From Halomarina oriensis (GTDB lineage: Archaea > Halobacteriota > Halobacteria > Halobacteriales > Haloarculaceae), in NCBI RefSeq assembly GCF_009791395.1, contig NZ_WSZK01000023.1, forward strand, positions 86,665-150,664: a stretch of DNA of 64,000 nt, written 5' to 3'. Shown here one piece after another: positions 1 to 64,000 of this stretch. The position numbers were made by a program, and so were the translations under genes. The notes beneath the pieces were generated by a model. It worked only from the letters and a program-made list of their open reading frames with translations, was not told the DNA's origin and searched no databases. How positions within the stretch are numbered: the first letter of the stretch is position 1; each line of letters starts with the position of its first letter.

Positions 1-2
1 TC

Positions 3-95
3 GGCGGCGAACGACTCGTCATGACGATGCTCGGCCTCGACAACATCCGGGAGGCTGTGTTGTTCCCACGCGACCGCCAGCGGTTGTCGCCGTAG
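3..95 (+). CDS. aspS: Aspartate--tRNA ligase, C-terminal end (rest lies upstream of window)
   Basis: The first 30 codons in frame, ending in TAG at 93-95, read as the carboxyl end of an archaeal AspRS. Class II motif 3 ([19 protein letters not shown]) is followed by the usual terminal [10 protein letters not shown]. The enzyme charges tRNA with aspartate in the cytoplasm; many archaeal forms also charge tRNA-Asn. The start and catalytic body are outside the window. A second, diverged copy of the last codons lies 50 bp downstream. The identification rests on the motif-3 and tail signature only, but that signature is distinctive. Confidence 0.85.
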
Positions 96-144
96 GCGAC
101 TCCGCAACCGTCGCGTGGAAACAGGGAGCAGCTCTGCTGCGACC

Positions 145-180
145 GTGTTCCCGAGGGACCGGCAGCGGCTGAACCCGTAG
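145..180 (+). repeat. Diverged duplicate of the aspS 3' tail
   Basis: Codons GTG TTC CCG AGG GAC CGG CAG CGG CTG AAC CCG TAG encode [11 protein letters not shown]-stop, nearly the same peptide as the end of the complete copy ([10 protein letters not shown]-stop). Both copies are followed by GCGAC. Synonymous positions differ a lot (for example CCACGC against CCGAGG), so this is not a recent tandem duplication. Upstream of it the reading frame (…TGSSSAT) no longer resembles AspRS. It may be the tail of an older aspS allele left after gene replacement. There is no sign that it is expressed. Confidence 0.6.
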
Positions 181-186
181 GCGACG

Positions 187-489
187 GTGGCTCCGGGACG
201 GTTCGTCGCGGACCGTCTACTCGGTCTTCGTCTTCACGGTGCCCGGGGCCGGCCGCTGGCGGGCCTCCTCGCTCTGGTCGGGGTCGACCGTGACCGGAGC
301 GAGCGTGCGACCATCGCGTTCTTCGGCGTTCGGGGGCTGGGCTCGTTCTACTACCTCGCGTACGCACTGAACCACGCGCCGTTTCCCGACGCCGACCTGC
401 TCTGGGCGGTCGTCGGCTTCACCGTCCTCGTCTCGGTCGTCGTCCACGGCGTCACCGCGACACCGGTCGTCGAGCGACTCGGTCGGTAG
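187..489 (+). pseudogene. 5'-truncated, frameshifted NhaP/CPA1-type Na+/H+ antiporter remnant
   Basis: The last ~70 residues (RPLAGLLALVG, then ERATIAFFGVRGLGSFYYLA, then two hydrophobic segments) match the carboxyl end of NhaP-type cation/proton antiporters, where the FG-RG-GS-YYLAYA stretch is conserved. Only about a fifth of a ~400-residue transporter is present, and upstream is the aspS tail rather than antiporter sequence. Around 215-250 the +1 frame reads VYSVFVFTV, like the preceding membrane helix, so a frameshift near 240-250 also separates the two pieces. The ATG-like start at 187 is probably not a genuine initiation site. This is a decayed, non-functional fragment. Confidence 0.7.
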
Positions 490-623
490 CCGGGACGCTG
501 TCGGCCCGTACCCACCGACCGCGCCCACGGAGACGGTCGGAACCCGTCGACCGCCGAGTGCCGGTTCCGGTGAGAGGGCTCCGAACCGCCGCGTTTTTCA
601 GCGCGACCGACGCCCGGTAGCGT

Positions 624-1814
624 GTGGACCGGAAGTCGAGCGTCGTCGCCCGCTACTACGCGTACATGGCGCTGTCGACGCTGGGCTTCCTCATCCCGGT
701 CTGGGTCGTCCTGCTCGACGACGCCCGCGGGTTCACCTACACGCAGATTTCGGTGCTGGACGTCGTGTTCTTCGGCACCATCCTCGTCGCCGAACTCCCG
801 ACGGGCTACCTGGGTGACCGCATCGGCCGGCGGAACGCGCTGGCGATCAGTTCCGTCGCCATCGGTCTCGCGGCGACGGCGTTCGGCGTCGCCGAGTCGT
901 TCGAGTCGTTCCTCGTCGTCTACGTCGTCTGGGGCGTCGCCCAGACGTTCCGGACGGGCAACGACAGCGCGTGGCTCTACGACGCGCTCGTCCGATACGG
1001 CGAACCGGAGTCGTTCACTCGCGTCCGTGGTCGAGGATTGGCCGTCTTCCTGGCGACGAACGCCGTGACGAGCGTCGCCGGCGGCTACCTCTACGCGATG
1101 GACCCGACGTACCCGTTCTACGCGACCGGCGTCGTCAACGTCCTCGGTGGTGTCGTCGTGGCGACGCTCCCCGAGGCGGTCGTCGACGACGCCGACCGGT
1201 TCACGCTCCGGGAGGCACGGGTCGCCCTCTCACGGCTGGCCGCACCCTCGCTTCGAGGCTTCCTCGTCTACGCCGCGCTGTTCTACGCCGTCGGGTGGAG
1301 CGTCGACCTGTTCGTCCAGCCTATCAGCCTCGACGCCGGCCTCGACGCGGTCGAGTTGGGCTACCTCTACGCCCTGCTCGTCGGGGCCTCGGCGCTGGCG
1401 AGCAACTACGCCGGCGTGCTCGCCGAGCGGGTGGGTGTCGCCAGACTGCTCCACGGCGCACCGGTCGTCCTCGGCGTCGCGTTCGTCGTGCTGGGCCTCT
1501 CGCCGCTGGCGGCGGTGCCCGTCTTCCTCCTGATGCGGGTGCTGCTGAACGTCACGACGCCCGTCGCGGAGGGCTACCTCAACGACCGGACGCCGTCGCT
1601 CGGGCGGGCGACCGTGCTGTCGGCGTTCTCGATGGCCGTCTCGCTCGCCTCCATCCCGGTGAAACTGGCCAGTGGGCCGCTCGCGGACGCCACGACGCTG
1701 TTCGTCACCATCGGTGCGCTGGGAGTCCTCCTCCTCGTCGGGTCGGCGGTCGTCTTCGCGGTCGGTCGGCCCGTCGAGGACGGCGTCCCGGCACGGGTCG
1801 TCGAGTCGGACTGA
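624..1814 (+). CDS. MFS transporter
   Basis: A 396-residue integral membrane protein of the major facilitator superfamily. Residues 61-70 (GYLGDRIGRR) are MFS motif A in the loop between helices 2 and 3. About twelve hydrophobic helices are visible, with the central acidic loop (LPEAVVDDADRF…) near residues 180-195. The substrate cannot be told; the family is broad and includes drug and metabolite exporters. A GTG start at 624 gives the family-like N-terminus MDRKSSVVARYYAYMAL. The T-rich stretch at 592-598, about 28 bp upstream, could be its TATA element. It stands alone between the antiporter remnant and pantoate kinase. Confidence 0.85.
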   Translation: MDRKSSVVARYYAYMALSTLGFLIPVWVVLLDDARGFTYTQISVLDVVFFGTILVAELPTGYLGDRIGRRNALAISSVAIGLAATAFGVAESFESFLVVYVVWGVAQTFRTGNDSAWLYDALVRYGEPESFTRVRGRGLAVFLATNAVTSVAGGYLYAMDPTYPFYATGVVNVLGGVVVATLPEAVVDDADRFTLREARVALSRLAAPSLRGFLVYAALFYAVGWSVDLFVQPISLDAGLDAVELGYLYALLVGASALASNYAGVLAERVGVARLLHGAPVVLGVAFVVLGLSPLAAVPVFLLMRVLLNVTTPVAEGYLNDRTPSLGRATVLSAFSMAVSLASIPVKLASGPLADATTLFVTIGALGVLLLVGSAVVFAVGRPVEDGVPARVVESD

Positions 1815-1895
1815 CGCCGAACGACGTCGACATCCCGACGCTCCCACGGAGACGGAGTGTAACGTTGAAGTGCGCGACGGGCCGACTCCGGAGCG

Positions 1896-2729
1896 ATGAC
1901 AGCCCGCGCGTTCGTCCCCGGCCACGTCACCGGCTTCTTCAGCGTCCACGCCCACGACGACCCGGTCGTCGCCGGGTCTCGGGGCGCGGGCCTCGCCCTC
2001 TCCGACGGCGTCACGGTCACGGTCGACCCGGTCGAGACGGTGGGCGACGGTGGCGTCGTCCTCGACGGTGACTCCGTCGAGATGCCCGCCGTGACCGGCG
2101 TCGTCGAGCGCCTCGGGACCGACGCTCGCGTCGTCGCCGAAACCGACCTCCCCATCAGCGCCGGCTTCGGCGTCTCCGGAGCGTGTGCGCTCGGGACGGC
2201 ACTCGCCCTCGACGCCGCGACGGCGGGGGGCCACACCGAACGCGAACTCGTCGCCGTCGCCCACGCCAGCGAAGTCGAGGCCGGGACCGGTCTCGGCGAC
2301 GTGGTCGGACAGGCCCGCGGCGGGATGCCGATTCGCCTCGACCCCGGCGCGCCGCCACGAGGCTACCTCGACGGCCTCCCCGCACGCCCCGACGTGGAGT
2401 ACGTCACCTTCGGCGGCCTCGACACCGCCGAAGTGATCGGTGGGGACACCGAGACGCTCTCTCGGGCCGGTGAGGAGGCGCTCGAAACGCTCCGTACGTC
2501 ACCCACGGTCGAGACGTTCATGCGTGCCTGCCGGCGGTTCTCGCGTGAAGCGGGGCTACAGACCGACGAGGTTCGCGCGGCTATCGAGGACGTGCAGTCC
2601 GTCGGCGGCGAGGCGGCGATGGCGATGCTCGGCCAGACGGTGTTCGCCCTCGATGATGGGTTGTCGCGGGCGGGCTACGACGCCCGGTCGTGTCGGGTGA
2701 CCGCGGGCGCGACGCTGGTCGGGGAGTAG
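1896..2729 (+). CDS. Pantoate kinase (GHMP family, archaeal CoA pathway)
   Basis: Phosphorylates pantoate with ATP to 4-phosphopantoate, the archaea-specific route to CoA, in the cytoplasm. It has 277 residues, typical of the family. Residues 86-97 (PISAGFGVSGAC) are the GHMP nucleotide-binding loop, and the N-terminal FVPGHVTGFF and AGSRGAG segments are characteristic of archaeal pantoate kinases. The partner enzyme, phosphopantothenate synthetase, is encoded 1.1 kb downstream on the same strand with an M48 protease between, so the three may share regulation. The ATG start at 1896 is the first in frame and gives a normal N-terminus. Confidence 0.92.
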   Translation: MTARAFVPGHVTGFFSVHAHDDPVVAGSRGAGLALSDGVTVTVDPVETVGDGGVVLDGDSVEMPAVTGVVERLGTDARVVAETDLPISAGFGVSGACALGTALALDAATAGGHTERELVAVAHASEVEAGTGLGDVVGQARGGMPIRLDPGAPPRGYLDGLPARPDVEYVTFGGLDTAEVIGGDTETLSRAGEEALETLRTSPTVETFMRACRRFSREAGLQTDEVRAAIEDVQSVGGEAAMAMLGQTVFALDDGLSRAGYDARSCRVTAGATLVGE

Positions 2730-2786
2730 TCCCCGACACGGTCGGCGAGTGCCAACACTGATGAGAACACTCACCAACGAGATGCC

Positions 2787-3794
2787 ATGTCCCTCGTCGG
2801 TCGCTGGCTCCTCCGCCTCGAGACGGGAGCGACACTGCTCGCCGTCGCCGTGCTGGCAGCCCTCCCGTTGCTCGCGGGACTCGCTATCGCGGGCTATCCG
2901 TTCTACACGGTGTTCGGTGTCCTCCTGTTGATTCTCGCCGGCAACGTCGGGTGGTTCCCCGTCGAGGCCGTCCTCCCCGTGACGGCGCTGCTCACTCTCG
3001 CCGCGGTGGCCGTGACGGTCCGCCTCGCGGCACGGCGTTACGACCTCGAAACGCTGCAGGTGTTCGGCACCGGTGACCTCGTCACGACGCCGGCGACGCC
3101 GGAACACCGGCCGCGACTCTGCGAGACGGTCCGGTCGGTCGCCCAGCGACTCGACCACCCGGAACCCGAGGTGCTGGTCGCAGGCCCCGACGCCCCGTCC
3201 GCGATGACCGTCGGTCTCCGACCCCGGCAGACGACGCTCGCCGTCTCGACGGCGACCCTCGACGCGCTCGACGCGGCGGAGCTGGAGACCGTCGTCGCCC
3301 ACGAACTCGCACACGCCGCCAACTACGATTCGGTCGCCAAGACGCTCCTCGTCGCCCCGAACCGGCTGTTCGGGACGCTCGGTATCGTGGCGTTTCAGCT
3401 CACACACCTCCTCGCTCCGCTCGCTCTCCCGTACTACGTCGCGTTCGTGGCCGTCTCCAGCGAGTTCTCCCGGACCCGCGAACGGGCCGCCGACCGCGCC
3501 GCCGCGCGCGTCACCGGCAACCCCGCGGCGCTCGCCACCGCCCTCGAAACGCTCGGGCCGGACGGTAGCGAGCGGCCGGCCCCCGACGCCAGAGTCGCAG
3601 CCATCGACGCCCTCTCGATCGTCCCGGCGAGCGACGAGTACGCGATTCGGACCGACTGGGACCGCCGGCCGCTGGTCTGGTCGGTCCAGAGGCCGATTCG
3701 CAAGTGGTGGGCGGCGCTCGGCGCGAAACACCCACGGACCGAGGCGCGCCTCGACGCGCTCCGCGAACTCGAACGCGAACAGGAACGGGCGTGA
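2787..3794 (+). CDS. M48 family (HtpX-like) membrane zinc metalloprotease
   Basis: 335 residues. Two to three hydrophobic helices at about 15-80, then a catalytic domain with the zinc motif HELAH at 172-176 and a downstream EFSRTRERAADRAAAR segment that should supply the third zinc ligand, as in M48 peptidases. Such proteins cleave membrane or secreted proteins in quality control. It lies 57 bp after pantoate kinase and 53 bp before phosphopantothenate synthetase, on the same strand, an unexpected partner for CoA synthesis. The ATG at 2787 precedes MSLVGRWLLRLE and the first helix. The substrate is unknown. Confidence 0.9.
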   Translation: MSLVGRWLLRLETGATLLAVAVLAALPLLAGLAIAGYPFYTVFGVLLLILAGNVGWFPVEAVLPVTALLTLAAVAVTVRLAARRYDLETLQVFGTGDLVTTPATPEHRPRLCETVRSVAQRLDHPEPEVLVAGPDAPSAMTVGLRPRQTTLAVSTATLDALDAAELETVVAHELAHAANYDSVAKTLLVAPNRLFGTLGIVAFQLTHLLAPLALPYYVAFVAVSSEFSRTRERAADRAAARVTGNPAALATALETLGPDGSERPAPDARVAAIDALSIVPASDEYAIRTDWDRRPLVWSVQRPIRKWWAALGAKHPRTEARLDALRELEREQERA

Positions 3795-3847
3795 CTGCAC
3801 GCACGACACAACACACCGTTTTTCTCCCGACCCGCCAACCCACAGGC

Positions 3848-4603
3848 ATGAGCGATATCGCTGTCCCGGAGAGCCACCCCCGGTACGAGTCCCTCCTGAC
3901 GCGCCACCGCATCGAGGCGGGCGTCGAGAAGGGCATCACGAGCCAGCAGGGACTCATCGCACAGGGTCGCGGCGAGGCGTTCGACTACCTGCTCGGCGAG
4001 CGGACCATCGAGAGCGCCGACGTGGCGGCCCGTGTCGCCGCCGCTCACCTCCTGCTCGCCGAACACCCCGTCCTCTCGGTCAACGGTAACGTCGCGGCGC
4101 TCTGTCCGGGCGAACTCGTCGAACTCGCCGACGTCGTGGGGGCCGACCTCGAAGTCAACCTGTTCAACCGGACCGACGAGCGGATGCGTGCTATCGTCGA
4201 CCACCTCCGCGAACACGGCGCGACGGACGTGAGAGGTCTGACCGCCGACGGGCGTATCCCCGGTATCGACCACGAACGGGCGAAGGTCGACGCCGAGGGT
4301 ATCGGGGCCGCCGACGTCGTGCTGGTCCCGCTGGAGGACGGTGACCGGGCGGAGGCGCTCGGCGCGATGGGGACGGTGGAACTCGTCGTCGACCTCAACC
4401 CACTCTCGCGGTCCGCACAGGTCGCCACCGTCCCCATCGTCGACAACGTGATTCGCGCGGTGCCGAACGTGACCCGCCACGCCCGGGACCTGACCGACGC
4501 GAGCGAGGCGGACCTGCGGGCCATCGTCGAGGCGTTCGACGCCGAGGCGACGCTCGACGCCGCCGAACGGGCGATTCGGGACGGGACCGAACGGGAGGCG
4601 TAG
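3848..4603 (+). CDS. 4-phosphopantoate--beta-alanine ligase (phosphopantothenate synthetase)
   Basis: Joins 4-phosphopantoate and beta-alanine with ATP to give 4'-phosphopantothenate, the step after pantoate kinase in archaea. The 251-residue protein has the family features: N-terminal HPRYESLLTRHRIEAG, then VNGNVAALCPGELVELA, EVNLFNRTDERM and LVVDLNPLSRSAQ. The frame stays open upstream to 3704, but the ATG at 3848 yields the conserved N-terminus and follows a T-rich element (CCGTTTTTCTC, about 3819-3829) at promoter distance. It is the third gene of the pantoate kinase / M48 / PPS run. Confidence 0.93.
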   Translation: MSDIAVPESHPRYESLLTRHRIEAGVEKGITSQQGLIAQGRGEAFDYLLGERTIESADVAARVAAAHLLLAEHPVLSVNGNVAALCPGELVELADVVGADLEVNLFNRTDERMRAIVDHLREHGATDVRGLTADGRIPGIDHERAKVDAEGIGAADVVLVPLEDGDRAEALGAMGTVELVVDLNPLSRSAQVATVPIVDNVIRAVPNVTRHARDLTDASEADLRAIVEAFDAEATLDAAERAIRDGTEREA

Positions 4604-4927
4604 TCCGATTCTTCGCCGCCACGCGTGGCGGCACGAAAGACACTTGCTGTCCTCGAAGTGAGAGGGGACAATGACAGAGACAGGTTCGACCACGACGGGG
4701 GCCGACCGGTGACCGTACCACGACGCGTGCTCGTCGACCGAGGCGATGCGGACAGCCGTATCGGCACCAACCACCTGCTGGCGGCCGTCGACGAGTCACA
4801 CTCCAGTATCGGGGCGTGGGAAGACGGTCAGCGTGACCGTAATCGGGACCTCTTCACCCTCGGCTGAGAGGACCGCCCGCTCCTCCCGTATCGGACACTG
4901 TCACCGTAGTCGGGGAGTACCGCAACC
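4604..4927 (+). other. Intergenic region with weak small-ORF candidates
   Basis: There is no convincing gene between phosphopantothenate synthetase and the thi4 promoter. The only coding hint is a 13-codon ORF starting ATG at 4671 (MTETGSTTTGADR), preceded by a purine-rich GAGAGGGGACA. Its TGA at 4710-4712 overlaps a GTG at 4709 that opens a 52-codon frame ending at 4867. Neither peptide resembles anything I recognise, and the region could be non-coding or a decayed gene. Confidence 0.4.
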
Positions 4928-4957
4928 GATAAACACTGGGTTGTACTACCCAGTAGT
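4928..4957 (+). promoter_or_regulatory. thi4 promoter with 20-bp near-palindromic operator candidate
   Basis: GATAAAC at about 4928-4934 is a plausible TATA box, placing transcription start close to the ATG at 4958 (leaderless). Directly between box and start, 4935-4954 reads ACTGGGTTGTACTACCCAGT, an inverted repeat with 7-bp arms (ACTGGGT/ACCCAGT), one mismatched pair and a GTAC centre. A dimeric repressor bound here would block initiation. The window also encodes a ThiR-like HTH-ThiN regulator (13139-14035), the obvious candidate to bind it. That link is inference. Confidence 0.6.
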
Positions 4958-5881
4958 ATGTCACAGTTCGACGGATTCAGTCCGGTAGACGAGGCCGACG
5001 TGACCCGCGCCATCGCACGGTCGTGGTCCGAAGCGTTCGAGCAGCGTATCGACACCGACGTCATCGTGGTCGGTGGCGGGCCCTCGGGACTCGTCACGGC
5101 GGCGGAACTCGCACGACGAGACGTCGACGTCACCGTCGTCGAGAAGAACAACTACCTCGGCGGGGGGTTCTGGCTCGGTGGGTTCCTGATGAACAAGGTC
5201 ACCGTCCGCGCACCGGCGCACACCGTCCTCGACGAACTCGGCGTCCCGTACGACGCCGTCGAGGACGTCGATGGGTTGTACGTCGCCAGCGGCCCCCACG
5301 CCTGCTCGGCGCTCGTCGAGCACGCCTGTGGGGCGGGTGCGACGATACAGAACATGACCGAGTTCACCGACGTCGTCGTCCGGGAGGGAGACCGGGTCGG
5401 CGGTATCGTGATGAACTGGACGCCGGTCCACGCGCTCCCACGGGAGCTGACCTGTGTCGACCCCGTCGCCGTCGAGTCGGACGTGGTCGTCGACGCGACG
5501 GGCCACGAGGCGCTGGTCGTCTCCAAACTCGACGAACGGGGGGCGCTCGACGCGCCCGGCGTCGCCGCGGCCCGCGACCGAGGCACGGTGATGGACGCCA
5601 CCGCAGACGACGAGTACGGTGCGCCCGGTCACGACTCGCCGGGCCACGGGTCGATGCACGTCGCCGAGAGCGAGGACGCGGTGGTCGAGCGCACCGGTCG
5701 GGTCCACGACGGCGTCGTCGCTACGGGGATGGCCGTCGCCACCACCCACGGCCTCCCGCGGATGGGACCGACGTTCGGCGCGATGCTCCTCTCGGGGAAG
5801 GTCGGGGCACAGGCCGTCATCGACGAACTCGGCGTCACCGTCGACCCCGTCGAGACGACGCCCGCACCCGCCGACGACTGA
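4958..5881 (+). CDS. thi4: Thiamine thiazole synthase Thi4
   Basis: Makes the thiazole moiety of thiamine from NAD and glycine, on an FAD/NAD-binding Rossmann fold. 307 residues; the dinucleotide loop GGGPSG is at 39-44, [11 protein letters not shown] near 62-72, and the C-terminal [20 protein letters not shown] is typical. Cys166 in ELTCVDP sits where suicide-type Thi4 enzymes carry the sulfur-donating cysteine; Haloferax volcanii Thi4 has the equivalent Cys165, whereas methanogen sulfide-dependent forms have histidine there. The enzyme is therefore predicted to be the single-turnover type. It is a single gene, probably leaderless, with an operator-like palindrome at its promoter. Confidence 0.95.
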
Positions 5882-5933
5882 CGGAGCGGTCGCTGACCGG
5901 GTCGCGTCGAGAGGAAGGACGCGGAGACGCGCC

Positions 5934-6191
5934 TCAGTTCGACTCGTCGAACAGGTCGTCGACCGCAGTTCGGGCCGCGAGTACGGCGTCCTCGGCGACC
6001 TGTTCGTCGTCGCCGGGCGCGTCGAGGTAGACGTCGACCTCCAGTACGCCCTCGGCGAAGTGGACGGTCACGTCGACGTCACGGACCTCACTCTGCTTGT
6101 AACGGTCGAAGACGACGCCCTCCGCGGCGTCGCTGGCCGTCTGGACGACCGTCTCGTCGCTCGGTTCACCGTCGGTGACGTCGGATGCCAT
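5934..6191 (-). CDS. DUF3194 family protein
   Basis: An 85-residue acidic protein, MASDVTDGEPSDETVVQTAS… ending LFDESN. In haloarchaea this family is regularly encoded just after prefoldin beta, as here: its ATG lies 3 bp past the pfdB stop, so the two are almost certainly co-translated from one mRNA. The alternating pattern in the middle (EVRDVDVTVHFAEGVLEVDVYLDAP) suggests a small beta-sheet with flanking helices. The function is unknown; the linkage suggests a role near co-translational folding. Confidence 0.8.
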   Translation of the reverse strand: MASDVTDGEPSDETVVQTASDAAEGVVFDRYKQSEVRDVDVTVHFAEGVLEVDVYLDAPGDDEQVAEDAVLAARTAVDDLFDESN

Positions 6192-6194
6192 CGC

Positions 6195-6599
6195 TCAGTC
6201 GCCGCCGGGACCGCCCATACCGGGGCCGCCGGGACCCTGCGGGCCGCCCGCGCCGCCGCCCTGAAGCATCTCCTGCAGTTCCTGCTGGAGTTCCTCGAAG
6301 CGCTCCTGGACGCGCTCTTCCTGCTTGTTCAGCGTCTCGACGCGAACCTCCAGGCTGTCGACCTTCTCTTCGAGGGACTCCTGGGCCTCGCCGTACTCCG
6401 TCTCGACGAGCAGTTCGCCGACCTGCTGGTACATCGTCGTCTCCTCGTCGATGTTCTCCAACTGGTCGAGTGCGGCCTCGGACTCCGAGAGCGTCGACTC
6501 GGACTGCTGTTTCTGCATCGCCACGTTCTGGGCGGTCTCCTGCAGGTCCTGCAGTTCCTCGATCTTCTCCTGTGCCTCGGGCGGCAGATTTCCTTGCAT
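6195..6599 (-). CDS. pfdB: Prefoldin subunit beta
   Basis: Subunit of the hexameric (alpha2beta4) prefoldin chaperone that hands unfolded proteins to the thermosome. 134 residues. The N-terminal heptad helix ([20 protein letters not shown]) and the C-terminal helix ([20 protein letters not shown]) form the coiled coil, joined by the short beta-hairpin segment [20 protein letters not shown] Gly/Pro-rich tail ([21 protein letters not shown]) extends beyond the coiled coil and is probably disordered. It is followed at 3 bp by DUF3194. Confidence 0.95.
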
Positions 6600-6765
6600 G
6601 TCCGGTCAGTCGCCTCCCAGCCTGAAAAAGGCCCGCTATTCGGTTCGTCGACGGAACGACACGATTCCGAGCGGTTCGACGGGGTGAGCAGGGCGAACCC
6701 GCACGCGACTCACACAGGGAGAGACGGTCCACCGGCCCCGGAGATTCGGCCGGCGACGGCGCGAA

Positions 6766-7092
6766 TCACGACTCGTTGGCTCCGGAGCTACGCTCCGAGA
6801 CATCGCACGACGACGTCTTGCTAGCTGCCGAGCTACGCTCGGCAACCTCCACCAGCGTACACCACGTGTTCAGCCCTGCCCGAAGCGCGACGAGGTCCTC
6901 GGCGACGACGTCGACGGTGAGCGTCGCCCCCGTCCGCGAGAGGGTCGCGCTGGTGCGGTCGCCGTCGATGTCGTCGACCTCCTGGCGGACGCTCCGTTCG
7001 ACGACGCGGGCGCTCTCGGCGTCGGGGTACGAGAACGTGAGAACGACACCGTGGGGCGAAGCCGCGTGCCCGCTGGCACGCTCGTCTGACAC
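6766..7092 (-). CDS. KEOPS complex subunit Pcc1
   Basis: Pcc1 dimerises at the centre of the KEOPS complex, which makes t6A37 on ANN-decoding tRNAs. 108 residues. The core (VLTFSYPDAESARVVERSVR, then DDIDGDRTSATLSRTGATLTVDVVAEDLVALRAGLNTW) fits the small alpha/beta fold of the family, including the conserved R-G-N-W region in the last helix. After LVEVAE the protein carries an extra serine-rich tail (SSAASKTSSCDVSERSSGANES). This tail is encoded by two copies of an imperfect palindrome, so the extension looks like repeat DNA read through. The start is 4 bp before the rpoP stop, in the same operon. Confidence 0.9.
   Translation of the reverse strand: MSDERASGHAASPHGVVLTFSYPDAESARVVERSVRQEVDDIDGDRTSATLSRTGATLTVDVVAEDLVALRAGLNTWCTLVEVAERSSAASKTSSCDVSERSSGANES
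6785..6840 (-). repeat. Two hairpin-forming repeats inside the 3' end of pcc1
   Basis: GAGCTACGCTC occurs at 6785-6795 and 6830-6840, each extended by arms that pair with themselves (CGGAGCTACGCTCCG and GCCGAGCTACGCTCGGC). The arms differ between copies but remain complementary. Read on the minus strand they encode two ERSS motifs in the extra tail of Pcc1. Confidence 0.6.
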
Positions 7093-7096
7093 GACT

Positions 7097-7231
7097 CTAC
7101 TCGACCTGGACTTCCTTCACGTCGCGGCTGCGCTCCTTGAGGAGCACGCGGTGGCCGCAGTACGGACAGCGGACGCCACCGTACTCGTCCAGTTGGACGT
7201 CACGCTTGCATCGGGAACATTTGTAGCTCAT
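7097..7231 (-). CDS. rpoP: DNA-directed RNA polymerase subunit P
   Basis: Too short for usual ORF cut-offs: 44 residues, [20 protein letters not shown]…[17 protein letters not shown]…VQVE. Rpo12/RpoP is the archaeal homologue of eukaryotic Rpb12, a zinc-binding subunit at the Rpb3-Rpb11-like assembly platform. The zinc ligands are the two CxxC pairs, CSRC (residues 5-8) and CPYC (23-26). It follows L37Ae by 23 bp and precedes pcc1 by 4 bp, matching the conserved archaeal order L37Ae-rpoP-pcc1-pfdB. Confidence 0.95.
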
Positions 7232-7254
7232 AGCTGGAGTGTGGGTCGAAGGGG

Positions 7255-7530
7255 TTACTCGCTGTCGGACAGCGCGGCGCGAATCGAGCGGCGGACCTGA
7301 CGGCCACCGGGCGTCTCGGGACGGTACGTACCGCCGGCGAACGTGTAGTCACAGCGGCCGCACACCCAGATACCCGTCCCCTTGCGGTCGACGGTGGGCG
7401 ACCCGCAGTCGGGGCAGGTGTGGTCGTCGTGCATGTCCGACTCGATCTCCGCGACGCGACGGCGGGCGACGCGGCCGTAGCGGGCACCGAAGCGACCGGC
7501 GGAGCCCACGGTTCCTTTCTTCTTGGCCAT
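7255..7530 (-). CDS. rpl37ae: 50S ribosomal protein L37Ae
   Basis: A 91-residue zinc-binding protein of the large subunit (eL43). [20 protein letters not shown] is the family N-terminus. The zinc finger is CPDC…CGRC ([31 protein letters not shown]), and the basic helix ends [14 protein letters not shown]. It is the first gene of the minus-strand run rpl37ae-rpoP-pcc1-pfdB-DUF3194, with a clear TATA box (ATTTATAC, 7557-7564) about 30 bp above the ATG. Confidence 0.95.
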
Positions 7531-7801
7531 GATACGAGTCGCTACCTTCGACAGGGGTATAAATCCGTTGAGTCGCCGCTAGGAACGGTCGCTTTCGTGT
7601 GAGACTGTGTCGCGGGTGTGGACGAAGCGAGACGGGACGACAGCCCGAAAGCCCCCGATGCGACGACTCGGGCGACTCGCTGCGCGCTTCAGTCGCTCGT
7701 TACACTCGCTCCTTCCAGTGCTTACTTCGTCGGCCGTCGCTCTCACACCGGCCCCGTTCAGTCACCCGCGTGGTTCGTGGAGGCGAGCGTCGGGTGGTGG
7801 T
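7531..7801 (-). promoter_or_regulatory. Promoter of the rpl37ae operon; rest of gap non-coding
   Basis: On the minus strand ATTTATAC at 7564-7557 is a strong archaeal TATA box 27-34 bp above the L37Ae start, and should drive the whole five-gene operon. The remaining ~230 bp up to the DUF2103 stop hold no credible gene. They contain sequence rich in CGCTCG/GCGAGC runs of the kind scattered in this genome's gaps (GACTCGCTGCGCGCTTCAG). Confidence 0.7.
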
Positions 7802-8524
7802 TCAGTCGTCCTGCAGTCCCTCGTCGTGGAGGGCCTGGTCGAGGTCCGCGCGGATGCGCTCGCCCGTCTCGCGGTCACCGGCGGTGGTGACGATGCGGTT
7901 CTCCTGGACGCTGGAGCCGTCACGGATGAGCAGTCGGACGTTGCCGTGTTCGTCGGCACGGGTCGCCTTGGCACGAACGCCCGACCGCGACCCCGAACCA
8001 CCGGCGTCGATGGGGCCGGGGATGACCTTCTTGACGTGCGGGTGGGCAGCGACCGTCTCGACGGCGCGGCGGCCCGCCCGATTCCCGATGAGCGTGCTGT
8101 GAGCACCGCCCAACTTCTCGTGTGGAGCCTTGTCGACGGTTTCGAGCGCGGGTTCACCGCGCCGTTCGACGACTGCCTCGACGGGGTCCTCGCCGTCGAC
8201 GCGGTAGAAGGGGTAGTGCGCCTGCGCCCGGACCGACGAGAGCACCGTGCGGTCGCCCGTGGCGTACACCTCTTCGGGGCGCTTGCGGTGAATCTCGTCG
8301 GCGACGAGACCCGCGAAGTTGCGCAGTTCGGTGCCTTCGAGGTCACCCGTCTCCGGGGTCGTCGTGACGGTCCGGTCCGAGACCACCGCGTCGTCGCGGA
8401 GGGCGACGACGCGTGCTCGGTCACGGGAGAGGTCGAGGACGACGGTGTCGGCGTTGGCCGTCCGACAGACCAGACAGAAGTCGCCCGGTCTGTCGAGGTC
8501 GCTGGCGCACTGCCGACAGGTCAT
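7802..8524 (-). CDS. DUF2103 family predicted metal-binding protein
   Basis: 240 residues. The N-terminus has a zinc-ribbon-like pair, CRQC (residues 3-6) and CLVC, followed by a domain containing YATGDRTVLSSVRAQAHYPFY and PHVKKVIPGPIDAGGSGSRS, typical of the DUF2103 family. The function is unknown. The frame is open 45 bp further upstream, but the ATG at 8524 gives the zinc-ribbon start, and a TATA-like CTTATT (about 8548-8556) lies 27 bp above it. It sits between truD and the L37Ae operon, so an RNA-related role is possible, but that is speculation. Confidence 0.8.
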   Translation of the reverse strand: MTCRQCASDLDRPGDFCLVCRTANADTVVLDLSRDRARVVALRDDAVVSDRTVTTTPETGDLEGTELRNFAGLVADEIHRKRPEEVYATGDRTVLSSVRAQAHYPFYRVDGEDPVEAVVERRGEPALETVDKAPHEKLGGAHSTLIGNRAGRRAVETVAAHPHVKKVIPGPIDAGGSGSRSGVRAKATRADEHGNVRLLIRDGSSVQENRIVTTAGDRETGERIRADLDQALHDEGLQDD

Positions 8525-8598
8525 TGTCGGACGGTAGAGCGAGCGCCGAATAAGGGGGACGGTTTCCACGAACCGTCACGAACGACCACGGGAGAGAC

Positions 8599-9972
8599 TC
8601 AGGCGAGCGTCTCGGGGTCGGCCTTCAGGAACTCACGGAGCACGACCGTCGCGTACGACCCCGAGGGGAGGTCGAACGTGAACCGGAGCGCGTTCTCGGA
8701 GGCGACGGACTCGATTTCGAGGTCGCTTCGCAGGCGAATCGCTCGCCGCGTGCCCTCGGACTCGAAGCCGTGGGGGTTGTCGAAGTCGGCCGGGTCGAGG
8801 CCGGCCTCGTCGAGCACCGACCGTTCGAGTTCGCCCGGGTCGCCGTCGCCGAGTTCCGTCTCGGTACCGACCAGCGGCGCGGTGACGAACGCCCGGCCAC
8901 GCTCGCAGTGACGGGTGACGGTCCGAACGCGCGTCTCGTCGACACGCTGGAGGCGGTCGGTGTCCGGTCGGCCCTCCTCGTCGGTGAAACAGACCACGTC
9001 GCCCGCGACGGGGCGGTCGAACGGCAGTCCCCGCTCCAGTCGGACGGAGCAGATGCGGTTGAACAGATAGGACTGCGCCGCGTGGACGAACAGTCGCTGG
9101 AGGTTCGACGGCGCGGTTTCGAGGGCTTCGCGGAAGTCGTCGGGCGAGTCGTCGCCCTCGACGAGGCGGTGACACATCGCCCGTTCGTAGCCCAGTCGCT
9201 TCGGCAGGCGGTCGAGCGCCCCCTGCCAGTCGCGGGTCTCCTCGACGTAGCGACGGGCCTCTCGTGTCGAGTCGGGTTCGCGCTCGCTCGGATTGCCGAC
9301 GTAGGCCACGACCGCGCCCTCGTAGTCCTCGCGGACGATGGCCAGGCCCACCTCGTGGGTGACGGGGCGTTTCGACCCGAAGCGCTGGTGGCCGAAGTAG
9401 TTCGGGACGCAGACCGACGTCGCCAGCGGGAGCGAGTCGTCGACACCCGACACGGTGTTCGAGTCGGCGGTGTCGGCGTCACAGAACGCCGCGAGTTCGG
9501 CGGCGACGGTCGACGCCCGCTCGGGTCGCTCCACGTCGCGGACGACGAGTTCGAACTCGTTGCCTCGCAGGTCGCCGAACAGGACCGGTCGCCCGGTCCG
9601 GCCGAGCACCTCGACGGCGGCGTTCCTCAGGTCGGGCAGGTCGTTCTCGTCGGTGTCGACCGAGAACAGCTGTGTCGTGACGGCGCGCTTGTCCTTCGTC
9701 CCCGCCCACGAGACGCGCTCGCGGCTCATCCCCAGTCTGTCGGAGAGCGCCGACGCGAAGTCGTTGGTGTCCCAGCCGTGGAGCGTCGCGCGGAAGACGA
9801 GGTGGCCGTACGAACCGGGGTCGGCGTCGACCGGTTCGACGTCGACGGCCTCCAGTTCCCGGACCCGGAAGTCCTCGGGGCGAGCGCGGAGCCGGCCGCC
9901 GATGCCGGCCGCGTCGCTGACGTAGGACGCCATCCCGACCGCCTGCTCGACGGGGTGGCCCGGCCGCGTCAT
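8599..9972 (-). CDS. truD: tRNA pseudouridine(13) synthase TruD
   Basis: Isomerises uridine 13 in tRNAs. 457 residues, with the archaeal-type insertion domain. The catalytic Asp94 lies in [13 protein letters not shown] (residues 89-101), the TruD motif [12 protein letters not shown] and the C-terminal [14 protein letters not shown]… with [16 protein letters not shown] are also family hallmarks. The ATG at 9972 gives [20 protein letters not shown], resembling other haloarchaeal TruD starts, so the later Met at codon 14 is not preferred. It is transcribed toward DUF2103, 74 bp away. Confidence 0.95.
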
Positions 9973-10153
9973 CGGGCCTCCGTCGCGTCGAACGGCGTCT
10001 CAGCGTTCGTAGTCGTGGTCATACCCGGCGTAGACGTGGGGTCGGTAAGGGGTTGTCCATCGTCGGAGACCGCTCGTATCAACCCACCGCGAGGATGCGT
10101 ACTCTCTGCCGATTCCGACGCGCCTTTTCTACCGACGCTCCGAGGTGAGAGCG

Positions 10154-11242
10154 ATGGACCTGTTCACGCCCCTGACGCTGCGGGGTACGGAGATTCGGAA
10201 CCGCGTGATGGTGTCGCCGATGTGCCAGTACTCCTGTGCGCTCGACGGCCTGGCGACCGACTGGCACCTCGTCCACCTCGGTCAGCGGGCCTCGGGCGGC
10301 GCGGGCGTCGTGATGACCGAGGCGGCCGCCGTCAACCCGGAGGGCCGTATCTCGCCACACGACCTCGGCATCTGGAGCCAGGAGCACGCGAACGCGCTCG
10401 CTCCCACCACCCAGTTCGTCCGTGGGCAGGGCGCGACCCCGGCCATCCAACTCGCCCACGCCGGCCGGAAGGCGTCGACCCACCGCCCGTTCGCCGACGA
10501 GTCCGGCCCGGTCCACGGCGAGCACGGCTGGACGCCCGTCGGCCCGACCGACGAACCCTACCCCCACGACGACCCGCTCGACGTGGAGGCGCTCGACCAG
10601 GACGGTATCGAGGGGGTCGTCGACGACTTCCGGACGGCCGCCGAACTGTCGCTGGACGCCGGCTTCGAAATCGCCGAGGTCCACGGCGCGCACGGCTACC
10701 TGCTCCACGAGTTCTACTCCCCGGTGACGAACACCCGCGAGGACGACTACGGCGGCGACTTCACCGGACGCACCCGACTGATTCGGGAGGTGACCGCCGC
10801 CGTCCGCGAGGTCTGGCCCGACGACAAGCCCGTCTTCGTCCGCCTGTCGGCGACCGACTGGCTGCCGGACCGCGAGTCGTGGACCGTCGACGACACGGTT
10901 CGACTCTCTCGTGACCTCGAAGCGGCCGGCGCGGACCTCGTCGACGTGAGCGGGGGCGGTATCCACTCCGACCAGCAGGTGCCGGGGACCGGCGCACACT
11001 ACCAGGTGCCCTACGCCGAACGTGTCAAACACGAAGCCGAGGTCGCCTCGGGCGCGGTCGGGAAGATAACGACGCCGCAGGGAGCCGACGAGGTCATCCG
11101 CAACGAGCGGGCCGACCTCGCCATCCTCGCTCGGGAACACATCAACGACCCGTACTTCACGCTCCACGCGGGCGAGGAACTGGGCCGGATGGACGCCGTC
11201 GACGTGCCCGACCAGTACGAGAGGGGCTTCCCCTCGTCGTAG
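10154..11242 (+). CDS. Old Yellow Enzyme family NADH:flavin oxidoreductase (YqjM-like)
   Basis: An FMN-dependent ene-reductase in a TIM barrel, 362 residues. SPMCQYSC at 21-28 places Cys24 where YqjM-type enzymes have the FMN-tuning cysteine. AIQLAHAGRKAS supplies the conserved histidine region, and EVHGAHGYLLHEF with the TNTREDDYGG segment is the family signature. The C-terminal AREHINDPYF matches the FMN-phosphate-binding end. The substrate is probably an electrophilic alkene, but the physiological target is unknown. The GTG at 10145 is in frame; the ATG at 10154 gives the typical MDLFTPLTLRG start. Confidence 0.93.
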   Translation: MDLFTPLTLRGTEIRNRVMVSPMCQYSCALDGLATDWHLVHLGQRASGGAGVVMTEAAAVNPEGRISPHDLGIWSQEHANALAPTTQFVRGQGATPAIQLAHAGRKASTHRPFADESGPVHGEHGWTPVGPTDEPYPHDDPLDVEALDQDGIEGVVDDFRTAAELSLDAGFEIAEVHGAHGYLLHEFYSPVTNTREDDYGGDFTGRTRLIREVTAAVREVWPDDKPVFVRLSATDWLPDRESWTVDDTVRLSRDLEAAGADLVDVSGGGIHSDQQVPGTGAHYQVPYAERVKHEAEVASGAVGKITTPQGADEVIRNERADLAILAREHINDPYFTLHAGEELGRMDAVDVPDQYERGFPSS

Positions 11243-11261
11243 TCGAGGACGGGTCGGTCGA

Positions 11262-11600
11262 CTACAGCAGCGAGAGGTCGCCGGTCACCTTGTCGACCAT
11301 CGCGTCGTTCGCGGGGCCGACCGCGAGCGTCGTGACGGTGCCGGGGTCCAGTTGCGTGTGGCCGGCGTCGCGGACGACGGCGTGTGGAAGCCCCTCGCGG
11401 CGGGCCTGCTCTGCGAGTTCGAACACCTCGGACTCGCCGCTGGCCTCGAGGACGATCTTCTTCTGCCCGCCGGACTTCCACTCGCGCTGGGCGTCGGGAC
11501 CGGCGTTCTCGTAGGCAGAGAGCGAGGCGTGGGCGACCTGTGCGGCGAGTTTGCCGGTGCCCATCCCGATGTCCGTACGGGCGACGATGGCCTGTTTCAT
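11262..11600 (-). CDS. pth2: Peptidyl-tRNA hydrolase Pth2
   Basis: Releases peptides from peptidyl-tRNA that drops off the ribosome. 112 residues, the usual Pth2 size. The sequence begins [20 protein letters not shown] (conserved Lys/Gly-rich active-site region). It continues with QVAHAS, then [12 protein letters not shown] and [18 protein letters not shown], all Pth2 hallmarks. The frame stays open far upstream, but the ATG at 11600 is the family start. It converges on the Old Yellow Enzyme gene with a 19-bp gap. Confidence 0.95.
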
Positions 11601-11687
11601 ACCCCACGCTGGGTGAGACGGCCAAAGCGCTGACGACTCGTCGGGAGCGAGGGGAAGAGCTATGCCGCAGTTGTCGAACACCCAACC

Positions 11688-12410
11688 ATGCTCGGTCCCC
11701 TCCGCCGACCCGACAGCTACTTCCAGCGTCACACGCCCGGTCTCCGTCTCAGGCGGGCGATGACCGTCGCCCTCCTCGTCGCCCTCGTCGCCACCGCGAC
11801 CATCGGCGTCTTCGGCTACACGCTCGCCGAACGGGCCGGCGACACGACGGTGACCGTCGACAACGAGAACCGGCCCGACGAGTGGGTCTGTGAACAGCAC
11901 GGCGACGACCCCGACTCGCCGTTCGCCGACGGCTGTGACCAGCCGGCAGAACGCGAGGTCCGTGCGAGTTCGCTCGTCTGGGACGCCGTCGAGGGGCAGC
12001 TCCCGCTCGTCTTCTTCGCCTCGCTTTCCGGGTGGTTCTTCGGCGGCGTCGGGATGCACCTGCTGACCGCACTGGCCGGCGGCGAGGGCTCGTTCGGCGA
12101 CTCGCTGGCCGTCGCAGGGTGGGCACAGGCCGCGACCCTGCCGCAGTTCGTCGTACTCGGCGTCGTGTTCTTCACGTTCGCCAGCGGGTTCGACTTCGGC
12201 GGCGGGGAGGCCGCCCTGCGCTCGCAGGTGGCGACGCTCCGGAGCGACCTCCAGCACCCGCTGGTCGTCCTCGGTGCGGTGGTGACGACGGTGTGGCAGG
12301 CCGCCGTCTACTACCACGGGATGCGCCACGCCCGGAACGTGAGTTCTGACGCCGCGCTCGGTATCGCCGTCGTCGTCGGACTGCTCTCGCTGGCCGGGAC
12401 GGTGCTCTGA
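11688..12410 (+). CDS. YIP1 family integral membrane protein
   Basis: 240 residues with about five transmembrane helices (around 25-45, 100-125, 140-160, 185-205 and 220-240). Between helices 1 and 2 is an acidic outward loop of about 50 residues with two cysteines ([10 protein letters not shown] and ADGCDQPAE). The pattern [20 protein letters not shown] near 105-125 is typical of haloarchaeal YIP1-like proteins. The function is unknown in archaea; eukaryotic relatives act in vesicle traffic. It is divergent from pth2 with an 87-bp shared upstream region. Confidence 0.7.
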
Positions 12411-12516
12411 AGCGTCGAGTGCGCCACCGGTCGGTCACGGCGGGGCCCCGGGACGGGAACGCCGACGCGCCCGACTGACCGAGGGGTTTTACCCCCTGTC
12501 GGTCGCTCGTTCCGGC

Positions 12517-13104
12517 ATGATACTGTCGGACGTGGACATCCTCGAACGACTGAACGACGGTACACTGGTCGTCGAACCGTTAGACGACGTCGACCTCCAG
12601 GTCCAACCCGCGAGCGTCGACGTACGACTCGGGCGAACGTTCCTGGAGTTCCAGCGTGCGAACATCCCGTGTATCCACCCCAACCGCGAGACGGAGGTCG
12701 ACGACTACGTCACCGAGACGACCGTCGAGGAGGGCGGCGAGTTCATCCTCCACCCCGGCGACTTCGTCCTCGGGACGACCCACGAACGCGTCGAGGTGCC
12801 GCCGGACCTCGTCGCGCAGGTCGAAGGTCGCTCGTCGCTCGGGCGACTGGCCGTCGTCGTCCACGCGACGGCGGGGTTCATCGACCCCGGCTTCCGGGGC
12901 CACGTCACGCTCGAACTCTCCAACCTGGGAACCGCTCCGGTCGCGCTCTCGCCGGGGATGCGCGTCTCACAACTCGTCTTCACCGAGTTGAGCACGCCCG
13001 CTGCACGCCCCTACGGCAGCGAGCGTGGCTCGAAGTACCAGGACCAGGCCGGCCCGCAGGCCTCCCGGATTCGAGGCGACAGGGAGTTCGGAGGCGACCA
13101 ATGA
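12517..13104 (+). CDS. dcd: dCTP deaminase
   Basis: Deaminates dCTP toward dUMP/dTTP synthesis. 195 residues of the dCTP deaminase/dUTPase trimeric fold. [17 protein letters not shown] at 104-120 and [16 protein letters not shown] at 121-136 are the conserved motifs; Glu133 is the expected catalytic acid. Whether this form is mono- or bifunctional cannot be decided from sequence. A TATA-like GTTTTAC near 12485 sits about 30 bp above the ATG, so the mRNA is probably leaderless. Its TGA overlaps a 13-codon ORF that leads into the ThiR-like gene. Confidence 0.94.
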
Positions 13105-13142
13105 GTGTGAGAGACGACCACCCGAAGGGAGTCCGACCATGA
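13101..13142 (+). CDS. 13-codon linking ORF between dcd and the ThiR-like gene
   Basis: ATG at 13101 overlaps the dcd stop (ATGA), reads [13 protein letters not shown], and ends in a TGA at 13140-13142 that overlaps the start of the next gene (ATGA again). It exactly fills the 34-bp gap between dcd and the regulator. A ribosome finishing dcd could therefore restart here and then restart again on the regulator. Two perfect overlaps could still be chance, since ATGA is common at haloarchaeal gene joints. Confidence 0.4.
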
Positions 13143-14035
13143 AGTTCATCGAAGAGGTGGTCGTCGACCAGTTCCTGCCGACGTTCCGCTCGATGCTCGC
13201 CGAGGACCTCCGTGGCCGGGGCCTCACACAGCGCGAGGTGGCGACGCTGCTCGGCATCTCACAGAGCGCCGTCTCGAAGTACGCCCACGGCGACGTCGAG
13301 CGAAACGAGCGGGTGCTGGCGGACCAGCGCGTCCAGTCGCTGGTCGAACGTCTCGGCGCGGGACTCGCCAGCGAGGAGACGACCCCCGTGCAGGCGCTCG
13401 CGGAGGCGGAGGTGCTCGTCCGGCAACTCGAACGCGGTGACCTGCTGGCGACGCTCCACGAGGAGGCGATGCCCGAACTCGCCGCCTACGACGGCGAGTT
13501 CTCGATTCACGACGCCGACAGCGACCTCCGGGCCGCCGAACGCGCGCTCTCGTCGGTCCGCCGTGGGCTTCGCGTCCTGGAGAACACCAGCGGGTTCGCC
13601 GGCCTCATCCCCGCCGTCGGGTCGAACCTCGTGATGTGTCTCCCCGACGCGACGGGTATCGACGACGTCGCCGGCGTCCCCGGTCGCATCCTCGACGTGA
13701 AGGGGCGGGCGACGGTCCCCGGCGACCCCGAGTTCGGCGTCAGCGAACACGTCGCTCGCGTGCTGCTGGCCACCCGTGCAGGCGGGTCGGACGCACGCGC
13801 CGCGCTCAACGTCCACTACGACGAGTCGGTGCTCGAGGGGTTGAACGAACAGGGACTCACCGCCGTCGGGTTCGACCCCGAGGCCCCGCTCGACGACGCC
13901 ATCGCGGCGGCGCTGGCCGACGTCCCGGACGTCGACGCCCTCTACCAGTCGGGCGCGTTCGGCATCGAACCGGTCGTCTACGTCCTCGCGAACGACGCGG
14001 CGACGGCGGCCCAGCGAGTCAGGAGGCTGGTGTGA
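13139..14035 (+). CDS. ThiR-like transcriptional regulator (HTH + ThiN domain)
   Basis: 298 residues. Residues about 29-48 (LTQREVATLLGISQSAVSKY) form a classic helix-turn-helix. From about 115 onward is a ThiN domain (ERALSSVRRGLRVLENTSGF, LIPAVGSNLVMCLPDATGID, VPGRILDVKGRATVPG, EFGVSEHVARVLL), the thiamine-phosphate synthase fold that in this fusion senses thiamine phosphates. Archaeal HTH-ThiN proteins (ThiR) control thiamine genes such as thi4 and thiC. It sits in a coupled run after dcd and overlaps the next methyltransferase by GTGA. The likely target in this window is the palindrome at thi4. Confidence 0.88.
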   Translation: MKFIEEVVVDQFLPTFRSMLAEDLRGRGLTQREVATLLGISQSAVSKYAHGDVERNERVLADQRVQSLVERLGAGLASEETTPVQALAEAEVLVRQLERGDLLATLHEEAMPELAAYDGEFSIHDADSDLRAAERALSSVRRGLRVLENTSGFAGLIPAVGSNLVMCLPDATGIDDVAGVPGRILDVKGRATVPGDPEFGVSEHVARVLLATRAGGSDARAALNVHYDESVLEGLNEQGLTAVGFDPEAPLDDAIAAALADVPDVDALYQSGAFGIEPVVYVLANDAATAAQRVRRLV

Positions 14036-14712
14036 GCGACCGCGACCCCGTCCAGGAGTTCTACGGCCGGTACGCCGCGCTGTACGACGCCATCGCAACC
14101 GCCCCTGGCGTCACACGCTGGCGAGCGAGCGCCGGCGACGCCCTCGACCTCGGACCGGGCGACACCGTCGTCGAGATGGGCTGTGGGACCGGCGCGAACC
14201 TGCCCCACCTCCGTGAGCGCGTCGGCCCCGAGGGTCGCGTCGTCGGACTCGACCTCACGCGCCCGCTGCTGGTGCGAGCACGCGAACGCGTCGAGCGCCA
14301 CGGATGGGAGAACGTCGCCGTCGTACAGGCGGACGCGACTGCACCGCCGGTCGCCCGGACCGACGCGATACTCGGGTCGTTCGTCGTCGGGCTGCTCCCC
14401 GACCCCGCGGCGGCCGTCGCCGACTGGTGCTCCCTGACCGACGGCCGCATCGCGCTGCTCGACGGGACGAGCAGTTCGCACCCGTTCGGCGCGTTCGCCA
14501 ACCCCCTGTTCGGTGCGTTCGTCGGTGCCGGTGCTCCCGCGGACTCGCTCGGCGAGTCCGTTCGGCAGGCACTCGCGGGGGGAGACGCCCGCGAGGGGTT
14601 GGACGAGAAGGTCGCTGCTGCCCGCGAGGAACTCACCGCACGGTCGAGCGACCGCAGGTACGACGAGCACGCAGCGGGGTTCGTCAGCGTTCTGAGTGGC
14701 GACGTCGGCTGA
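14032..14712 (+). CDS. Class I SAM-dependent methyltransferase
   Basis: 226 residues from a GTG at 14032 that overlaps the preceding stop (GTGA). SAM motif I is VVEMGCGTGANLPHL (about 44-58), followed by VVGLDLTRPLLVRARERV (motif II acidic end) and the VVQADATAPP loop. The N-terminal VQEFYGRYAALYDAIATAPG resembles UbiE/Coq5-like and small-molecule methyltransferases, but the substrate cannot be assigned. Translation is probably coupled to the ThiR-like gene, so a link to thiamine regulation is possible, though co-location alone is weak evidence. Confidence 0.85.
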   Translation: MSDRDPVQEFYGRYAALYDAIATAPGVTRWRASAGDALDLGPGDTVVEMGCGTGANLPHLRERVGPEGRVVGLDLTRPLLVRARERVERHGWENVAVVQADATAPPVARTDAILGSFVVGLLPDPAAAVADWCSLTDGRIALLDGTSSSHPFGAFANPLFGAFVGAGAPADSLGESVRQALAGGDAREGLDEKVAAAREELTARSSDRRYDEHAAGFVSVLSGDVG

Positions 14713-14822
14713 CCGTTCACGAGGCTCGTGGCCGTTCCCGGCCGCCGTGGACTCGACGACGGTCCACCCGGCCTCAAGCGGCGTCACGGAACCCTTAACC
14801 GAGCGGACGCAGACGAGCGACC

Positions 14823-15680
14823 ATGCGCCGCCTCCTCCCGCTTCTCCTCGCAGTGCTGGTCGTGCTGGCTGGCTGCAACGGCATCGGTCTCCCGGGGTCG
14901 GGAGACGAACCGGGTCTCGATACGAACACGACGGAGACACCGATGGCGACGCCGGGGACGCCGGGTGAGAACGTCACCGGCGAGTCGGTGAAAGCCGAGG
15001 CACTCGCCGCTATCGAGGCCGTCGAGACCTACCGCCTTCGGGCGAACCAGACGACGCGCTACGCCGAACTAAACCGCACCGTCAACTCGACGGTGAACGG
15101 GACGTTCGACCGGACGGTCCGGAACGCCAGTCTCGTCCAGAACCTGACGGCGAGGAGTCTCGCGTTCTCCGTCGAGACGTACGTCGACGGGGCCAGCGAG
15201 ACCCGCTATCAGTACAGTCGCATCTACGAACAGGAGTACGACTCCCGGTGGATCAGGACCGACCTCTCGGGCAACTTCTCGGCGACGTGGGAGCAGTACG
15301 ACACCCTCTCGCGCCAGCGAGCGCTACTCGAAGCCTCGAACGTCACCCTCGACGGCATCGAGCGCGTGAACGGAACCGACGTCTACGTCCTGACCGCCAC
15401 CACCAACCGGAGCGAGTACGAGGCGCTCGGCATCGGAACGGGCGGTGCGGCCAACGTCTCGACCGTTTCGGCGACGTTCTACGTAGGTGTCGAGGACGAC
15501 CGACTCGTCCGTTCGACGGTGAACGTCTCGGGGACCGAACGGGCGAGCGGGCGGACGCTGACGTTCGAGCGGACGACCGACCTCCGGTTCGACGGCTACG
15601 GCGAACCGGTAGACATCCAGCTACCGGCCGGCGCGAGCGACGCCGTGACGGTGGCCTCGCCGAACGGAACCGTCGCGTAG
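14823..15680 (+). CDS. Haloarchaeal lipoprotein, outward-facing
   Basis: 285 residues. A Sec-type signal (MRRLLPLLLAVLVVLAGC) ends in the lipobox LAGC with Cys18, then a Thr/Gly/Pro-rich linker and a ~230-residue domain. The domain is rich in N-glycosylation sequons (NQT, NRT, NST, NGT, NAS, NLT, NFS, NVT, NRS, NVS), as expected for a surface protein of a halophile. The fold resembles LolA-like lipid-carrier or outer-surface domains in its alternating strands, but that is a guess. It has no obvious partner genes. Confidence 0.75.
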   Translation: MRRLLPLLLAVLVVLAGCNGIGLPGSGDEPGLDTNTTETPMATPGTPGENVTGESVKAEALAAIEAVETYRLRANQTTRYAELNRTVNSTVNGTFDRTVRNASLVQNLTARSLAFSVETYVDGASETRYQYSRIYEQEYDSRWIRTDLSGNFSATWEQYDTLSRQRALLEASNVTLDGIERVNGTDVYVLTATTNRSEYEALGIGTGGAANVSTVSATFYVGVEDDRLVRSTVNVSGTERASGRTLTFERTTDLRFDGYGEPVDIQLPAGASDAVTVASPNGTVA

Positions 15681-16084
15681 TCACTGGGCGCTTCTCCGAC
15701 GGGGTCGGCCGACGAGCAGGCGACGCGCTGGAAGCGGCGTGGCCGTGCGTCGCGCGCCGTGGGGCCGAATCCACGGGTGAGGGGTTCCTCTCGGGCGACC
15801 ACGCCGTGCTGGTCAGACGATGGCGAGGCTGGCCGCGTTCCGGTACTTGAACGTGCGGCGTCGGTCGCGGGGCGGACCGAACAGTGCGTGGTACCGCGAG
15901 CGAACGGAGTTCCCGCGAACGAAGCGAGCGGGAGCACGGAAGACGAGCGGAGCGAGTCCTCCGGAGTGAGCGAGCGGGCTGACGAGCGACCAACGGGAGC
16001 GAGGAGGCTTTTGCCAGCGAGCCGAGTGCGACCGCGAGACACTGCCGAGCGTGTCGCACTCTGGCGAGCGCAGCAAAAGGTGGT
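15681..16084. other. Intergenic region with dispersed-repeat sequence
   Basis: This 404-bp gap between the lipoprotein and engB has no credible gene. Its right half is packed with GAGCGAAGCGAG-type runs and inverted repeats. It includes a 61-bp stretch (15905-15965) also found near 41.4 kb. A minus-strand frame ending at 15813 (…RTFKYRNAASLAIV) has no acceptable start and looks like repeat readthrough. Confidence 0.6.
15905..15965. repeat. Dispersed hairpin repeat, copy A
   Basis: 61 bp from CGGAGTTCCCGCGA to CCTCCGGA, matching 41397-41457 at about 54 of 61 positions by eye with no gaps. The right half can fold as CGGAAGAC…GTCCTCCG, one pairing weaker than in the other copy (CGGAAGAC…GTCTTCCG). 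Confidence 0.7.
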
Positions 16085-16702
16085 TCAGAAGAACTGGAAC
16101 AGGTCGTCCCGGCCGGCGTCGTGGAGGTGGGTGCGGACGGCGTCGGTCAGCGGCGTGATGGACCCCCGTTTCGCCGTGATGGGGGCGACGGTGTCCTGCC
16201 ACTGCTTCCAGGGCGGGTAGAGACCGAGGCGGTCACACACCTCGTCGAGGCGGTCGTCGCGGTCGTCGACCTTGTCCATCTTGTTGACGGCGACGACACA
16301 GGGGATGCCGAGGTCCTCGAACAGGTAGAACAGTTCGACGACGTGGGGAATCTCGTCGGGGCCGGAGTGACGGTCGATGATGTCGACGACGCTCTTGCCG
16401 TCGACGACGACGACGCCCACGAGGATGCTGTCGGCGTGCTCCTCCAGGTAGTGGACGATGTTCGTCTTGATCGCCTCGCGGTGGTCGGCCTCGACGCCCT
16501 CCATGAACCCGAAACCGGGGAGGTCAGTCAACACGAAGTCGTGGGACGACCAGTCGTAGTGGTTCGGCGAGCGCGTGACGCCCGGCTTCCCACCGGTCGA
16601 GAACTGCTTGCCCGTGAGTTCCCGCATCAGCGTCGACTTCCCGACGTTGGACCGACCGACCAACACCACCTCCGCGCCCCGCTCGGGGCGACCCTCGAAC
16701 AT
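16085..16702 (-). CDS. engB: GTP-binding protein EngB
   Basis: A 205-residue YihA/EngB GTPase, involved in ribosome assembly in bacteria. G1 is GRSNVGKS (16-23), G2 lies around [14 protein letters not shown]3 is DLPGFG and G4 is NKMD ([12 protein letters not shown]). The C-terminal NAITAKRG-like segment (APITAKRG) gives G5. The ATG at 16702 is 27 bp below a TATA-like CTTATC (about 16727-16733 on the minus strand). It is divergent from the formyl-THF ligase-like gene. Confidence 0.93.
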
Positions 16703-16774
16703 ACCCGTCGTACCCCGTCAGCGCCGATAAGTGCGGCGGGACACGCCTTTGTCACGGCCGCACGTCCCGTCGGT

Positions 16775-17476
16775 ATGGAGAAACAGGCCATCCGCGAACG
16801 GGTCTGGGACACGCTGGAGGCGGAGGGTATCGCCCGGTTCCCCTTCCCGCCACACGGGCGTATCCCGAACTTCGACGGCGCGCCGGCGGCGGCCGAGCGA
16901 CTCGCCGACCTGCCGGCGTGGCGCGAGGCGACGGCCATCAAGGCGAACCCCGACGCGCCACAGTTACCGGCGAGACGCGCAGCACTCCGCGAGGGCAAGA
17001 CCGTCTACATGGCCGTCCCGCGACTGCGCGAGGAGGAGTGTTTCGTCGAACTCGAACCCGCCGAACTGGCCGATACCGACGCCGCCGCCACCGTCGGCGG
17101 GATGGACGACTACGGTGTGCGTGTCTCTCCCGACGAGATGCCGCGGGTCGACCTGGTGCTCTCGGGGAGCGTCGCCGTCACCGAGGCGGGCGAGCGTATC
17201 GGGAAGGGCGAGGGCTACTCGGACCTGGAGTTCGCCGTGTTGGGGGAACTGGGCCTCGTCGACGAGTCGACGACGGTGGTGACGACGGTCCACGAGCGAC
17301 AGGTCGTCGACGACGCGGTCGAGACGGGCGACCACGACGTGCCCCTCGACGTCGTCGTCACCCCCGAGCGGACGCTCCGGACCGACGCGGCCGGACGTCC
17401 CGACGGCATCGACTGGTCGCTGCTGGACGAGGAGCGAGTCGAGGAGATACCGGTGTTGCAGCGATTCAGCGAGTAG
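16775..17476 (+). CDS. 5-formyltetrahydrofolate cyclo-ligase family protein
   Basis: 233 residues. The N-terminal RERVWDTLEAEGIARFPFPPHGRIPNF and KANPDAPQLPARRAAL, the ATP-site loop KGEGYSDLEFAVLGELG and the C-terminal VVTPERTLRTD belong to the 5-FTHF cyclo-ligase fold. In bacteria it converts 5-formyl-THF to methenyl-THF with ATP. In archaea this subfamily may act on another folate or pterin-like compound, so the exact substrate is uncertain. The true start is the ATG at 16775. It overlaps the convergent Tat-signal gene by 11 bp at the 3' end. Confidence 0.8.
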   Translation: MEKQAIRERVWDTLEAEGIARFPFPPHGRIPNFDGAPAAAERLADLPAWREATAIKANPDAPQLPARRAALREGKTVYMAVPRLREEECFVELEPAELADTDAAATVGGMDDYGVRVSPDEMPRVDLVLSGSVAVTEAGERIGKGEGYSDLEFAVLGELGLVDESTTVVTTVHERQVVDDAVETGDHDVPLDVVVTPERTLRTDAAGRPDGIDWSLLDEERVEEIPVLQRFSE

Positions 17477-18290
17477 CACGGCGAGCGGACGAGTCGCCGC
17501 CCGACGCCAGCAGCGACCGGACGGCCGCGCGGTAGCGGTCGGGGTCGAAGTCGAGCGTCGTCTCCCGGCTGAGTTCGCGTGTCTCGCCCTCCGGCCCCTC
17601 GACGGTCCGGGTGGCCGTTCGGGTCACCGTCTCGTCGGGGTAGACACTGCCGAGGACGTACAGCGTCCCCGTGTCGACCTTCCAGAGGGCGAGGAGGCCC
17701 GCGACCGAGAGGTCGAACGCCGGGACGCGAATCGGCCCCATTCGTGGCGTGTCCGGTTCGTCGTACGAGAGGGCCGGAACCGCCATCGACCCGCCGACGT
17801 CGTAGGTCCGCTGGACGCCGGTGAGGGCCTCGGCGAGCGCCGTCCGTTCGTAGGTCGGGTTCGAGACCCCCCGTTCGGCGAGCTGTGTCTCGACGGCCGG
17901 GAGGATTCGTGCCTCCAGTCGGTCGACGGTCAGCGCGGCGTTGACGTAGCTCTCGACGTCGACCCGGGTGAGCGAGGCGAGGACGACCGGCCGGTCGAAC
18001 GCGCCGCGGGTCCGGTCGGCGACGCGCTCACGAGCGGGCGTGTAGGAGAACAGCGTCGTGTAGACGGCCGCGGTCACGTCGACGCCGTATCGGCCCTCCG
18101 AGAACGTCTCCGCCGTCTCGTCGAGGACCGTCCACTCGTCGGCGTCGGCCCCGTCGAGTCGAGGCTGACCGTCGTCGGTGCTCGGGAACCCCGGCGCTCC
18201 CGCCGCGACACCGTCGTCGTACAGCGTGAGCCCCGTCGCTCCACCGACGCCGACGACGCCGCACAGCCCGAGGAACCGTCGTCGTTTCAT
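17466..18290 (-). CDS. Tat-signal hypothetical protein
   Basis: 274 residues beginning MKRRRFLGLCGVVGVGGATG, a twin-arginine signal (RRRFLGL) and hydrophobic core, so probably exported folded. There is no lipobox in the usual place. The mature part has long alternating polar/hydrophobic stretches and a WKVDTGTLYVLGSVY segment, but I recognise no family with confidence. An in-frame GTG at 18299 exists. The ATG at 18290 is preferred because a TATA box (GTTATATTATCG, 18309-18320 minus) predicts transcription start at about that position. Confidence 0.7.
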   Translation of the reverse strand: MKRRRFLGLCGVVGVGGATGLTLYDDGVAAGAPGFPSTDDGQPRLDGADADEWTVLDETAETFSEGRYGVDVTAAVYTTLFSYTPARERVADRTRGAFDRPVVLASLTRVDVESYVNAALTVDRLEARILPAVETQLAERGVSNPTYERTALAEALTGVQRTYDVGGSMAVPALSYDEPDTPRMGPIRVPAFDLSVAGLLALWKVDTGTLYVLGSVYPDETVTRTATRTVEGPEGETRELSRETTLDFDPDRYRAAVRSLLASGGDSSARRATR

Positions 18291-18308
18291 GGCTGACACT
18301 CACCGATT

Positions 18309-18419
18309 CGATAATATAACGTTTGCCGCTACTATCGAAGCGTCGGCGGGGGACACCGGCGACGACCGCAAGGACCGCACGAGCGGGCACAGTGGCAGGA
18401 GCGACCCGTAGCTATAACG
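18309..18419. promoter_or_regulatory. Divergent promoters between the Tat-signal gene and DUF389 gene
   Basis: On the minus strand GTTATATTATCG (18309-18320) lies about 25 bp above the ATG at 18290. On the plus strand AGCTATAACG (about 18410-18419) lies about 27-30 bp above the GTG at 18444. Both would give leaderless mRNAs. Confidence 0.6.
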
Positions 18420-18443
18420 CATCGCCGGGAGTCGAACACGAGC

Positions 18444-19802
18444 GTGCGACTCGTTCAGGTGGGTGTTCCGGAGGGACGGCGGGCGGTGGTGCTCGGCGTG
18501 TTGGACGACGAGGACGTCGAGTACGTCGTCAGCGACGAGACGGGCAGCCACGACTACGAGGCCATCGTCGCGTTCCCGCTCCCGACGAACGCCGTCGAGA
18601 ACGTGCTCGCGTCGCTCCGTGACGTTGGCGTCGACGAGAGCGCCTACACCGTCGTCACGGAGGCCGAGACGGTCGTCTCCCACCGCTTCGACGCGCTCGA
18701 AGCGGAGTACGCCGACGCGGGGAACGGCGACCGTATCGCCCGCGAGGAGCTCCGTTCGAAGGCCGAGGGGCTCGCCAGCACGTTCAGCACCTACGTCGTG
18801 ATGACCGTCGTCAGTGCCGTCATCGCCACGGCCGGCCTCCTGCTCGACTCTCCCGCGACGGTGGTCGGGAGCATGGTCATCGCCCCGCTCATCGGCCCGG
18901 CGATGGCGACGGCCGTCGGGACCGTCATCGACGACGAGGAACTGTTCGTCCGTGGGGTGAAGTTCCAGGTGCTCGGCGTCCTGCTGTCGGTCGGTGCGGC
19001 CGCCGTCTTCGCGTGGGTGACCCAGTTCACCGGTATCGTCCCGCCGTCGCTCGACCCGACCAGCCTCGGGCAGGTCCGCGAGCGGCTCGCCCCCGACGCG
19101 CTGTCGCTCGCCGTCGCCCTCGGTGCGGGCGTGGCCGGCGTCGTCAGCCTCACGACCGGCGTCTCCACGGCGCTGGTCGGCGTCATGATCGCCGTCGCGC
19201 TCATCCCGCCGGCGGCGACGGTCGGTATCGCCATCGCGTACGGCCTCCCGAGCGCGGCCATCAGTTCGAGCGTGCTGACGCTCGTCAACCTGCTCTCGAT
19301 CAACCTGGCGGCGCTCCTCGTGCTCTGGTACAGCGGCTACCGCCCCGAGCGGTTCTTCCAGCGCGACCACGCACGCAGCGCGACGCTGAAGCGACTGGCC
19401 GCACTCGGCATCGCCATCGCGCTCCTCTCGGTGTTCCTCGGTGGCGTCACCTACGACAGCTACACCACCGCGACCGACGAGCAGGCGATTCGAGACGCGG
19501 TGAGCGGAGTCGTCAACGAGAGTTCGGACGTGACGCTACTGGAGACACAGATCGAACTGGAGAACCGGAACGTGCTGTTCACCGAACCGGAGCGCATCGT
19601 CGTCACCATCGGCGCGCCGCCGGGCGACCGACCGCCGGGGCTGGCGAGTCGGGTCGACCGGGCCGTCGACGAGGCCGCCGGCCGGGACGTCGAGGTACAG
19701 ATTCGCTACGTCGAGGTCGAGACGGCCCGACTCGGGAGAGCCCCGTCGCCGGCAGCGGGAGACGGGCCGTCTCCCGCTCGTCGACTCGCTCAGCCGTCGT
19801 AG
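18444..19802 (+). CDS. DUF389 (TIGR00341) membrane protein, copy 1
   Basis: 452 residues from a GTG. An N-terminal soluble ferredoxin-like domain of about 110 residues (MRLVQVGVPEGRRAVVLGVL…) is followed by about six to seven membrane helices. These include the family blocks STYVVMTVVSAVIATAGLLL, VVGSMVIAPLIGPAMATAVG and TALVGVMIAVALIPPAAT. A soluble C-terminal tail follows. The function of DUF389 proteins is unknown; a transport role is often suggested. A paralogue with the same layout is at 29661-30956. The 3' end overlaps the convergent GTPase gene by 13 bp. Confidence 0.85.
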   Translation: MRLVQVGVPEGRRAVVLGVLDDEDVEYVVSDETGSHDYEAIVAFPLPTNAVENVLASLRDVGVDESAYTVVTEAETVVSHRFDALEAEYADAGNGDRIAREELRSKAEGLASTFSTYVVMTVVSAVIATAGLLLDSPATVVGSMVIAPLIGPAMATAVGTVIDDEELFVRGVKFQVLGVLLSVGAAAVFAWVTQFTGIVPPSLDPTSLGQVRERLAPDALSLAVALGAGVAGVVSLTTGVSTALVGVMIAVALIPPAATVGIAIAYGLPSAAISSSVLTLVNLLSINLAALLVLWYSGYRPERFFQRDHARSATLKRLAALGIAIALLSVFLGGVTYDSYTTATDEQAIRDAVSGVVNESSDVTLLETQIELENRNVLFTEPERIVVTIGAPPGDRPPGLASRVDRAVDEAAGRDVEVQIRYVEVETARLGRAPSPAAGDGPSPARRLAQPS

Positions 19803-20776
19803 GGGAGTTCTATCTCGTAGTCGATGGCGGCGACGGCGGCGTCGACCGTCTCGTCGACGCCCTCGCCGGTCTCCGCGCTCAGGTAGCAGTCGGCCTCGAC
19901 GTCACGCGAGCGGTCGGCCTTCGAGCAGACCGTCAGGACGGGCACGGCCGCGAACTGCGCTTCGAGTTCGTCGCGCAGCGCGAGTTGCGTTTCGAGCGGG
20001 TAGCCACACTCCTCGCTCGGGTCGACGAACACGAGGATGGCGTCGGCCGCGTGTTCGACGGCGCTCACGGCCTGTCGCTCGATGCCGTTTCGCTCCTCGG
20101 CCGGCCGGTCGAGGAGCCCCGGCGTGTCGACGAGCTGGTACCGGATGTGGTCGCGTTCGACGTGGCCGACGTGGACCTGCGTCGTCGTGAACGGGTAGGA
20201 GTCGATGTCGTTGCGGGCGTTCGTCGCCGCGTTGACGAACGTCGACTTCCCGACGTTGGGGTAGCCCGCGATGACGATGGTCGGTTCGTCGGGACGGATG
20301 TCGGGGATGTCCCGCAGGACGTCGCGGGCCTCCCCGAGCGCCAGCAGGTCGTCACCGACGGACTCGGTGATGCTGGCGAGACGGGCGAACGCCTGCTTGC
20401 GGTGTTTCTTCGCGGTGTCGGGGTCGGTGTTCCGCACCTTCGAGTGGTACTCGTCGCGGATCTTCTCGGCCTGCCGGCCCGCCCACATCACCTGCGAGAG
20501 GTGCTTGCGGAGGCCGTCGACGCCGCCGGGGCAGTCGCCGTGGGGTTCGATCATCGCGTCGGCCAAATCGCGGTAGAACGGCGAGACCACGTCGAAGTCG
20601 GGCCACGACGTCGTGACGTTCTGGAGGTTGTCCGAGACGATGTTCGACGCCGTCTGAAGCATCGACTGCTGGGCTTCCAGCCCGGATTTCGCGTGGCCCG
20701 CTCGGGCCGCCCGCGAGAACGCCTTGTCGATGAGTTCCTCCGCACGCGGCGTGGTGGGGAGGTCTTCGTAGGTCAT
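19790..20776 (-). CDS. NOG1-family GTPase
   Basis: 328 residues. An N-terminal helical region (MTYEDLPTTPRAEELIDKAFSR… through KHRKQAFARLASITESVG) precedes the G domain. G1 is GYPNVGKST, G3 DTPGLLDRPAEERN (typical of NOG1), and G4 is replaced by SKAD in VLTVCSKADRS. In eukaryotes Nog1 is needed for 60S assembly; the archaeal form is expected to act in large-subunit biogenesis. The ATG at 20776 was chosen over an upstream in-frame start because the family begins MTYEDLPTTPRAEEL. Confidence 0.9.
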   Translation of the reverse strand: MTYEDLPTTPRAEELIDKAFSRAARAGHAKSGLEAQQSMLQTASNIVSDNLQNVTTSWPDFDVVSPFYRDLADAMIEPHGDCPGGVDGLRKHLSQVMWAGRQAEKIRDEYHSKVRNTDPDTAKKHRKQAFARLASITESVGDDLLALGEARDVLRDIPDIRPDEPTIVIAGYPNVGKSTFVNAATNARNDIDSYPFTTTQVHVGHVERDHIRYQLVDTPGLLDRPAEERNGIERQAVSAVEHAADAILVFVDPSEECGYPLETQLALRDELEAQFAAVPVLTVCSKADRSRDVEADCYLSAETGEGVDETVDAAVAAIDYEIELPYDG

Positions 20777-20892
20777 ACCACCCGTATCGGACGCGCGGTG
20801 AAAAGCACGTTCCTCCCGTCCTCGGCGTGCCAACGGGACACTCACCGGAGCCGCGCCACCACCCTCATCCGCCTCGGCGACCTACGGCGACC

Positions 20893-21252
20893 ATGGTCAA
20901 CTGGACAGCGGTCGTCGTCGGCTTCCTCGTCGAGGTGGTCGTCGGTACGATCGGTCTCGCCGTGCCGGTGCTGGGACAGCTCACCGCGGCTCTCCTCGGG
21001 GGGGTCGTCGCGGGCTACATGGTCGGCGGGAGCCTCGGCAACGGCGCGTGGCACGGCCTGCTCGCCGGTGCGTTCGGTGGCCTCGTCATCGCGCTCGTCG
21101 TGGGCGTTCTCGGGAGCGTCGCGCTCTCGGTCGGCGTCGGCCCGCCCGGCTTCCTCGCCGGACTCGGGGCGACGGCGCTGTTCGTCGCGTTCTGGCTGCT
21201 CGTCTCGGTCCCGAGCGCCGTCGGCGGTGTCGTCGGTGCGGCGGTGGCCTGA
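20893..21252 (+). CDS. DUF5518 membrane protein, copy 1
   Basis: 119 residues, almost entirely hydrophobic, with four predicted helices separated by Gly-rich turns (GGVVAGYMVGGSLGNGAWHGLLAGAFGG). The YMVGG…GNGAWHGLLAGA block is the DUF5518 signature. The function is unknown. A second member follows 143 bp downstream on the same strand and shares this block (GNGAWNGLLAGA), so the two arose by tandem duplication. The upstream region is shared with the divergent GTPase. Confidence 0.8.
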   Translation: MVNWTAVVVGFLVEVVVGTIGLAVPVLGQLTAALLGGVVAGYMVGGSLGNGAWHGLLAGAFGGLVIALVVGVLGSVALSVGVGPPGFLAGLGATALFVAFWLLVSVPSAVGGVVGAAVA

Positions 21253-21395
21253 ACTGCCGGCACGACCCTCCCGAACCCGCCGGAGGTGCGAACGACCCGA
21301 GAGTGGCAAAATCACCGTTCAGAGGCGATAGTTCCGGAAAATCAGGTAAGCACGCGACATCGTTTATCTCCTCTGCTAACCACCTAGCAGACGTT

Positions 21396-21806
21396 ATGGT
21401 AGAGACTAACTGGCGTGCGGTGGGCGTCGGCTTCGTCGTCATCGCCGTCCTCGGCATCGTCGGCGCGTACGTGGAACAGCTCGCGGTGTTCGGCACCGTC
21501 CTCGGGAGCATCGTCGGCGGGTTCACCGCGGGCTACTTCGCCCGGATGGGCACCGGTAACGGCGCGTGGAACGGCCTGCTCGCGGGCGCTATCGGGGCGC
21601 TCGTCCTCGTCGCCGTCCTCGTGGTGCTGGGACTGGCGGTTTCGGTCGTCGAACTCTCGCTCGGCGGCGTGTTCGCAACCGTCGGTATCGCGCTCGCGGC
21701 GGTCATGCTAGCGCTGTTCGCCGCGATTCCCGCGGCCATCGGCGGCGCTATCGGCGGTATGATGACCCGCGAGGACCGCGTCGAGAGCGGCCGTCCGGCG
21801 GCCTGA
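21396..21806 (+). CDS. DUF5518 membrane protein, copy 2
   Basis: 136 residues with the same four-helix layout as its neighbour: an N-terminal NWRAVGVGFVVIAVLGIVGA helix, the Gly-rich FTAGYFARMGTGNGAWNGLL turn, two further helices and a short charged tail (MTREDRVESGRPAA). It is separated from copy 1 by 143 bp containing AT-rich stretches (AAAATCACC, CGTTTATC), so it probably has its own promoter, with CGTTTAT about 30 bp above the ATG. A T-run follows the gene. Confidence 0.8.
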   Translation: MVETNWRAVGVGFVVIAVLGIVGAYVEQLAVFGTVLGSIVGGFTAGYFARMGTGNGAWNGLLAGAIGALVLVAVLVVLGLAVSVVELSLGGVFATVGIALAAVMLALFAAIPAAIGGAIGGMMTREDRVESGRPAA

Positions 21807-21813
21807 TTCGCCC

Positions 21814-21818
21814 TTTTT
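21814..21818 (+). terminator. T-run terminator after the second DUF5518 gene
   Basis: CCCTTTTTCC begins 8 bp after the gene's end. Archaeal transcription terminates at oligo-T stretches without needing a hairpin. The assignment rests on position and composition only. Confidence 0.45.
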
Positions 21819-21872
21819 CCGACCGCCTGCGACGACCAGTAGCTGTTTGCACGTTCCGCGTCTCCCTGCAGT

Positions 21873-22190
21873 ATGGCACGCATCGACTCGGAGACGCTGT
21901 TACCGAACGACCACGTCGAACAGCTCGCGCTCTCGGGAGAGGTCACCCAGATACACCGCGGGAACCCCTACGCCGAGGCGGGCGACACGTTCGACGTCGA
22001 CGGGACCACCTTCGAGGTGGTGGAGGTGACCCACCGGACGCTCGGAGACCTGACCGACGAGGACGCACGCGCGGAGGGCTCCGAGGACGTAGACGCGTAC
22101 AGAGAACGCCTCGAACACGCCCACAGCGACGGGTTCGAGTGGGACGACGACGCCGACGTGGTGAGACACCGCTTCGAGCGCCGGGACTGA
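21873..22190 (+). CDS. ASCH domain protein
   Basis: 105 residues. MARIDSETLLPNDHVEQLALSG and VTQIHRGNPYAEAGDTFDVDG are followed by TFEVVEVTHRTLGDLTDEDARAEGS, the ASCH-domain pattern (a PUA-like beta barrel thought to bind RNA). The sequence ends in an acidic FEWDDDADVVRHRFERRD. Its role is unknown, with RNA-binding or modification plausible from the fold. It is alone on this strand between DUF5518 and the convergent hisE. Confidence 0.8.
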   Translation: MARIDSETLLPNDHVEQLALSGEVTQIHRGNPYAEAGDTFDVDGTTFEVVEVTHRTLGDLTDEDARAEGSEDVDAYRERLEHAHSDGFEWDDDADVVRHRFERRD

Positions 22191-22237
22191 GCGCCGGGGT
22201 GGGGAGACGACCGTCGGGCGACGGCGAACCGGGTCGT

Positions 22238-22555
22238 TCAGCGGCGTTCGGCGAGTTCCGCCCGCAGGTCGTCGAGCGTCATCCCCTTCATCGAGAGCAA
22301 CACGAGCAGGTGGTAGACGACGTCCGCGGCCTCGTGAGCCAACTCCTCGTGGTCGTCGTCTTTCGCCGCGAGGATGACCTCCGTGGTCTCCTCGCCCAGC
22401 TTTTCGAGGACGAGGTTCTCGCCTTTCTCGTCGGTGAACAGCGTCGTCGTGTAGGAGTCGGCGGGGAGCGTCTCCTTGCGGTCCTCGATGACCGCGAACA
22501 GGTCGTCCAGCACGTCGGCGTCCGTGGCGTCCGCGTCGGCGGCCTCCTCGCTCAC
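22238..22555 (-). CDS. hisE: Phosphoribosyl-ATP diphosphatase
   Basis: Hydrolyses PR-ATP to PR-AMP, step two of histidine synthesis. 105 residues from a GTG. VLDDLFAVIEDRKETLPADS…TTTLF is the family N-terminal helix. KLGEETTEVILAAKDDDHEELAHEAADVVYHLLVLL carries the metal-binding Glu/Asp residues of the MazG/HisE fold. The GTG start at 22555 overlaps the stop of the upstream BFN nuclease gene (GTGA), so the two are translationally coupled. No other his gene is in the window. Confidence 0.93.
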   Translation of the reverse strand: MSEEAADADATDADVLDDLFAVIEDRKETLPADSYTTTLFTDEKGENLVLEKLGEETTEVILAAKDDDHEELAHEAADVVYHLLVLLSMKGMTLDDLRAELAERR

Positions 22556-23034
22556 AGGTAGTACTCTCCCTCCTCCTCGGCGTCCATCTCGGCGCGGATG
22601 ACGTCCCGGATGTCGTCGAGTTCGGCGTAGCGATCCGGGTCGTCGCTCGCCCGCTCGAACACCTCGGGAGCGACCGTGACCGGACAGTTCGTCCGGGAGG
22701 CCAGCGCCAGCGCGTCGCTCGGGCGGGCGTCGACGGTGACGTCGTTCCGGGGCGTGTTGAGGTGGAGGTCCGCGAGGAACGTCCCCTCGTCGAGGTGTGC
22801 GACGTGGACCCGGTCGACCCGGCAACCCAACTCCTCGACGACGTCGAGGAGCAGGTCGTGTGTCAGCGGACGACCGAAGTCCGCGGCGTCCATCCCGCGG
22901 GCGATGCTCGTCGCCTCCTCGAAGCCGACGAAGATGGGAAGGACATCGGTCTCCCCTTCGACGTCGAGGAGGACGACCGGCGCGGGACCGCGTTCCGTGC
23001 CGGCGACCCGCACCGACTCGATGGCTGCCTTCAT
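22552..23034 (-). CDS. Bifunctional nuclease (BFN/DUF151) family protein
   Basis: 160 residues. MKAAIESVRVAGTERGPAPV, then VVLLDVEGETDVLPIFVGFEEATSIARGMD (the conserved IGxxEA-like segment) and RPLTHDLLLDVVEELG, VTVDARPSDALALASRTN, are BFN hallmarks. Plant and bacterial relatives have DNase/RNase activity; in archaea the role is untested. The ATG at 23034 is used, with a TATA-like GTTATCC (about 23056-23063) above it. It is the first gene of the coupled BFN-hisE pair. Confidence 0.87.
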   Translation of the reverse strand: MKAAIESVRVAGTERGPAPVVLLDVEGETDVLPIFVGFEEATSIARGMDAADFGRPLTHDLLLDVVEELGCRVDRVHVAHLDEGTFLADLHLNTPRNDVTVDARPSDALALASRTNCPVTVAPEVFERASDDPDRYAELDDIRDVIRAEMDAEEEGEYYL

Positions 23035-23094
23035 GTCCGAGACTCGGAGACGGTGACGGATAACACTGCTCACTCTCGACCCGGGCGTGCTGGG

Positions 23095-23688
23095 TTACGC
23101 CAGCACCGACTCGAAGAACGCCAGGTCGTGGACGCGTGGGTCGTTGGTCAGTTCGGGGTGGAACGAGGTGGCGACGACCGACCCCTGCCGGACGGCGACC
23201 GGCCGGTCGTCCCACGAGGCCAGCACCGTCACCGCCTCGTCGACCTCGTCGATGACCGGAGCGCGGATGAACACCGCCGGGAACGGTTCGTCGAGGCCCT
23301 CGACGTCGAGCGGGGCCTCGAAGGAGTCGACCTGCCGACCGAACGCGTTGCGGTCGACGGTGACGTCCAGTACGTCGAGCGTCGCCACACGGTCGTCTTT
23401 GGCGTCGGTCGAGGCGACGATGAGACCCGCACACGTCGCCAACAGGGGCTTGCCGGCGGCGACGTGGTCGCGTATCTCCTCGTCGATTCCGTCGGCAGCG
23501 AGATGCCGGGAGATGGTCGTCGACTCGCCACCGGGCAACAGGAGGACGTCGCACTCCGGGACGACACCGGCCGTCCGAATCTCGCGGACCTCGGCGGGGT
23601 CGTCGTGAGCGGCGGCGGCCCGACGGATGGCGTCGGCGTGTTCCGAGACGTCGCCCTGGACCGCGACGACGCCGGCTACGAGGGTCAT
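23095..23688 (-). CDS. pdxT: Pyridoxal 5'-phosphate synthase glutaminase subunit PdxT
   Basis: Supplies ammonia from glutamine to PdxS for PLP synthesis. 197 residues. MTLVAGVVAVQGDVSEHADA, LLLPGGESTTISRH, PLLATCAGLIVAS (nucleophile Cys in the ATCAG elbow) and TSFHPELTND (catalytic His and Glu) are all present. PdxS is not in the window, so the complex is assembled from a distant gene. A TATA-like CTTTTGC (about 23711-23720) precedes the ATG at 23688. Confidence 0.95.
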   Translation of the reverse strand: MTLVAGVVAVQGDVSEHADAIRRAAAAHDDPAEVREIRTAGVVPECDVLLLPGGESTTISRHLAADGIDEEIRDHVAAGKPLLATCAGLIVASTDAKDDRVATLDVLDVTVDRNAFGRQVDSFEAPLDVEGLDEPFPAVFIRAPVIDEVDEAVTVLASWDDRPVAVRQGSVVATSFHPELTNDPRVHDLAFFESVLA

Positions 23689-23778
23689 GTTCGACACAAG
23701 GTGCGTTCCGGGCAAAAGCTTCGCGGGACGCGTCGCTCCGCGACCAATCGGGGAATCGGGAGGACGCGTGGTCGGGGG

Positions 23779-23937
23779 TTACGCGACGGCCGAGAGGACC
23801 ATCACGAGGAGGCCGAACATCGCACCGAACGCGACGACCGTCTTCGGGTCGATACGTGGCGCGTTGCGGTCCTCGGAGTCGAAGTACCGGACCAGTCCGG
23901 CACTGGACATCAGTCCGCCGCTGTTGCTTCCGCTCAT
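23779..23937 (-). CDS. Preprotein translocase subunit Sec61beta (SecG)
   Basis: 52 residues, [20 protein letters not shown]…, with a cytosolic N-terminus, the conserved [22 protein letters not shown] segment, and one C-terminal transmembrane helix ([18 protein letters not shown]). It is the small, non-essential third subunit of the SecYEbeta channel. The [13 protein letters not shown] motif is characteristic of archaeal Sec61beta. It lies 90 bp upstream of pdxT on the same strand, with a TATA-like element at about 23961-23970. Confidence 0.93.
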
Positions 23938-24088
23938 ACCGCAGGCTGAGCGACGCGCCCTCCTAAACGTTTCGTCACCGTAACGAGCCTCGGCCCGCGG
24001 ACGCGACGCCACGACCCGCACTCAGCGGGGCAGTTGGCGCGAGATTCGCCCACAGTGGAAACTCTTATTCGGAACCGACGGCAATTTC

Positions 24089-24367
24089 ATGCTACAGATG
24101 ACGGTGACTCTCAAGGACTTCTACGCCGACTGGTGTGGCCCGTGTAAGACCCAGGACCCCATCCTGGAGGACATTCAGGAGGACTGGGGCGACCGCTTCC
24201 AGGTCGAGAAGGTGAACGTCGACGAGGAACAGGACGTCGCCAACGAGTACCAGGTCCGTTCGCTCCCGACGCTCATCGTCGAGAACGACGACGGCGTCGT
24301 CGAGCGCTTCGTCGGCGTCACCCAGCGCGAGGACATCGAGGGCGCGCTCGAATCGGCCGGCGCGTAA
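24089..24367 (+). CDS. Thioredoxin-family protein, short N-terminus
   Basis: 92 residues with the redox motif WCGPC at 15-19, FQVEKVNVDEEQDVANEYQV and the cis-proline SLPTL. The first beta-strand and helix of a classic thioredoxin (active site near residue 32) are missing, so the active site comes about 15 residues earlier than usual. This resembles the compact archaeal thioredoxin/glutaredoxin-like proteins. ATGs at 24089 and 24098 are both possible; the first is 20 bp below a TATA-like CTTATT (24064-24069), so the second fits a leaderless start a little better. Confidence 0.85.
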   Translation: MLQMTVTLKDFYADWCGPCKTQDPILEDIQEDWGDRFQVEKVNVDEEQDVANEYQVRSLPTLIVENDDGVVERFVGVTQREDIEGALESAGA

Positions 24368-24418
24368 CGACGGTTCGCTCCTTCGAGTCGACGGCAGGCA
24401 CGGAGCGTCGCGTGCTCG

Positions 24419-25087
24419 CTACCTGAACTGCACGCCCAGGTCGTGCATCCCGTCGTTGTTCGACGCGACGTTGATGAGCAACGGCGTCAGCGCCTCCACC
24501 TCGCTCGCGTTGGCGAGGCCACCGACGTCGAGCGCTCTGAGCCCCTCGATCTCCTCGGTCAGCATCGAGACGATGTCCTTCGCGTCGGGGTCGTCGCCGA
24601 AGACGAGGACGTCCCAGTCGAGGTCGGCGTCCAGATTAGCGAGTTTCCCGGCCGCGAGGTTGTGGAACGCACCGACGAGCGAGACGTCGTCGGGGGCGGC
24701 CCCGGCGGCCAGCGCGGCGACGCTCCCGGCGCTCGGGGCGTTGTAGTGGAACCCGTCGTCGTCGCGTCTCATCCCGACGGCGGGCGTCACGAGCACGTCG
24801 TCACTGTCGAGGCGGTCGGCGATGGCCTCGACGGTGTCGACGAGGTGGTAGGCCGGGACGGCGAGCACGACGACGTCGGCGCGGTCGGCCGCCATCGCGT
24901 TGTCGAACCCCTGTATCGTGCAGTCGACGCCACGGCTCGACAGTTCGGTCTCGTACTCTTCGGCCTTCTCGCGGGCGCGGTCGGGGTCCCGAGAGCCGAC
25001 GAGCACCTCGTGGTCGGTGTGGTACGCCCACCGGAGCGCGAGTCCCTCGCCGACGTCACCCGTGCCGCCACAGAGCGCGATTCGCAT
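24419..25087 (-). CDS. npdG: NADPH-dependent F420 reductase
   Basis: Transfers hydride between NADPH and coenzyme F420. 222 residues of a Rossmann-fold dehydrogenase. It begins MRIALCGGTGDVGEGLALRW (Gly-rich NADP loop) with GSRDPDRAREKAEEY carrying the Arg/Lys for the 2'-phosphate. DVVVLAVPAYH, VTPAVGMRRDDDGF, LVGAFHNLAAGKL and VFGDDPDAKDIV match the family. Haloarchaea contain F420, so the assignment fits. An upstream in-frame Met exists at 25102, but the ATG at 25087 gives the usual N-terminus. Confidence 0.93.
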   Translation of the reverse strand: MRIALCGGTGDVGEGLALRWAYHTDHEVLVGSRDPDRAREKAEEYETELSSRGVDCTIQGFDNAMAADRADVVVLAVPAYHLVDTVEAIADRLDSDDVLVTPAVGMRRDDDGFHYNAPSAGSVAALAAGAAPDDVSLVGAFHNLAAGKLANLDADLDWDVLVFGDDPDAKDIVSMLTEEIEGLRALDVGGLANASEVEALTPLLINVASNNDGMHDLGVQFR

Positions 25088-25126
25088 GGTCGACCCTCGC
25101 ACGTGCGGCGATTAAGCGTTGTGTGC

Positions 25127-25542
25127 TCAGGCGTCCGACGAGCCACGAACGGTGTGGCGGAGAACGGTCGCACCGCCGAAGTACGCCAGCCACGACGCGA
25201 CGGCGAACCCGACGACGATGACGAGCGCAGAGACCAGTGGAGCGGTCCCCGGCGTCTCGAACAGGTCGAGGAGGGGTCGAACGGTCCAACCACCGAGCAG
25301 GCCCACGCGAGAAACGACCCCCAGAACCACCACGCGCTGTTCTCGGTCGGGTGCGCACCGAGTCGGCCCCAGCCGCCACGGGTGAGCCAGAAGGCGACGA
25401 CGAGTGCGAGGCCCGTCGCGGGGAGAAGGTAGTAGAGCTGTGTGTACGGGTCGGGCGGACCCAGATGCACCGCGAGTGCCTGTGCGAGCGCGACCGACCC
25501 CGCGGCAGTCCAGCAGTACGAGCGGAGGGACGACCGAGTCAC
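25127..25542 (-). pseudogene. Small four-helix membrane protein, frameshifted copy
   Basis: From a GTG at 25542 the frame reads MTRSSLRSYCWTAAGSVALA…GPPDPYTQLYYLLPATGL…RGGWGRLGAHP to FWGSFLAWACSVVG, then loses sense. The +1 frame continues as GWTVRPLLDLFETPGTAPLV… to LAYFGGATVLRHTVRGSSDA, ending at 25127. Joined, the two match the intact neighbour throughout (PPDAVTQLYYLLPA; ARPLTDPTGTVVRLVGYGVA; WLAYRGGAVTLQRSV). A single-base shift lies near 25285-25300. It could be real decay or a sequence error. The family is not recognised. Confidence 0.7.
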
Positions 25543-25585
25543 GAGCAGAGATGTCTCCCTCCGGGCGTGAACGTTTCGCCGAGCC

Positions 25586-25978
25586 TCAGCGACCGACCGA
25601 CCGCTGGAGCGTCACGGCTCCGCCGCGATACGCCAGCCACGTCCCGAGCGTGGTGGCCACCCCGTAGCCGACGAGACGGACCACGGTTCCGGTCGGGTCG
25701 GTGAGCGGCCGAGCGAGGACGCCGGCGAGGACGGCGACGACGAACCACGACGCGCCGAACACTCTGAGGGAGTACGGCGTCGTCCGAAGACCGAGTCGGC
25801 TCCAACCGCCACCGCGTGCCAGCCACGCGGTGAGGAGCGTGGCGAAGACGAGCGCCGGAAGCAGGTAGTAGAGCTGTGTCACCGCGTCCGGTGGGGCGAG
25901 CGCCGTCGCGGCGGCCGCGAGCGAGAACGGCGGCAGGGCGGCGTGTGCGAGGCTCGGCGGTCCGTCGTCGTCGGCCAT
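25586..25978 (-). CDS. Small four-helix membrane protein, intact copy
   Basis: 130 residues with four hydrophobic segments and the shared blocks DAVTQLYYLLPALVF, ARGGGWSRLGLRT and GTWLAYRGGAVTLQRSV. The polar N-terminus MADDDGPPSLAHAALPPFS lies on the same side as the short C-terminus if four helices cross the membrane. It is 43 bp upstream of its frameshifted paralogue on the same strand, so the pair was probably one operon. I recognise no family or function. Confidence 0.75.
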   Translation of the reverse strand: MADDDGPPSLAHAALPPFSLAAAATALAPPDAVTQLYYLLPALVFATLLTAWLARGGGWSRLGLRTTPYSLRVFGASWFVVAVLAGVLARPLTDPTGTVVRLVGYGVATTLGTWLAYRGGAVTLQRSVGR

Positions 25979-26017
25979 GGCTCGTCGTTCGCTCGGCGTG
26001 GCAAAACTCGCCCGGTG

Positions 26018-26881
26018 TCACTCCAGCAGGTCGGGCAGGTCGTCGACCGTCCCGACGACGGCGTCGGCCTCGACGCGCTCGAACGCCTCACGACCCGATT
26101 CGCCGGTCAGGCCACCCGTGAGGACGCCGACACCGAAGTACGTCCGGTCGTCGACCTCGCGGGCGTTGTGGACCGTCTCGACGTCGTCGAGGGTGTCGCC
26201 AGCGAACGCGAGACGCTCGGCGTCGAGACGCCCGGCGAGGCCGACGAGACCCTCCGGGTCGGGTTTCCCGGCGACCGGCGAGTCCATCGTCACGACGTGC
26301 TCGTCGGGGAGTTCGAGGCCGACACGGTCGAGCGCGATTGCGGCCTCCCGTTCGGGGCGCCCCGTGACGACGCCGACGGCGTAACGCTCGGTCAGCGTCT
26401 CGACGGTCCCGGACGAGGCGAGTACCGTCTCGTCGTGGACGAACCCCTCCGTCTCGACTGCGGGGTCGTCGCCTTCCAACTCGCGGTACAGGTCGCTCCC
26501 GAGGTACAACTGCTGGAACGTGTCGGTCAGCGCGTCGGGGTCCCACGCCGCGTGGACCCGCTCGCGGGCGTCGGGGTCGAGCGCGTCGGCGACGACGGTG
26601 TGGGCACCGTCCAGTCCGCCACCGCTGGCCGCGATAGCCTCGGTGAACCGCTCCAGCGAGTAGTCGTACCCCTCGCGGGACGCGAGGAGGTAGAGCGCGG
26701 CGGCGTGGGTCAACTCCCAGTCGTCGTTGAACCCCCCGGCGTTCTTGAACGACTGGACGCCCTCGCGGTCGATGGTCTCGCCGTAGGTTCGGTCGAGGGT
26801 TTCGACGATGGCGCGCCGGTAGGAGTTCGCCACGTCGACCAACACGCCGTCGATGTCGAGAACGATGGTGTCGACTTGCAT
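26018..26881 (-). CDS. HAD-superfamily IA hydrolase (TIGR01548-like)
   Basis: 287 residues. Motif I is [10 protein letters not shown] (nucleophile Asp9, acid Asp11), motif II lies in [13 protein letters not shown], and motif III/IV is GKPDPEGLV…[12 protein letters not shown] large helical cap domain ([40 protein letters not shown]) is inserted after motif I. The phosphatase substrate is unknown. The ATG at 26881 follows the UPF0146 stop by 13 bp, so they are co-transcribed, a pairing common in haloarchaea. Confidence 0.88.
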
Positions 26882-26894
26882 AGGGTAGGGAGGG

Positions 26895-27305
26895 TCAGGG
26901 GAGCGGGGACCGACGAGCGCGAAACAGCGTCTCACCGGGCAGTGTCTCGGGAATCGTCGGAACCGACGGCCCGTCACCGCCGAGCGTCGTGAACAGGAAG
27001 GCCGCGTCGACGCGCCGCGCGAGGTCCCAGGCCGGACGGTGGAGCTCCGGCGGTAGGTTCAACGCGTAGATGACGTCGGCGTCGCGGTACACCGACTCGT
27101 CCGGGTCGGTCACGTCGTCGCGAACGAACCGGACCCCGTCGGGAACCGGCCGGTCGTGGACGTCGGTGGCGGTCACCGACGCTCGCTCGGCGAGCGCCGC
27201 CGCCACGTCGGAGCGATTCCCGACTCCGACCTCGACGAGGCGCTCGTACCGAGCGAGGCGGTCGACGAGCGCGTCACGGGTGGCCGGTCTCACAGACGAT
27301 ACCAC
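26895..27305 (-). CDS. UPF0146 family protein
   Basis: 136 residues. The fold looks like a small Rossmann-type domain: [60 protein letters not shown] and [21 protein letters not shown] follow the order of a minimal SAM-binding methyltransferase core, without a clear catalytic motif. UPF0146 is conserved in haloarchaea and methanogens, with unknown function. It is first in the UPF0146-HAD operon. Confidence 0.85.
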
Positions 27306-27442
27306 TGCGACGCCACTACTTCAGTCGTCCGATGGCTCCCGGTCGGTCCGGGTCACTGCACTCCGGCGACGCGCGGAGACGCCCGTGTCGTGTGGGTTCG
27401 GGGCCGTCAGAATCTGATACGTCACGCCCGCGCGTCGGGAGG

Positions 27443-27448
27443 CTTATA
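27443..27448 (+). promoter_or_regulatory. TATA box of the archaemetzincin gene
   Basis: CTTATA within GAGGCTTATAGCC lies 25-30 bp above the ATG at 27473, placing the predicted start of transcription at or next to the start codon (leaderless). Confidence 0.6.
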
Positions 27449-27472
27449 GCCGGGCACTCCATACCCGATTCC

Positions 27473-27994
27473 ATGCACGTTGACATCGTGCCGGTCGGTG
27501 ACGTCCCCGCCGTCGTCAAACGCGAGGCGTCCTCCGGGCTCCGGTCGGTCTACGATTGCGATGTCACCGTCCACGCCGCCCAGCCCGTGCCGGACACGTC
27601 GTACGACCCCAACCGTGGGCAGTACCGGGCCGAGGAGTTCATCGAACTGGCTGGTCGCATCGGGGACGGAGACAAGAACATCGCCATCACGCCGAACGAC
27701 CTGTTCTACCGACGACGCAACTACGTCTTCGGGCTGGCGTATCTGGACGGCGCGGGCAGCGTCATCTCGACGTACCGACTTCAGACCTCCTCGGACGGCG
27801 GGTTCGCACAGAAGTCCGCCGGCGAGGTGTTCTCCGACCGCGTCCGCAAGGAGGTCGTCCACGAGATCGGTCACACGCTCGGGCTGGAACACTGCGACAA
27901 CAAGCGCTGTGTGATGAACTTCTCGCCGACCGTGCGCGAAGTCGACATGAAAGAGCAGAACCTCTGTGGCACCTGCTCGCGGCTCGTCCACTAA
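27473..27994 (+). CDS. amzA: Archaemetzincin family zinc protease
   Basis: 173 residues. The catalytic zinc motif HEIGHTLGLEH spans 130-140 (ligands His130, His134, His140; base Glu131). It is followed by CDNKRCVMNF with Cys141 and Cys146, and by CGTC at 165-168, which form the second, structural zinc site unique to archaemetzincins. Met148 in CVMNF is the met-turn methionine. The substrate is unknown. The start at 27473 gives the family MHVDIVPVGDV. There are no obvious partner genes. Confidence 0.93.
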   Translation: MHVDIVPVGDVPAVVKREASSGLRSVYDCDVTVHAAQPVPDTSYDPNRGQYRAEEFIELAGRIGDGDKNIAITPNDLFYRRRNYVFGLAYLDGAGSVISTYRLQTSSDGGFAQKSAGEVFSDRVRKEVVHEIGHTLGLEHCDNKRCVMNFSPTVREVDMKEQNLCGTCSRLVH

Positions 27995-28174
27995 GACCGT
28001 TTTCTTCGTCGAGTATCCTCGCTCATCCCTTCGGGATTCGCTGCGGGTACCGCTCCTCGAAAACCCTCTACGAAAAAGGCCGCTCGCTCGTTCGCCGCTT
28101 CGCGGCTCACTCGCTCGCGGTACAGCAACCTCGTACTACCGCACAGCACCGCCCCGCAGCAGCACCGTAGACCG
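27995..28174. other. Intergenic gap with hairpin-rich sequence
   Basis: A short T-run (GTTTTCTTC, 27999-28007) just after the archaemetzincin stop may terminate it. The rest contains small perfect hairpins (ATCCCTTCGGGAT; GCCGCTTCGCGGC) and CTCGCTCG runs. No gene is visible. Confidence 0.5.
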
Positions 28175-28813
28175 CTACTGCTCGGCGAACCGTTCGGCGT
28201 AGGCGCTCTGTGGGTCCTCGGTCTCGGTGCTCAGGACGCGCTCGACGTACTTCGCCAGCACGTCGACTTCGAGGTGGACCGGGTCGCCCACCTGCTTCTC
28301 CGAGAGCGTCGTGAGGTCGTACGTCGCGGGGATGATCGCCACCTCGAAGCCGTCGTCGTCGAGGGAAGCGACGGTCAGCGAGATGCCGTCGACGGTGATA
28401 GAGCCCTTCTCGACGACGTACTTCTCGAGACTCTCGGGCAGTGAGAAGCCAAAGCGCCAGTCGTCGCCCTCGCGGTCGACACTGGTGACGGTGGCGGTAC
28501 CGTCGACGTGTCCCTGGACGACGTGGCCGTCGAAGCGACCGTCGGCGGCCATCGCCCGTTCGAGGTTCACTTCGTCACCGACGGCGACGCTCCCCAGATA
28601 CGTTCGGTCGACCGTCTCGCGGGCGAGGAACACCGAGAACGTGCCGGCGTCGTGGTCGGTCGACTCGACGGTGAGACACGTGCCGCTGACACTGACCGAC
28701 TGGCCGTGTGTGAGGTCGGCCGCGAACGAACTGGCGACGGTGAGGCGACGCCCGCCCTCGTCGGTCTCCGTGGCGACGACTTCCGCGGTCTCCTCGACGA
28801 TTCCCGTGAACAT
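28175..28813 (-). CDS. ribE: Riboflavin synthase, bacterial-type (alpha chain)
   Basis: Dismutates two lumazine molecules to riboflavin. 212 residues made of two similar lumazine-binding barrels. The first begins MFTGIVEETAEV and contains VSVSGTCLTVES; the second begins near FDGHVVQGHVDGTATV and contains ITVDGISLTVASL. The C-terminal helix (LAKYVERVLSTETED) drives trimer formation. Haloarchaea use this bacterial-type enzyme rather than the distinct methanogen type. A TATA-like CGTTTTGC (about 28834-28845) precedes the ATG at 28813. Confidence 0.95.
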   Translation of the reverse strand: MFTGIVEETAEVVATETDEGGRRLTVASSFAADLTHGQSVSVSGTCLTVESTDHDAGTFSVFLARETVDRTYLGSVAVGDEVNLERAMAADGRFDGHVVQGHVDGTATVTSVDREGDDWRFGFSLPESLEKYVVEKGSITVDGISLTVASLDDDGFEVAIIPATYDLTTLSEKQVGDPVHLEVDVLAKYVERVLSTETEDPQSAYAERFAEQ

Positions 28814-28998
28814 ACCCGTGGTAGGCGACACCGCGTGCAAAACGTTCCGCTTCGTCGGCGGTAATCGGCAACATAATCTGGGAAGTGCCCACGACGAGAG
28901 AGTCCCGGCGACCGCCGACATCGGTTATGTTCGTTGACATCCCACGTACTGCTGGTGCATACTTCGTGAGTGCAACGACCCCAGAAACCGACCGAACG

Positions 28999-29553
28999 AT
29001 GACGAACTCGACTCCGTTCGGTTCCGGGCGGACGATGGTGGCGACGGGAGTCGTCGTGAGCCTCCTCGGACTGCTCGCCATCGTCTTCCCGTTCGTGACC
29101 GGCGTGTCCATCTCGGTACTGCTCGGCGCGCTCCTCGTCGTGGGCGCGCTGTTCCACGTCGCCCACGCGTTCAGCGCCGGTGGCGTCGGTGGCTTCGCGT
29201 TGCAGGTCGTTCTCGCGGCCGTCTACGCCATCGGCGGCATCGCGCTACTCGCCAACCCGGTGCTCGGACTCGTCGGCCTGACCCTGCTGCTCGTCGGGTA
29301 CTTCGTCGCCGACGGCGTCGTCGAGATACTGCTCGGTGTCAGACTCCGCGGCGAGGCCGGCGGCACGTGGTTCGTCGTCAGCGGCGTCCTCTCGCTGCTC
29401 GTCGCCGGCCTGCTGTGGATCGGCTTCCCGAGCACAGCCGTCTGGGCCGTCGGCCTCCTGTTCGGTATCAACCTCCTCTCGTCGGGCATCGCTCTGGTGT
29501 TCGTCGGGCGACGGGGCACCCGAACCGACACCGAACGGGCGACCGCAGTCTGA
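28999..29553 (+). CDS. HdeD family (DUF308) membrane protein
   Basis: 184 residues with six helices in three DUF308-type hairpins: GVVVSLLGLLAIVFPFVTGV…LLGALLVVGALFHVAHAF, VVLAAVYAIGGIALLANPVL…TLLLVGYFVADGVVEI, and VVSGVLSLLVAGLLWIGFPS…GLLFGINLLSSGIALVF. E. coli HdeD is linked to acid resistance; the archaeal role is unknown. An upstream in-frame ATG at 28927 would add 24 polar residues; the ATG at 28999 is preferred because it begins just before the first helix. Confidence 0.85.
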   Translation: MTNSTPFGSGRTMVATGVVVSLLGLLAIVFPFVTGVSISVLLGALLVVGALFHVAHAFSAGGVGGFALQVVLAAVYAIGGIALLANPVLGLVGLTLLLVGYFVADGVVEILLGVRLRGEAGGTWFVVSGVLSLLVAGLLWIGFPSTAVWAVGLLFGINLLSSGIALVFVGRRGTRTDTERATAV

Positions 29554-29565
29554 GACCGACGAGCG

Positions 29566-29573
29566 TTCTTTTT
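29566..29573 (+). terminator. T-run terminator after the HdeD gene
   Basis: GTTCTTTTTCC starts 12 bp after the stop, a typical archaeal oligo-T termination signal. It is assigned from composition and position only. Confidence 0.45.
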
Positions 29574-29660
29574 CCGCCGACCGGCCACGAGCGGCCGCCA
29601 TCGCATCGCTACCGACCGTCCGCGAGTGAGGCTTATCCACACACATGACATACGAGCGCC

Positions 29661-30956
29661 ATGCGACTCGTCCAAGTCCTCATCCCGAACGGGACCCGAG
29701 GAGCGGTCCTCGACGTGCTCGACGGGGAAGGCATCGACTACGCGGTCTGGGAGGAGACCGGTCGCGGCGACTTCGAGGCGCTCCTCTCCTTTCCCATCCC
29801 GGAGAGCGGCGTCGAACCGATCCTCGAAGAACTCGAGGTGGCGGGTCTCAACGAGAACGCCTACACCATCGTCATGGCGACGGAGACGGTCATCTCTCAG
29901 CGTGCGAGCAGACTGGAGAAGCGCTACAGTGGGCTACGAATCTCCCGAGAGGAACTCGTCGCTCGGGCCGAGGACCTCGCTCCGGCAGGTTCGACGTACG
30001 TCGCCTTCCTCGTTCTGAGTACCATCATCGCCACCGCCGGACTCCTCCTCGACTCCGCGGCGACCATCATCGGCGCGATGGTCGTCGCCCCGCTGATGGG
30101 ACCGGCCATCACCGCGAGCGTCGGGACCGTCCTCGGTAACGAACGACTCGCCTCGCGGGGGGTGACGTTCCAGGTCGCCGGCCTCGCGCTGGCCATCGCC
30201 GTCGGCGCAGTGATGGGGTGGCTCCTGAAGGACACGTTCTTGCTCCCGCCGGAACTCGACATCCGCGACATCCCACAGGTCGCCGAACGCACCAGTCCGA
30301 CGTTCCTCTCGCTGTTCCTCGCACTCGGGTCGGGTATCGCCGGGGCCATCAGCGTGATGCGCAACGCCGGGTCGGCGCTCGTCGGCGTCGCCATCGCCGT
30401 CGCGCTCATCCCGCCCGCCGCCACCGCGGGCCTCGGCATCGCGTGGGGGTTCGACGGTGTCGCCCTGGCCGCCGGGACGCTCGTCCTCGTCAACCTGCTG
30501 GCCATCAACCTCTCGGCGCTCGTCCTGTTCTACCTCGCGGGCTACCGACCCGTCGACGACCCGTCGTTCGACCAGCGTGCCATCCGGCGGAACGTCCTCA
30601 GACGCCTCGGCGGTATCGTCGCCGGGATGCTCCTCCTCTCGGTGGTCCTCGGCGCGGTCACCGTCGGCGAGTTCCTCACCAACGACGTCGAACTCACGCT
30701 CCAGTCCGAGGCACAGGCGATGCTCGACGAACCGGAGTACGAGGGGCTGAACTACGAGGGCACCACGACGGAGTTCGACTTCGTGAAGTACGCGACCGAC
30801 GGGAGCTACGAGATGGAGATACTCGTCGGCGTCGAGGAGGGAGCGACCGTCCCGCCGGACCTCGCCCAGCGTATCGACGACCGACTGACCGAGGCGGCGG
30901 GCATCGACGACCTCAGCGTCCGTGTCGGGTTCCTCGACGAGCAGGTCTCGGACTGA
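29661..30956 (+). CDS. DUF389 (TIGR00341) membrane protein, copy 2
   Basis: 431 residues with the same layout as the gene at 18444: an N-terminal domain starting MRLVQVLIPNGTRGAVLDVL, then membrane blocks STYVAFLVLSTIIATAGLLL, IIGAMVVAPLMGPAITASVG and SALVGVAIAVALIPPAAT, and a soluble tail. The tail here (LDEPEYEGLNYEGTTTEFDF) and the N-terminal domain differ clearly from copy 1, so the duplication is old. A TATA-like CTTAT (about 29631-29636) gives a leaderless start. The function is unknown. Confidence 0.85.
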   Translation: MRLVQVLIPNGTRGAVLDVLDGEGIDYAVWEETGRGDFEALLSFPIPESGVEPILEELEVAGLNENAYTIVMATETVISQRASRLEKRYSGLRISREELVARAEDLAPAGSTYVAFLVLSTIIATAGLLLDSAATIIGAMVVAPLMGPAITASVGTVLGNERLASRGVTFQVAGLALAIAVGAVMGWLLKDTFLLPPELDIRDIPQVAERTSPTFLSLFLALGSGIAGAISVMRNAGSALVGVAIAVALIPPAATAGLGIAWGFDGVALAAGTLVLVNLLAINLSALVLFYLAGYRPVDDPSFDQRAIRRNVLRRLGGIVAGMLLLSVVLGAVTVGEFLTNDVELTLQSEAQAMLDEPEYEGLNYEGTTTEFDFVKYATDGSYEMEILVGVEEGATVPPDLAQRIDDRLTEAAGIDDLSVRVGFLDEQVSD

Positions 30957-30979
30957 CCTGCGACGCCGACTCCGCGACG

Positions 30980-30984
30980 TTTTT
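30980..30984 (+). terminator. T-run between DUF389 and the next small gene
   Basis: ACGTTTTTCCCC lies 24 bp after the DUF389 stop and 26 bp before the next start. It could terminate the first gene or be the TATA-like element of the second. Confidence 0.35.
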
Positions 30985-31009
30985 CCCCGCCACCGTCGTT
31001 CGCCGTGAC

Positions 31010-31255
31010 ATGGCTCGCGGTATCATCGGCACCGTCCAACTCGTCGTCACCCTCGTGTTCGCCATCCCCGTCGGACTGTTCGGCGTCACGAAACTCGTCG
31101 CCGGCGACGTACTGTTCGGTGGCGTCGTCCTCGCCGTCGCCGTCGGGATGGTGCTCGTCGAGGAGTACCTGACGACACCACAGGACGTGCCGAGCATGGC
31201 CGCCGAGAAGGTCGTCGGGTCCGTCGTCGAGGACCCGGACGCCGACGAGGAGTAG
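31010..31255 (+). CDS. Small haloarchaeal two-helix membrane protein
   Basis: 81 residues: MARGIIGTVQLVVTLVFAIP through about residue 48 form two transmembrane helices, then a cytosolic tail LVEEYLTTPQDVPSMAAEKVVGSVVEDPDADEE. The EEYL-TTP-D-P tail motif is reminiscent of a small conserved haloarchaeal family of unknown function, but I cannot name it with certainty. The last codons and stop (GAGGAGTAG) form the left edge of a hairpin repeat shared with the region after the RLI gene. Confidence 0.65.
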   Translation: MARGIIGTVQLVVTLVFAIPVGLFGVTKLVAGDVLFGGVVLAVAVGMVLVEEYLTTPQDVPSMAAEKVVGSVVEDPDADEE

Positions 31256-31292
31256 CGCGGTTCGGACCGAGCGAAGCGAGGGAGAACCGCGC
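31247..31292 (+). repeat. Hairpin repeat at a gene end (GAGGAGTAG + stem-loop)
   Basis: After GAGGAGTAG (31247-31255) a perfect 9-bp stem GCGCGGTTC (31255-31263) pairs with GAACCGCGC (31284-31292). The loop contains the conserved 18-bp core CGGACCGAGCGAAGCGAG, starting at 31263. The same core and arrangement, with different but still complementary arms, occur at 41306-41350. Confidence 0.7.
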
Positions 31293-31332
31293 ACGGAACG
31301 GCGGTCGTGCCCGCTCCGAGCGCTCCGAGCGC

Positions 31333-31765
31333 TCACTCCGTGTCGTGGATACGGACCGTCATGACGGGGACGTCGGCCGCCCGGACCACTTTCTCCGTGA
31401 CGCTCCCGAGCAGGTAGCGTTCGAGACCCCCCCCGACCGTGGGTCGCCATGACGACGAGGTCGACGTCCTGGCGGTCGACGTAGTCGAGAATGGTCCGCC
31501 ACGGCGTCCCCTGCTCGACGTCGGTGACGGCGGTGACCCCGCGCTCGTCGGCCCGTTCGGCGATGGCCTCGACCGCCCCCTTGCCGACCTGCGTGAGCGC
31601 GTCGACGACGTCCGTCCCGACGAGCGTGACGCTGTCGCGTTGGGTGTCCGCGACGAACAGGACGTGCAGCGTCGCGTCGTGGGCCACCGCAAGGCCGAGT
31701 GCGTACTCCAGCGCCTCCCCCTCACCGTCACTGCCGGCCGTCGGAAACAGGATGCGGTCGAACAT
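31333..31765 (-). pseudogene. UspA-type universal stress protein, frameshifted at a G8 run
   Basis: From the ATG at 31765 the frame reads MFDRILFPTAGSDGEGEALE… to DLVVMATHGRGG, the UspA nucleotide-binding core, then turns to nonsense. The +1 frame continues LERYLLGSVTEKVVRAADVP VMTVRIHDTE to the stop at 31333, exactly the missing end. The break is at eight consecutive Gs (minus strand; eight Cs on plus, about 31427-31434). With seven Gs the protein would be a normal ~143-residue UspA. This may be a slippage site, a true mutation, or a sequencing error. Confidence 0.8.
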
Positions 31766-31838
31766 GACGTCGACGTGTACCACACGACAGCTGATAAACA
31801 GAACGGCCGTCGGGCGGTTCGACGGGGGGACGGTCGCG

Positions 31839-33665
31839 CTACTGGACTGCGGGCGGTTCCTGCGCCTCGGTCATCAGGTCGTCCAGGTCGCGGCCGGTCA
31901 ACTCGTTGTGGAGCAGGACGTCGATAGGCAGGGTCGGCGCGCCGTCGATGAGGTTCTCCAGCAGGACGAGACGCTCACGGGCGCGGGACATCCCGACGTA
32001 GAACACCCGGCGCTCGTTGTCGGTGAGACAGGGGACGGGGTTGGTCGACTCCGCGAACGCCGCTGCACCCTCGGGGTTCTCGTCCTCGATGGTCGCCGCC
32101 ATCTGCTCGACGACCTTCTCGGTGAGGTCGGTACCGACGAAGACGTGGTCGGCCTCACGGCCCTTCGCGGAGTGGATGGTCCCCACACGGACCCGCGAGC
32201 GGTCGACGTCCTGGTAGTCACCCGAGACGTACGCCTTCAGCGAGCGCTTCTGGTAGTTGGTGACCTTCCGGACCATGTCCGCCGCGGAGGCACGGTCGGG
32301 GGCGAACGGCGCGTAGTCCTTGATGAACGACTCGTCGACGGTCATCTCGGTGAGGTCCTCGACGTTCTGACGCTCCTGTAACTCGTCGATGGCGTCGAAC
32401 AGGTCGTCGCGTTCGCCGGTGCCGAACGCGGCGGAGTCGAGCATCTCGGCGAGTCGACGGGCCTGCAACCCGTTGATGTCCTCGCCGTCTTCCATACGCT
32501 CGATGGCCTCGACGTAGTCCGTAAACCGGTCCGTCCACATCCGCTGGTCGGTGAGCGCCTGGAACGGGATGCCGTAGGAGATGAACTCGTCCATGAACTG
32601 GAACATCTGGTAGCGCGCCCGGAACAGGAGCATCACGTCGCCCTCTTCGTCCTGTTCGATGGTCGCACGGATGTTCCGCACGAGGTCGTACATCGAGGGG
32701 CTCGAGACGGCCTCGACGCGCCCGCCCTCCTTGCGCGGCAGGAAGTCCTTCTCCTGGCGCTCGGTGACGTGGTCGATCTCGCGGTTGACGACGTTCAGGA
32801 TGCGCGAGGGGAGCCGATAGGAGGTGTCGAGGATGACGTCCTCGCCGACCTCGTTGAGCAGGAGATGGGGGTCCGCGCCCTGCCACGCGTAGACGACCTG
32901 GTCGTCGTCGCCGGCGATGAGCACCTTCTCCATGTGGGGTTTCCACTCCTCGTAGACCTGGTACTGGAGCGTCGTGATGTCCTGGAACTCGTCGATGACG
33001 AGGTAGTCGACGTTCGGCAGCAGCGAGCGCTGCTTGACGCGTTCGAGCATGTCCGCGAAGCCGACGAGACCGTTGTCACCCTTGTACTTGCGCCACGCTC
33101 GGATAGCCTCCGGCACGTCGAGCCGCTCGTCCGAGGAGGGCCACGTCGGGGTGTACTTGTTGCCCGTCTGAGCGTTGGGGTCGACGTCCGGCGGGAGGCG
33201 CACCTCGTCGACGTTCCACTGGAACGGGACGTCGTACCAGTCGGCGACGTCGCGGCGGGTCCGCTGGAGCCACTGACTGGTGGCGATGAGCTTGTTCCCC
33301 ATCGTCGTCGAACGCGAGGACCGACGGCGAGAGGCCTCGTACTCGTCTTCGAACTCCAGCCCGTAGTCCTCACAGAACTCCTTCTTGTCCTTCTCGCCGA
33401 CGACGTCGCCACGCGAGAGGTTGAGCAGTTCGTAGGCCTTCGCGTGCATCGTGGCGACGTTGCCACGGAGCGCCCGTGGGCTACAGTCGAGTCGTTCTGC
33501 GAGTCGTTCGCGGATTTCGGCCGCCGCAGCGCGGGTGTAGGAGACGACGAGGATATCGTTGACGTCGACGTCCTCGTCCAGAAGCGTATCGACACGGTCG
33601 AGGAGCGCCGTCGTCTTCCCGCACCCCGGACCGCCGAACAGCCGGGTAACCTGCGTGTCCGTCAT
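31839..33665 (-). CDS. UvrD/Rep superfamily 1 helicase
   Basis: 608 residues, superfamily 1A. Walker A is GGPGCGKTTALL (10-21), motif Ia SYTRAAAAEIRERLAE, Walker B DYLVIDEFQDITTLQ, motif III GDDDQVVYAWQGADP, motif V VGTIHSAKGREADHVFVG and motif VI RVFYVGMSRARERLVLLE. It is a probable ATP-driven 3'-5' DNA translocase in repair or replication. It lacks an obvious nuclease domain. The frame is open upstream, but the ATG at 33665 (MTDTQVTRLFGGPGCGK) sits 27 bp below a TATA-like CTTATAC. Confidence 0.93.
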   Translation of the reverse strand: MTDTQVTRLFGGPGCGKTTALLDRVDTLLDEDVDVNDILVVSYTRAAAAEIRERLAERLDCSPRALRGNVATMHAKAYELLNLSRGDVVGEKDKKEFCEDYGLEFEDEYEASRRRSSRSTTMGNKLIATSQWLQRTRRDVADWYDVPFQWNVDEVRLPPDVDPNAQTGNKYTPTWPSSDERLDVPEAIRAWRKYKGDNGLVGFADMLERVKQRSLLPNVDYLVIDEFQDITTLQYQVYEEWKPHMEKVLIAGDDDQVVYAWQGADPHLLLNEVGEDVILDTSYRLPSRILNVVNREIDHVTERQEKDFLPRKEGGRVEAVSSPSMYDLVRNIRATIEQDEEGDVMLLFRARYQMFQFMDEFISYGIPFQALTDQRMWTDRFTDYVEAIERMEDGEDINGLQARRLAEMLDSAAFGTGERDDLFDAIDELQERQNVEDLTEMTVDESFIKDYAPFAPDRASAADMVRKVTNYQKRSLKAYVSGDYQDVDRSRVRVGTIHSAKGREADHVFVGTDLTEKVVEQMAATIEDENPEGAAAFAESTNPVPCLTDNERRVFYVGMSRARERLVLLENLIDGAPTLPIDVLLHNELTGRDLDDLMTEAQEPPAVQ

Positions 33666-33783
33666 TGAACGTGGATAGAAGCGCTGCCGTATAAGTGACG
33701 TGGCTTGGAGGACGGAACCAGAGCGCCGAACGAACCCGTCGCTCGGCAGGACGGGAACGCGAGAGAACCGCGGGGGGTCCGCC

Positions 33784-33951
33784 TCAGTTCGGCGTCCACC
33801 CACAGACGCTGCACTCGGTGGCGGCCACGTCGTGGAGCCCCATACACTCCGGGCACTGTTTCTTGTTGTACGCTTGGTCCCAACTCGGCGCTTCAGTCCG
33901 GTGCCCACGCTGCTCCAAGAACTCGTCGAACACGTCGCCGTTGGTCGCCAT
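33784..33951 (-). CDS. HVO_0416-type small zinc finger protein
   Basis: 55 residues: MATNGDVFDEFLEQRGHRTE, then SWDQAYNKKQCPECMGLHDV and ECSVCGWTPN. Two CxxC pairs (CPEC, CSVC) bind one zinc. The sequence closely follows the haloarchaeal HVO_0416 small zinc-finger family, one of many tiny zinc proteins in halophiles whose roles are mostly unknown. The ATG at 33951 is about 30 bp below TTTATTA (33977-33986 on the minus strand), a strong TATA box. Confidence 0.88.
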   Translation of the reverse strand: MATNGDVFDEFLEQRGHRTEAPSWDQAYNKKQCPECMGLHDVAATECSVCGWTPN

Positions 33952-34078
33952 ACAGGTATGATATAGCACACCACGATAATAAATCTGTCCTCGCCTCTCG
34001 TCGGGTGCGAACGATCGCGTCGCCAGCGTCGACGACCGAGACCGCCACACGCCGGTGTTCCCGACGAGTACGGCCGGC

Positions 34079-35974
34079 TCAGGCGAGGAAGAAGACGAGG
34101 ACGCTGACCGCCGTGACGCCGATGACGAACGCGGCGGCGAGCGCCCCACCCATCGAGATCATCGCGTTGGCGTGGGAGGCGAGCGTCTCGGTGCGGTCGT
34201 TGCCGAACACCGTCACACGGGCCTGCTCGCTGGCCATCCCGCCGACGACCGGTTCGAGGTCCGCGACCGCCCGGTCGACGAGGCCGACGACGAGCGCCTC
34301 CAGTTCCTCGTGGTCGATGGCCGCGCCGACCTGATTGTCCGCCTCGATAGTGTTGACGATGTGTGTGTCGGTGGTCATCACCTCCGCCGCGTCGACGTGG
34401 CTGGTGATGGCGTCGACCAGCGTGTCACGGAGTCCCGGCTCCATGTTGTTGCCGTCGACCAGAACGTACGCCGTCCGCTGCTCGCCGGCCTCGACGACGG
34501 CGACACGGACACCGAGCGGCCCGATGCCGTCCGTCGGCGTCCAGTCGGTCCGGTCCCAGGCCACACCGAGTCGGAGGCGCTGTCGCGGAGCGTCCCCCAA
34601 CTCGATACCGACCGTCCGGGCCGCCCCGAGCATGTCGAACGAGCGTTGACTACCCGGCGTGACGTGGCCGAGGTCCGGTCCGGAGAGGCCGTTGTTGGAG
34701 TTGTGAGCGTCGACGACCATCGCCTCGCGCAGGCCGCCCGCGCGAGCCTCGGCGGCCGCCGACAGACCGACGGCGTAGTCCACGTCGTCGGCGTAGTTCG
34801 GGGCGTAGCTCGTGACGAGCAGGGCGTCGTCACCGAACGCCTGTGCGAGGACGCCCACCTCCCCGCGTGTGACCTGCTGGCTCGCGGTGGCGCGTTCGGC
34901 GTACTCGACGCGCTCGGCCGCCCGGTTCGCGGCGTCGATGACGGTGTCGACCTCTCGCTCGGTGACGAGGTTGAAGTCGTGGCCGGCGGTGGCGTGGGGC
35001 GGAAACCCCAGCCCTTCGGTCGAGGCGGCGACCCGCTGTGGAAGGTTCCCACCACCGATTTCGCCCATCGGACCGGGGTGGATCATCGGGAGGACGAATC
35101 GCGCTTTCTCGGTGCCCCGCGTGCCGTCCTCGGTGGTCCGGCGAAACGAGAGGACGGTGACGGGGACGACGGCCTCCTCGCCCAACTGCTCGAAGAAGTC
35201 CTCCAGTTCGCGTGAGCCTTCGGCGATGTGGCCGATGAACCCCCGGATGAACTCCAGAACGCTGACGCCGAGACTCCGCTTCCAGGGCTGGTCGATGATG
35301 ACGAGAAACAGCCACGTCGACGCGGCGTAGAGCGCACAGATGACGGCGAGGACGACGAAGTCGCCCGGCACGAACGCCGAGAACGCCTCGGGGGCCTGTT
35401 CGGGCCGCGAGAGGTACGACCGCGTCAGCGGGCCGCCGATTTCGAGGTAGGTCATCGTCCCGCTGTAGACGAACAGCAGGAGGCCGCCGGCGAGCGTCTG
35501 GATGCTCGCGGGGACGACGGCCCACAGGAGTCGGTGCCCCGAGACGGCCATCGAGACGAACAGGCGGACGGCGAAGATGCTGGCGAGGGCGACGAGCAAC
35601 ACGTCGAAGACGAACCCCTGTCCGAGCGGCGGCAAGAGGGGGAGCGGGTCCGAGACGACGACGACGACGGCGGCGAGCGTCAGCAGGCCCACGGTGACGA
35701 GTTCACAGAACAGCGCGAGCAACGACGCTCTGTTCGGCGTCAACTGTCCGTCGAGTCGCCGGTCGACCCAGGGGGTGAGGACGCTCGCCGCGAGCGTCGG
35801 GATGCCGATGAAGAAGACGCCCTGCCAGGCGTCCTCGAGCAGGAACCGCGAGTCGAAGGCGGCGACGCCGGTGACGGCGGCGATGAGCAACGCGAACCCG
35901 ACGCTCGCGTACCATCGTGGTGCACGGAAGATGAACCGCGAGAGCGCCGCGAGGTCACCCTGCGTCGCCGTCAT
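34079..35974 (-). CDS. DUF2070 family membrane protein
   Basis: 631 residues. About seven N-terminal helices (to roughly residue 235) are followed by a long soluble domain. The soluble part includes SFRRTTEDGTRGTEKARFVL PMIHPGPMGEIGGGNLPQRV, VTSYAPNYADDVDYAVGLSA and VVDAHNSNNGLSG, whose His/Asp-rich HPGPMGEIGGGN and DAHNSN are family hallmarks and look like a metal-dependent active site. One or two helices end the protein (GGALAAAFVIGVTAVSVLVF). The function is unknown. It starts 26 bp after guaA, probably co-transcribed. Confidence 0.88.
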   Translation of the reverse strand: MTATQGDLAALSRFIFRAPRWYASVGFALLIAAVTGVAAFDSRFLLEDAWQGVFFIGIPTLAASVLTPWVDRRLDGQLTPNRASLLALFCELVTVGLLTLAAVVVVVSDPLPLLPPLGQGFVFDVLLVALASIFAVRLFVSMAVSGHRLLWAVVPASIQTLAGGLLLFVYSGTMTYLEIGGPLTRSYLSRPEQAPEAFSAFVPGDFVVLAVICALYAASTWLFLVIIDQPWKRSLGVSVLEFIRGFIGHIAEGSRELEDFFEQLGEEAVVPVTVLSFRRTTEDGTRGTEKARFVLPMIHPGPMGEIGGGNLPQRVAASTEGLGFPPHATAGHDFNLVTEREVDTVIDAANRAAERVEYAERATASQQVTRGEVGVLAQAFGDDALLVTSYAPNYADDVDYAVGLSAAAEARAGGLREAMVVDAHNSNNGLSGPDLGHVTPGSQRSFDMLGAARTVGIELGDAPRQRLRLGVAWDRTDWTPTDGIGPLGVRVAVVEAGEQRTAYVLVDGNNMEPGLRDTLVDAITSHVDAAEVMTTDTHIVNTIEADNQVGAAIDHEELEALVVGLVDRAVADLEPVVGGMASEQARVTVFGNDRTETLASHANAMISMGGALAAAFVIGVTAVSVLVFFLA

Positions 35975-36000
35975 CCGCGACCGCCCCCTGAGACCGTCAT

Positions 36001-36549
36001 CTACTCACAGAGCGCGACGAAGTTCTCGAAGACCTCCTGTCCCCGTTCCGTGTGTGCGACCTCCGGGTGCCACTGGACGCCGTAGAGGTCACGGTCGGGG
36101 TCGCTCATGGCCTCGACACCGCAGACGTCGCTCTCGGCCGTTCGGGAGAACCCCTCGGGGACCTCGACCACCTCGTCGGCGTGACTCGCCCAGACGCGAG
36201 TCTCGGGGGCGAGCGACCCGACCAGCGGGTCCGCCTCGTCGAGGATGTCGACGGTGACGTCGGCGTAGCCGCCGTACTCGCCCGATTCGACCCGACCGCC
36301 GAGGGCGTCGGCCATCGCCTGCATCCCGAGACAGATACCGAACACCGGGACGCCGTGCTCGAGGTACTCCGTGCTGTTGCCGGTCCGGTCCATGTCGGGG
36401 CCCCCCGAGAGGACGATGCCGTCGGCGTCGACGTCGGCGGGTGGCGTCTCGTTGTCGACGATGGCCACCTCGACGCCGACGTCACGAAGCGCGCGGCCTT
36501 CGAGGTGGGTGAACTGCCCGTGGTTGTCCACCACGACGATGCGCGTCAT
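36001..36549 (-). CDS. guaAA: GMP synthase glutaminase subunit
   Basis: The separate amidotransferase half of archaeal GMP synthase, giving ammonia to the synthetase subunit encoded elsewhere. 182 residues, a class I glutaminase: nucleophile Cys73 in FGICLGMQ, and the His/Glu pair in VQWHPEVAHTERG. IVVVDNHGQFTHLEGRALRD and LSGGPDMDRTGN are typical of the archaeal subunit. A TATA-like TTTTTATC (about 36573-36582) lies 27 bp above the ATG. Confidence 0.93.
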   Translation of the reverse strand: MTRIVVVDNHGQFTHLEGRALRDVGVEVAIVDNETPPADVDADGIVLSGGPDMDRTGNSTEYLEHGVPVFGICLGMQAMADALGGRVESGEYGGYADVTVDILDEADPLVGSLAPETRVWASHADEVVEVPEGFSRTAESDVCGVEAMSDPDRDLYGVQWHPEVAHTERGQEVFENFVALCE

Positions 36550-36670
36550 TGTCCGAGATACGACGGTGAGGCGATAAAAACCCCCCTGAACCCGGACCGA
36601 CAGGACCCCCGCTCGTCGTGGGCGAGCGACGAGGCGTGTACGCCGGCGAGAGAGTGCCTGCGAGAGCAGG

Positions 36671-36778
36671 ACGTACGTTTATATGCACAGGTTCGATACG
36701 TATCTTGTCTGCTCAACTACGCCGCATCGTGCGGTTCGGCGTCAGCTGAAAAGAGCCACTTCGATTCAATTCAATTCA
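36671..36778 (+). promoter_or_regulatory. Promoter and leader of the TrmB-like regulator, with palindromes and ATTCA repeats
   Basis: TTTATAT at 36678-36684 is a clear TATA box. It is flanked by perfect palindromes: ACGTACGT (36671-36678) upstream and GATACGTATC (36695-36704) downstream. After a leader of about 70 nt, three ATTCA repeats (36764-36778) run directly into the ATG at 36779. The leader makes this gene unlike its leaderless neighbours. The palindromes could be an autoregulatory site. Confidence 0.55.
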
Positions 36779-37588
36779 ATGCCCACGAACGAACACCGGA
36801 CACGAGCGGTCGAGTCCCTCGAGTCCCTCGGCCTTCGAGAGTACGAGGCGAGATGTTTCGTCGCACTCGTCCAACTCTCCGAAGGGACGGCCAAGGAGGT
36901 GAGTAAGGTAGCGAGCGTTCCACGCTCTCGCGTCTACGACTCCCTCGAGAAACTCCAGAACCGGGGCCTCGTCGACATCCGCGAGTCCAACCCACGAAAG
37001 TATCGCGGCGTCTCGGTCGACACCGCCATCCAGACGCTCGAGAACGAGTTCACCAACCACCTCGAAACCGCCGGTGAGAACCTCACGGAACTCCAGGTGT
37101 CGCCGCACAACGGCGACAACGAGTTCTGGACCGTCTCGGGACGCGAGAACGTCACCGAACGCGGGAACGAACTCGTCGACCGCGCGGAGCGCGAGGTGGT
37201 CGTCGTGCTCCCCGAGGACGACCACGTCGTCGACATCTCGCTGGCGTGGATCCAGCGTGCGCTCGACGCCGGGGTCACGACGCTCGTCGACGCCCCGACG
37301 CCTGCGGTCCGACACCGCGTCGAGTCGGAGGTACCCGGCGCACAGGTGTTCGTCTCGACCCGCGAGGACGGGACGACGCTCGGTCGGACGCTGCTCGTCG
37401 ACGACCACGCCGTCCTGTTGAGCGTCATCGACGAACCGCTCCCGACCGTCCAGGAGGAGACCGCCGTCGTGAGCGACGGTGGCGTCGGGACGCGCATCGC
37501 CTCGCTCGTCGAGGACGTCTCGAAGGTCCGCCGGAACGAGTTGGTCGCGGAGAGCACGACAGCGGTCGACGCCGCCGACGACGACTGA
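36779..37588 (+). CDS. TrmB family transcriptional regulator
   Basis: 269 residues. The N-terminal winged helix (SLESLGLREYEARCFVALVQ, LSEGTAKEVSKVASVPRSRV, YDSLEKLQNRGLVDIRESNP, KYRGV) is the TrmB DNA-binding domain. It is followed by a coiled linker (ENEFTNHLETAGENLTELQV) and a C-terminal PLD-like sensor (REVVVVLPEDDHVVDISLAW, TTLVDAPTPAVRHRV). TrmB proteins respond to sugars or other metabolites. A longer frame from 36683 is rejected because it starts at the TATA box. No metabolic operon adjoins it. Confidence 0.88.
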   Translation: MPTNEHRTRAVESLESLGLREYEARCFVALVQLSEGTAKEVSKVASVPRSRVYDSLEKLQNRGLVDIRESNPRKYRGVSVDTAIQTLENEFTNHLETAGENLTELQVSPHNGDNEFWTVSGRENVTERGNELVDRAEREVVVVLPEDDHVVDISLAWIQRALDAGVTTLVDAPTPAVRHRVESEVPGAQVFVSTREDGTTLGRTLLVDDHAVLLSVIDEPLPTVQEETAVVSDGGVGTRIASLVEDVSKVRRNELVAESTTAVDAADDD

Positions 37589-37656
37589 ACTACCGGCGAC
37601 TCGCAAGCACCGGCATCCCACAGTGTAGTTCTATCGACAACAGCCACCCACAGCGG

Positions 37657-38184
37657 TCAGTCTCGGAACCGGTCGGCCGCCGACTCGAAGCCGAGTTCGT
37701 CGAGTTCCCGCGAGCGCCGCGCCTCGCGGTCGGCGAGTGCCTCGGGCGTCGGGGTCGCGTCGTCGTCGATACGGGCGAACGAGTCGTGGACCTTCGCGTG
37801 ACACCACCGACAGAGGAAGACGGTTATCTCGTGGGTCACCTCGCCGTCCTCGTCGCCGCGATACGACAGGTGGTGCTCTTCGAGCAGCGGTCGGTCCCCG
37901 TCGTGGGCCATCCGAACCTCCTCGAGTCCGCACCGAACGCACTCGCGTGACCGGTTCGTACACCGGAACTGTGGGCAGTCGGCCCACCCCCAGTCCGGGC
38001 CGTCGTCCGCGACGACCGGACAGACGTAGTCGTGGTCGCGGAGCGCGCGGAAGAACTTCGAGTTCGAGTCGGCGTGCTCGAACGCGTAGCGACACTTCCC
38101 GTCGTCGGTGACGTGGTCACACCGCTCGACGTAGTCGTACGGGTCGTCCACGCCGACGGCGGTGCCGAGCGGCGTCTTCTCCAT
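37657..38184 (-). CDS. Zinc-binding protein with HNH-nuclease-like C-terminus
   Basis: 175 residues. N-terminal cysteines (CDHVTDDGKCRYAFEH, CPVV…CPQFRC) look like a zinc site. CVRC at 82-85, HH at 104-105, then LCRWCHAKVH with Cys125, Cys128, His129 and His133 reproduce the spacing of HNH nucleases (HH-loop, C-x2-CH-x3-H). The middle DWGWADC is unusual. It may be a nuclease or a non-catalytic zinc protein; the DNA-cleaving role is inferred from the motif alone. No toxin or phage neighbours. Confidence 0.6.
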   Translation of the reverse strand: MEKTPLGTAVGVDDPYDYVERCDHVTDDGKCRYAFEHADSNSKFFRALRDHDYVCPVVADDGPDWGWADCPQFRCTNRSRECVRCGLEEVRMAHDGDRPLLEEHHLSYRGDEDGEVTHEITVFLCRWCHAKVHDSFARIDDDATPTPEALADREARRSRELDELGFESAADRFRD

Positions 38185-38273
38185 GTCGGTGACTGCGGCC
38201 GCGTCGGTTTCAACCTTGCTGGCCGCTCCGGACGAACCGCTCGGTTCTTGGTCCCGCTGGCACAGTGGCGACC

Positions 38274-38612
38274 ATGCGCGTCGTCCACCAGTCGGGTCGG
38301 GTCCTCGCCAGCGACGTCGAGACGGCCGACGGCCCCCTCGCACAGGGTCGGGGGCTGATGTTCCGCCGCTCGGTTCCGGAGGACTACGCGCTCGTCTTCC
38401 GGTTCGGAAGCCAGCGACGGCGCGGCCTCCACATGCTGTTCGTCCCGTTCCCTATCGACGCCTGCTGGACGTGTGACGGCGTCGTCCAGCAGGTGACGAC
38501 GCTCCGCTCGTGGGTCGGCTACGGGCGGGCGCTCGCCGACACCGTGGTCGAAGCGCCCGCCGGCGCGTTCGACGGCGTCGAGGCCGGAGACCGGGTCCGT
38601 GTCGAGGAGTGA
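38274..38612 (+). CDS. DUF192 family protein
   Basis: 112 residues. GRVLASDVETADGPLAQGRGLMFR is the usual DUF192 start (A-T-…-GLM-R). It continues with ALVFRFGSQRRRGLHMLFVPFPID and the C-terminal TTLRSWVGYGRALADTVVEAPAGAF. In many members Met-x-MR-P-I-D sequences occupy these positions. The function is unknown; the domain is often exported, but here there is no signal peptide, so it is cytosolic. It is divergent from the HNH-like gene with an 89-bp gap. Confidence 0.85.
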   Translation: MRVVHQSGRVLASDVETADGPLAQGRGLMFRRSVPEDYALVFRFGSQRRRGLHMLFVPFPIDACWTCDGVVQQVTTLRSWVGYGRALADTVVEAPAGAFDGVEAGDRVRVEE

Positions 38613-38713
38613 CCGGCCCCGACCGGAGCGGCCGCTCGGCGGCGTGAGATAACGGAGGTGACTGTCGGTCGGTGGCGCTCACCACCGGGTGCCCTGCCCG
38701 GTCGTTCGAGGGG

Positions 38714-38986
38714 TCAGTCGTCGCCGACGGCCTTGGCGTCGGCCGGTTCCGCTGCAGCAGGCGTGATCTCGTACAGGTTCTGTCGAGCGTCGGCGAAGTA
38801 GACGTCCTCGTCGACGGCCTCGATGCCTTCGAGTCGTTCGAGTGCGTAGCGGACGGTTCGGGCCGAGAGCATCGACTCCTCGACGATACCCTTCTGGGTC
38901 AGCGGCCCGTTGTACTGGAGCACTTTATAGACGAGTTTCGCGCTCGGCGGCAGGTCGGAAAGTCCCTCGGCGGAAGAGTCGCTCAT
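38714..38986 (-). CDS. Winged-helix transcriptional regulator (MarR-like, 90 aa)
   Basis: 90 residues: LPPSAKLVYKVLQYNGPLTQ KGIVEESMLSARTVRYALER is a compact winged helix with the recognition helix at SARTVRYALERLEG, then a short wing (EDVYFADARQNLYEI) and an acidic tail. It is a DNA-binding protein with no ligand domain. A TATA-like CTTTA (about 39016-39022, minus) lies about 28 bp above the ATG at 38986, giving a leaderless start. It is divergent from EMC6-like/RLI, so it could regulate that pair or itself. Confidence 0.82.
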   Translation of the reverse strand: MSDSSAEGLSDLPPSAKLVYKVLQYNGPLTQKGIVEESMLSARTVRYALERLEGIEAVDEDVYFADARQNLYEITPAAAEPADAKAVGDD

Positions 38987-39103
38987 TTCGATATAAATAG
39001 ACACGTGGACAGCGCATAAAGATTGACCCGGGCGTCGGAATTCGGATACGTCGGGCACGAACGGACCGAACGGCTTTTGCGGCCGCACCGACCAGATTCT
39101 CTC
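38987..39103. promoter_or_regulatory. Overlapping divergent promoters, wHTH gene and EMC6-like/RLI operon
   Basis: On the minus strand ATCTTTATGC (about 39014-39023) serves the wHTH gene. On the plus strand GATATAAATAG (about 38990-39000) is a strong TATA box that would start a transcript near 39022-39027 with a leader of about 80 nt before the ATG at 39104. The two boxes are interleaved, each lying beyond the other's start site. Confidence 0.5.
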
Positions 39104-39403
39104 ATGGCTACCGACACGGTCGAACGCTTCGATGCCCACGTGAGGGGCATCACCGTGACGGCGCTGTCCGCCCTGCTGGGCATCGCCGCCGCCTTCGGGT
39201 CGTACGTCACGACGTCCGGCCCGACCGAGACGGCGGTCGTCTTCGCCCTCGTCGCGGCTATCGCCGTCCAGTTCCCGGTGCTCCAGTTCACCGGCATCAA
39301 AACGGACTTCTCCGCGAAGGACTACCTCTACGTCGCGTTCATGACGTTCGCGCTCTGGTTCGTCACGCTGACCATCCTCTTCACCGCGGGCGTCACCCTG
39401 TAA
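39104..39403 (+). CDS. EMC6-like membrane protein
   Basis: 99 residues with three helices: HVRGITVTALSALLGIAAAF, VVFALVAAIAVQFPVLQFTG and YLYVAFMTFALWFVTLTILF. The short KTDFSAKDYLYV turn and its place directly before RLI are typical of the archaeal EMC6-like family, proposed relatives of the ER membrane-protein insertase subunit EMC6. The stop and the next start overlap by one base (TAATG), so translation with the RLI gene is coupled. Confidence 0.8.
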   Translation: MATDTVERFDAHVRGITVTALSALLGIAAAFGSYVTTSGPTETAVVFALVAAIAVQFPVLQFTGIKTDFSAKDYLYVAFMTFALWFVTLTILFTAGVTL

Positions 39404-41247
39404 TGGCCGACGACAGCATCGCGGTCGTCGACCTCGACAGGTGCCAGCCCGACCGCTGTAACTACGAGTGCGCCAACTACTGCCCGCCCAACCGGACGGG
39501 CAAGGAGTGCATCGTCACGCGCGAGGAGCGCCACGGCGACGACACTTACGAGGGCGACCCCGACCAGGTGTCTATCTCCGAGGACATCTGTCTGGGCGAG
39601 TCCTGTGGTATCTGCGTCGTCAAGTGCCCGTTCGACGCGCTAGAGATCATCAACCTCCCGCAGGAACTCGACGAGGAACCGGTCCACCGCTACGGCGAGA
39701 ACGCCTTCGCGCTCTACGGCCTCCCGGCCCCACAGGACGGGCAGGTGACGGGCATCCTCGGACCGAACGGTATCGGGAAGACCACCGCCGTCCGCATCCT
39801 CGCCGACGAGATAACGCCCAATCTCGGCGACCCCAGCGTCGACCCCGACTGGGACGCGGTCATCGACGAGTACCGGGGGACAGAGCTCCAGAACTACCTC
39901 GAGGGCGTGCAGGCCGACGACGTCACCGTCGCGCGCAAACCACAGTACGTCGACAAGATTCCGGATCAGTTCGACGGCAACACCCGCCAACTGCTCGAAT
40001 CGGTCGACGAACGCGGCGTGATGGCGGACCTGGTCGAGCGGCTCTCCATCGGCCCGGTCGTCGACCAGGCCATCGACACGCTCTCCGGGGGAGAGCTCCA
40101 GCGAGTCGCGCTCGCGGCCACGCTCGCGCGTGACGCCGACTTCTACTTCCTCGACGAGATCACCCCCTATCTGGACATCGGCCAGCGCGTCACCGCCGCG
40201 CGTCTCATCCGAGAACTCGCCGAGGACGGCGACCGGTCGATGCTCGTCGTCGAACACGACTTGGCGGTGCTCGACCTGCTGGCCGACTCGCTCAACGTCG
40301 CCTACGGTGAACCCGGCGCGTTCGGTGTCATCACGCCACCGAAGTCGACGCGCCAGGGCATCAACCAGTACCTCTCGGGCTACCTCGAGAACGAGAACAT
40401 GCGCATCCGCCCGGAGGCCATCGAGTTCGAGCGCCACGCGCCACGCTCGTCGTACCAAGGCGAAGCGCTGGCCACCTATCCGGACCTCACGATGTCCTAC
40501 GGTGAAGACGAGTTCACCCTCGACGTCGAGGCCGGCGAGATCCGGGAGAACGAGGTGCTCGGCGTCGTCGGCCCGAACGGGATCGGGAAGTCGACGTTCG
40601 CCAAACTGCTGGCGGGCCGTCTCGAACCGACCGAGGGCGAACTGGACACCCGACTGGACATCTCGTACAAGCCGCAGTACGTCGACATCGACCAGCCGAT
40701 GCGTGTCGACGCGTTCCTCGCGTCCATCACCGACCAGTTCGGCTCCTCGTACTGGGAGACCGAAATCGCCAACCCGCTCCAGTTGGGCCAGATCATGGAG
40801 CAGAACCTCACCGACCTCTCCGGCGGGGAGCGCCAGCGGGTGGCCATCGCGGCGTGTCTCTCGAAGGACGCCGACCTCTACCTGCTCGACGAACCCTCGG
40901 CCCACCTCGACGTCGAACAGCGGGTGCTCGCCACCCGCGCCATCCGTCGGTACACCGAGAACCACGACGCGACGGCGATGGTCATCGACCACGACATCTA
41001 CATGATCGACCTGCTGTCGGACCGCCTGATGGTGTTCGACGGCGAACCCGCCGTCCGCGGCGAGACCTCCCCTCCAGTGGGGATGCGCGAGGGGATGAAC
41101 CGGTTCCTCTCCAATCTGGACATCACGTTCCGCCGGGACCAGCGCACCAGTCGCCCGCGTATCAACAAGCCGGGCAGCCAGCTCGACCGCGAACAGAAGA
41201 ACGCCGGCGAGTACTACTACGCGCCGGCGGACGACGACGAGGAGTAG
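39403..41247 (+). CDS. Ribosome recycling / initiation ATPase RLI (ABCE1)
   Basis: 614 residues. Splits ribosomes after termination. Two N-terminal Fe-S clusters are shown by CQPDRCNYECANYCP… and LGESCGICVVKCPFDALEI. There are two ABC modules: Walker A GPNGIGKTTAV and GPNGIGKSTFA, signatures LSGGELQRV and LSGGERQRV, Walker B DADFYFLDEITPY and DADLYLLDEPSAH. The hinge and length match ABCE1. The 5' end overlaps the EMC6-like stop. The end, GAGGAGTAG, is the first unit of a tandem hairpin-repeat array. Confidence 0.96.
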   Translation: MADDSIAVVDLDRCQPDRCNYECANYCPPNRTGKECIVTREERHGDDTYEGDPDQVSISEDICLGESCGICVVKCPFDALEIINLPQELDEEPVHRYGENAFALYGLPAPQDGQVTGILGPNGIGKTTAVRILADEITPNLGDPSVDPDWDAVIDEYRGTELQNYLEGVQADDVTVARKPQYVDKIPDQFDGNTRQLLESVDERGVMADLVERLSIGPVVDQAIDTLSGGELQRVALAATLARDADFYFLDEITPYLDIGQRVTAARLIRELAEDGDRSMLVVEHDLAVLDLLADSLNVAYGEPGAFGVITPPKSTRQGINQYLSGYLENENMRIRPEAIEFERHAPRSSYQGEALATYPDLTMSYGEDEFTLDVEAGEIRENEVLGVVGPNGIGKSTFAKLLAGRLEPTEGELDTRLDISYKPQYVDIDQPMRVDAFLASITDQFGSSYWETEIANPLQLGQIMEQNLTDLSGGERQRVAIAACLSKDADLYLLDEPSAHLDVEQRVLATRAIRRYTENHDATAMVIDHDIYMIDLLSDRLMVFDGEPAVRGETSPPVGMREGMNRFLSNLDITFRRDQRTSRPRINKPGSQLDREQKNAGEYYYAPADDDEE

Positions 41248-41578
41248 GGAGACGCTCGCGGTGCGAGCGTCTCAAAAAACCGAACGGGGAGCGGTAGCGA
41301 CCCGTGAGGAGTAGGGAGATTCGGACCGAGCGAAGCGAGTGAGAATCTCCGACCCCCGAGCGGTGACCAGCGGGAACCGCGAGGAGTAGCGTGGTTCGGA
41401 GTTCCCGCGAGTGAGACGAACGGGAGCACGGAAGACGAGCAGAGCGAGTCTTCCGGAGCGCGAGACCCACGGGATTCCGAACGGCGAACAGTGTGAGCCG
41501 TGAGGAGTAGGGAGATTCGGACCGAGCGAAGCGAGTGAGAGTCCCCGAGAGCCGTCTCGGGGCATCCACCGCACGCTT
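41239..41578 (+). repeat. Tandem array of four GAGGAGTAG + hairpin units
   Basis: GAGGAGTAG occurs at 41239-41247 (the true RLI end), 41306-41314, 41381-41389 and 41502-41510. Each is followed by a potential stem-loop: GAGACGCTCG/CGAGCGTCTC; GGAGATT/AATCTCC around CGGACCGAGCGAAGCGAG; a nested structure GTTCGGA/TCCGAAC enclosing CGGAAGAC/GTCTTCCG; and a decayed copy of unit 2. The 61 bp at 41397-41457 match 15905-15965. The array separates RLI from the PHP gene and contains no gene. Confidence 0.75.
41249..41273 (+). other. 10-bp perfect stem-loop directly after the RLI stop
   Basis: GAGACGCTCG (41249-41258), loop CGGTG, CGAGCGTCTC (41264-41273), followed by six As. On the RLI mRNA the hairpin is followed by A rather than U, so it is not a classic intrinsic terminator. 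It could protect the 3' end or mark the unit boundary of the array. Confidence 0.6.
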
Positions 41579-41605
41579 TTGTCGGCCGCCGTCCTCGGGG
41601 TCGAC

Positions 41606-42376
41606 GTGCACGACTACCACGTCCACTCGAACTACTCGGACGGCTCGTTTCTCTGGCGGATGTGTCGCGCCGCCGAGGAGGCCGGACTGGACGGGTTGGG
41701 GTTCGCCGACCACTGCAACGTCTCCGCTCGCACCCCCCAACAGCGCGAGAAGCACGTCTTCGGGTTCACCCTCGACAGGACGTACGAACAGCGGCGGGCC
41801 GGCATCGAGGCCATCGAGGACGAGTTCGACCTCCGGGTCTACGACGCCGTCGAGATGGACTACCTCCCCGACGAGGAGGCCCGTATCGCCGACTTCCTCG
41901 ACACCGCAGACTTCGACTACGCCATCGGGAGCGTCCACACCATCGACGACCGGAACGTCCAGTCGGGAGCGCCGTTCCGGGAGATGAGCGAGAGCGAGCG
42001 GCGTGACGTGGTCGACGACTACTACGACACGCTCGTCGCCCTCGTCGAGTCGGAACTGTTCGAGGTGGCCGCCCACCCGGACCTGCTGGAACGGACCGCC
42101 GCTCTGCGCGGGTTCGCCACCGACGACCACTACGAGCGGGTCGCCGAGGCGTTCGCCGCGTCCCGAACCGTCCCCGAGATAAACGCCGGGCGCGTCCTGC
42201 GTGAGTACGGCGAGCTCCACCCCGCACCGCGGTTCTTCGAGGTGCTCCGGGAGTACGACGTCGGGTTCACGCTCGGAACCGACTCGCACGTCCCGGAGGA
42301 GGTCGGTGAACGCGCCGACGAACTCACCATCCTCTGTGAGGAGACGGGCCTCGACCCGGTCGACCTGGACGTCTGA
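41606..42376 (+). CDS. PHP domain hydrolase (histidinol-phosphatase-like)
   Basis: 256 residues from a GTG. HDYHVHSNYSDGSF supplies the first metal ligands (His-x-His and Asp). GFADHCNVSAR, AVEMDYLPDEEAR, IGSVHTIDDRN, FEVAAHPDLL, VPEINAGRV and TLGTDSHVPEEVG follow the conserved metal-site motifs of PHP phosphoesterases. This subfamily includes histidinol-phosphate phosphatases, so a role in histidine synthesis is possible; no his operon adjoins. The GTG was chosen because MHDYHVHSNYSDG matches PHP starts. It is convergent with PrsW. Confidence 0.88.
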   Translation: MHDYHVHSNYSDGSFLWRMCRAAEEAGLDGLGFADHCNVSARTPQQREKHVFGFTLDRTYEQRRAGIEAIEDEFDLRVYDAVEMDYLPDEEARIADFLDTADFDYAIGSVHTIDDRNVQSGAPFREMSESERRDVVDDYYDTLVALVESELFEVAAHPDLLERTAALRGFATDDHYERVAEAFAASRTVPEINAGRVLREYGELHPAPRFFEVLREYDVGFTLGTDSHVPEEVGERADELTILCEETGLDPVDLDV

Positions 42377-42392
42377 ACGGGGACCGTGAGCT

Positions 42393-43427
42393 CTATCCGT
42401 CGAACTCGGTTCGGTCGACGCCGATGCGTTCGGAGCGTTCCGCGTCGCTGAGGACGTCCCGGTACGCTCTCGTGTACGCCTTGATCTTCCGGTAGAGCAG
42501 GTAGCCGAAGAACCCCTGGAAGACGACGACGAACCCGAAGTAGCCCACGAGCTGCGGGACGGCGAGCGCGTCGAGGATACCGGGGAGTGCGACCGTCGCC
42601 AGCGAGTTGTACGTCGCGTGGATGAGCGCGGCGATGATGATACCCTTGGCGATGATAGGACCGGCGTTCTCGCGGTTGAACTTCGCCAGGCCGAGGTAGT
42701 AGCCGGCGAACGCGGAGTAGACGACGTGGCCGGGACCGGCGAGCGAACGGACCGCCGTGGTCGCACTGGCCTGTGCGAGCGCCTGTTCGGGGGCACCGAG
42801 CGCGAGCGACTCGCCCGCCGAGCGCTGGATGTAGATGGCGTTCTCGACGAACGCGAAGCCGAGGCCGGCGACGGCACCGTACACCGCGCCGTCGACGACG
42901 GCGTCGAAGCGGTCGCTCCGGAACGCGAAGAACCGGACGGCGAGTATCTTCACCGTCTCCTCGATGGGGCCGACGACGAGGAAGAAGAAGACGACCGAGC
43001 CAGCGAGTGCGAGGACCGAGTCCTCCTGACCGCCGGCACTGACACCGAGCAGGCCGCCGAAGACGCCGTTGACGATGGCGGCGAAGCTAGCGAAGACGAT
43101 GGCGAGGAAGAACGTCACCACGACGAGTGTCAGCGGTTCGCCGCTGGTGATGTCCGCTCGGTAGACGTAGACGGCGAGTGCGAGCGCCGGCACCGCCGAC
43201 AGCAGCGTCAGACCGAGGATGACGGGGCTCGCGAGCGCTCCGGCCGCACCGATGACGACCGTGAACAGCAGTGCCAGCAGCACGAGCAGCCACTTGCCGG
43301 CGGCGACCGCGACGCGATAGAAGCCGACGGCGACCCGATCGAGCGACGAGCGTGGCTCCCACGTGGCGATGTCATAGAGGTCGCGTGAACGGTCGGCCCG
43401 GGCTTCGACCGGGTCACGTTTTGGCAT
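42393..43427 (-). CDS. PrsW family intramembrane metalloprotease
   Basis: 344 residues with about nine helices. PrsW catalytic motifs are present: EE in VGPIEETVKILAVRF, FAFVENAIY and IHATYNSL. Bacterial PrsW cleaves an anti-sigma factor; archaeal targets are unknown. The N-terminus MPKRDPVEARADRSRDLYDI is cytosolic and polar. The C-terminus is also polar (YTRAYRDVLSDAERSERIGV). The ATG at 43427 was chosen over an upstream start that would add residues with no family match. Confidence 0.88.
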   Translation of the reverse strand: MPKRDPVEARADRSRDLYDIATWEPRSSLDRVAVGFYRVAVAAGKWLLVLLALLFTVVIGAAGALASPVILGLTLLSAVPALALAVYVYRADITSGEPLTLVVVTFFLAIVFASFAAIVNGVFGGLLGVSAGGQEDSVLALAGSVVFFFLVVGPIEETVKILAVRFFAFRSDRFDAVVDGAVYGAVAGLGFAFVENAIYIQRSAGESLALGAPEQALAQASATTAVRSLAGPGHVVYSAFAGYYLGLAKFNRENAGPIIAKGIIIAALIHATYNSLATVALPGILDALAVPQLVGYFGFVVVFQGFFGYLLYRKIKAYTRAYRDVLSDAERSERIGVDRTEFDG

Positions 43428-43513
43428 AGCGGCAGTGACGAGGGCCAGCCTTCTAACTCTACGCCCCACGGCGTGTTCGTTGGCTTTTCGAGTGCTGGCG
43501 TCGAACCGGTGGC

Positions 43514-43888
43514 ATGCACTTCGACAGTCGGACCCAGCAGGCCCTCCGGGACGCGGGCCTCTCGACCGACGAGATTCGCACCGCCGACGAACGCGTCAAG
43601 GCACTCACTCGGGAGGACGCCGACGCCCTCGTCGCGTTCTTCGAGGGGAACGAGACGGTCTACTCGGACATGGACCTCGCACACAGCGCCGGCGGCGTGG
43701 TCGAACACACCGTCGACCACCTCGACTGCTACACCCACGCCGACAGCATCCGCGGCTACCTGAAGTTCGAGACGTGGGGCGTCCCGGTCGAGGGAGGGCG
43801 ACCGCTCGACGACGGCCTCGTCGAGTTGACGCTCGGTCCCACGGTGAACACCCGGACGAAGTTCGCCGCCGACCGCGACGGCCTATGA
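43514..43888 (+). CDS. Haloarchaeal conserved protein adjoining FAU-1 (DUF7532-like)
   Basis: 124 residues: MHFDSRTQQALRDAGLSTDE, then ALVAFFEGNETVYSDMDLAH SAGGVVEHTVDHLDCYTHAD SIRGYLKFETWGVPVEGG. No motif gives a function. The family name is tentative, from memory of a haloarchaeal family with the same YSDMDLAH and RGYL-F-TWG features. Its TGA overlaps the FAU-1 ATG (ATGA at 43885-43888), so the two are translationally coupled and may work together on RNA. Confidence 0.65.
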   Translation: MHFDSRTQQALRDAGLSTDEIRTADERVKALTREDADALVAFFEGNETVYSDMDLAHSAGGVVEHTVDHLDCYTHADSIRGYLKFETWGVPVEGGRPLDDGLVELTLGPTVNTRTKFAADRDGL

Positions 43889-45264
43889 CCGTCCGCGTCC
43901 GGGGTATCTACACCACCGCGCTCACACGACTGCTCCACGACGACGTCGGCGTCGTCCAGGCCTCCGAACCCATCCGGGAGCGCTTCGACGCGACGTTCCC
44001 GGTCGAACCCGCCGGAGCGACCGTGAGGACGACCGACGACCGACAGGGCGTCGGCGTCTCGGGCGGGTCGGAAGCCGTCGCGTCGGTCGTTCGACGCCTC
44101 GAATCGGTGGGCGTCGACACGCTGACGTGGCCCGACTCGACCCCCGAAAGCGCGGTGTTCGACGCGCGGGTGGCGGAGACGAACCGGAGCGGCGCGGTCC
44201 TCGACCTGGGCGAGACGCAGGGCTGGCTGCCGTTCTCGAACGTGGACGACGAGGTGGACGCGGGCGAGAGCCTCCGTGTACAGGTCCACGAGGCGACCGC
44301 TCCGTGGAGCGACGACCGGCCGGTCTGTACGACCGGCCTCACCGTCGAGGGCGAACTCGCCAGGCTCGTCCGCGGCGAGGGCGGCGGGACCACGGGCGGC
44401 GTCGAACTCGCCTCCCTGTTGCCGACGGACCCCCGCGACGGCTGGACGATTCGGTGGGACGGCCGGGCCGACGAGGCGGACCTCGACGCGCTGACGGCGA
44501 CCGTCGAGCGCCTCAACGAGCGAGCCGCGGTCCTCGATGCACTCCCGGAAGCGACCGAAGACGCGGCCCCCGCTCGGTTGACCGACGGTCGGGCGACGAC
44601 GTGGGTCTGGTTCGGCCGCGAGTCCCGGTTCGCCCTCGACGACCTGCGCCGCGAGGTGACGCCGACGATGGCCGGCCACCACCGCGCGAAGGCCGCGACG
44701 AACGCCGCGAGCGCCGCCGTCGACTTCGCGGAGGCGGTCTGTGCCGACGCCGACGGGGGCGGTGAGTTCCCGTTCGCCGCGCTCACCCGACAGTTCGGTC
44801 CCCGCGAGGGCGACGGACTGGCGCTCGGCCACGGCAAGCCGTCGGGCCGACTCATCCTCCTCGGACGCGGCGAGGTGACCGAGTACGACCCGGTCGGGAG
44901 GCTGACGCTCGAACGCGGGATGACGCCGGGCGGCACCTACGACGCGCTGGGTGTCGAACGGCGGGCCGGCGACGTGGCCGTCACGAAGCTTCAGGAGGGT
45001 CGGTGGTGGTACCCGACCGTCTACCGCGGCAGCGACGGCGAGCGTCGCGGGACGTACGTCAACGTCTGTACGCCGGTCGAACTGTTCCCCGACGTGGCCC
45101 GCTACGTCGACCTGCACGTCGACGTGGTGAAACACGCCGACGGTCGGGTCGAGCGGGTCGACGACGACGAACTGGACGAGGCGGTGGCCGCGGGCGAGGT
45201 CCCCGAACCGCTCGCCGAGAAGGCCCGCGCGGTGGCGAGCGCCGTCGAGAGCGCACTGCGCTGA
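43885..45264 (+). CDS. FAU-1 family RNA-binding protein / ribonuclease (RNase E/G-like + DUF402)
   Basis: 459 residues. The N-terminal half has an S1-like segment (SGAVLDLGETQGWLPFSNVD) within an RNase E/G-like region. The C-terminal DUF402 domain contains TPGGTYDALGVERRAGDVAV, LQEGRWWYPTVYRG and YVNVCTPVELFPDVARYVDL HVDVVKH. FAU-1 from Pyrococcus binds AU-rich RNA, and related proteins have been shown to cut rRNA precursors. A role in 5S or 16S rRNA processing is thus plausible. The ATG at 43885 overlaps the preceding stop. Confidence 0.9.
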   Translation: MTVRVRGIYTTALTRLLHDDVGVVQASEPIRERFDATFPVEPAGATVRTTDDRQGVGVSGGSEAVASVVRRLESVGVDTLTWPDSTPESAVFDARVAETNRSGAVLDLGETQGWLPFSNVDDEVDAGESLRVQVHEATAPWSDDRPVCTTGLTVEGELARLVRGEGGGTTGGVELASLLPTDPRDGWTIRWDGRADEADLDALTATVERLNERAAVLDALPEATEDAAPARLTDGRATTWVWFGRESRFALDDLRREVTPTMAGHHRAKAATNAASAAVDFAEAVCADADGGGEFPFAALTRQFGPREGDGLALGHGKPSGRLILLGRGEVTEYDPVGRLTLERGMTPGGTYDALGVERRAGDVAVTKLQEGRWWYPTVYRGSDGERRGTYVNVCTPVELFPDVARYVDLHVDVVKHADGRVERVDDDELDEAVAAGEVPEPLAEKARAVASAVESALR

Positions 45265-45270
45265 GTTCGC

Positions 45271-46773
45271 TCACCCCTCGTCGTCTCGCTTTCCGAGCAG
45301 TCGCCACGCGGCGAGACCGGTTCCCGCGATTCCGGCGACGACGCCGAATCCGGGGCCGAAGCCCGACGATTCGTCGGTCGTCTCCGCCCCGGTGGTGGTA
45401 ACCGTCTCGGACGAGTACGTCGGCGGCGGCGGATAGGGCGTTACGGAGCCGTCGTCCGTCGTTCCGTCGTCCGTCGCCACCGGCGTCTGCGTCCGCGTCG
45501 ACTGCTCGTCGGCGGGCGCGTCGGGGAAGACCACGAGCCCCTCGAACTGTCCGGGATTGCTCCGGTGGTTCTCGGCGGCCCCGACGAACGTCTCGCCGGG
45601 CGTGAGCGCCTGTGCGGTCCAGAAGCTCATCGCCTCGCGGTCGGCCCACTCCCGCAGGACGCCGGGACGGGCGGGGTCGCTCACGTCGAACACCTTCACG
45701 CCGCCGCGGTACCAGGAGGTGTAGAGACGGTCCCCCGCGAAGTCGAAGTTGTGCGAGGTGGTCCAGACGCCGCCGAGCGTCGGGTCGTCGGACGGTGGTG
45801 GGGTGATGGTCGACAGTTCCCGCGGACTCGCCGGGTCGGAGATGTCGTAGAGCGTGACGCCGCCCGGCCCGCCGACGGCGTCGTCGGGGTCGACGTCCCA
45901 CGACTCGACGCCCACGCCGAGCAGCGAGGCGTCGTCGTTCACGGCGACGTAGTGGCTGTTGCCCGGTGGCTGGTAGTTCTCGGCCTGCGCCTCCCCCTGG
46001 GAGAGTCCGCTGAGGTCGGCGGGGTCGTACGGGCCGACACGCGAGACGACCGACGGCGAGGCGGGGTCGCTCACGTCGAGCAGCCACGTCCCGGCGTCCC
46101 AGTACGCGAGGTAGGCGACGCCGTCCTGGACGTACAGGTCGTGGAGCGGTCGGAGGCCGGTGAAGACGTCACCCCACGCCGGGTCCGCGTCGACCGGCGA
46201 CCAGCGACCGAGTTCCTCGCCGCCCTCGACGTCGATGGCGACGAGTTCGTTCTCGCTCTCCGTGCCGTTCGCGTAGTTGTTCGGCCGGTAGGCGACGCCG
46301 TCCGCGAGGAAGACGTTGTGGTTCGCCGACTCGGTCTCGTAGACGCCGACCCGTTCGGGGCTGGCGGGGTCGGCCACGTCGTAGAGGACCAGCGCGTTCA
46401 CCGCGTCCTGCCGGCCGTTCGCGGGGCCGGCGACGAGCAGGCGGTCGTCCTCGACCTTGACGTCCCACACCTGCTGGAGCGGGCCGTTCTCGCGGCCCGT
46501 GAGGAGACCCCGCTCCTCGGCGAGCAGCGAGGGAGAGGCCGGGTCGCTCACGTCGACGGTGGCGAACCCGTCCGTGACGGCGAGATACGCCACGTCACCC
46601 GAGACGACGGCTTCGGTGGTGCCGTCGACGGCGAGGCGGCCGAGCGGACCGTAGTCGTCCTGTGCTGGCGTCGCCACGGCGACGTCGGCGAGCGTAGAGA
46701 GGGCGGGAAGCGTCGCCACAGCGCCGAGCGACCGGAGGACGGTGCGACGACTGTGACCGTCGGAGGACTCCAT
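45271..46773 (-). CDS. Tat-exported LVIVD-repeat beta-propeller protein
   Basis: 500 residues. The N-terminus MESSDGHSRRTVLRSLGAVA is a Tat signal. The body is a propeller of LVIVD-type repeats marked by DVSDPASPS, VADPASPERVG, DVSDPASPSVV, DISDPASPREL and DVSDPARPGVL. A Thr/Pro/Ser-rich linker (TQTPVATDDGTTDDG…) is followed by one C-terminal helix (FGVVAGIAGTGLAAWRLLG) and KRDDEG, a cell-surface anchor. It is probably displayed on the S-layer side. The function is unknown. It is convergent with FAU-1, 6 bp apart. Confidence 0.88.
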   Translation of the reverse strand: MESSDGHSRRTVLRSLGAVATLPALSTLADVAVATPAQDDYGPLGRLAVDGTTEAVVSGDVAYLAVTDGFATVDVSDPASPSLLAEERGLLTGRENGPLQQVWDVKVEDDRLLVAGPANGRQDAVNALVLYDVADPASPERVGVYETESANHNVFLADGVAYRPNNYANGTESENELVAIDVEGGEELGRWSPVDADPAWGDVFTGLRPLHDLYVQDGVAYLAYWDAGTWLLDVSDPASPSVVSRVGPYDPADLSGLSQGEAQAENYQPPGNSHYVAVNDDASLLGVGVESWDVDPDDAVGGPGGVTLYDISDPASPRELSTITPPPSDDPTLGGVWTTSHNFDFAGDRLYTSWYRGGVKVFDVSDPARPGVLREWADREAMSFWTAQALTPGETFVGAAENHRSNPGQFEGLVVFPDAPADEQSTRTQTPVATDDGTTDDGSVTPYPPPPTYSSETVTTTGAETTDESSGFGPGFGVVAGIAGTGLAAWRLLGKRDDEG

Positions 46774-46859
46774 GCTCGGTGTCGGCAGTCGTCCCGTGTA
46801 TCAGTTGTGGTCGTGAGACTGCCAGGTTCGAGAGCGACACGGGAGCGTCGAGGAGTGCC

Positions 46860-47822
46860 TCAGGAGTGACGGCGGCGCTCGCCCGTCCCGCCGGTGAGTG
46901 CGCTGGCGAGCGCTCCCTTGACGACCACCTCGTCGCCGAGCGTCGTCAGTTCGACGTCGGGGACGTTGACGAGCAGGTGGTCGTCGAGGCGCTCGCGGAT
47001 GGGGTCGAGGATGGTGTCGGGGTTGTGCAGCGCGACGGACCCGCCGAGGTAGACGACGATGGGGGCGTAGGCGTGGCAGACGTTCGCGATGCCCTGCGTG
47101 TTCCAGTCGGCGACCCGTTCGAGCGTGCGGTGAGCCAGCGGGTCGGTCTGGTCCGCGAAGACGTCCTCGGCGCGCAGGTCGGCCATCGGGAGGTCAGTCG
47201 AGATGTCCTCGCGTTCGGCGAGGTGCTGGGCGTACCGGGGGATGTTGTTGCCCGAGCAGTACGCCTCCCAGTGCCCCGGCGAGCCACAGCCACAGGTCAT
47301 GTGGCCGTGCGGGTCGAGCGTCATGTGTCCCACCTCGCCGGCGTTGCCGTCCCAGCCGTTGAGGACGTTGCCGTCGACGGCGACGCCCGCCCCGATACCG
47401 GTCGACATCGTGAGGTAGACCACGTCGTCGGGAGTTCGTGGGCCGTAGAACCGTTCGCCGATGAGTCCGGCGATGGTGTCGTTGTGGAGGAACACGTCCT
47501 CGCTGTCGACGAGGTTCTCGACCGGCCCGGTCAGGGGGATGCGGTCGATGCTGTCCGGGAGGTTCGCCGGCTGTTCGACCGTGCCCGCCGCGAGGTCGAG
47601 CGGCCCGATGGAGGCGATGCCCGCCGCGGTGATGCGGTGGGGCTGGACGTCCGCGTCCGAACACGCCTCCCGAATCGTGGCGAGGACGGCTTCGGTGACC
47701 GCGATACCCGACGGTCCGGTGGGTGTCGAACGTCGTGCGCTGCCGACCACCTCCCCCTGGGCGTCGGCGACGACGCTGCGGACGTTCGTCGCCCCCAGGT
47801 CGACGCCCACGTAGTAGGCCAT
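46860..47822 (-). CDS. ROK family glucokinase-like kinase
   Basis: 320 residues. The phosphate-binding loop is GVDLGATNVRSVVAD. MSTGIGAGVAVDGNVLNGWD and GEVGHMTLDPHG carry the catalytic region. The ROK zinc signature is CGCGSPGHWEAYCSG (Cys-x-Cys-x-…-Cys). Close relatives are archaeal glucokinases using ATP, so glucose is the likely substrate, though ROK proteins also act on N-acetyl sugars. GATTTATC (about 47848-47857, minus) lies 27 bp above the ATG at 47822. Confidence 0.9.
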   Translation of the reverse strand: MAYYVGVDLGATNVRSVVADAQGEVVGSARRSTPTGPSGIAVTEAVLATIREACSDADVQPHRITAAGIASIGPLDLAAGTVEQPANLPDSIDRIPLTGPVENLVDSEDVFLHNDTIAGLIGERFYGPRTPDDVVYLTMSTGIGAGVAVDGNVLNGWDGNAGEVGHMTLDPHGHMTCGCGSPGHWEAYCSGNNIPRYAQHLAEREDISTDLPMADLRAEDVFADQTDPLAHRTLERVADWNTQGIANVCHAYAPIVVYLGGSVALHNPDTILDPIRERLDDHLLVNVPDVELTTLGDEVVVKGALASALTGGTGERRRHS

Positions 47823-47991
47823 TGTCCCTACCACCAACGTCACACCAGATAAATCCTCCACACATTACCTCGGTTCCGGGTAAACGTTTCAGCGAGCGAC
47901 CCGGCAGAACGGACCGTGTGGTCCGTCGTGAGACTCCGGACCCGCCCGCCGCAACCGTCGTCGCTTTGCCGTGAACGCCCGGACGTTCGGT

Positions 47992-48729
47992 ATGATTCGA
48001 CCCGACCTCGACGGGCGCGTGGCGCTCGTCACCGGGAGTGCGAAGGGACTGGGCGCGGCGCTCACCGACTCGCTGGCCGAGTGCGGTGCGGACGTGGCCG
48101 TCCACTACAACACGAGCGACGACGAAGCACGGGAGGTGGCCGCGACGGCCCGTCGACACGGCGTCGAGACGGCCGTCGTCGGCGGTGACGTCACCGACCC
48201 CGAGAGCGTCGACGACCTGTTCGCCGCCGTCGAGGCCGACCTCGGGAGCGTCGACGTGCTGGTCAACAACGTCGGCGCGTTCGCCCCCTCCCACTGGGAG
48301 GCCATCGAGTGGGACCGCTGGCAGACGGTCGTGGCGACGAACTTCGACGGGACCGTCCTCTGCTCGAAGCGCGCGCTCGGCCCGATGCGCGAGGCCGAGT
48401 GGGGCCGTATCGTCAACGTCGGCTACGCCTCCGCGGAGAAGGGTCTCGTGGACCCGAAGAACTTCCCGTACTTCGTGGCGAAAGCCGGCGTCCTGATGTT
48501 CACGCGGATGCTCGCCGCCGATACGCAGGACGACGGCGTCACCGTCAACGCCGTCTCACCGTACGTCGTCGAGAACTCCGACGAGTTCCCCGACGACGCG
48601 CCACGCGGCCGGTGGGCGACCTACGACGACCTCGCGCAGGCGGTGCGGTTCTTCTGTGACGAGGACTCCGAGTACATCTCCGGGGAGAACGTCGAAGTCG
48701 ACGGTGGATGGCTCCCCGAGGACGTGTGA
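47992..48729 (+). CDS. SDR family oxidoreductase (FabG-like)
   Basis: 245 residues. The NAD(P)-binding TGSAKGLGAAL (TGxxxGxG), NNVG in VDVLVNNVGAF, and the catalytic YFVAK in NFPYFVAKAG are present. The upstream catalytic serine region (VNVGYASAEKG) is slightly unusual, with Ser after GYA. The C-terminal SGENVEVDGGW is typical. The substrate is unknown. A GTG at 47971 would add seven residues; the ATG at 47992 begins MIRPDLDGRVALVTG, the usual spacing. It is divergent from the ROK kinase. Confidence 0.9.
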   Translation: MIRPDLDGRVALVTGSAKGLGAALTDSLAECGADVAVHYNTSDDEAREVAATARRHGVETAVVGGDVTDPESVDDLFAAVEADLGSVDVLVNNVGAFAPSHWEAIEWDRWQTVVATNFDGTVLCSKRALGPMREAEWGRIVNVGYASAEKGLVDPKNFPYFVAKAGVLMFTRMLAADTQDDGVTVNAVSPYVVENSDEFPDDAPRGRWATYDDLAQAVRFFCDEDSEYISGENVEVDGGWLPEDV

Positions 48730-48776
48730 GACCGAAGCCGTGAGCGAGGAGAGCATCGACCTACCGCGTCGGCGAC

Positions 48777-48977
48777 TCAGGCCGTCTCCTTCGGTTCGGA
48801 CTGCTCGCCGGCGCGTTTGAGAATCTGCGGGACGACGGTGACTTCGAGCGCCGCCATCACGACGACGACGTACCGGGCCGTTCCATCGAGGAACTGGAAC
48901 GCGACGAACAGGAGGACGGCGGCGCTCAGCAGGCCCATCCCGTAGTGCACGACGGGCTTCTGGAGGGGGTTGCTCAT
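48777..48977 (-). CDS. Small two-helix membrane protein
   Basis: 66 residues: MSNPLQKPVVHYGMGLLSAA VLLFVAFQFLDG, then TARYVVVVMAALEVTVVPQI and a charged tail LKRAGEQSEPKETA. Two hydrophobic helices separated by a short turn. I do not recognise the family. The coding pattern (no stops, charged tail, ATG at 48977 with an AT-rich element about 28 bp above) supports it as a real gene. It is convergent with the SDR gene. Confidence 0.65.
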   Translation of the reverse strand: MSNPLQKPVVHYGMGLLSAAVLLFVAFQFLDGTARYVVVVMAALEVTVVPQILKRAGEQSEPKETA

Positions 48978-49071
48978 ACACGAGACGGTTCGAGAGGAGT
49001 GACTTATCTGTTGGCATGTCGAACCTCCGGCGAACCGTCGCCCGAAGCCGAGGCCCGGAGAGACGGTGCGG

Positions 49072-50106
49072 TCACGCCGCCTGTTCGGCGACGGAGCCGC
49101 GTGCGGCGCTGATGGCGTCACGTCCACCGAGCGCGAGCGTCGCCAGTCCGCCGACGGGGAGCGGTGCCCAGAACGTCGCGGTCCGGTAGAGGAGGACGGC
49201 CGCCGACGCCGGGGGCACCGCGACGCCCGCGAACGAGACGAGGAGGCCGATGAGCGCCGCTTCGACGCCCGCGGTGCCGCCGGGCGAGGGGACGAGCGTC
49301 CCGACGCCGGCCAGCGGGAGGACGCCGAGGACGAGCGGGAAGGCGACGGCGGTTCCGACGGCGTCGAGTGCCAGCCAGAGGCAGGCCGCGGCGGCGACCT
49401 GTCCGACGGCGACGAACAGGACGACGCTGGCGAGGCGGCGAGGCGAGCGGGCGACGAGTTCGACGGACTCGACGACCCGTTCGACGCGGTCGGTGACGGC
49501 CGCCGTCGAGGGCGGCGTCTTCGAGGGGACGACCCGGCAGACGAGGCGGACCGGGACCGCGACGACGCGACCGGCGACACCGACGAGGCGGTCGCGCACC
49601 TGCCACGCGCCGCCCGCGAGGACGGCGATGACCGGGAGCGCCAGGAGCATGCGCGGGTCGGCACGGACGCTGCCGCCGAGACCGGCGAGGGCGAGCGAGA
49701 GGCCGACGACGCTCACCACGGCGTCGACGGTGACGACGGCGGCGAGACTCTCCTCGTAGCCCGTGTCGGTCGCCGAGGAGACGAGCAGGCCGCTGACGGG
49801 GCCGGCGGCGGCCTTCCCGAACGGGGCGAGACAGCCGACGAACGTCGTCGCCAGGAAGACACCGATAGCCCGAAGCCGCCCGACGCGGGTTCCGAGCACG
49901 TCGAGGACGCCACGGAGCGCGATTCCCCGGCAGGCGAAGGCGACGAACGCCAGTGCGAGCATCGTGCCGACGGTCCGCACGTCGACGCCCGACGGGAGCG
50001 AGACGGGGCCGGCGCTCGCCAGCACGACCGCTGCGAGTGCGACGACCCCGACCGCCGCGAGTCGCTTGCCACCGACACCACCGAACCGGTTCTCCAACGT
50101 CCTCAT
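49072..50106 (-). CDS. Lysylphosphatidylglycerol synthase TM region/UPF0104-like membrane protein
   Basis: 344 residues with about eight helices. The arrangement (GVFLATTFVGCLAPFGKAAA GPVSGLLVS; AAVVTVDAVVSVVGL; GVLPLAGVGTLVPSPGGTAG VEAALIGLLV; YRTATFWAPLPVGGLATLAL) is that of the LPG-synthase/flippase transmembrane domain (MprF/UPF0104). PSPGGTAGVEA is the signature loop. It lacks the cytosolic aminoacyl-transferase domain, so it may transport or modify a lipid. The ATG at 50106 is 27 bp below an AT-rich CTTAGC. Confidence 0.82.
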   Translation of the reverse strand: MRTLENRFGGVGGKRLAAVGVVALAAVVLASAGPVSLPSGVDVRTVGTMLALAFVAFACRGIALRGVLDVLGTRVGRLRAIGVFLATTFVGCLAPFGKAAAGPVSGLLVSSATDTGYEESLAAVVTVDAVVSVVGLSLALAGLGGSVRADPRMLLALPVIAVLAGGAWQVRDRLVGVAGRVVAVPVRLVCRVVPSKTPPSTAAVTDRVERVVESVELVARSPRRLASVVLFVAVGQVAAAACLWLALDAVGTAVAFPLVLGVLPLAGVGTLVPSPGGTAGVEAALIGLLVSFAGVAVPPASAAVLLYRTATFWAPLPVGGLATLALGGRDAISAARGSVAEQAA

Positions 50107-50178
50107 GACTGTCAGATGGTCCGAAAGCCGTCGGCTAAGTGGCGGTGGCAACAAGCGTAGCCCCGGCGTATCAGGGGG

Positions 50179-50742
50179 CTACGTGCGTGCCCTGAAGCGC
50201 TCGACGGCGTCCGGGACGCGGCGTCGGACGAGCGCGTAACCCGCCCCGGCGACGAGCGAGGCGAGGACGACCCACCGGACCGTTCCCGTCGTGACGGTCC
50301 AGAGGCCGCCGGCGAGCAGTGCCGCCACGAGGAGGTCCTCGGGGGCACCGTCGTACCGGACCCACCGCCTGGCGACGAGCCACTCGCTCGTCGCGTGGCA
50401 GTAGACCGCCCGGTCGCTCGTGCGCTCCCAGCCACGCCACCCCGCGTCACCCTCGGCCCAGTCGAGCAGTGGGTGGAGCGCGGCCGCGACACAGAACGTG
50501 GCCAGTGCGACCGACCAGGAGGCGGTGACGAGGACGGCCAGCACGACCGCGGGGAGAGCGACGACCCACCCGTAGACGGGGAAGTGAAGCGTCCTGCGGT
50601 GGGTGCCGACCACGGCGTCGAGGTCCGGCGCGAGGCCGCCGAGCGCTCCGGCGACGAACGCGGACGTCGTGTGGGCCGGGGCGACGACGAGCGACACGCT
50701 GCCGACGGCGAGACCCACCAGCAGGTGTGTCGGAGCCATCAT
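50179..50742 (-). CDS. Membrane-bound metal-dependent hydrolase (DUF457/YdjM-like)
   Basis: 187 residues. MMAPTHLLVGLAVGSVSLVV begins with the PTH-L motif. LGGLAPDLDAVVGTHRRTLH FPVY carries the D-x-D and H-R-x-x-T-H metal motif of this family. HPLLDWAEGDAGWRGWERTS is the second His/Asp site. About four helices. YdjM in bacteria is SOS-induced; the archaeal function is unknown. The second Met (50739) is equally possible. The minus-strand GATTATCC above the start is TATA-like. Confidence 0.85.
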   Translation of the reverse strand: MMAPTHLLVGLAVGSVSLVVAPAHTTSAFVAGALGGLAPDLDAVVGTHRRTLHFPVYGWVVALPAVVLAVLVTASWSVALATFCVAAALHPLLDWAEGDAGWRGWERTSDRAVYCHATSEWLVARRWVRYDGAPEDLLVAALLAGGLWTVTTGTVRWVVLASLVAGAGYALVRRRVPDAVERFRART

Positions 50743-50787
50743 CGGGTAGTGAGAGGAGTGCCGTCGGGATAATCTCCGCGACGCCGC

Positions 50788-51000
50788 TCACTCGTCGTCC
50801 GAGACACCCCGACTGAACGCCGCGCCGAGCGCCGCCCCGATGGCGACGCCGATGGGCAACCAGAGTCCGACATCGTCCGTAGCGACACCGAGCGCCACGC
50901 CGATACCGACACCGAGGGCGATACCGACACCGATACCCTGCGCGTTCATCTCGTTCGACTCGCCGTCCGCGTGGTCGTCGCCACCGGATTCGGTCGCCAT
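50788..51000 (-). CDS. Small glycine-zipper membrane protein
   Basis: 70 residues: an acidic N-terminal tail (MATESGGDDHADGESNEMNA), then GIGVGIALGVGIGVALGVAT and VGLWLPIGVAIGAALGAAFS, two helices full of GxxxG-type spacing (glycine zipper), and a short tail. Such proteins pack tightly in membranes. I know no function. GGTTAT-like sequence (AGTTATGC, about 51023-51033 on the minus strand) lies at promoter distance. Confidence 0.7.
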   Translation of the reverse strand: MATESGGDDHADGESNEMNAQGIGVGIALGVGIGVALGVATDDVGLWLPIGVAIGAALGAAFSRGVSDDE

Positions 51001-51045
51001 GCGCTCACTCGCGGAGACGAGGGCATAACTGTATCCGTCGGTCGA

Positions 51046-51444
51046 CTACCGGGAGTCGGCGTCCCCCCGGTCGACCCGGAGGTAGGAGGTGCCGTTGCGG
51101 TAGTTGTAGCACTCGACGGCGAACGCGAGGACGCTGAGGACCGCGAACACCGCCGACAGTGGGCCGAACGCCGCGAACGACGGGTCGTACCCACTGGCGA
51201 CGAAGAGGAGGCCGAAGACGACCACGGCGTGAGCGGCCGACGCGAGGTCGTACAGCGGGTGTTCGCGGACGGTGTCGAACACCCCGGTGAGCATGAAACC
51301 GACCGACAGTACGACCAGAGCGACGAGGACCGGTGTCGGCGAATCCGTCACGGAGAGGAGTGAGACGGCACCGAGACAGAACACGAGGGCGAGACCCCCG
51401 TGGACAGGACTGATACGGTCGCGGGTGGGGAGGGACGGAGACAC
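51046..51444 (-). CDS. Four-helix membrane protein of unknown function
   Basis: 132 residues. Helices at about 17-33, 37-56, 70-88 and 92-110, with VFDTVREHPLYDLASAAHAV between helices 2 and 3 and a polar tail (ECYNYRNGTSYLRVDRGDAD SR). No family is recognised. ATTTTATATC (about 51463-51473, minus strand) is a strong TATA box 25 bp above the ATG, good evidence that the gene is expressed. Confidence 0.72.
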   Translation of the reverse strand: MSPSLPTRDRISPVHGGLALVFCLGAVSLLSVTDSPTPVLVALVVLSVGFMLTGVFDTVREHPLYDLASAAHAVVVFGLLFVASGYDPSFAAFGPLSAVFAVLSVLAFAVECYNYRNGTSYLRVDRGDADSR

Positions 51445-51511
51445 GACGCGACGTCGTCACCGAGAGATATAAAATCCCCGCGAGGGCCTACACTGGCGAC
51501 ACCGACCCCGC

Positions 51512-52084
51512 TCAGTTCCCTTCGAGCGCGTCGATGGCGCAGGCGGCGGCGACGATGGCCTCACGCGGGGCGTCGCCCGTGTCGCCGACGGTCACGTCGT
51601 AGACGTCGCGGAGGGAGAAGCGCTCCTTGATGGTGCCCATCGACCGCCCGTCGGGACCGCTGATGGAGTAGGTGTGCGGGAGCAGACCGGCGATGTCCGA
51701 GAGGGACTTCAGCGCCATGACCACCGTGCTCTCGGACTCGATGCGTGCCCACGGGTCGCCCTCTGGCGACCGGATGGTGTAGTTGTGTTTGAAGAAGGTG
51801 AACTCCTTCTCGACGACGGCGAACGTGTCGCCGGTTCGCTCGTCGACGAGGGCGTAGCTCCCGGCGATGTCGAGGACGTTCTTCGCTTTCAGGCGGAACA
51901 GCGTCTCCCCGTCGGGCGTCGTGAACGGGAAGTCCTCTTTCATCTTGAACAGCTTCTGTTTCCCCTTGAGGACGGTCTCTCCGGACCCGTCCTCGACGGC
52001 GTACTTGTTGCGAATCAGGCTCTGTCTGATGACGTAGTGGTCGTCGGTCAGGTCGATGCCACCGATGACGTCCTGTTGGCTCAT
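51512..52084 (-). CDS. LURP-one-related (Tubby-like) protein
   Basis: 190 residues. [40 protein letters not shown] begins the twelve-strand barrel of the LURP-one/Tubby C-terminal fold. [38 protein letters not shown] and [20 protein letters not shown] continue it. Members are thought to bind phosphoinositide-like lipids or the membrane; the archaeal role is unknown. The ATG at 52084 starts [20 protein letters not shown]. It is divergent from uvrA with a 181-bp gap. Confidence 0.82.
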
Positions 52085-52265
52085 GGACGACGGTACTCGC
52101 GTAGTCCCTATCAAGTCACCGACCGAGACAGTCGGTCGTCGGGACGACACGACAGGGCACAGAACCGCCCGATTCCGGCCGGGGACTCCGGTCCGGGGAC
52201 TGTCAGCCGTCGAGTACGATTCCGTGACCGACAGGGTTTCAGGCGGCCCGCACCTGGCGCACGTA

Positions 52266-55256
52266 ATGAAAGAGAACATCGAGGTCCGGGGGGCCGAAGA
52301 GCACAACCTCAAGGACGTCGACGTGACCATCCCGCGCGAGGCGTTCACCGTCGTCACCGGACTCTCCGGGTCGGGGAAGTCCTCGCTCGCCTTCGAGACC
52401 ATCTACGCCGAAGGCCAGCGCCGCTACATCGAGTCGCTCTCCGCCTACGCCCGCAACTTCCTGGGCCAGATGGACAAACCACAGGTCGAGTCCGTCGACG
52501 GTCTCTCCCCCGCCATCTCCATCGACCAGAAGAACGCCGCGAACAACCCACGGTCGACGGTGGGGACCGTCACCGAACTCCACGACTACCTCCGGCTGCT
52601 GTACGCCCGCGTCGGGACGCCGCACTGCCCCGAGTGTGGCCGCGAAGTCGGCGAGCAGAGCGCCCAGAACATGGTCCGGCGCATCCTCCAGTTGCCCGAG
52701 GGGACGAAGGCGAAGATCGCCGCACCGGTCGTCCGCGACCAGAAGGGCGCGTTCGCGGACCTGTTCGACGACCTCGTGGCGGAGGGCTACGCCCGCGTCG
52801 AGGTCGATGGCGAGGAGTACGACCTCACCACGGAACGCCCCGAACTGGACGAGAACTACTTCCACACCGTCGACGTGGTCGTCGACCGCGTCAAAATCGG
52901 CCCCGAGGCCCGCTCCCGTATCACCGACAGCGTCGAGACGGCGCTGGAGGAGGCCGAGGGCGCACTCAAACTCATCGTCCCGGACCCACCCGAGAACGTC
53001 GACATCGGCGGCGAGAAGACCCGTTCGACGGGCGACCTCGCCGGAACGGGCGAGGCGGACGACGAGGACGCGGAAGCCGACGCTACGGAGCGACTCGTCG
53101 TCACCTTCTCCGAGGACCTCGCGTGTACCCACTGCGGCATCGACCTGCCCGAAATCGAGACGCGGTCGTTCTCGTTCAACTCCCCGCACGGGGCGTGTCC
53201 CGCCTGTGAGGGTATCGGCGAGACGAAGGAGGTCGACGAAGCACTCGTCGTGCAGGACCCCTCGAAACCGCTGAAGGACGTGTTCGAACCGTGGAGCTAC
53301 TCGCGGTCGTACTACCAGACGCGACTCGACTCCGTCGCGGCGCACTTCGACGTCTCGCTGTCGACGCCGTTCGAGCAGTTGGACGAGTCCGTCCAGCAGG
53401 CGTTCCTCTACGGCACGAACGAGAAGGTCGTCTTCGAGCGCCGGACGAAGAACGGCACTCGGCGGAAGGAGAAACGCTTCGAGGGCGTCGTCCCGAACCT
53501 CGACCGGCGCTACGTCGAGACGGACTCGAAGGGCACCCGCGAGCACATCGAGGAGTACATGGCGACGACGCGGTGTCCCGCCTGTGACGGCACCCGCCTG
53601 AAGGCCGAGTCGCGGGCCGTGCTGGTCGACGGCACCGCCATCACCGAGGTCAACCGCCAGTCCATCGGCGACGCGCTGGCGCACTTCGAGGGGATGGAAG
53701 ACGGGATGAGCGACCGCGACCGGACCATCGCCGAGGAGATCCTGAAGGAGATCCGCGCCCGACTCGGGTTCATGACCGAGGTCGGTCTGGAGTATCTGAC
53801 GCTGGACCGCGAAGCCTCGACGCTCTCGGGCGGCGAGAGCCAGCGCATCCGACTGGCGACGCAGGTCGGCTCCGGACTCGTGGGCGTGCTGTACGTCCTC
53901 GACGAACCCTCTATCGGCCTCCACCAGCGCGACAACGACCGCCTGCTCAACACCCTCGAAGGCCTGCGTGACCTCGGGAACACGCTCATCGTCGTCGAAC
54001 ACGACGAGGAGACGATGTGGCGGGCGGACAACGTCATCGACATGGGGCCGGGCCCGGGCAAGCGTGGTGGCGAGATCGTCGCCAACGGCCCCGTCCAGGA
54101 GGTGATGGACACCGACGACTCCATCACGGGCGACTACCTCGCGGGTCGCAAGCAGATTCCCGTCCCCGACGACCGCCGCGAGGCCTCGGACTTCCTGACG
54201 GTCAAGGGCGCACGCCAGCACAACCTGCGTGACCTGGACATCGAGGTCCCGCTCGGAAACTTCACCGCCGTCACGGGCGTCTCGGGGTCGGGAAAGTCGA
54301 CGTTCCTCCACGACATCCTCTACAAGGGCCTCGTCAAGCGGATGAACGGCACCGACGTCCGCCCCGGCGAGCACGACGACATCGAGGGCATCGACGAGGT
54401 GGAGACGGTTCGCCTCATCGACCAGTCGCCCATCGGTCGGACGCCTCGCTCCAATCCGGCCACCTACACCGGCGTGTTCGACCACATCCGTGAACTGTTC
54501 GCCTCCACGAAACTCGCCAAACAGCGCGGCTACGAGCGCGGCCGGTTCTCGTTCAACGTCAAGGGCGGTCGCTGTGAGGCGTGTGGTGGACAGGGGACCG
54601 TCAAAATCGAGATGAACTTCCTCTCGGACGTCTACGTCCCCTGCGAGGAGTGTGACGGCAAGCGCTACAACGACGAGACGCTCGACGTCACCTACAAGGG
54701 CGCGACCATCTCCGAAGTGCTCGACATGAGCGTCGAGGAGGCGTACGACTTCTTCGAGGCGAATTCGCAAATCGAGCGCCGCCTCCAACTCCTGAAGGAC
54801 GTGGGGCTGGACTACATGCGCCTCGGCCAGCCCTCGACCACGCTCTCGGGTGGGGAGGCCCAGCGCATCAAACTCGCCGAGGAACTCGGGAAGAAAGACA
54901 CCGGCGAGACGCTCTACCTGCTCGACGAACCGACGACGGGCCTGCACAGCCACGACGAGCGCAAACTCATCGAGGTGCTCCAGCGCCTGACCGACCGCGG
55001 CAACACCGTCGTCGTCGTCGAACACGAACTCGACCTCGTGAAGAACGCCGACCACATCATCGACCTCGGCCCGGAAGGCGGGGAGAACGGCGGCGCAATC
55101 GTCGCCCAGGGCACGCCCGAAGCGGTCGCCCGGAACGACGACTCGTACACCGGCCAGTACCTCCGTGACCACCTGCCGAGGGTGGAGTTGGAGGGGCCAC
55201 GGTCGCAGCGCGAACGCGAGCGTCGGGCCGAACCGCCCGCCGCGGACGACGACTGA
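52266..55256 (+). CDS. uvrA: Excinuclease ABC subunit UvrA
   Basis: 996 residues. Recognises DNA damage with UvrB in nucleotide excision repair. Two ABC modules: Walker [12 protein letters not shown] and [11 protein letters not shown], signatures [12 protein letters not shown] and [12 protein letters not shown], Walker [14 protein letters not shown] and [13 protein letters not shown]. Zinc fingers are CPEC…, CTHC…CPAC and [14 protein letters not shown] with CEEC. The ATG at 52266 gives [20 protein letters not shown], the standard start. Haloarchaea carry bacterial-type Uvr genes, acquired by ancient transfer. The stop abuts the convergent membrane gene. Confidence 0.97.
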
Positions 55257-56057
55257 TCACTCGGGCGTCGGGGCCGTCGGAACGACGGTCCTGACTATCG
55301 CTTCTCTGACGAGCAGTTCTGTGGCGACGACCGCCAGCACCACAGTCAAGAGCGACGGGAGGTGCGTCACGTAGTCGGGAAACGGCGTGAGGCTGTCCAG
55401 CGAACGCGCGAACCAGCCGTCCGTTGGGAGTTCTCCGGCGGCACTCATACGCCACGCCTCGACGATAGCCCACCCCGTCCACCCGACGAGGACCAGGAGG
55501 GGTGTGACGACGCGGTGGCGAAAGAAGCCACCAGCCACGCAGGTTCCGAGGGCCACCAGTCCCGGACCGATTACCACCCACGTGAGAGCGGCGGGGAGGA
55601 ACCCGATAGACGATGGACCGCGAGCGAGCAGGTCGAGGCCGACGCCAGTCCCGAGGAGTACGACACCGCCTGCCAGCGAGAACACGCCGCGGCGGGTCAG
55701 GAGGAACTCGCGCAGGTCCGAGGAGCGAACCGTCGCTTCGAGCGTGGCGAGGGCGACACCAATAGCGAGAGTCCACAGTGCCATCGCCTCGGAGTCGAAG
55801 AACGAACTCGGAGAGGAGAGTCCGACGAGGAAGAGCGTGAGCGCGCCGACGATGGCAGTGGTCACGCGAAGGCCGCGCTCGTAGGTTACAGCCAACAGCG
55901 CACCGAGTTCGGCTGTCGCGAGCGCGAGCAGGAGGAAGTGCTCGGTCGCCCCGACCGCGACACTCGTGTTGACGTTACCACCGAGAACGACGTCAAGAGC
56001 GCGGAGCACCAGAGGAACCGAAACGGCACCGAGCAGCATCCGCCAGCGAAGCTTCAT
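55257..56057 (-). CDS. Multi-helix membrane protein of unknown function
   Basis: 266 residues with eight or so hydrophobic helices and only short loops; an example is TEHFLLLALATAELGALLAV. LTPFPDYVTHLPSLLTVVLA precedes the last helix. No family is recognised. The ATG at 56057 (MKLRWRMLLGAVSVPL) is preferred to an upstream frame opening because it puts positive residues before helix 1. GC at third positions is a little lower than in neighbouring genes. It ends exactly one base after the uvrA stop. Confidence 0.68.
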   Translation of the reverse strand: MKLRWRMLLGAVSVPLVLRALDVVLGGNVNTSVAVGATEHFLLLALATAELGALLAVTYERGLRVTTAIVGALTLFLVGLSSPSSFFDSEAMALWTLAIGVALATLEATVRSSDLREFLLTRRGVFSLAGGVVLLGTGVGLDLLARGPSSIGFLPAALTWVVIGPGLVALGTCVAGGFFRHRVVTPLLVLVGWTGWAIVEAWRMSAAGELPTDGWFARSLDSLTPFPDYVTHLPSLLTVVLAVVATELLVREAIVRTVVPTAPTPE

Positions 56058-56150
56058 TGCATCGACCACCACGAACGGCAGTATGTGTCTTCGGGTGAAC
56101 ACAACCGCACCGACACACCCCTTTTCCCCACCCGTCGCCTGCTAGCACGC

Positions 56151-57134
56151 ATGACGCTGTACGCCACGCTCCGCACCGCCTTGCTCGTCGTCCGCGACGA
56201 ACGCGAGGCCCCGACCGTCGAGCGACGACTGGCCGACTACGACCTCGAATGCGTCTGTGCCCATCCCGACGCTCCCGACACGGTGCTCGTCGGGACGTTC
56301 GACGACGGTCTCTTTCGCTCGACGGACGGCGCCGACTCCTTCGAGCGAGTCGCTCCCGAGATGGAGTCGCGCGTGATGAGCCTCGCCGTGAACCCCCACG
56401 ACCCCGATGAGTGGTGGGCCGGAACCGAACCCTCTCGCGTCTACCACTCCACAGACGCAGGCGTGACGTGGACCGAGAACCCCGGCCTCACGGACCTGCC
56501 GAGCGCCGAGGACTGGTACTTCCCGCCGCGACCGGACACCCACCACATCCGGTGGCTGGCGGTGGACCCGAGCGACACCGACCACCTCTACGTCGGTATC
56601 GAGGCGGGAGCGCTCGTCCAGTCCCACGACCGCGGCGAGACGTGGGCAGACCGTGTCGATGGTTCGCGGCGGGACAACCACTCGCTGGCGACCCACCCGG
56701 ACGCACCCGAGCGTGTCTGGTCGGCCGCGGGCGACGGCTACGCCGAGAGTCACGACCACGGCGAGACGTGGGACTACCCACAGGAGGGACTCGGCCACCG
56801 CTACGTCTGGTCGGTAGCCGTCGACCCCGGCGACCCCGAGACGGTGCTGGTCTCCGCCGCGAGCGGTGCGCGGTCGGCCCACTCCCTGCCCGCCGAGTCG
56901 TACGTCTACCGCCGCGACGGTGACGGGGCGTGGGAGCAGGCGATGGACGGACTTCCGGAACCCGACGGGCTGATTCGGGCGGTGCTCGAACCCGGCGAGG
57001 ACGGGGAGTGTTTCGCGCTGACCAACCGTGGCGTCTTCCGGTCGACGGACTTCGGCGGGTCGTGGGCGGCACTCGACGTGCCGTGGGACGAGTCGTTCGA
57101 GTCACAGACGGGTCGAGGACTGGTCGCGGTCTGA
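56151..57134 (+). CDS. Asp-box (BNR/sialidase-like) beta-propeller protein
   Basis: 327 residues. Five Asp-box motifs (S-x-D-x-G-x-x-W or similar): FRSTDGADSFERV, YHSTDAGVTWTENP, VQSHDRGETWADRV, AESHDHGETWDYP and FRSTDFGGSWAAL. These hairpins line a propeller like those of sialidases and photosystem assembly factors. There is no signal peptide, so the protein is cytosolic, and no sialidase catalytic residues are clear. The function is unknown. It is divergent from the preceding membrane gene by 93 bp. Confidence 0.82.
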   Translation: MTLYATLRTALLVVRDEREAPTVERRLADYDLECVCAHPDAPDTVLVGTFDDGLFRSTDGADSFERVAPEMESRVMSLAVNPHDPDEWWAGTEPSRVYHSTDAGVTWTENPGLTDLPSAEDWYFPPRPDTHHIRWLAVDPSDTDHLYVGIEAGALVQSHDRGETWADRVDGSRRDNHSLATHPDAPERVWSAAGDGYAESHDHGETWDYPQEGLGHRYVWSVAVDPGDPETVLVSAASGARSAHSLPAESYVYRRDGDGAWEQAMDGLPEPDGLIRAVLEPGEDGECFALTNRGVFRSTDFGGSWAALDVPWDESFESQTGRGLVAV

Positions 57135-57154
57135 GTCGGCCGGTCGGCAGGGCC

Positions 57155-58009
57155 TCACTCGGCGGCCTCACCGATGCGGAGCGGACGTGGCGGGGAGATG
57201 CCCGACTGCTCTCGGAGGACGTACTCCAGTGCGCCGACGACCGAGACGACGGCGAGCACGGCGACCCACCCGACGAGATACGCCGTGAGCGGCGTGAGCG
57301 CCGCCGCGGAGACCGCGCCGGAGTCCGCTCTGGCGAGTTCGTCGAGGACGGTCGTCGCCGAGGAGACGACCGAGAGCGACCCGACGAGCAGCACGGGCGT
57401 CACCAGTCGAGACCGGTAGAGGAGGTACGTCGGAACCGCGCCGAGCACGAACCCGCCGAGCGCCGTCCAGGCGAGAGTCACGGGGCCGAGGCCGCCGAAC
57501 AGCACCTGAACCGTGCCATCGCCGTTCATCGAGGAGAGGACGGCGGTCCGTAGCGCCACCACCACGACTGCGTGGATGGCTCCGACACGCGCCGCCCACC
57601 GGAGCGGTCGAGGCGACACCGAGCGACGGACGGCAGCCCTGTACCTGACGACGGACTCGACGAGAACCGCCACCGAACCGCCGGCCGAGACGAGGGAGGC
57701 GGCCGCGTTGAACGAGAACACCGTCCGGTACGCCGGGCCGCCGGCGAACAGGCCCGTCACCGCAGCGAGCACGAGGACGGTCCCCGCCGCGTACACACCG
57801 ACCCACACGTCGTTGCGGAGCGCGACAACGCTCCCGCCGCCGAACGCGGCCAGCGGGAGCGTCAACCAGGCGAGGCCGAGCGGTGACGCGTCTCCGGTGA
57901 ACACCTCGGCGAGCGGCGACGGGTCGTAGCCGAGGGCGACGAGCAACGCGACCACGGCGAGGGGCGTCAGGAGGGCCCCCGTGAGCGGGTGGCGGACGGC
58001 GGGGCGCAT
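57155..58009 (-). CDS. Multi-helix membrane protein of unknown function
   Basis: 284 residues with about nine helices. The segments include PLTGALLTPLAVVALLVALG, VGVYAAGTVLVLAAVTGLFA, FSFNAAASLVSAGGSVAVLV and LVTPVLLVGSLSVVSSATTV. The C-terminus (LEYVLREQSGISPPRPLRIG EAAE) is polar and cytosolic. No motif or family is recognised. The ATG at 58009 precedes MRPAVRHPLTG. It is convergent with the Asp-box protein (20-bp gap) and divergent from the flavoprotein downstream. Confidence 0.68.
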   Translation of the reverse strand: MRPAVRHPLTGALLTPLAVVALLVALGYDPSPLAEVFTGDASPLGLAWLTLPLAAFGGGSVVALRNDVWVGVYAAGTVLVLAAVTGLFAGGPAYRTVFSFNAAASLVSAGGSVAVLVESVVRYRAAVRRSVSPRPLRWAARVGAIHAVVVVALRTAVLSSMNGDGTVQVLFGGLGPVTLAWTALGGFVLGAVPTYLLYRSRLVTPVLLVGSLSVVSSATTVLDELARADSGAVSAAALTPLTAYLVGWVAVLAVVSVVGALEYVLREQSGISPPRPLRIGEAAE

Positions 58010-58091
58010 ACCGAAGACCTGTCAGCCAGTGGAATAGCTCTTGGGGAGCGAACCGAGAAGATATTTGGGCGGGCGTGTCGGAGAACCGTCA

Positions 58092-59174
58092 ATGCACGAC
58101 TTCGTCGTCGTCGGTGCGGGACCCGCCGGGGCGCGTTTCGCCCGCCAGGCGGCCGACCGCGGCCGCGACGTCCTCGTCCTCGAACAGGGCGAGATCGGCC
58201 GCCCGCTGGCGTGTTCGGGCCACGTCAGCCTCGACGTCTGGGAGTTCCTCCCCGAGAGCGCACGCGAGGACCTGTTCCAGAACGACATCTACGGCGCTCG
58301 CTTCCACGTCGGCGGCCCCGAGTCCGCCGGCGAGCCGTTCTACAAACGCGAGGTCATCTCGAACGCCATCGACCGCGTCGGCCTCGACAAGGCCCTCGCA
58401 CGGGCGGCGAGCGACGCGGGCGCGGACGTTCGGGACGAACACACCGTCACGGACGTCGGCGAGCGGCGGAGCCACGTCGAGGTCACGGCGACCGGACCGG
58501 ACGGCGTCGAGACCCACGAGGCGCGGATGGTCGTCGGCGCGGACGGGCCACGCTCGCGCGTGCGCGAAGCGTGTGGGCTGCCCGAACCACGCGAGTTCCT
58601 CCACGGGGTCCTCGGGTTCGACGAGGCCCCCGACGCTCAGGACTACGTCGACGTCCACCTCACCGTCCCCCGGTTCTTCGCGTGGCGCATCCCGCGTGGC
58701 GACGACGGTGTCGAGTACGGCCTCGCGGCCAGACCCGGCGACGACGTCTCGGGGCGGTTCGACCGACTCTGCGAGGAGTACGACGTCACGCTCGACCGGC
58801 GCTGTTCGGGGTTCATCCCCATCGGCCCGCCACGGCGGGTGACGGGACGTCGGAGCCTGCTCGTGGGCGACGCCGCCGGCCAGACGAAGCCGTTCACCGG
58901 CGGCGGCATCCTCTACGGGATGCGTGCCGCGGACCACGCCGCCCGCGAGGTGGACCCCGCGACTCCGGGAACGCTCGGCGACTACGAGCGGACGTGGCGT
59001 TCGGAGCTCCGCAACGAGATCCGACTGGGACACGCGGTGCGGGCGGCGTACTCGCTGCCGAAGTCCGTCCAGAAGGCGGGGCTGTGGGCGCTGTCGGGCG
59101 AAATCGCGGTCCACATGGACGAACCCTCCTCGCTGTTCACTCGTGACGGACTGCGAACGCTGGTCGGGCGGTAA
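58092..59174 (+). CDS. Geranylgeranyl reductase family FAD-dependent protein
   Basis: 360 residues of the p-hydroxybenzoate-hydroxylase-like flavoprotein fold. The FAD loop VVGAGPAGARFARQAADRGR is at the start, RPLACSGHVSLDVWEFLP is the typical CSG region, VVGADGPRSRVREACGLP is the second FAD motif, and LLVGDAAGQTKPFTGGGILY GM the third. Archaeal relatives saturate the isoprenoid chains of membrane lipids. Other members act on carotenoid or quinone side chains, so the substrate is uncertain. GATATTTGG (58058-58066) lies about 28 bp above the ATG. Confidence 0.88.
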   Translation: MHDFVVVGAGPAGARFARQAADRGRDVLVLEQGEIGRPLACSGHVSLDVWEFLPESAREDLFQNDIYGARFHVGGPESAGEPFYKREVISNAIDRVGLDKALARAASDAGADVRDEHTVTDVGERRSHVEVTATGPDGVETHEARMVVGADGPRSRVREACGLPEPREFLHGVLGFDEAPDAQDYVDVHLTVPRFFAWRIPRGDDGVEYGLAARPGDDVSGRFDRLCEEYDVTLDRRCSGFIPIGPPRRVTGRRSLLVGDAAGQTKPFTGGGILYGMRAADHAAREVDPATPGTLGDYERTWRSELRNEIRLGHAVRAAYSLPKSVQKAGLWALSGEIAVHMDEPSSLFTRDGLRTLVGR

Positions 59175-59259
59175 GCGGCGATCTCTTCGGGACGACACCG
59201 GAGCAGTCGCTCGCGGTGTAGCGGTCGAAAAACGGAGATGGTCGGTTCTCGCGTCGGAC

Positions 59260-60450
59260 TCAGTCGTTCGAGGAGTCGTAGCCCAGTGCCGCGGCGACGT
59301 CGAGCAGGCCCGCGCCGCTCTCGTTGTCGCCGAGACCGAGGTCCTCGGCGGTGTTGAGCAGCGTGCTGCGCGCCTGGTCGTTCGAGGCACCGTCGGCCAT
59401 CAACTGTGCGGCGGCACCGGCGACGTGTGGCGTCGCCATCGAGGTGCCCGAGAACGTGTCGTACGCGCCGCCGGGAACGGTCGAGTTGATGTTCGACCCC
59501 GGTGCGGCGATGTCGACTTCGGGACCGGTCGAGGAGAAGCCCGACAGGTCGTCCGTGGAGTCCGTCGACCCGACGGCGAGCGTCTCGGGGTACGCCGCAG
59601 GGAAGCCGACGCAGTCCGAACACGGTCCGGAGTTGCCCGCCGCGGCGACGACGAGGACGCCGTTGTTGGTCGCGTACTGGCAGGCGTCGCGGAGTGTCTG
59701 GGTGCCCGAGGAGCCGCCGAGGCTCATGCTGGCGACGTCCCAGCCCTGGTCGGCGACGTACTCGACACCGGCCGCGATGTCGGAGAACGACCCCGACCCG
59801 CGCTTGCCGAGCACCTTCACCGCGTGGAGCGTCGCTTCGGTGGAGACGCCGACGACGCCTTCGGCGTTGTCGACGGCACCGGCCGTCCCCGCACAGTGAG
59901 TGCCGTGGTCGTTGTCGTCGTCCCAGTCCTCGGCGAAGTTGCCCTTCGCACGGGTGAACGCGCGGCCGGCCCCGAGGTTGTCGACGAGGTCCGGGTGGTT
60001 CGAGTCGATACCCGTGTCGAGGATAGCGAGGTCCGCACCCGCGCCCGTCGACCCGTTGGCGTGGGCCACTTCGGCGTCCACGCGGTCGATACCCCACGGC
60101 AGGGTCTGTGCTGCGGTCGTTCCCCCGCCACCGCCGGGTTTGCCCTGGAGCGCGTGCATCGTCCCGTCTTCCTCGACGTAGCGGACGTCACGGCGCTTGC
60201 GGAGCTGTTCGATGGCCTTGTCGGAGAACCGGCCGGCGACGGCCTGTCCGATGTCGCCGAAGTCGAGCGTCCGCCCGACGGCCTCGGCCTTGCCCTTCGC
60301 GTTGTCGGCCGCCGCCTTCGACTTCGTCCCGACGATTCGTCTCGGTGCACGCCCGCCGCTCGCGTTCGCGGCCCCAACGAGCAGTGTACCAGCAGTACCC
60401 GCCGCCGCCCCCTTCAGGAAGCGCCGCCGTGTCGTGTTATCTTCTCCCAT
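59260..60450 (-). CDS. Tat-exported S8 (subtilisin-like) serine protease, halolysin type
   Basis: 396 residues. The Tat signal is TRRRFLKGAAAGTAGTLLV (7-25). A propeptide of about 70 residues (APRRIVGTKSKAAADNAKGK … VRYVEEDGTMHAL) of the I9 type is followed by the catalytic domain. Asp145 (AILDTGIDSNHPD), His182 (DDHGTHCAGTAGA), the oxyanion Asn273 (AAAGNSGP) and Ser337 (FSGTSMATPHVAG) form the active site. The C-terminal extension seen in larger halolysins is absent. A Gly5 stretch (GKPGGGGGTT) joins propeptide and enzyme. The promoter is TATTATAC (about 60474-60484). Confidence 0.95.
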   Translation of the reverse strand: MGEDNTTRRRFLKGAAAGTAGTLLVGAANASGGRAPRRIVGTKSKAAADNAKGKAEAVGRTLDFGDIGQAVAGRFSDKAIEQLRKRRDVRYVEEDGTMHALQGKPGGGGGTTAAQTLPWGIDRVDAEVAHANGSTGAGADLAILDTGIDSNHPDLVDNLGAGRAFTRAKGNFAEDWDDDNDHGTHCAGTAGAVDNAEGVVGVSTEATLHAVKVLGKRGSGSFSDIAAGVEYVADQGWDVASMSLGGSSGTQTLRDACQYATNNGVLVVAAAGNSGPCSDCVGFPAAYPETLAVGSTDSTDDLSGFSSTGPEVDIAAPGSNINSTVPGGAYDTFSGTSMATPHVAGAAAQLMADGASNDQARSTLLNTAEDLGLGDNESGAGLLDVAAALGYDSSND

Positions 60451-60600
60451 GCGGTTCGCTACGAAGTCCCATCCGTATAATAGATTTTCGATTCATCATC
60501 ATTGTTTGAACTCCGATATGTAGATAATCGAATAGTGACACGGTCGACAATTCACGTCCGACGCAAGAATTATGCCGGCATCGGTCCCCTTTCAGGGCAT
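60451..60600. promoter_or_regulatory. AT-rich divergent promoter region between protease and sepF
   Basis: The most AT-rich stretch noted in the window. On the minus strand TATTATAC (about 60474-60484) serves the protease; on the plus strand AAGAATTATGCC (about 60563-60574) lies about 28 bp above the sepF ATG. Between them the sequence carries ATTCATCATCATTG and TAGATAATCGAATAG with no reading frame. It may hold binding sites for regulators. Confidence 0.6.
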
Positions 60601-60957
60601 ATGGGTCTCATGGACAAGCTCATCGGTGGGCGTGGCACGCGCAGCACCGACGAGTACGTCGAACTCGACGTCGACGACTTCGAGACGGAGTCGGCGGCGT
60701 CGGCGACGAGCATTCACATCGCCAAAATCGGGGACAAGCAGGACATCATCGCCATCAAGGACGCCGTCTACGACGGCGACATCGTCGTCGCCGACATCAC
60801 CCGGCACACGACGAGCGACCGGACGATGGAGCATATCTCCGACGAGTTGAAACAGGTCGCCCGCGAGGTCGGTGGCGACATCGTCCAGAAGGACGACGAC
60901 CAGCTCATCATCACGCCGACGGGCGTCAAGATCAGCCGCGAGAAGCTGACGCGGTAG
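60601..60957 (+). CDS. sepF: Cell division protein SepF
   Basis: 118 residues. The membrane-binding N-terminus MGLMDKLIGGRGTRS is amphipathic. The compact C-terminal SepF fold covers TSIHIAKIGDKQDIIAIKDA VYDGDIVVADITRHTTSDR and IVQKDDDQLIITPTGVKISR. In Haloferax volcanii SepF anchors FtsZ2 to the membrane at the division site. It is a single gene with a strong promoter and probably leaderless. Confidence 0.95.
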   Translation: MGLMDKLIGGRGTRSTDEYVELDVDDFETESAASATSIHIAKIGDKQDIIAIKDAVYDGDIVVADITRHTTSDRTMEHISDELKQVAREVGGDIVQKDDDQLIITPTGVKISREKLTR

Positions 60958-61025
60958 CCGCCCGTCCTGCGACAGCAGTCGCTCTCCACTCCGTTCGGTT
61001 TCGAGAACCCGCGAGTGACGTCGCC

Positions 61026-61406
61026 TCAGAAGTCGGGGGAGTCGTCCTCGACGGCGCGTTTCAGTGATTCGCGCCGACTCTTGGCGTCGCGGCCGGTCGC
61101 TTCGAGGAGGAACTCGTTTTTCGCCGACACCGCCTCGCCGGCCGATTCGAGGTCTTCGGGCGAGAGTTCCGCGGGGTCGCGCTCGATGAAGTCGACCGCG
61201 AGTTTGTCCTTCTTGCCGGAGTACGAGACGGCACCCGCGACGATGCGTTCGAAGACGGGGTTCGACGGTTCACCGACGACGTAGAGGTCACTTCCCTTGA
61301 ATTCCTCCGTCTCGGTGATGGGGCCGAAGTAGTCCTCGACGCTCCCCTTGAGGTCAGGCATTCGGTCTTCGAGGTGCTCGCCACGACGCATCTTGTACTC
61401 GCGCAT
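61026..61406 (-). CDS. DUF5611 family protein
   Basis: 126 residues: MREYKMRRGEHLEDRMPDLK GSVEDYFGPITETEEFKGSD LYVVGEPSNPVFERIVAGAV, then SGKKDKLAVDFIERDPAELS and a helical C-terminus. The early EYKMRRGEHLEDR and the central YVVG-PSNPVFERI match DUF5611. Alternating strands suggest a small alpha/beta domain. The function is unknown. The true start is the ATG at 61406; upstream in-frame codons have no family support. It is convergent with sepF. Confidence 0.85.
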   Translation of the reverse strand: MREYKMRRGEHLEDRMPDLKGSVEDYFGPITETEEFKGSDLYVVGEPSNPVFERIVAGAVSYSGKKDKLAVDFIERDPAELSPEDLESAGEAVSAKNEFLLEATGRDAKSRRESLKRAVEDDSPDF

Positions 61407-61431
61407 GTGCAGTGGGTAGACGAGGGAGGGT

Positions 61432-62372
61432 TTAGGGGTTCCGTTCAGTGACGAGATAGCCCGCCCGACAGTCGGGACAGGCGTCCCCACGGCGCAGGGA
61501 GACGGCCGTGACGGGACTCCGGAACTCGCAGTTCGGACACGACAGCACGGCGTCGCTGTCGGCAGCGGCGGTCTCCTCGAACGCCGGGCCGTCGTCGCCG
61601 TCGTGGTCGCCGTCCTCGACCACGGCGTCGCCGTCGTGACCGTTCGTCCCCATCACTTCGGCGACCGTCGGGCCGTCGTCGTCCTCGTCCCTGTCGGGGT
61701 CGTCGAGCAGGCGGTCGGGGTCCCACGGCTGGTACCGCTGACGTCGTGGGAGGGCCACTCCCCGTACTCACGCTCCTCGGGCGAGTCGGTGAGGATGACC
61801 GCGTCGTCGGAGCTCTCGGCGTCCCGACCGTCGGTCGAGGTCCGCTCGGCACCGTCGTCGGCCTCCGCCGGTTGCTCGCTCGCCGCGGGAGTCTCGGTGA
61901 CGTCCTCCGCTTCGGTGGTGGCTACCCCGTCGGCCACCGTCGCGTCGTCCGGCGTGGCGGTCGTGTCGTCCAGACCGCCGACGTCGCTCGGACCGTCGTT
62001 CTCGACGAGTTCGGCCCCTTCGTCGGGGACCGGGTCGTCGGCCGTCCCCTCGTCGGGACTGGTCGTCCCCGCCTCGGGGCCGACGTCGGGCGTCGTCGGC
62101 GTCCCGTCGCGGGCCGGTGTCGTCGTCTCCGTGTCCGCTCCGGGCGCGAAGAGTTCCGCGTCGTCCGCGTCGTCCGTGTCGGTGTCGAGCGGTGGTGCGT
62201 CGACGATGCTCGTCACCTCGGTGTTCTCCGAGAGGGTTCGCTCGGCACCACAGCGGTCGCAGACCGCGACCTCCCGGACCTGGGTGACCACCTCACTGCC
62301 GCGCTCCTCGCGGTCACGGACGACCTCGTAGTCGTCGAAGGCGTGCCCGAGGAGCGAACACGTAAGCGCCAT
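61432..62372 (-). pseudogene. DUF7093-like double zinc-ribbon protein, frameshifted
   Basis: From the ATG at 62372 the frame reads MALTCSLLGHAFDDYEVVRD … VAVCDRCGAERTLSEN (first zinc ribbon), a long acidic Asp/Glu/Thr-rich linker, and EREYGEWPSHDV. Then it shifts into nonsense, stopping at 61653. The other frame continues QRYQPWDPDRLLDDPDRDED … LSCPNCEFRSPVTAVSLRRG DACPDCRAGYL (second zinc ribbon) and stops at 61432. Normal family members carry both ribbons. The shift lies near 61735-61755. The family number is from memory and tentative. Confidence 0.75.
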
Positions 62373-62465
62373 TGGGTTTGTCTACCGCGTTCGACACATA
62401 AGCCTACTCCTTAGCCGCCCTCCCGACCGCCACAGGTTAAGACGGCCGCCGTGTTACCCCGTCGT

Positions 62466-62762
62466 ATGCGCGCCAAACGGGAGTTCAGGGACCGCGACCG
62501 AACCGAGGTGTCGGTCCTGGATGCCCTCGTCGAGCGTGGCGAAGGGATGACCGTCTTCGAGTTGCGGACCCGCGTCGACGTCGAAATCGACGCGCTGGAG
62601 GAGGCACTGGGGAGTCTGAAAGACGACGGTCTCATCACGACGACCCGCGAGGACGGCCGTCTCGTCATCCGCCCCGCCGACCGCGTCGTCCCGGACGCCG
62701 ACGAGGGAGACGACGACGGGACGTCCGTGGTCGACCGCGTCTTCGACCGACTCGGGCTCTGA
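62466..62762 (+). CDS. DUF6432-like small winged-helix protein
   Basis: 98 residues: MRAKREFRDRDRTEVSVLDALVERGEGMTVFELRTRVDVEIDALEE is a winged-helix fold (helix-turn-helix at FELRTRVDVEIDALEEALGS, wing at GLITTTREDGRLVIRPADRV). An acidic linker and a short helix SVVDRVFDRLGL follow. It is probably DNA-binding; the target is unknown. An in-frame TTG/GTG upstream (62451) exists; the ATG at 62466 is preferred because GGTTAAG (62433-62441) is at the right distance. Confidence 0.8.
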   Translation: MRAKREFRDRDRTEVSVLDALVERGEGMTVFELRTRVDVEIDALEEALGSLKDDGLITTTREDGRLVIRPADRVVPDADEGDDDGTSVVDRVFDRLGL

Positions 62763-62850
62763 GTCCCCTCGACGACCGGAATCCGGTCGGCCGCTCGTCC
62801 CGACTCGCCGGACCGGTGGCGTCTTACTTCGAGGCGGTCAACACACGCTC

Positions 62851-63957
62851 ATGACCGTCATCGAGGAGTTCCACGCCGACCACGGGGCGACGTTCCGGTC
62901 GGTCGGGGGCCGCCGTGTCGTCGAGGACTACGGCCGACCCGAGCGGACCCACCGTGCGGTCCGCAACGGCGTCGGCGTCTGTGAGATGGGCTACGGCGTC
63001 GTCGAAGTGAGCGGCGAGGACCGCGTCGACTTCGTGGACAACGCCGTCTCCAACCGCGTATCGAGCGAGGACGGCCGCGGCGTCTACGCCCTCCTGCTCG
63101 ACCCACAGGGCCGCATCACGACGGACCTCTACGTCTACACCACCGCCGACCGGTTGCTCGTCTTCTGTCCGCCCGAGCGGGCCGACCCCCTCGCCGAGCA
63201 GTGGCGCGAGAACACGTTCATCCAGGACGTCTCGATTCGCGTCGCCACGAGCGACTTCGGCGTCTTCGGCGTCCACGGCCCCTACGCCACCGAGAAGATA
63301 GCGTCCGTCCTGAACCACGCCGGCGCGCCCGAACCCGCGCTGACGTTCGTCCGCGGGTCAATGGGCGACGCGGGCGTCACCGTCGTCGCGGGCGACGGCC
63401 TCACCGGCGAGGACGGCTACGAGGTCATCTGTGCGGCCGACGCCGCCCACGAGGTGTTCGAGACGCTCGTCCTCCGGGGGAACAACGCCGCCCCCTTCGG
63501 CTACCGGACCTGGGAGACGCTCACTCTCGAAGCCGGGACGCCGCTGTTCGACACCGAACTCGCCGGACGTATCCCGAACGTCGCGGGCGTGCGCAACGCG
63601 CTGGACTTCGAGAAGGGCTGTTACGTCGGCCAGGAGGTCGTCTCGAAGGTCGAGAACGTCGGGCAGCCCTCGAAACGGCTGGTCGGTCTCGCACCCGAGT
63701 CCGTGCCCGAGGCGGGCGACACCGTCTTCGCCGGCGACGAACGGGTCGGTGAGGTCACCAGAGCGGCCACGGGGCCGAGTTACGAGACACCGGTCGCGCT
63801 CGCGTACGTCGACTTCGACGCGACGAGCGACGTGACGGCTGTGGGGGTGCTGGACGACGAGGGGACCGAGGAACCGGTTCCCGCCGACGTCGTCGCCCTC
63901 CCGTTCGTCGAGGGCAGCGTGCAGTCGGCCCGGCTTCCGACCTATCCCGAGTCGTGA
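62851..63957 (+). CDS. Folate-binding YgfZ/GcvT-like protein
   Basis: 368 residues of the aminomethyltransferase fold. The N-terminal GCVT-like ITEHHAxxGA-type region here reads EEFHADHGATFRSVGGRRVV. VGVCEMGYGVVEVSGEDRVD and GVYALLLDPQGRITTDLYVY follow. The motif KGCYVGQE (in FEKGCYVGQEVVSKV) marks YgfZ-type proteins, which help repair or build Fe-S enzymes with tetrahydrofolate. YgfZ and GcvT are hard to separate without a tree; the KGCYVGQE motif favours YgfZ. CTTACT (62824-62829) is the likely promoter element. Confidence 0.87.
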   Translation: MTVIEEFHADHGATFRSVGGRRVVEDYGRPERTHRAVRNGVGVCEMGYGVVEVSGEDRVDFVDNAVSNRVSSEDGRGVYALLLDPQGRITTDLYVYTTADRLLVFCPPERADPLAEQWRENTFIQDVSIRVATSDFGVFGVHGPYATEKIASVLNHAGAPEPALTFVRGSMGDAGVTVVAGDGLTGEDGYEVICAADAAHEVFETLVLRGNNAAPFGYRTWETLTLEAGTPLFDTELAGRIPNVAGVRNALDFEKGCYVGQEVVSKVENVGQPSKRLVGLAPESVPEAGDTVFAGDERVGEVTRAATGPSYETPVALAYVDFDATSDVTAVGVLDDEGTEEPVPADVVALPFVEGSVQSARLPTYPES

Positions 63958-64000
63958 GGTCGGCCCGGTCGACGGTCGGCCGTCGGGGCGGACGACAGGA

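What the first reader, a model, noticed from the sequence alone, without database searches (positions are those of the whole stretch)
31247..31292. Compensatory stem changes in the GAGGAGTAG hairpin family
At 31255-31292 the stem is GCGCGGTTC/GAACCGCGC; at 41315-41350 it is GGAGATT/AATCTCC. The loop core CGGACCGAGCGAAGCGAG is identical in both, and again at 41518-41535. Different stems that remain complementary around a constant loop indicate that the structure, not only the sequence, is kept.
Basis: seen in the sequence. Interest (0 to 1): 0.6.

Follow-up and report, generated by a model that had tools for sequence, protein, structure and literature searches.

The report
Haloarchaeal hairpin repeats with G·A caps

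Summary
The hairpin at 31255-31292 and its variant at 41315-41350 have different, perfectly complementary stems around the same core. The third copy (41511-41546) keeps a weaker stem. The 'constant loop' is not a loop. It folds as tandem G·A pairs, two Watson-Crick pairs and a GNA turn (GA-XY-GNA-Y'X'-GA). In 1.66 Mb of haloarchaeal DNA taken without regard to the motif this architecture is far above chance between genes and near chance inside genes. XY/Y'X' and the outer stem covary (score 0.430 against 0.179±0.016 shuffled). Controls with AG for GA, or other turns, lose the signal. In the genome the hairpins form modular repeats (A and B hairpins plus GAGGAGTAG), sometimes tandem (77 bp x 5.5 in a relative). 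The hairpin at 31255 is absent from the orthologous site in two sibling species; the array at 41248-41546 is shuffled or absent in siblings. Related copies sit behind tRNA genes. So this is a dispersed, structured, transposase-less repeat, not a conserved regulator of one gene. The turns used match stable DNA turns better than RNA ones, but copies behind tRNA genes favour the transcribed strand, so RNA or DNA is unresolved. I found no description in the literature held here.

The parts
31010..31255 (+). Upstream gene, 81 aa, DUF7533; its stop TAG (31253-31255) abuts the hairpin
   Evidence: Pfam PF24377 E 4e-31; ORF ends at 31255
31247..31255 (+). GAGGAGTAG: end of the gene, same 9-mer as the unit tails of the 41-kb array
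31255..31292 (+). Hairpin A, reported copy: stem GCGCGGTTC/GAACCGCGC; 31264-31283 forms the cap GGA-CC-GA-GC-GAA-GC-GA-GG-GA
   Evidence: MFE structure ((((((((...((..((...))..))..)))))))) with RNA (z -3.33) and DNA (z -2.01) parameters
31269..31279 (+). Cap core GA-GC-GAA-GC-GA (tandem G.A pairs, 2 Watson-Crick pairs, GNA turn)
41239..41247 (+). GAGGAGTAG, end of the RLI/ABCE1-like gene (39403-41247), start of the array
41248..41273 (+). Hairpin 0, perfect 11-bp palindromic stem without G.A cap; also in sibling G007
41284..41305 (+). Hairpin B1: ACGGG-GAGCGGTAGCGA-CCCGT (tetraloop GGTA)
41306..41314 (+). GAGGAGTAG unit tail 1
41315..41350 (+). Hairpin A1: GGAGATTC/GAATCTCC with the cap; C.T mismatch where copy 1 has C-G
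41360..41380 (+). Hairpin B2: GCGGT-GACCAGCGGGA-ACCGC
41381..41389 (+). GAGGAGTAG unit tail 2
41390..41431 (+). Diverged A-type module CGTGGTTCGGAG..CACGG
   Evidence: sequence; overlapping alternative hairpin 41370-41408
41429..41455 (+). Hairpin C: CGGAAGAC-GAGCAGAGCGA-GTCTTCCG; relatives on Haloferax, Haladaptatus and Salinigranum plasmids
41481..41501 (+). Hairpin B3: ACGGC-GAACAGTGTGA-GCCGT
41502..41510 (+). GAGGAGTAG unit tail 3
41511..41546 (+). Hairpin A3, degraded duplicate of A1 (3' arm GAGTCCCC)

Best explanation
The feature is one copy of a dispersed, modular, transposase-less hairpin repeat of haloarchaea. Each module is a short variable Watson-Crick stem closed by a constant-architecture cap: tandem G.A pairs (inferred sheared), two Watson-Crick pairs and a GNA turn, often with a second tandem G.A step further out. 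Shown by sequence statistics: the cap grammar, covariation in stem and cap, intergenic location, tandem unit arrays, and presence/absence and shuffling between sibling species. Inferred: the purine-rich strand folds as a single strand, and copies spread as small insertions or duplications in tolerated spacer (mainly gene and tRNA 3' sides), where the folded strand, more likely DNA than RNA, is what is copied or protected. The cap would be the stable nucleus from which the variable stem is kept matched.
For: Cap grammar in DNA sampled without regard to the motif: XY/Y'X' both complementary in 17 of 76 (own) and 32 of 100 (relatives) intergenic GA-NN-GNA-NN-GA sites, against control ratios of .02-.21 and about .1 in coding. 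GNA is the only triloop and GA/GA the only flank to stand out. Second shell complementary in 112/185 when the core pairs, 23/225 when it does not; third shell GA/GA 39/112. Strict caps: 58 outside called genes (about 0.3 Mb) against 3 inside (1.37 Mb). Outer-stem covariation 0.430 against 0.179+/-0.016. Turns: triloop GNA odds ratio 51, tetraloops GNYA 14 and GNAB 8, but RNA-type GNRA 1.4 and UNCG 0/51. Tandem array 77 bp x 5.5 in another family. Hairpin absent from the orthologous site in G006 and G007; RLI array shuffled in G007 and G001, absent in G006, G004, G002. No significant strand preference against protein genes, 33 sense and 23 anti (p 0.23).
Against: No insertion junction, target duplication or mobilising enzyme was identified. 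Behind tRNA genes the caps lie mostly on the transcribed strand (25 sense, 9 anti in loci not chosen by orientation; 4 and 0 in the unselected sample), and in the unselected sample caps are denser between convergent genes (0.51 per kb) than divergent ones (0.14 per kb), which also fits an RNA 3'-end role. All 5 caps within 25 nt of a stop codon are sense. GNRA should be as good a DNA turn as GNYA, yet is not enriched. Sheared pairing is inferred, not measured.
Confidence: 0.6

Rival explanations
1. RNA-level element: a 3'-UTR or trailer hairpin that blocks exonucleases or pauses/terminates transcription, with the cap as a protein-binding site (for example an L7Ae-type protein, which recognises tandem G.A pairs).
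For: Sits directly after a TAG stop at 31255 and in several relatives; denser between convergent genes; sense bias behind tRNA genes; strong RNA fold, z -3.33; hairpins upstream of some 3' ends in Haloferax, one of which terminated 59% (PMC7237163).
Against: No significant sense bias next to protein genes (33/23); no enrichment of RNA-type GNRA or UNCG turns; no T-run follows the reported hairpin, whereas T-stretches dominate intergenic termini in Haloferax; not conserved at orthologous sites; no Rfam match.
Confidence: 0.25
2. By-product of template-switch replication: a stable snap-back DNA turn lets the nascent strand copy its own arm, so matched variable stems arise and are repaired without selection on structure.
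For: Constant cap with variable, perfectly matched stem; DNA-type turns; inverted plus direct copies of the tRNA T arm around caps behind tRNA genes; placement in tolerated spacer.
Against: Near-identical A hairpins at unrelated loci in one genome look like dispersal rather than local templating; no ancestral/derived arm pair was caught in the act.
Confidence: 0.2
3. REP/RAYT-like or IS200/IS605-derived palindromes moved by a Y1 (HUH) transposase.
For: Small palindromes, ssDNA logic; haloarchaeal PATEs carry IS605-like palindromes (PMC3119063).
Against: No Y1 transposase in this genome or in G001, G007, G039, G057, all with the motif; stems are not conserved in sequence.
Confidence: 0.05
4. 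Low-complexity GAGCGA repeats that pair by chance.
For: The core is a purine-rich mirror repeat.
Against: Swapped flanks, AG controls, other turns, coding sequence and slid partners all lose the signal.
Confidence: 0.02

Closest known systems
GNA/GNNA DNA mini-hairpins, d(GCGAAGC) class (Hirao, Yoshizawa; as cited in PMC4686876) and d(cGNNAg)/d(cGNABg) loops (Nakano 2002, title cited in PMC2984261)
   Same: GC-GNA-GC with any N; C-G closing pair; loop classes match
   Different: Those are synthetic oligos; here the turn sits on tandem G.A pairs within dispersed genomic hairpins
Transposase-free mobile repeats of Haloquadratum: SMRs and PATEs (PMC3119063)
   Same: Short, haloarchaeal, no transposase gene, presence/absence polymorphism, palindromes
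   Different: No terminal inverted repeats or IS605-like ends shown here; family defined by fold grammar rather than sequence; tandem A/B modules
Bacterial REP/BIME elements
   Same: Dispersed intergenic hairpins, sometimes tandem
   Different: REP stems are conserved in sequence (memory) and depend on RAYT; here stems vary and no Y1 protein is present
rtT-type tRNA 3'-tail repeats of E. coli (memory only)
   Same: Copies of a tRNA 3' tail repeated downstream of the tRNA gene
   Different: Here units carry an inverted T arm and a G.A-capped hairpin, behind many different tRNAs
Kink-turn / K-loop (memory)
   Same: Tandem G.A pairs next to a stem
   Different: Only a 1-nt bulge (GGA/GA), not the 3-nt bulge of a k-turn; GNA cap

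Membership tests
REP/RAYT elements | Y1 transposase (RAYT) in the genome | tested here: not met
   PF01797: 0 matches in G000
REP/RAYT elements | Conserved stem sequence | tested here: not met
   All 8 outer pairs vary on both sides
SMR / PATE (Haloquadratum) | Terminal inverted repeats or IS605-like near-terminal palindromes | tested here: inconclusive
   Unit ends not defined; no Y1 transposase in the genome; definitions
SMR / PATE (Haloquadratum) | Presence/absence at orthologous sites | tested here: met
   Absent at the orthologous site in G006 and G007
Archaeal intrinsic terminator | T-run at the end | tested here: not met
   Sequence after 31292 is ACGGAACGGCGG
Stable RNA hairpin caps | GNRA or UNCG turn preferred | tested here: not met
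   GNRA 3/51 (odds ratio 1.4), UNCG 0/51
Stable DNA hairpin turns d(cGNAg), d(cGNNAg), d(cGNABg) | Sequence class of the turn | tested here: met
   GNA 135/214, GNYA 19/51, GNAB 13/51; the GNRA part of GNNA is not enriched
Stable DNA hairpin turns d(cGNAg), d(cGNNAg), d(cGNABg) | Measured stability as ssDNA | not testable with these tools
   needs melting or NMR
Kink-turn | 3-nt bulge plus tandem sheared G.A | tested here: not met
   GGA/GA internal loop in copy 1
Known Rfam family | Score above gathering cut-off | tested here: not met
   0 matches in the window

The most novel reading that the evidence does not exclude
The cap is a self-priming DNA snap-back module. On the nascent or displaced strand the GA-XY-GNA-Y'X'-GA fold primes copying of the flanking arm, creating and repairing matched stems and multiplying units in intergenic DNA, a structure-propagated repeat that needs no transposase, used across haloarchaea and possibly independently in some bacteria.
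Probability: 0.15. Interest if true: 0.85.

Novelty: new variant of a known kind. Interest (0 to 1): 0.62.

Why it matters
A simple non-canonical folding grammar (tandem G·A pairs plus a GNA turn) explains a recurrent class of short hairpin repeats between haloarchaeal genes and is hard to see in searches by sequence alone. It gives a direct genomic case in which unusual DNA turns known from oligonucleotide chemistry appear to be retained in vivo, and a tractable system for asking whether matched hairpin arms are kept by selection or by template-switch copying.

Tried and rejected
(1) tRNA introns: hits next to GGTTCRAATC first looked like introns; ARAGORN shows them ~100 nt behind complete tRNA genes, as second copies of the tRNA tail. 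(2) Gene-specific regulator: rejected by absence at orthologous sites. (3) Y1/RAYT-driven repeat: no Y1 transposase in the genome. (4) Intrinsic terminator: no T-run. (5) G·T against A·C as an RNA/DNA discriminator: 20 against 19 for the inner pair (baseline 28 against 52), not decisive, since G·T is also the better DNA mismatch. (6) Homology of all copies: the core recurs in unrelated bacteria, so some convergence is likely; flank pairing is weaker there (z 4.5) and in viral contigs (z 5.4). (7) Literature: searches for the motif sequences, haloarchaeal intergenic palindromes and tRNA-tail repeats found no description; the library lacks most subscription journals. (8) The whole genome was not available as a file; stretches were used instead.

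Full report
Check of the observation. The 18-mer CGGACCGAGCGAAGCGAG occurs at exactly the three reported places, and nowhere else in the 4.07-Mb genome. Copies 1 and 2 have perfect, different stems; copy 3 has a weaker stem (one A·C and one G·T). Among the 26 genome copies of the 12-mer GAGCGAAGCGAG, left and right flanks pair much better with each other than with flanks of other copies (mean longest perfect stem 5.62 against 3.92±0.21; at least 7 bp in 31% against 2.7%). The same holds in relatives and in haloarchaeal contigs (z 7.0 and 7.5).

What the 'loop' is. The core GAGCGAAGCGAG is a mirror repeat, which cannot pair with itself in register, but shifted by one it reads GA-GC-GAA-GC-GA: two G·A mismatches, two Watson-Crick pairs and a three-base GNA turn. 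The minimum-energy fold of 31256-31293 gives exactly this arrangement with both RNA and DNA parameters. In relatives the most variable core position is N of GNA. The architecture was tested without using the sequence GC. In 364 kb of this genome and 500 kb of relatives, sampled without regard to the motif, intergenic GA-NN-GNA-NN-GA sites have complementary NN/NN in 17/76 and 32/100 cases; controls with AG..AG, GA..AG, AG..GA or other turns give ratios of .02-.21 and coding DNA about .1. GNA is the single triloop, and GA/GA the single flank, that stands out. In the enlarged sample (1.66 Mb) the core is complementary at 89 intergenic sites and not at 170. Over all haloarchaeal loci held at that point, seeded ones included, the next two pairs outside the G·A step are complementary in 112/185 sites when the core pairs and 23/225 when it does not, with pair types GC/GC 40, AC/GT 33, CC/GG 19, GT/AC 9; a second GA/GA step follows in 39/112. 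On 85 unselected sites, chosen by cap only, all 8 outer pairs show two-sided changes; covariation score 0.430 against 0.179±0.016 shuffled and at most 0.211 slid. These sites are mostly different loci, so the counts describe a shared architecture rather than one ancestral alignment.

DNA or RNA. With at least 4 outer pairs, triloops are GNA in 135/214, and tetraloops are GNYA 19/51 and GNAB 13/51, whereas GNRA (3/51) and UNCG (0/51) are at background. GNA and GNNA turns are those of extraordinarily stable DNA mini-hairpins (PMC4686876), and d(cGNNAg) and d(cGNABg) were selected in vitro as stable DNA tetraloops (title of Nakano 2002, cited in PMC2984261). This favours DNA, with the reservation that GNRA should then also be enriched. 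Strict caps next to protein genes show no significant strand preference (33 sense, 23 anti, p 0.23) but are denser between convergent than divergent genes (0.51 against 0.14 per kb). Behind tRNA genes they are mostly sense (25/9 in loci not chosen by orientation), and all 5 within 25 nt of a stop are sense, which favours RNA. I leave this open, leaning to DNA.

What the element is. In the window the array 41248-41546 is built of modules: hairpin 0; B1 ACGGG-GAGCGGTAGCGA-CCCGT; GAGGAGTAG; A1; B2 GCGGT-GACCAGCGGGA-ACCGC; GAGGAGTAG; a diverged A; C; B3 ACGGC-GAACAGTGTGA-GCCGT; GAGGAGTAG; A3. Across B1-B3 both stem and cap pairs change in step while GA..GA stays. In a haloarchaeon of another family the unit A+B is a tandem array, 77 bp x 5.5 copies, 98% matches. 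A-type hairpins were found in 32 of 295 genomes of the order, 12 of 88 genera. In the genus, the hairpin behind the DUF7533 gene is absent in G006 and G007, where the gene is followed by unrelated sequence; G007 carries the identical inner 30-mer of hairpin A behind RLI instead, and the RLI arrays of G007 and G001 are differently ordered sets of the same modules, with none in G006, G004 and G002. Behind tRNA genes, units hold a second copy of the tRNA 3' tail, an inverted T arm and a capped hairpin, in 129 of 196 genomes, often tandem. This is the behaviour of a small dispersed repeat. No Y1 transposase is present in this genome. In the phylum, the extended pattern was found in 5 of 11 haloarchaea and in none of 69 others; exact copies of the core exist in scattered bacteria, such as a cyanobacterial MAG with several copies, Coriobacteriia and Omnitrophota, so convergence or transfer is possible.

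Conclusion. The finding is real and more interesting than stated, but for a different reason: the constant part is a folded cap, and the covariation reflects a dispersed structured repeat. Nearest known kinds are haloarchaeal SMR/PATE repeats (PMC3119063) and bacterial REP elements; it fails the tested defining features of REP (transposase, conserved stem). I file it as a new variant of small palindromic repeats, with mechanism unproven.

Noticed in passing
31333-31785 (-): Universal-stress-protein-like gene is split between two reading frames near a run of eight C (about 31426-31433): a frameshift or a homopolymer assembly error.
   Followed up: no
L278-L337 (for example L296, L304, L325): Behind many haloarchaeal tRNA genes lie one or more units with a second copy of the tRNA 3' tail, an inverted T arm and a G.A-capped hairpin, sometimes in tandem (about 105 bp per unit).
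   Followed up: partly
L082, L087, L093, L120, L151, L153: A cyanobacterial MAG (RA.bin105) carries a multi-copy repeat TTTGCC-GAACGAGCGAAGCGAGTGA-GGCAAA with conserved flanks, the same cap in a bacterium.
   Followed up: no
L109, L116, L158: Omnitrophota genomes share ATTCTTC-gagcgaacGAGCGAAGCGAGtgagtcga-GAAGAAT-type hairpins.
   Followed up: no
L084, L104, L124, L135, L144: A recurrent hairpin CCCCT(CCCT)..cap..AGGGAGGGG across several haloarchaeal genera; possibly the 3' end of an IS1341/TnpB element (not tested).
   Followed up: no
41397-41464; L448 801-864: The region of hairpin C has 83-89% identical copies on plasmids of Haloferax, Haladaptatus and Salinigranum; the Haloferax copy lies upstream of an aRF-1 gene.
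   Followed up: partly
L060 17953-17979; L075 17416-17444: Another repeated hairpin, GTTAGAC-agagagcgtga-GTCTAAC, at two loci of this genome.
   Followed up: no
41272-41574 (-); L354 1477-1944 (-): The repeats create long antisense phantom ORFs (LTRFARSE.. / SLRSFRTA..), likely to be annotated as hypothetical proteins.
   Followed up: no
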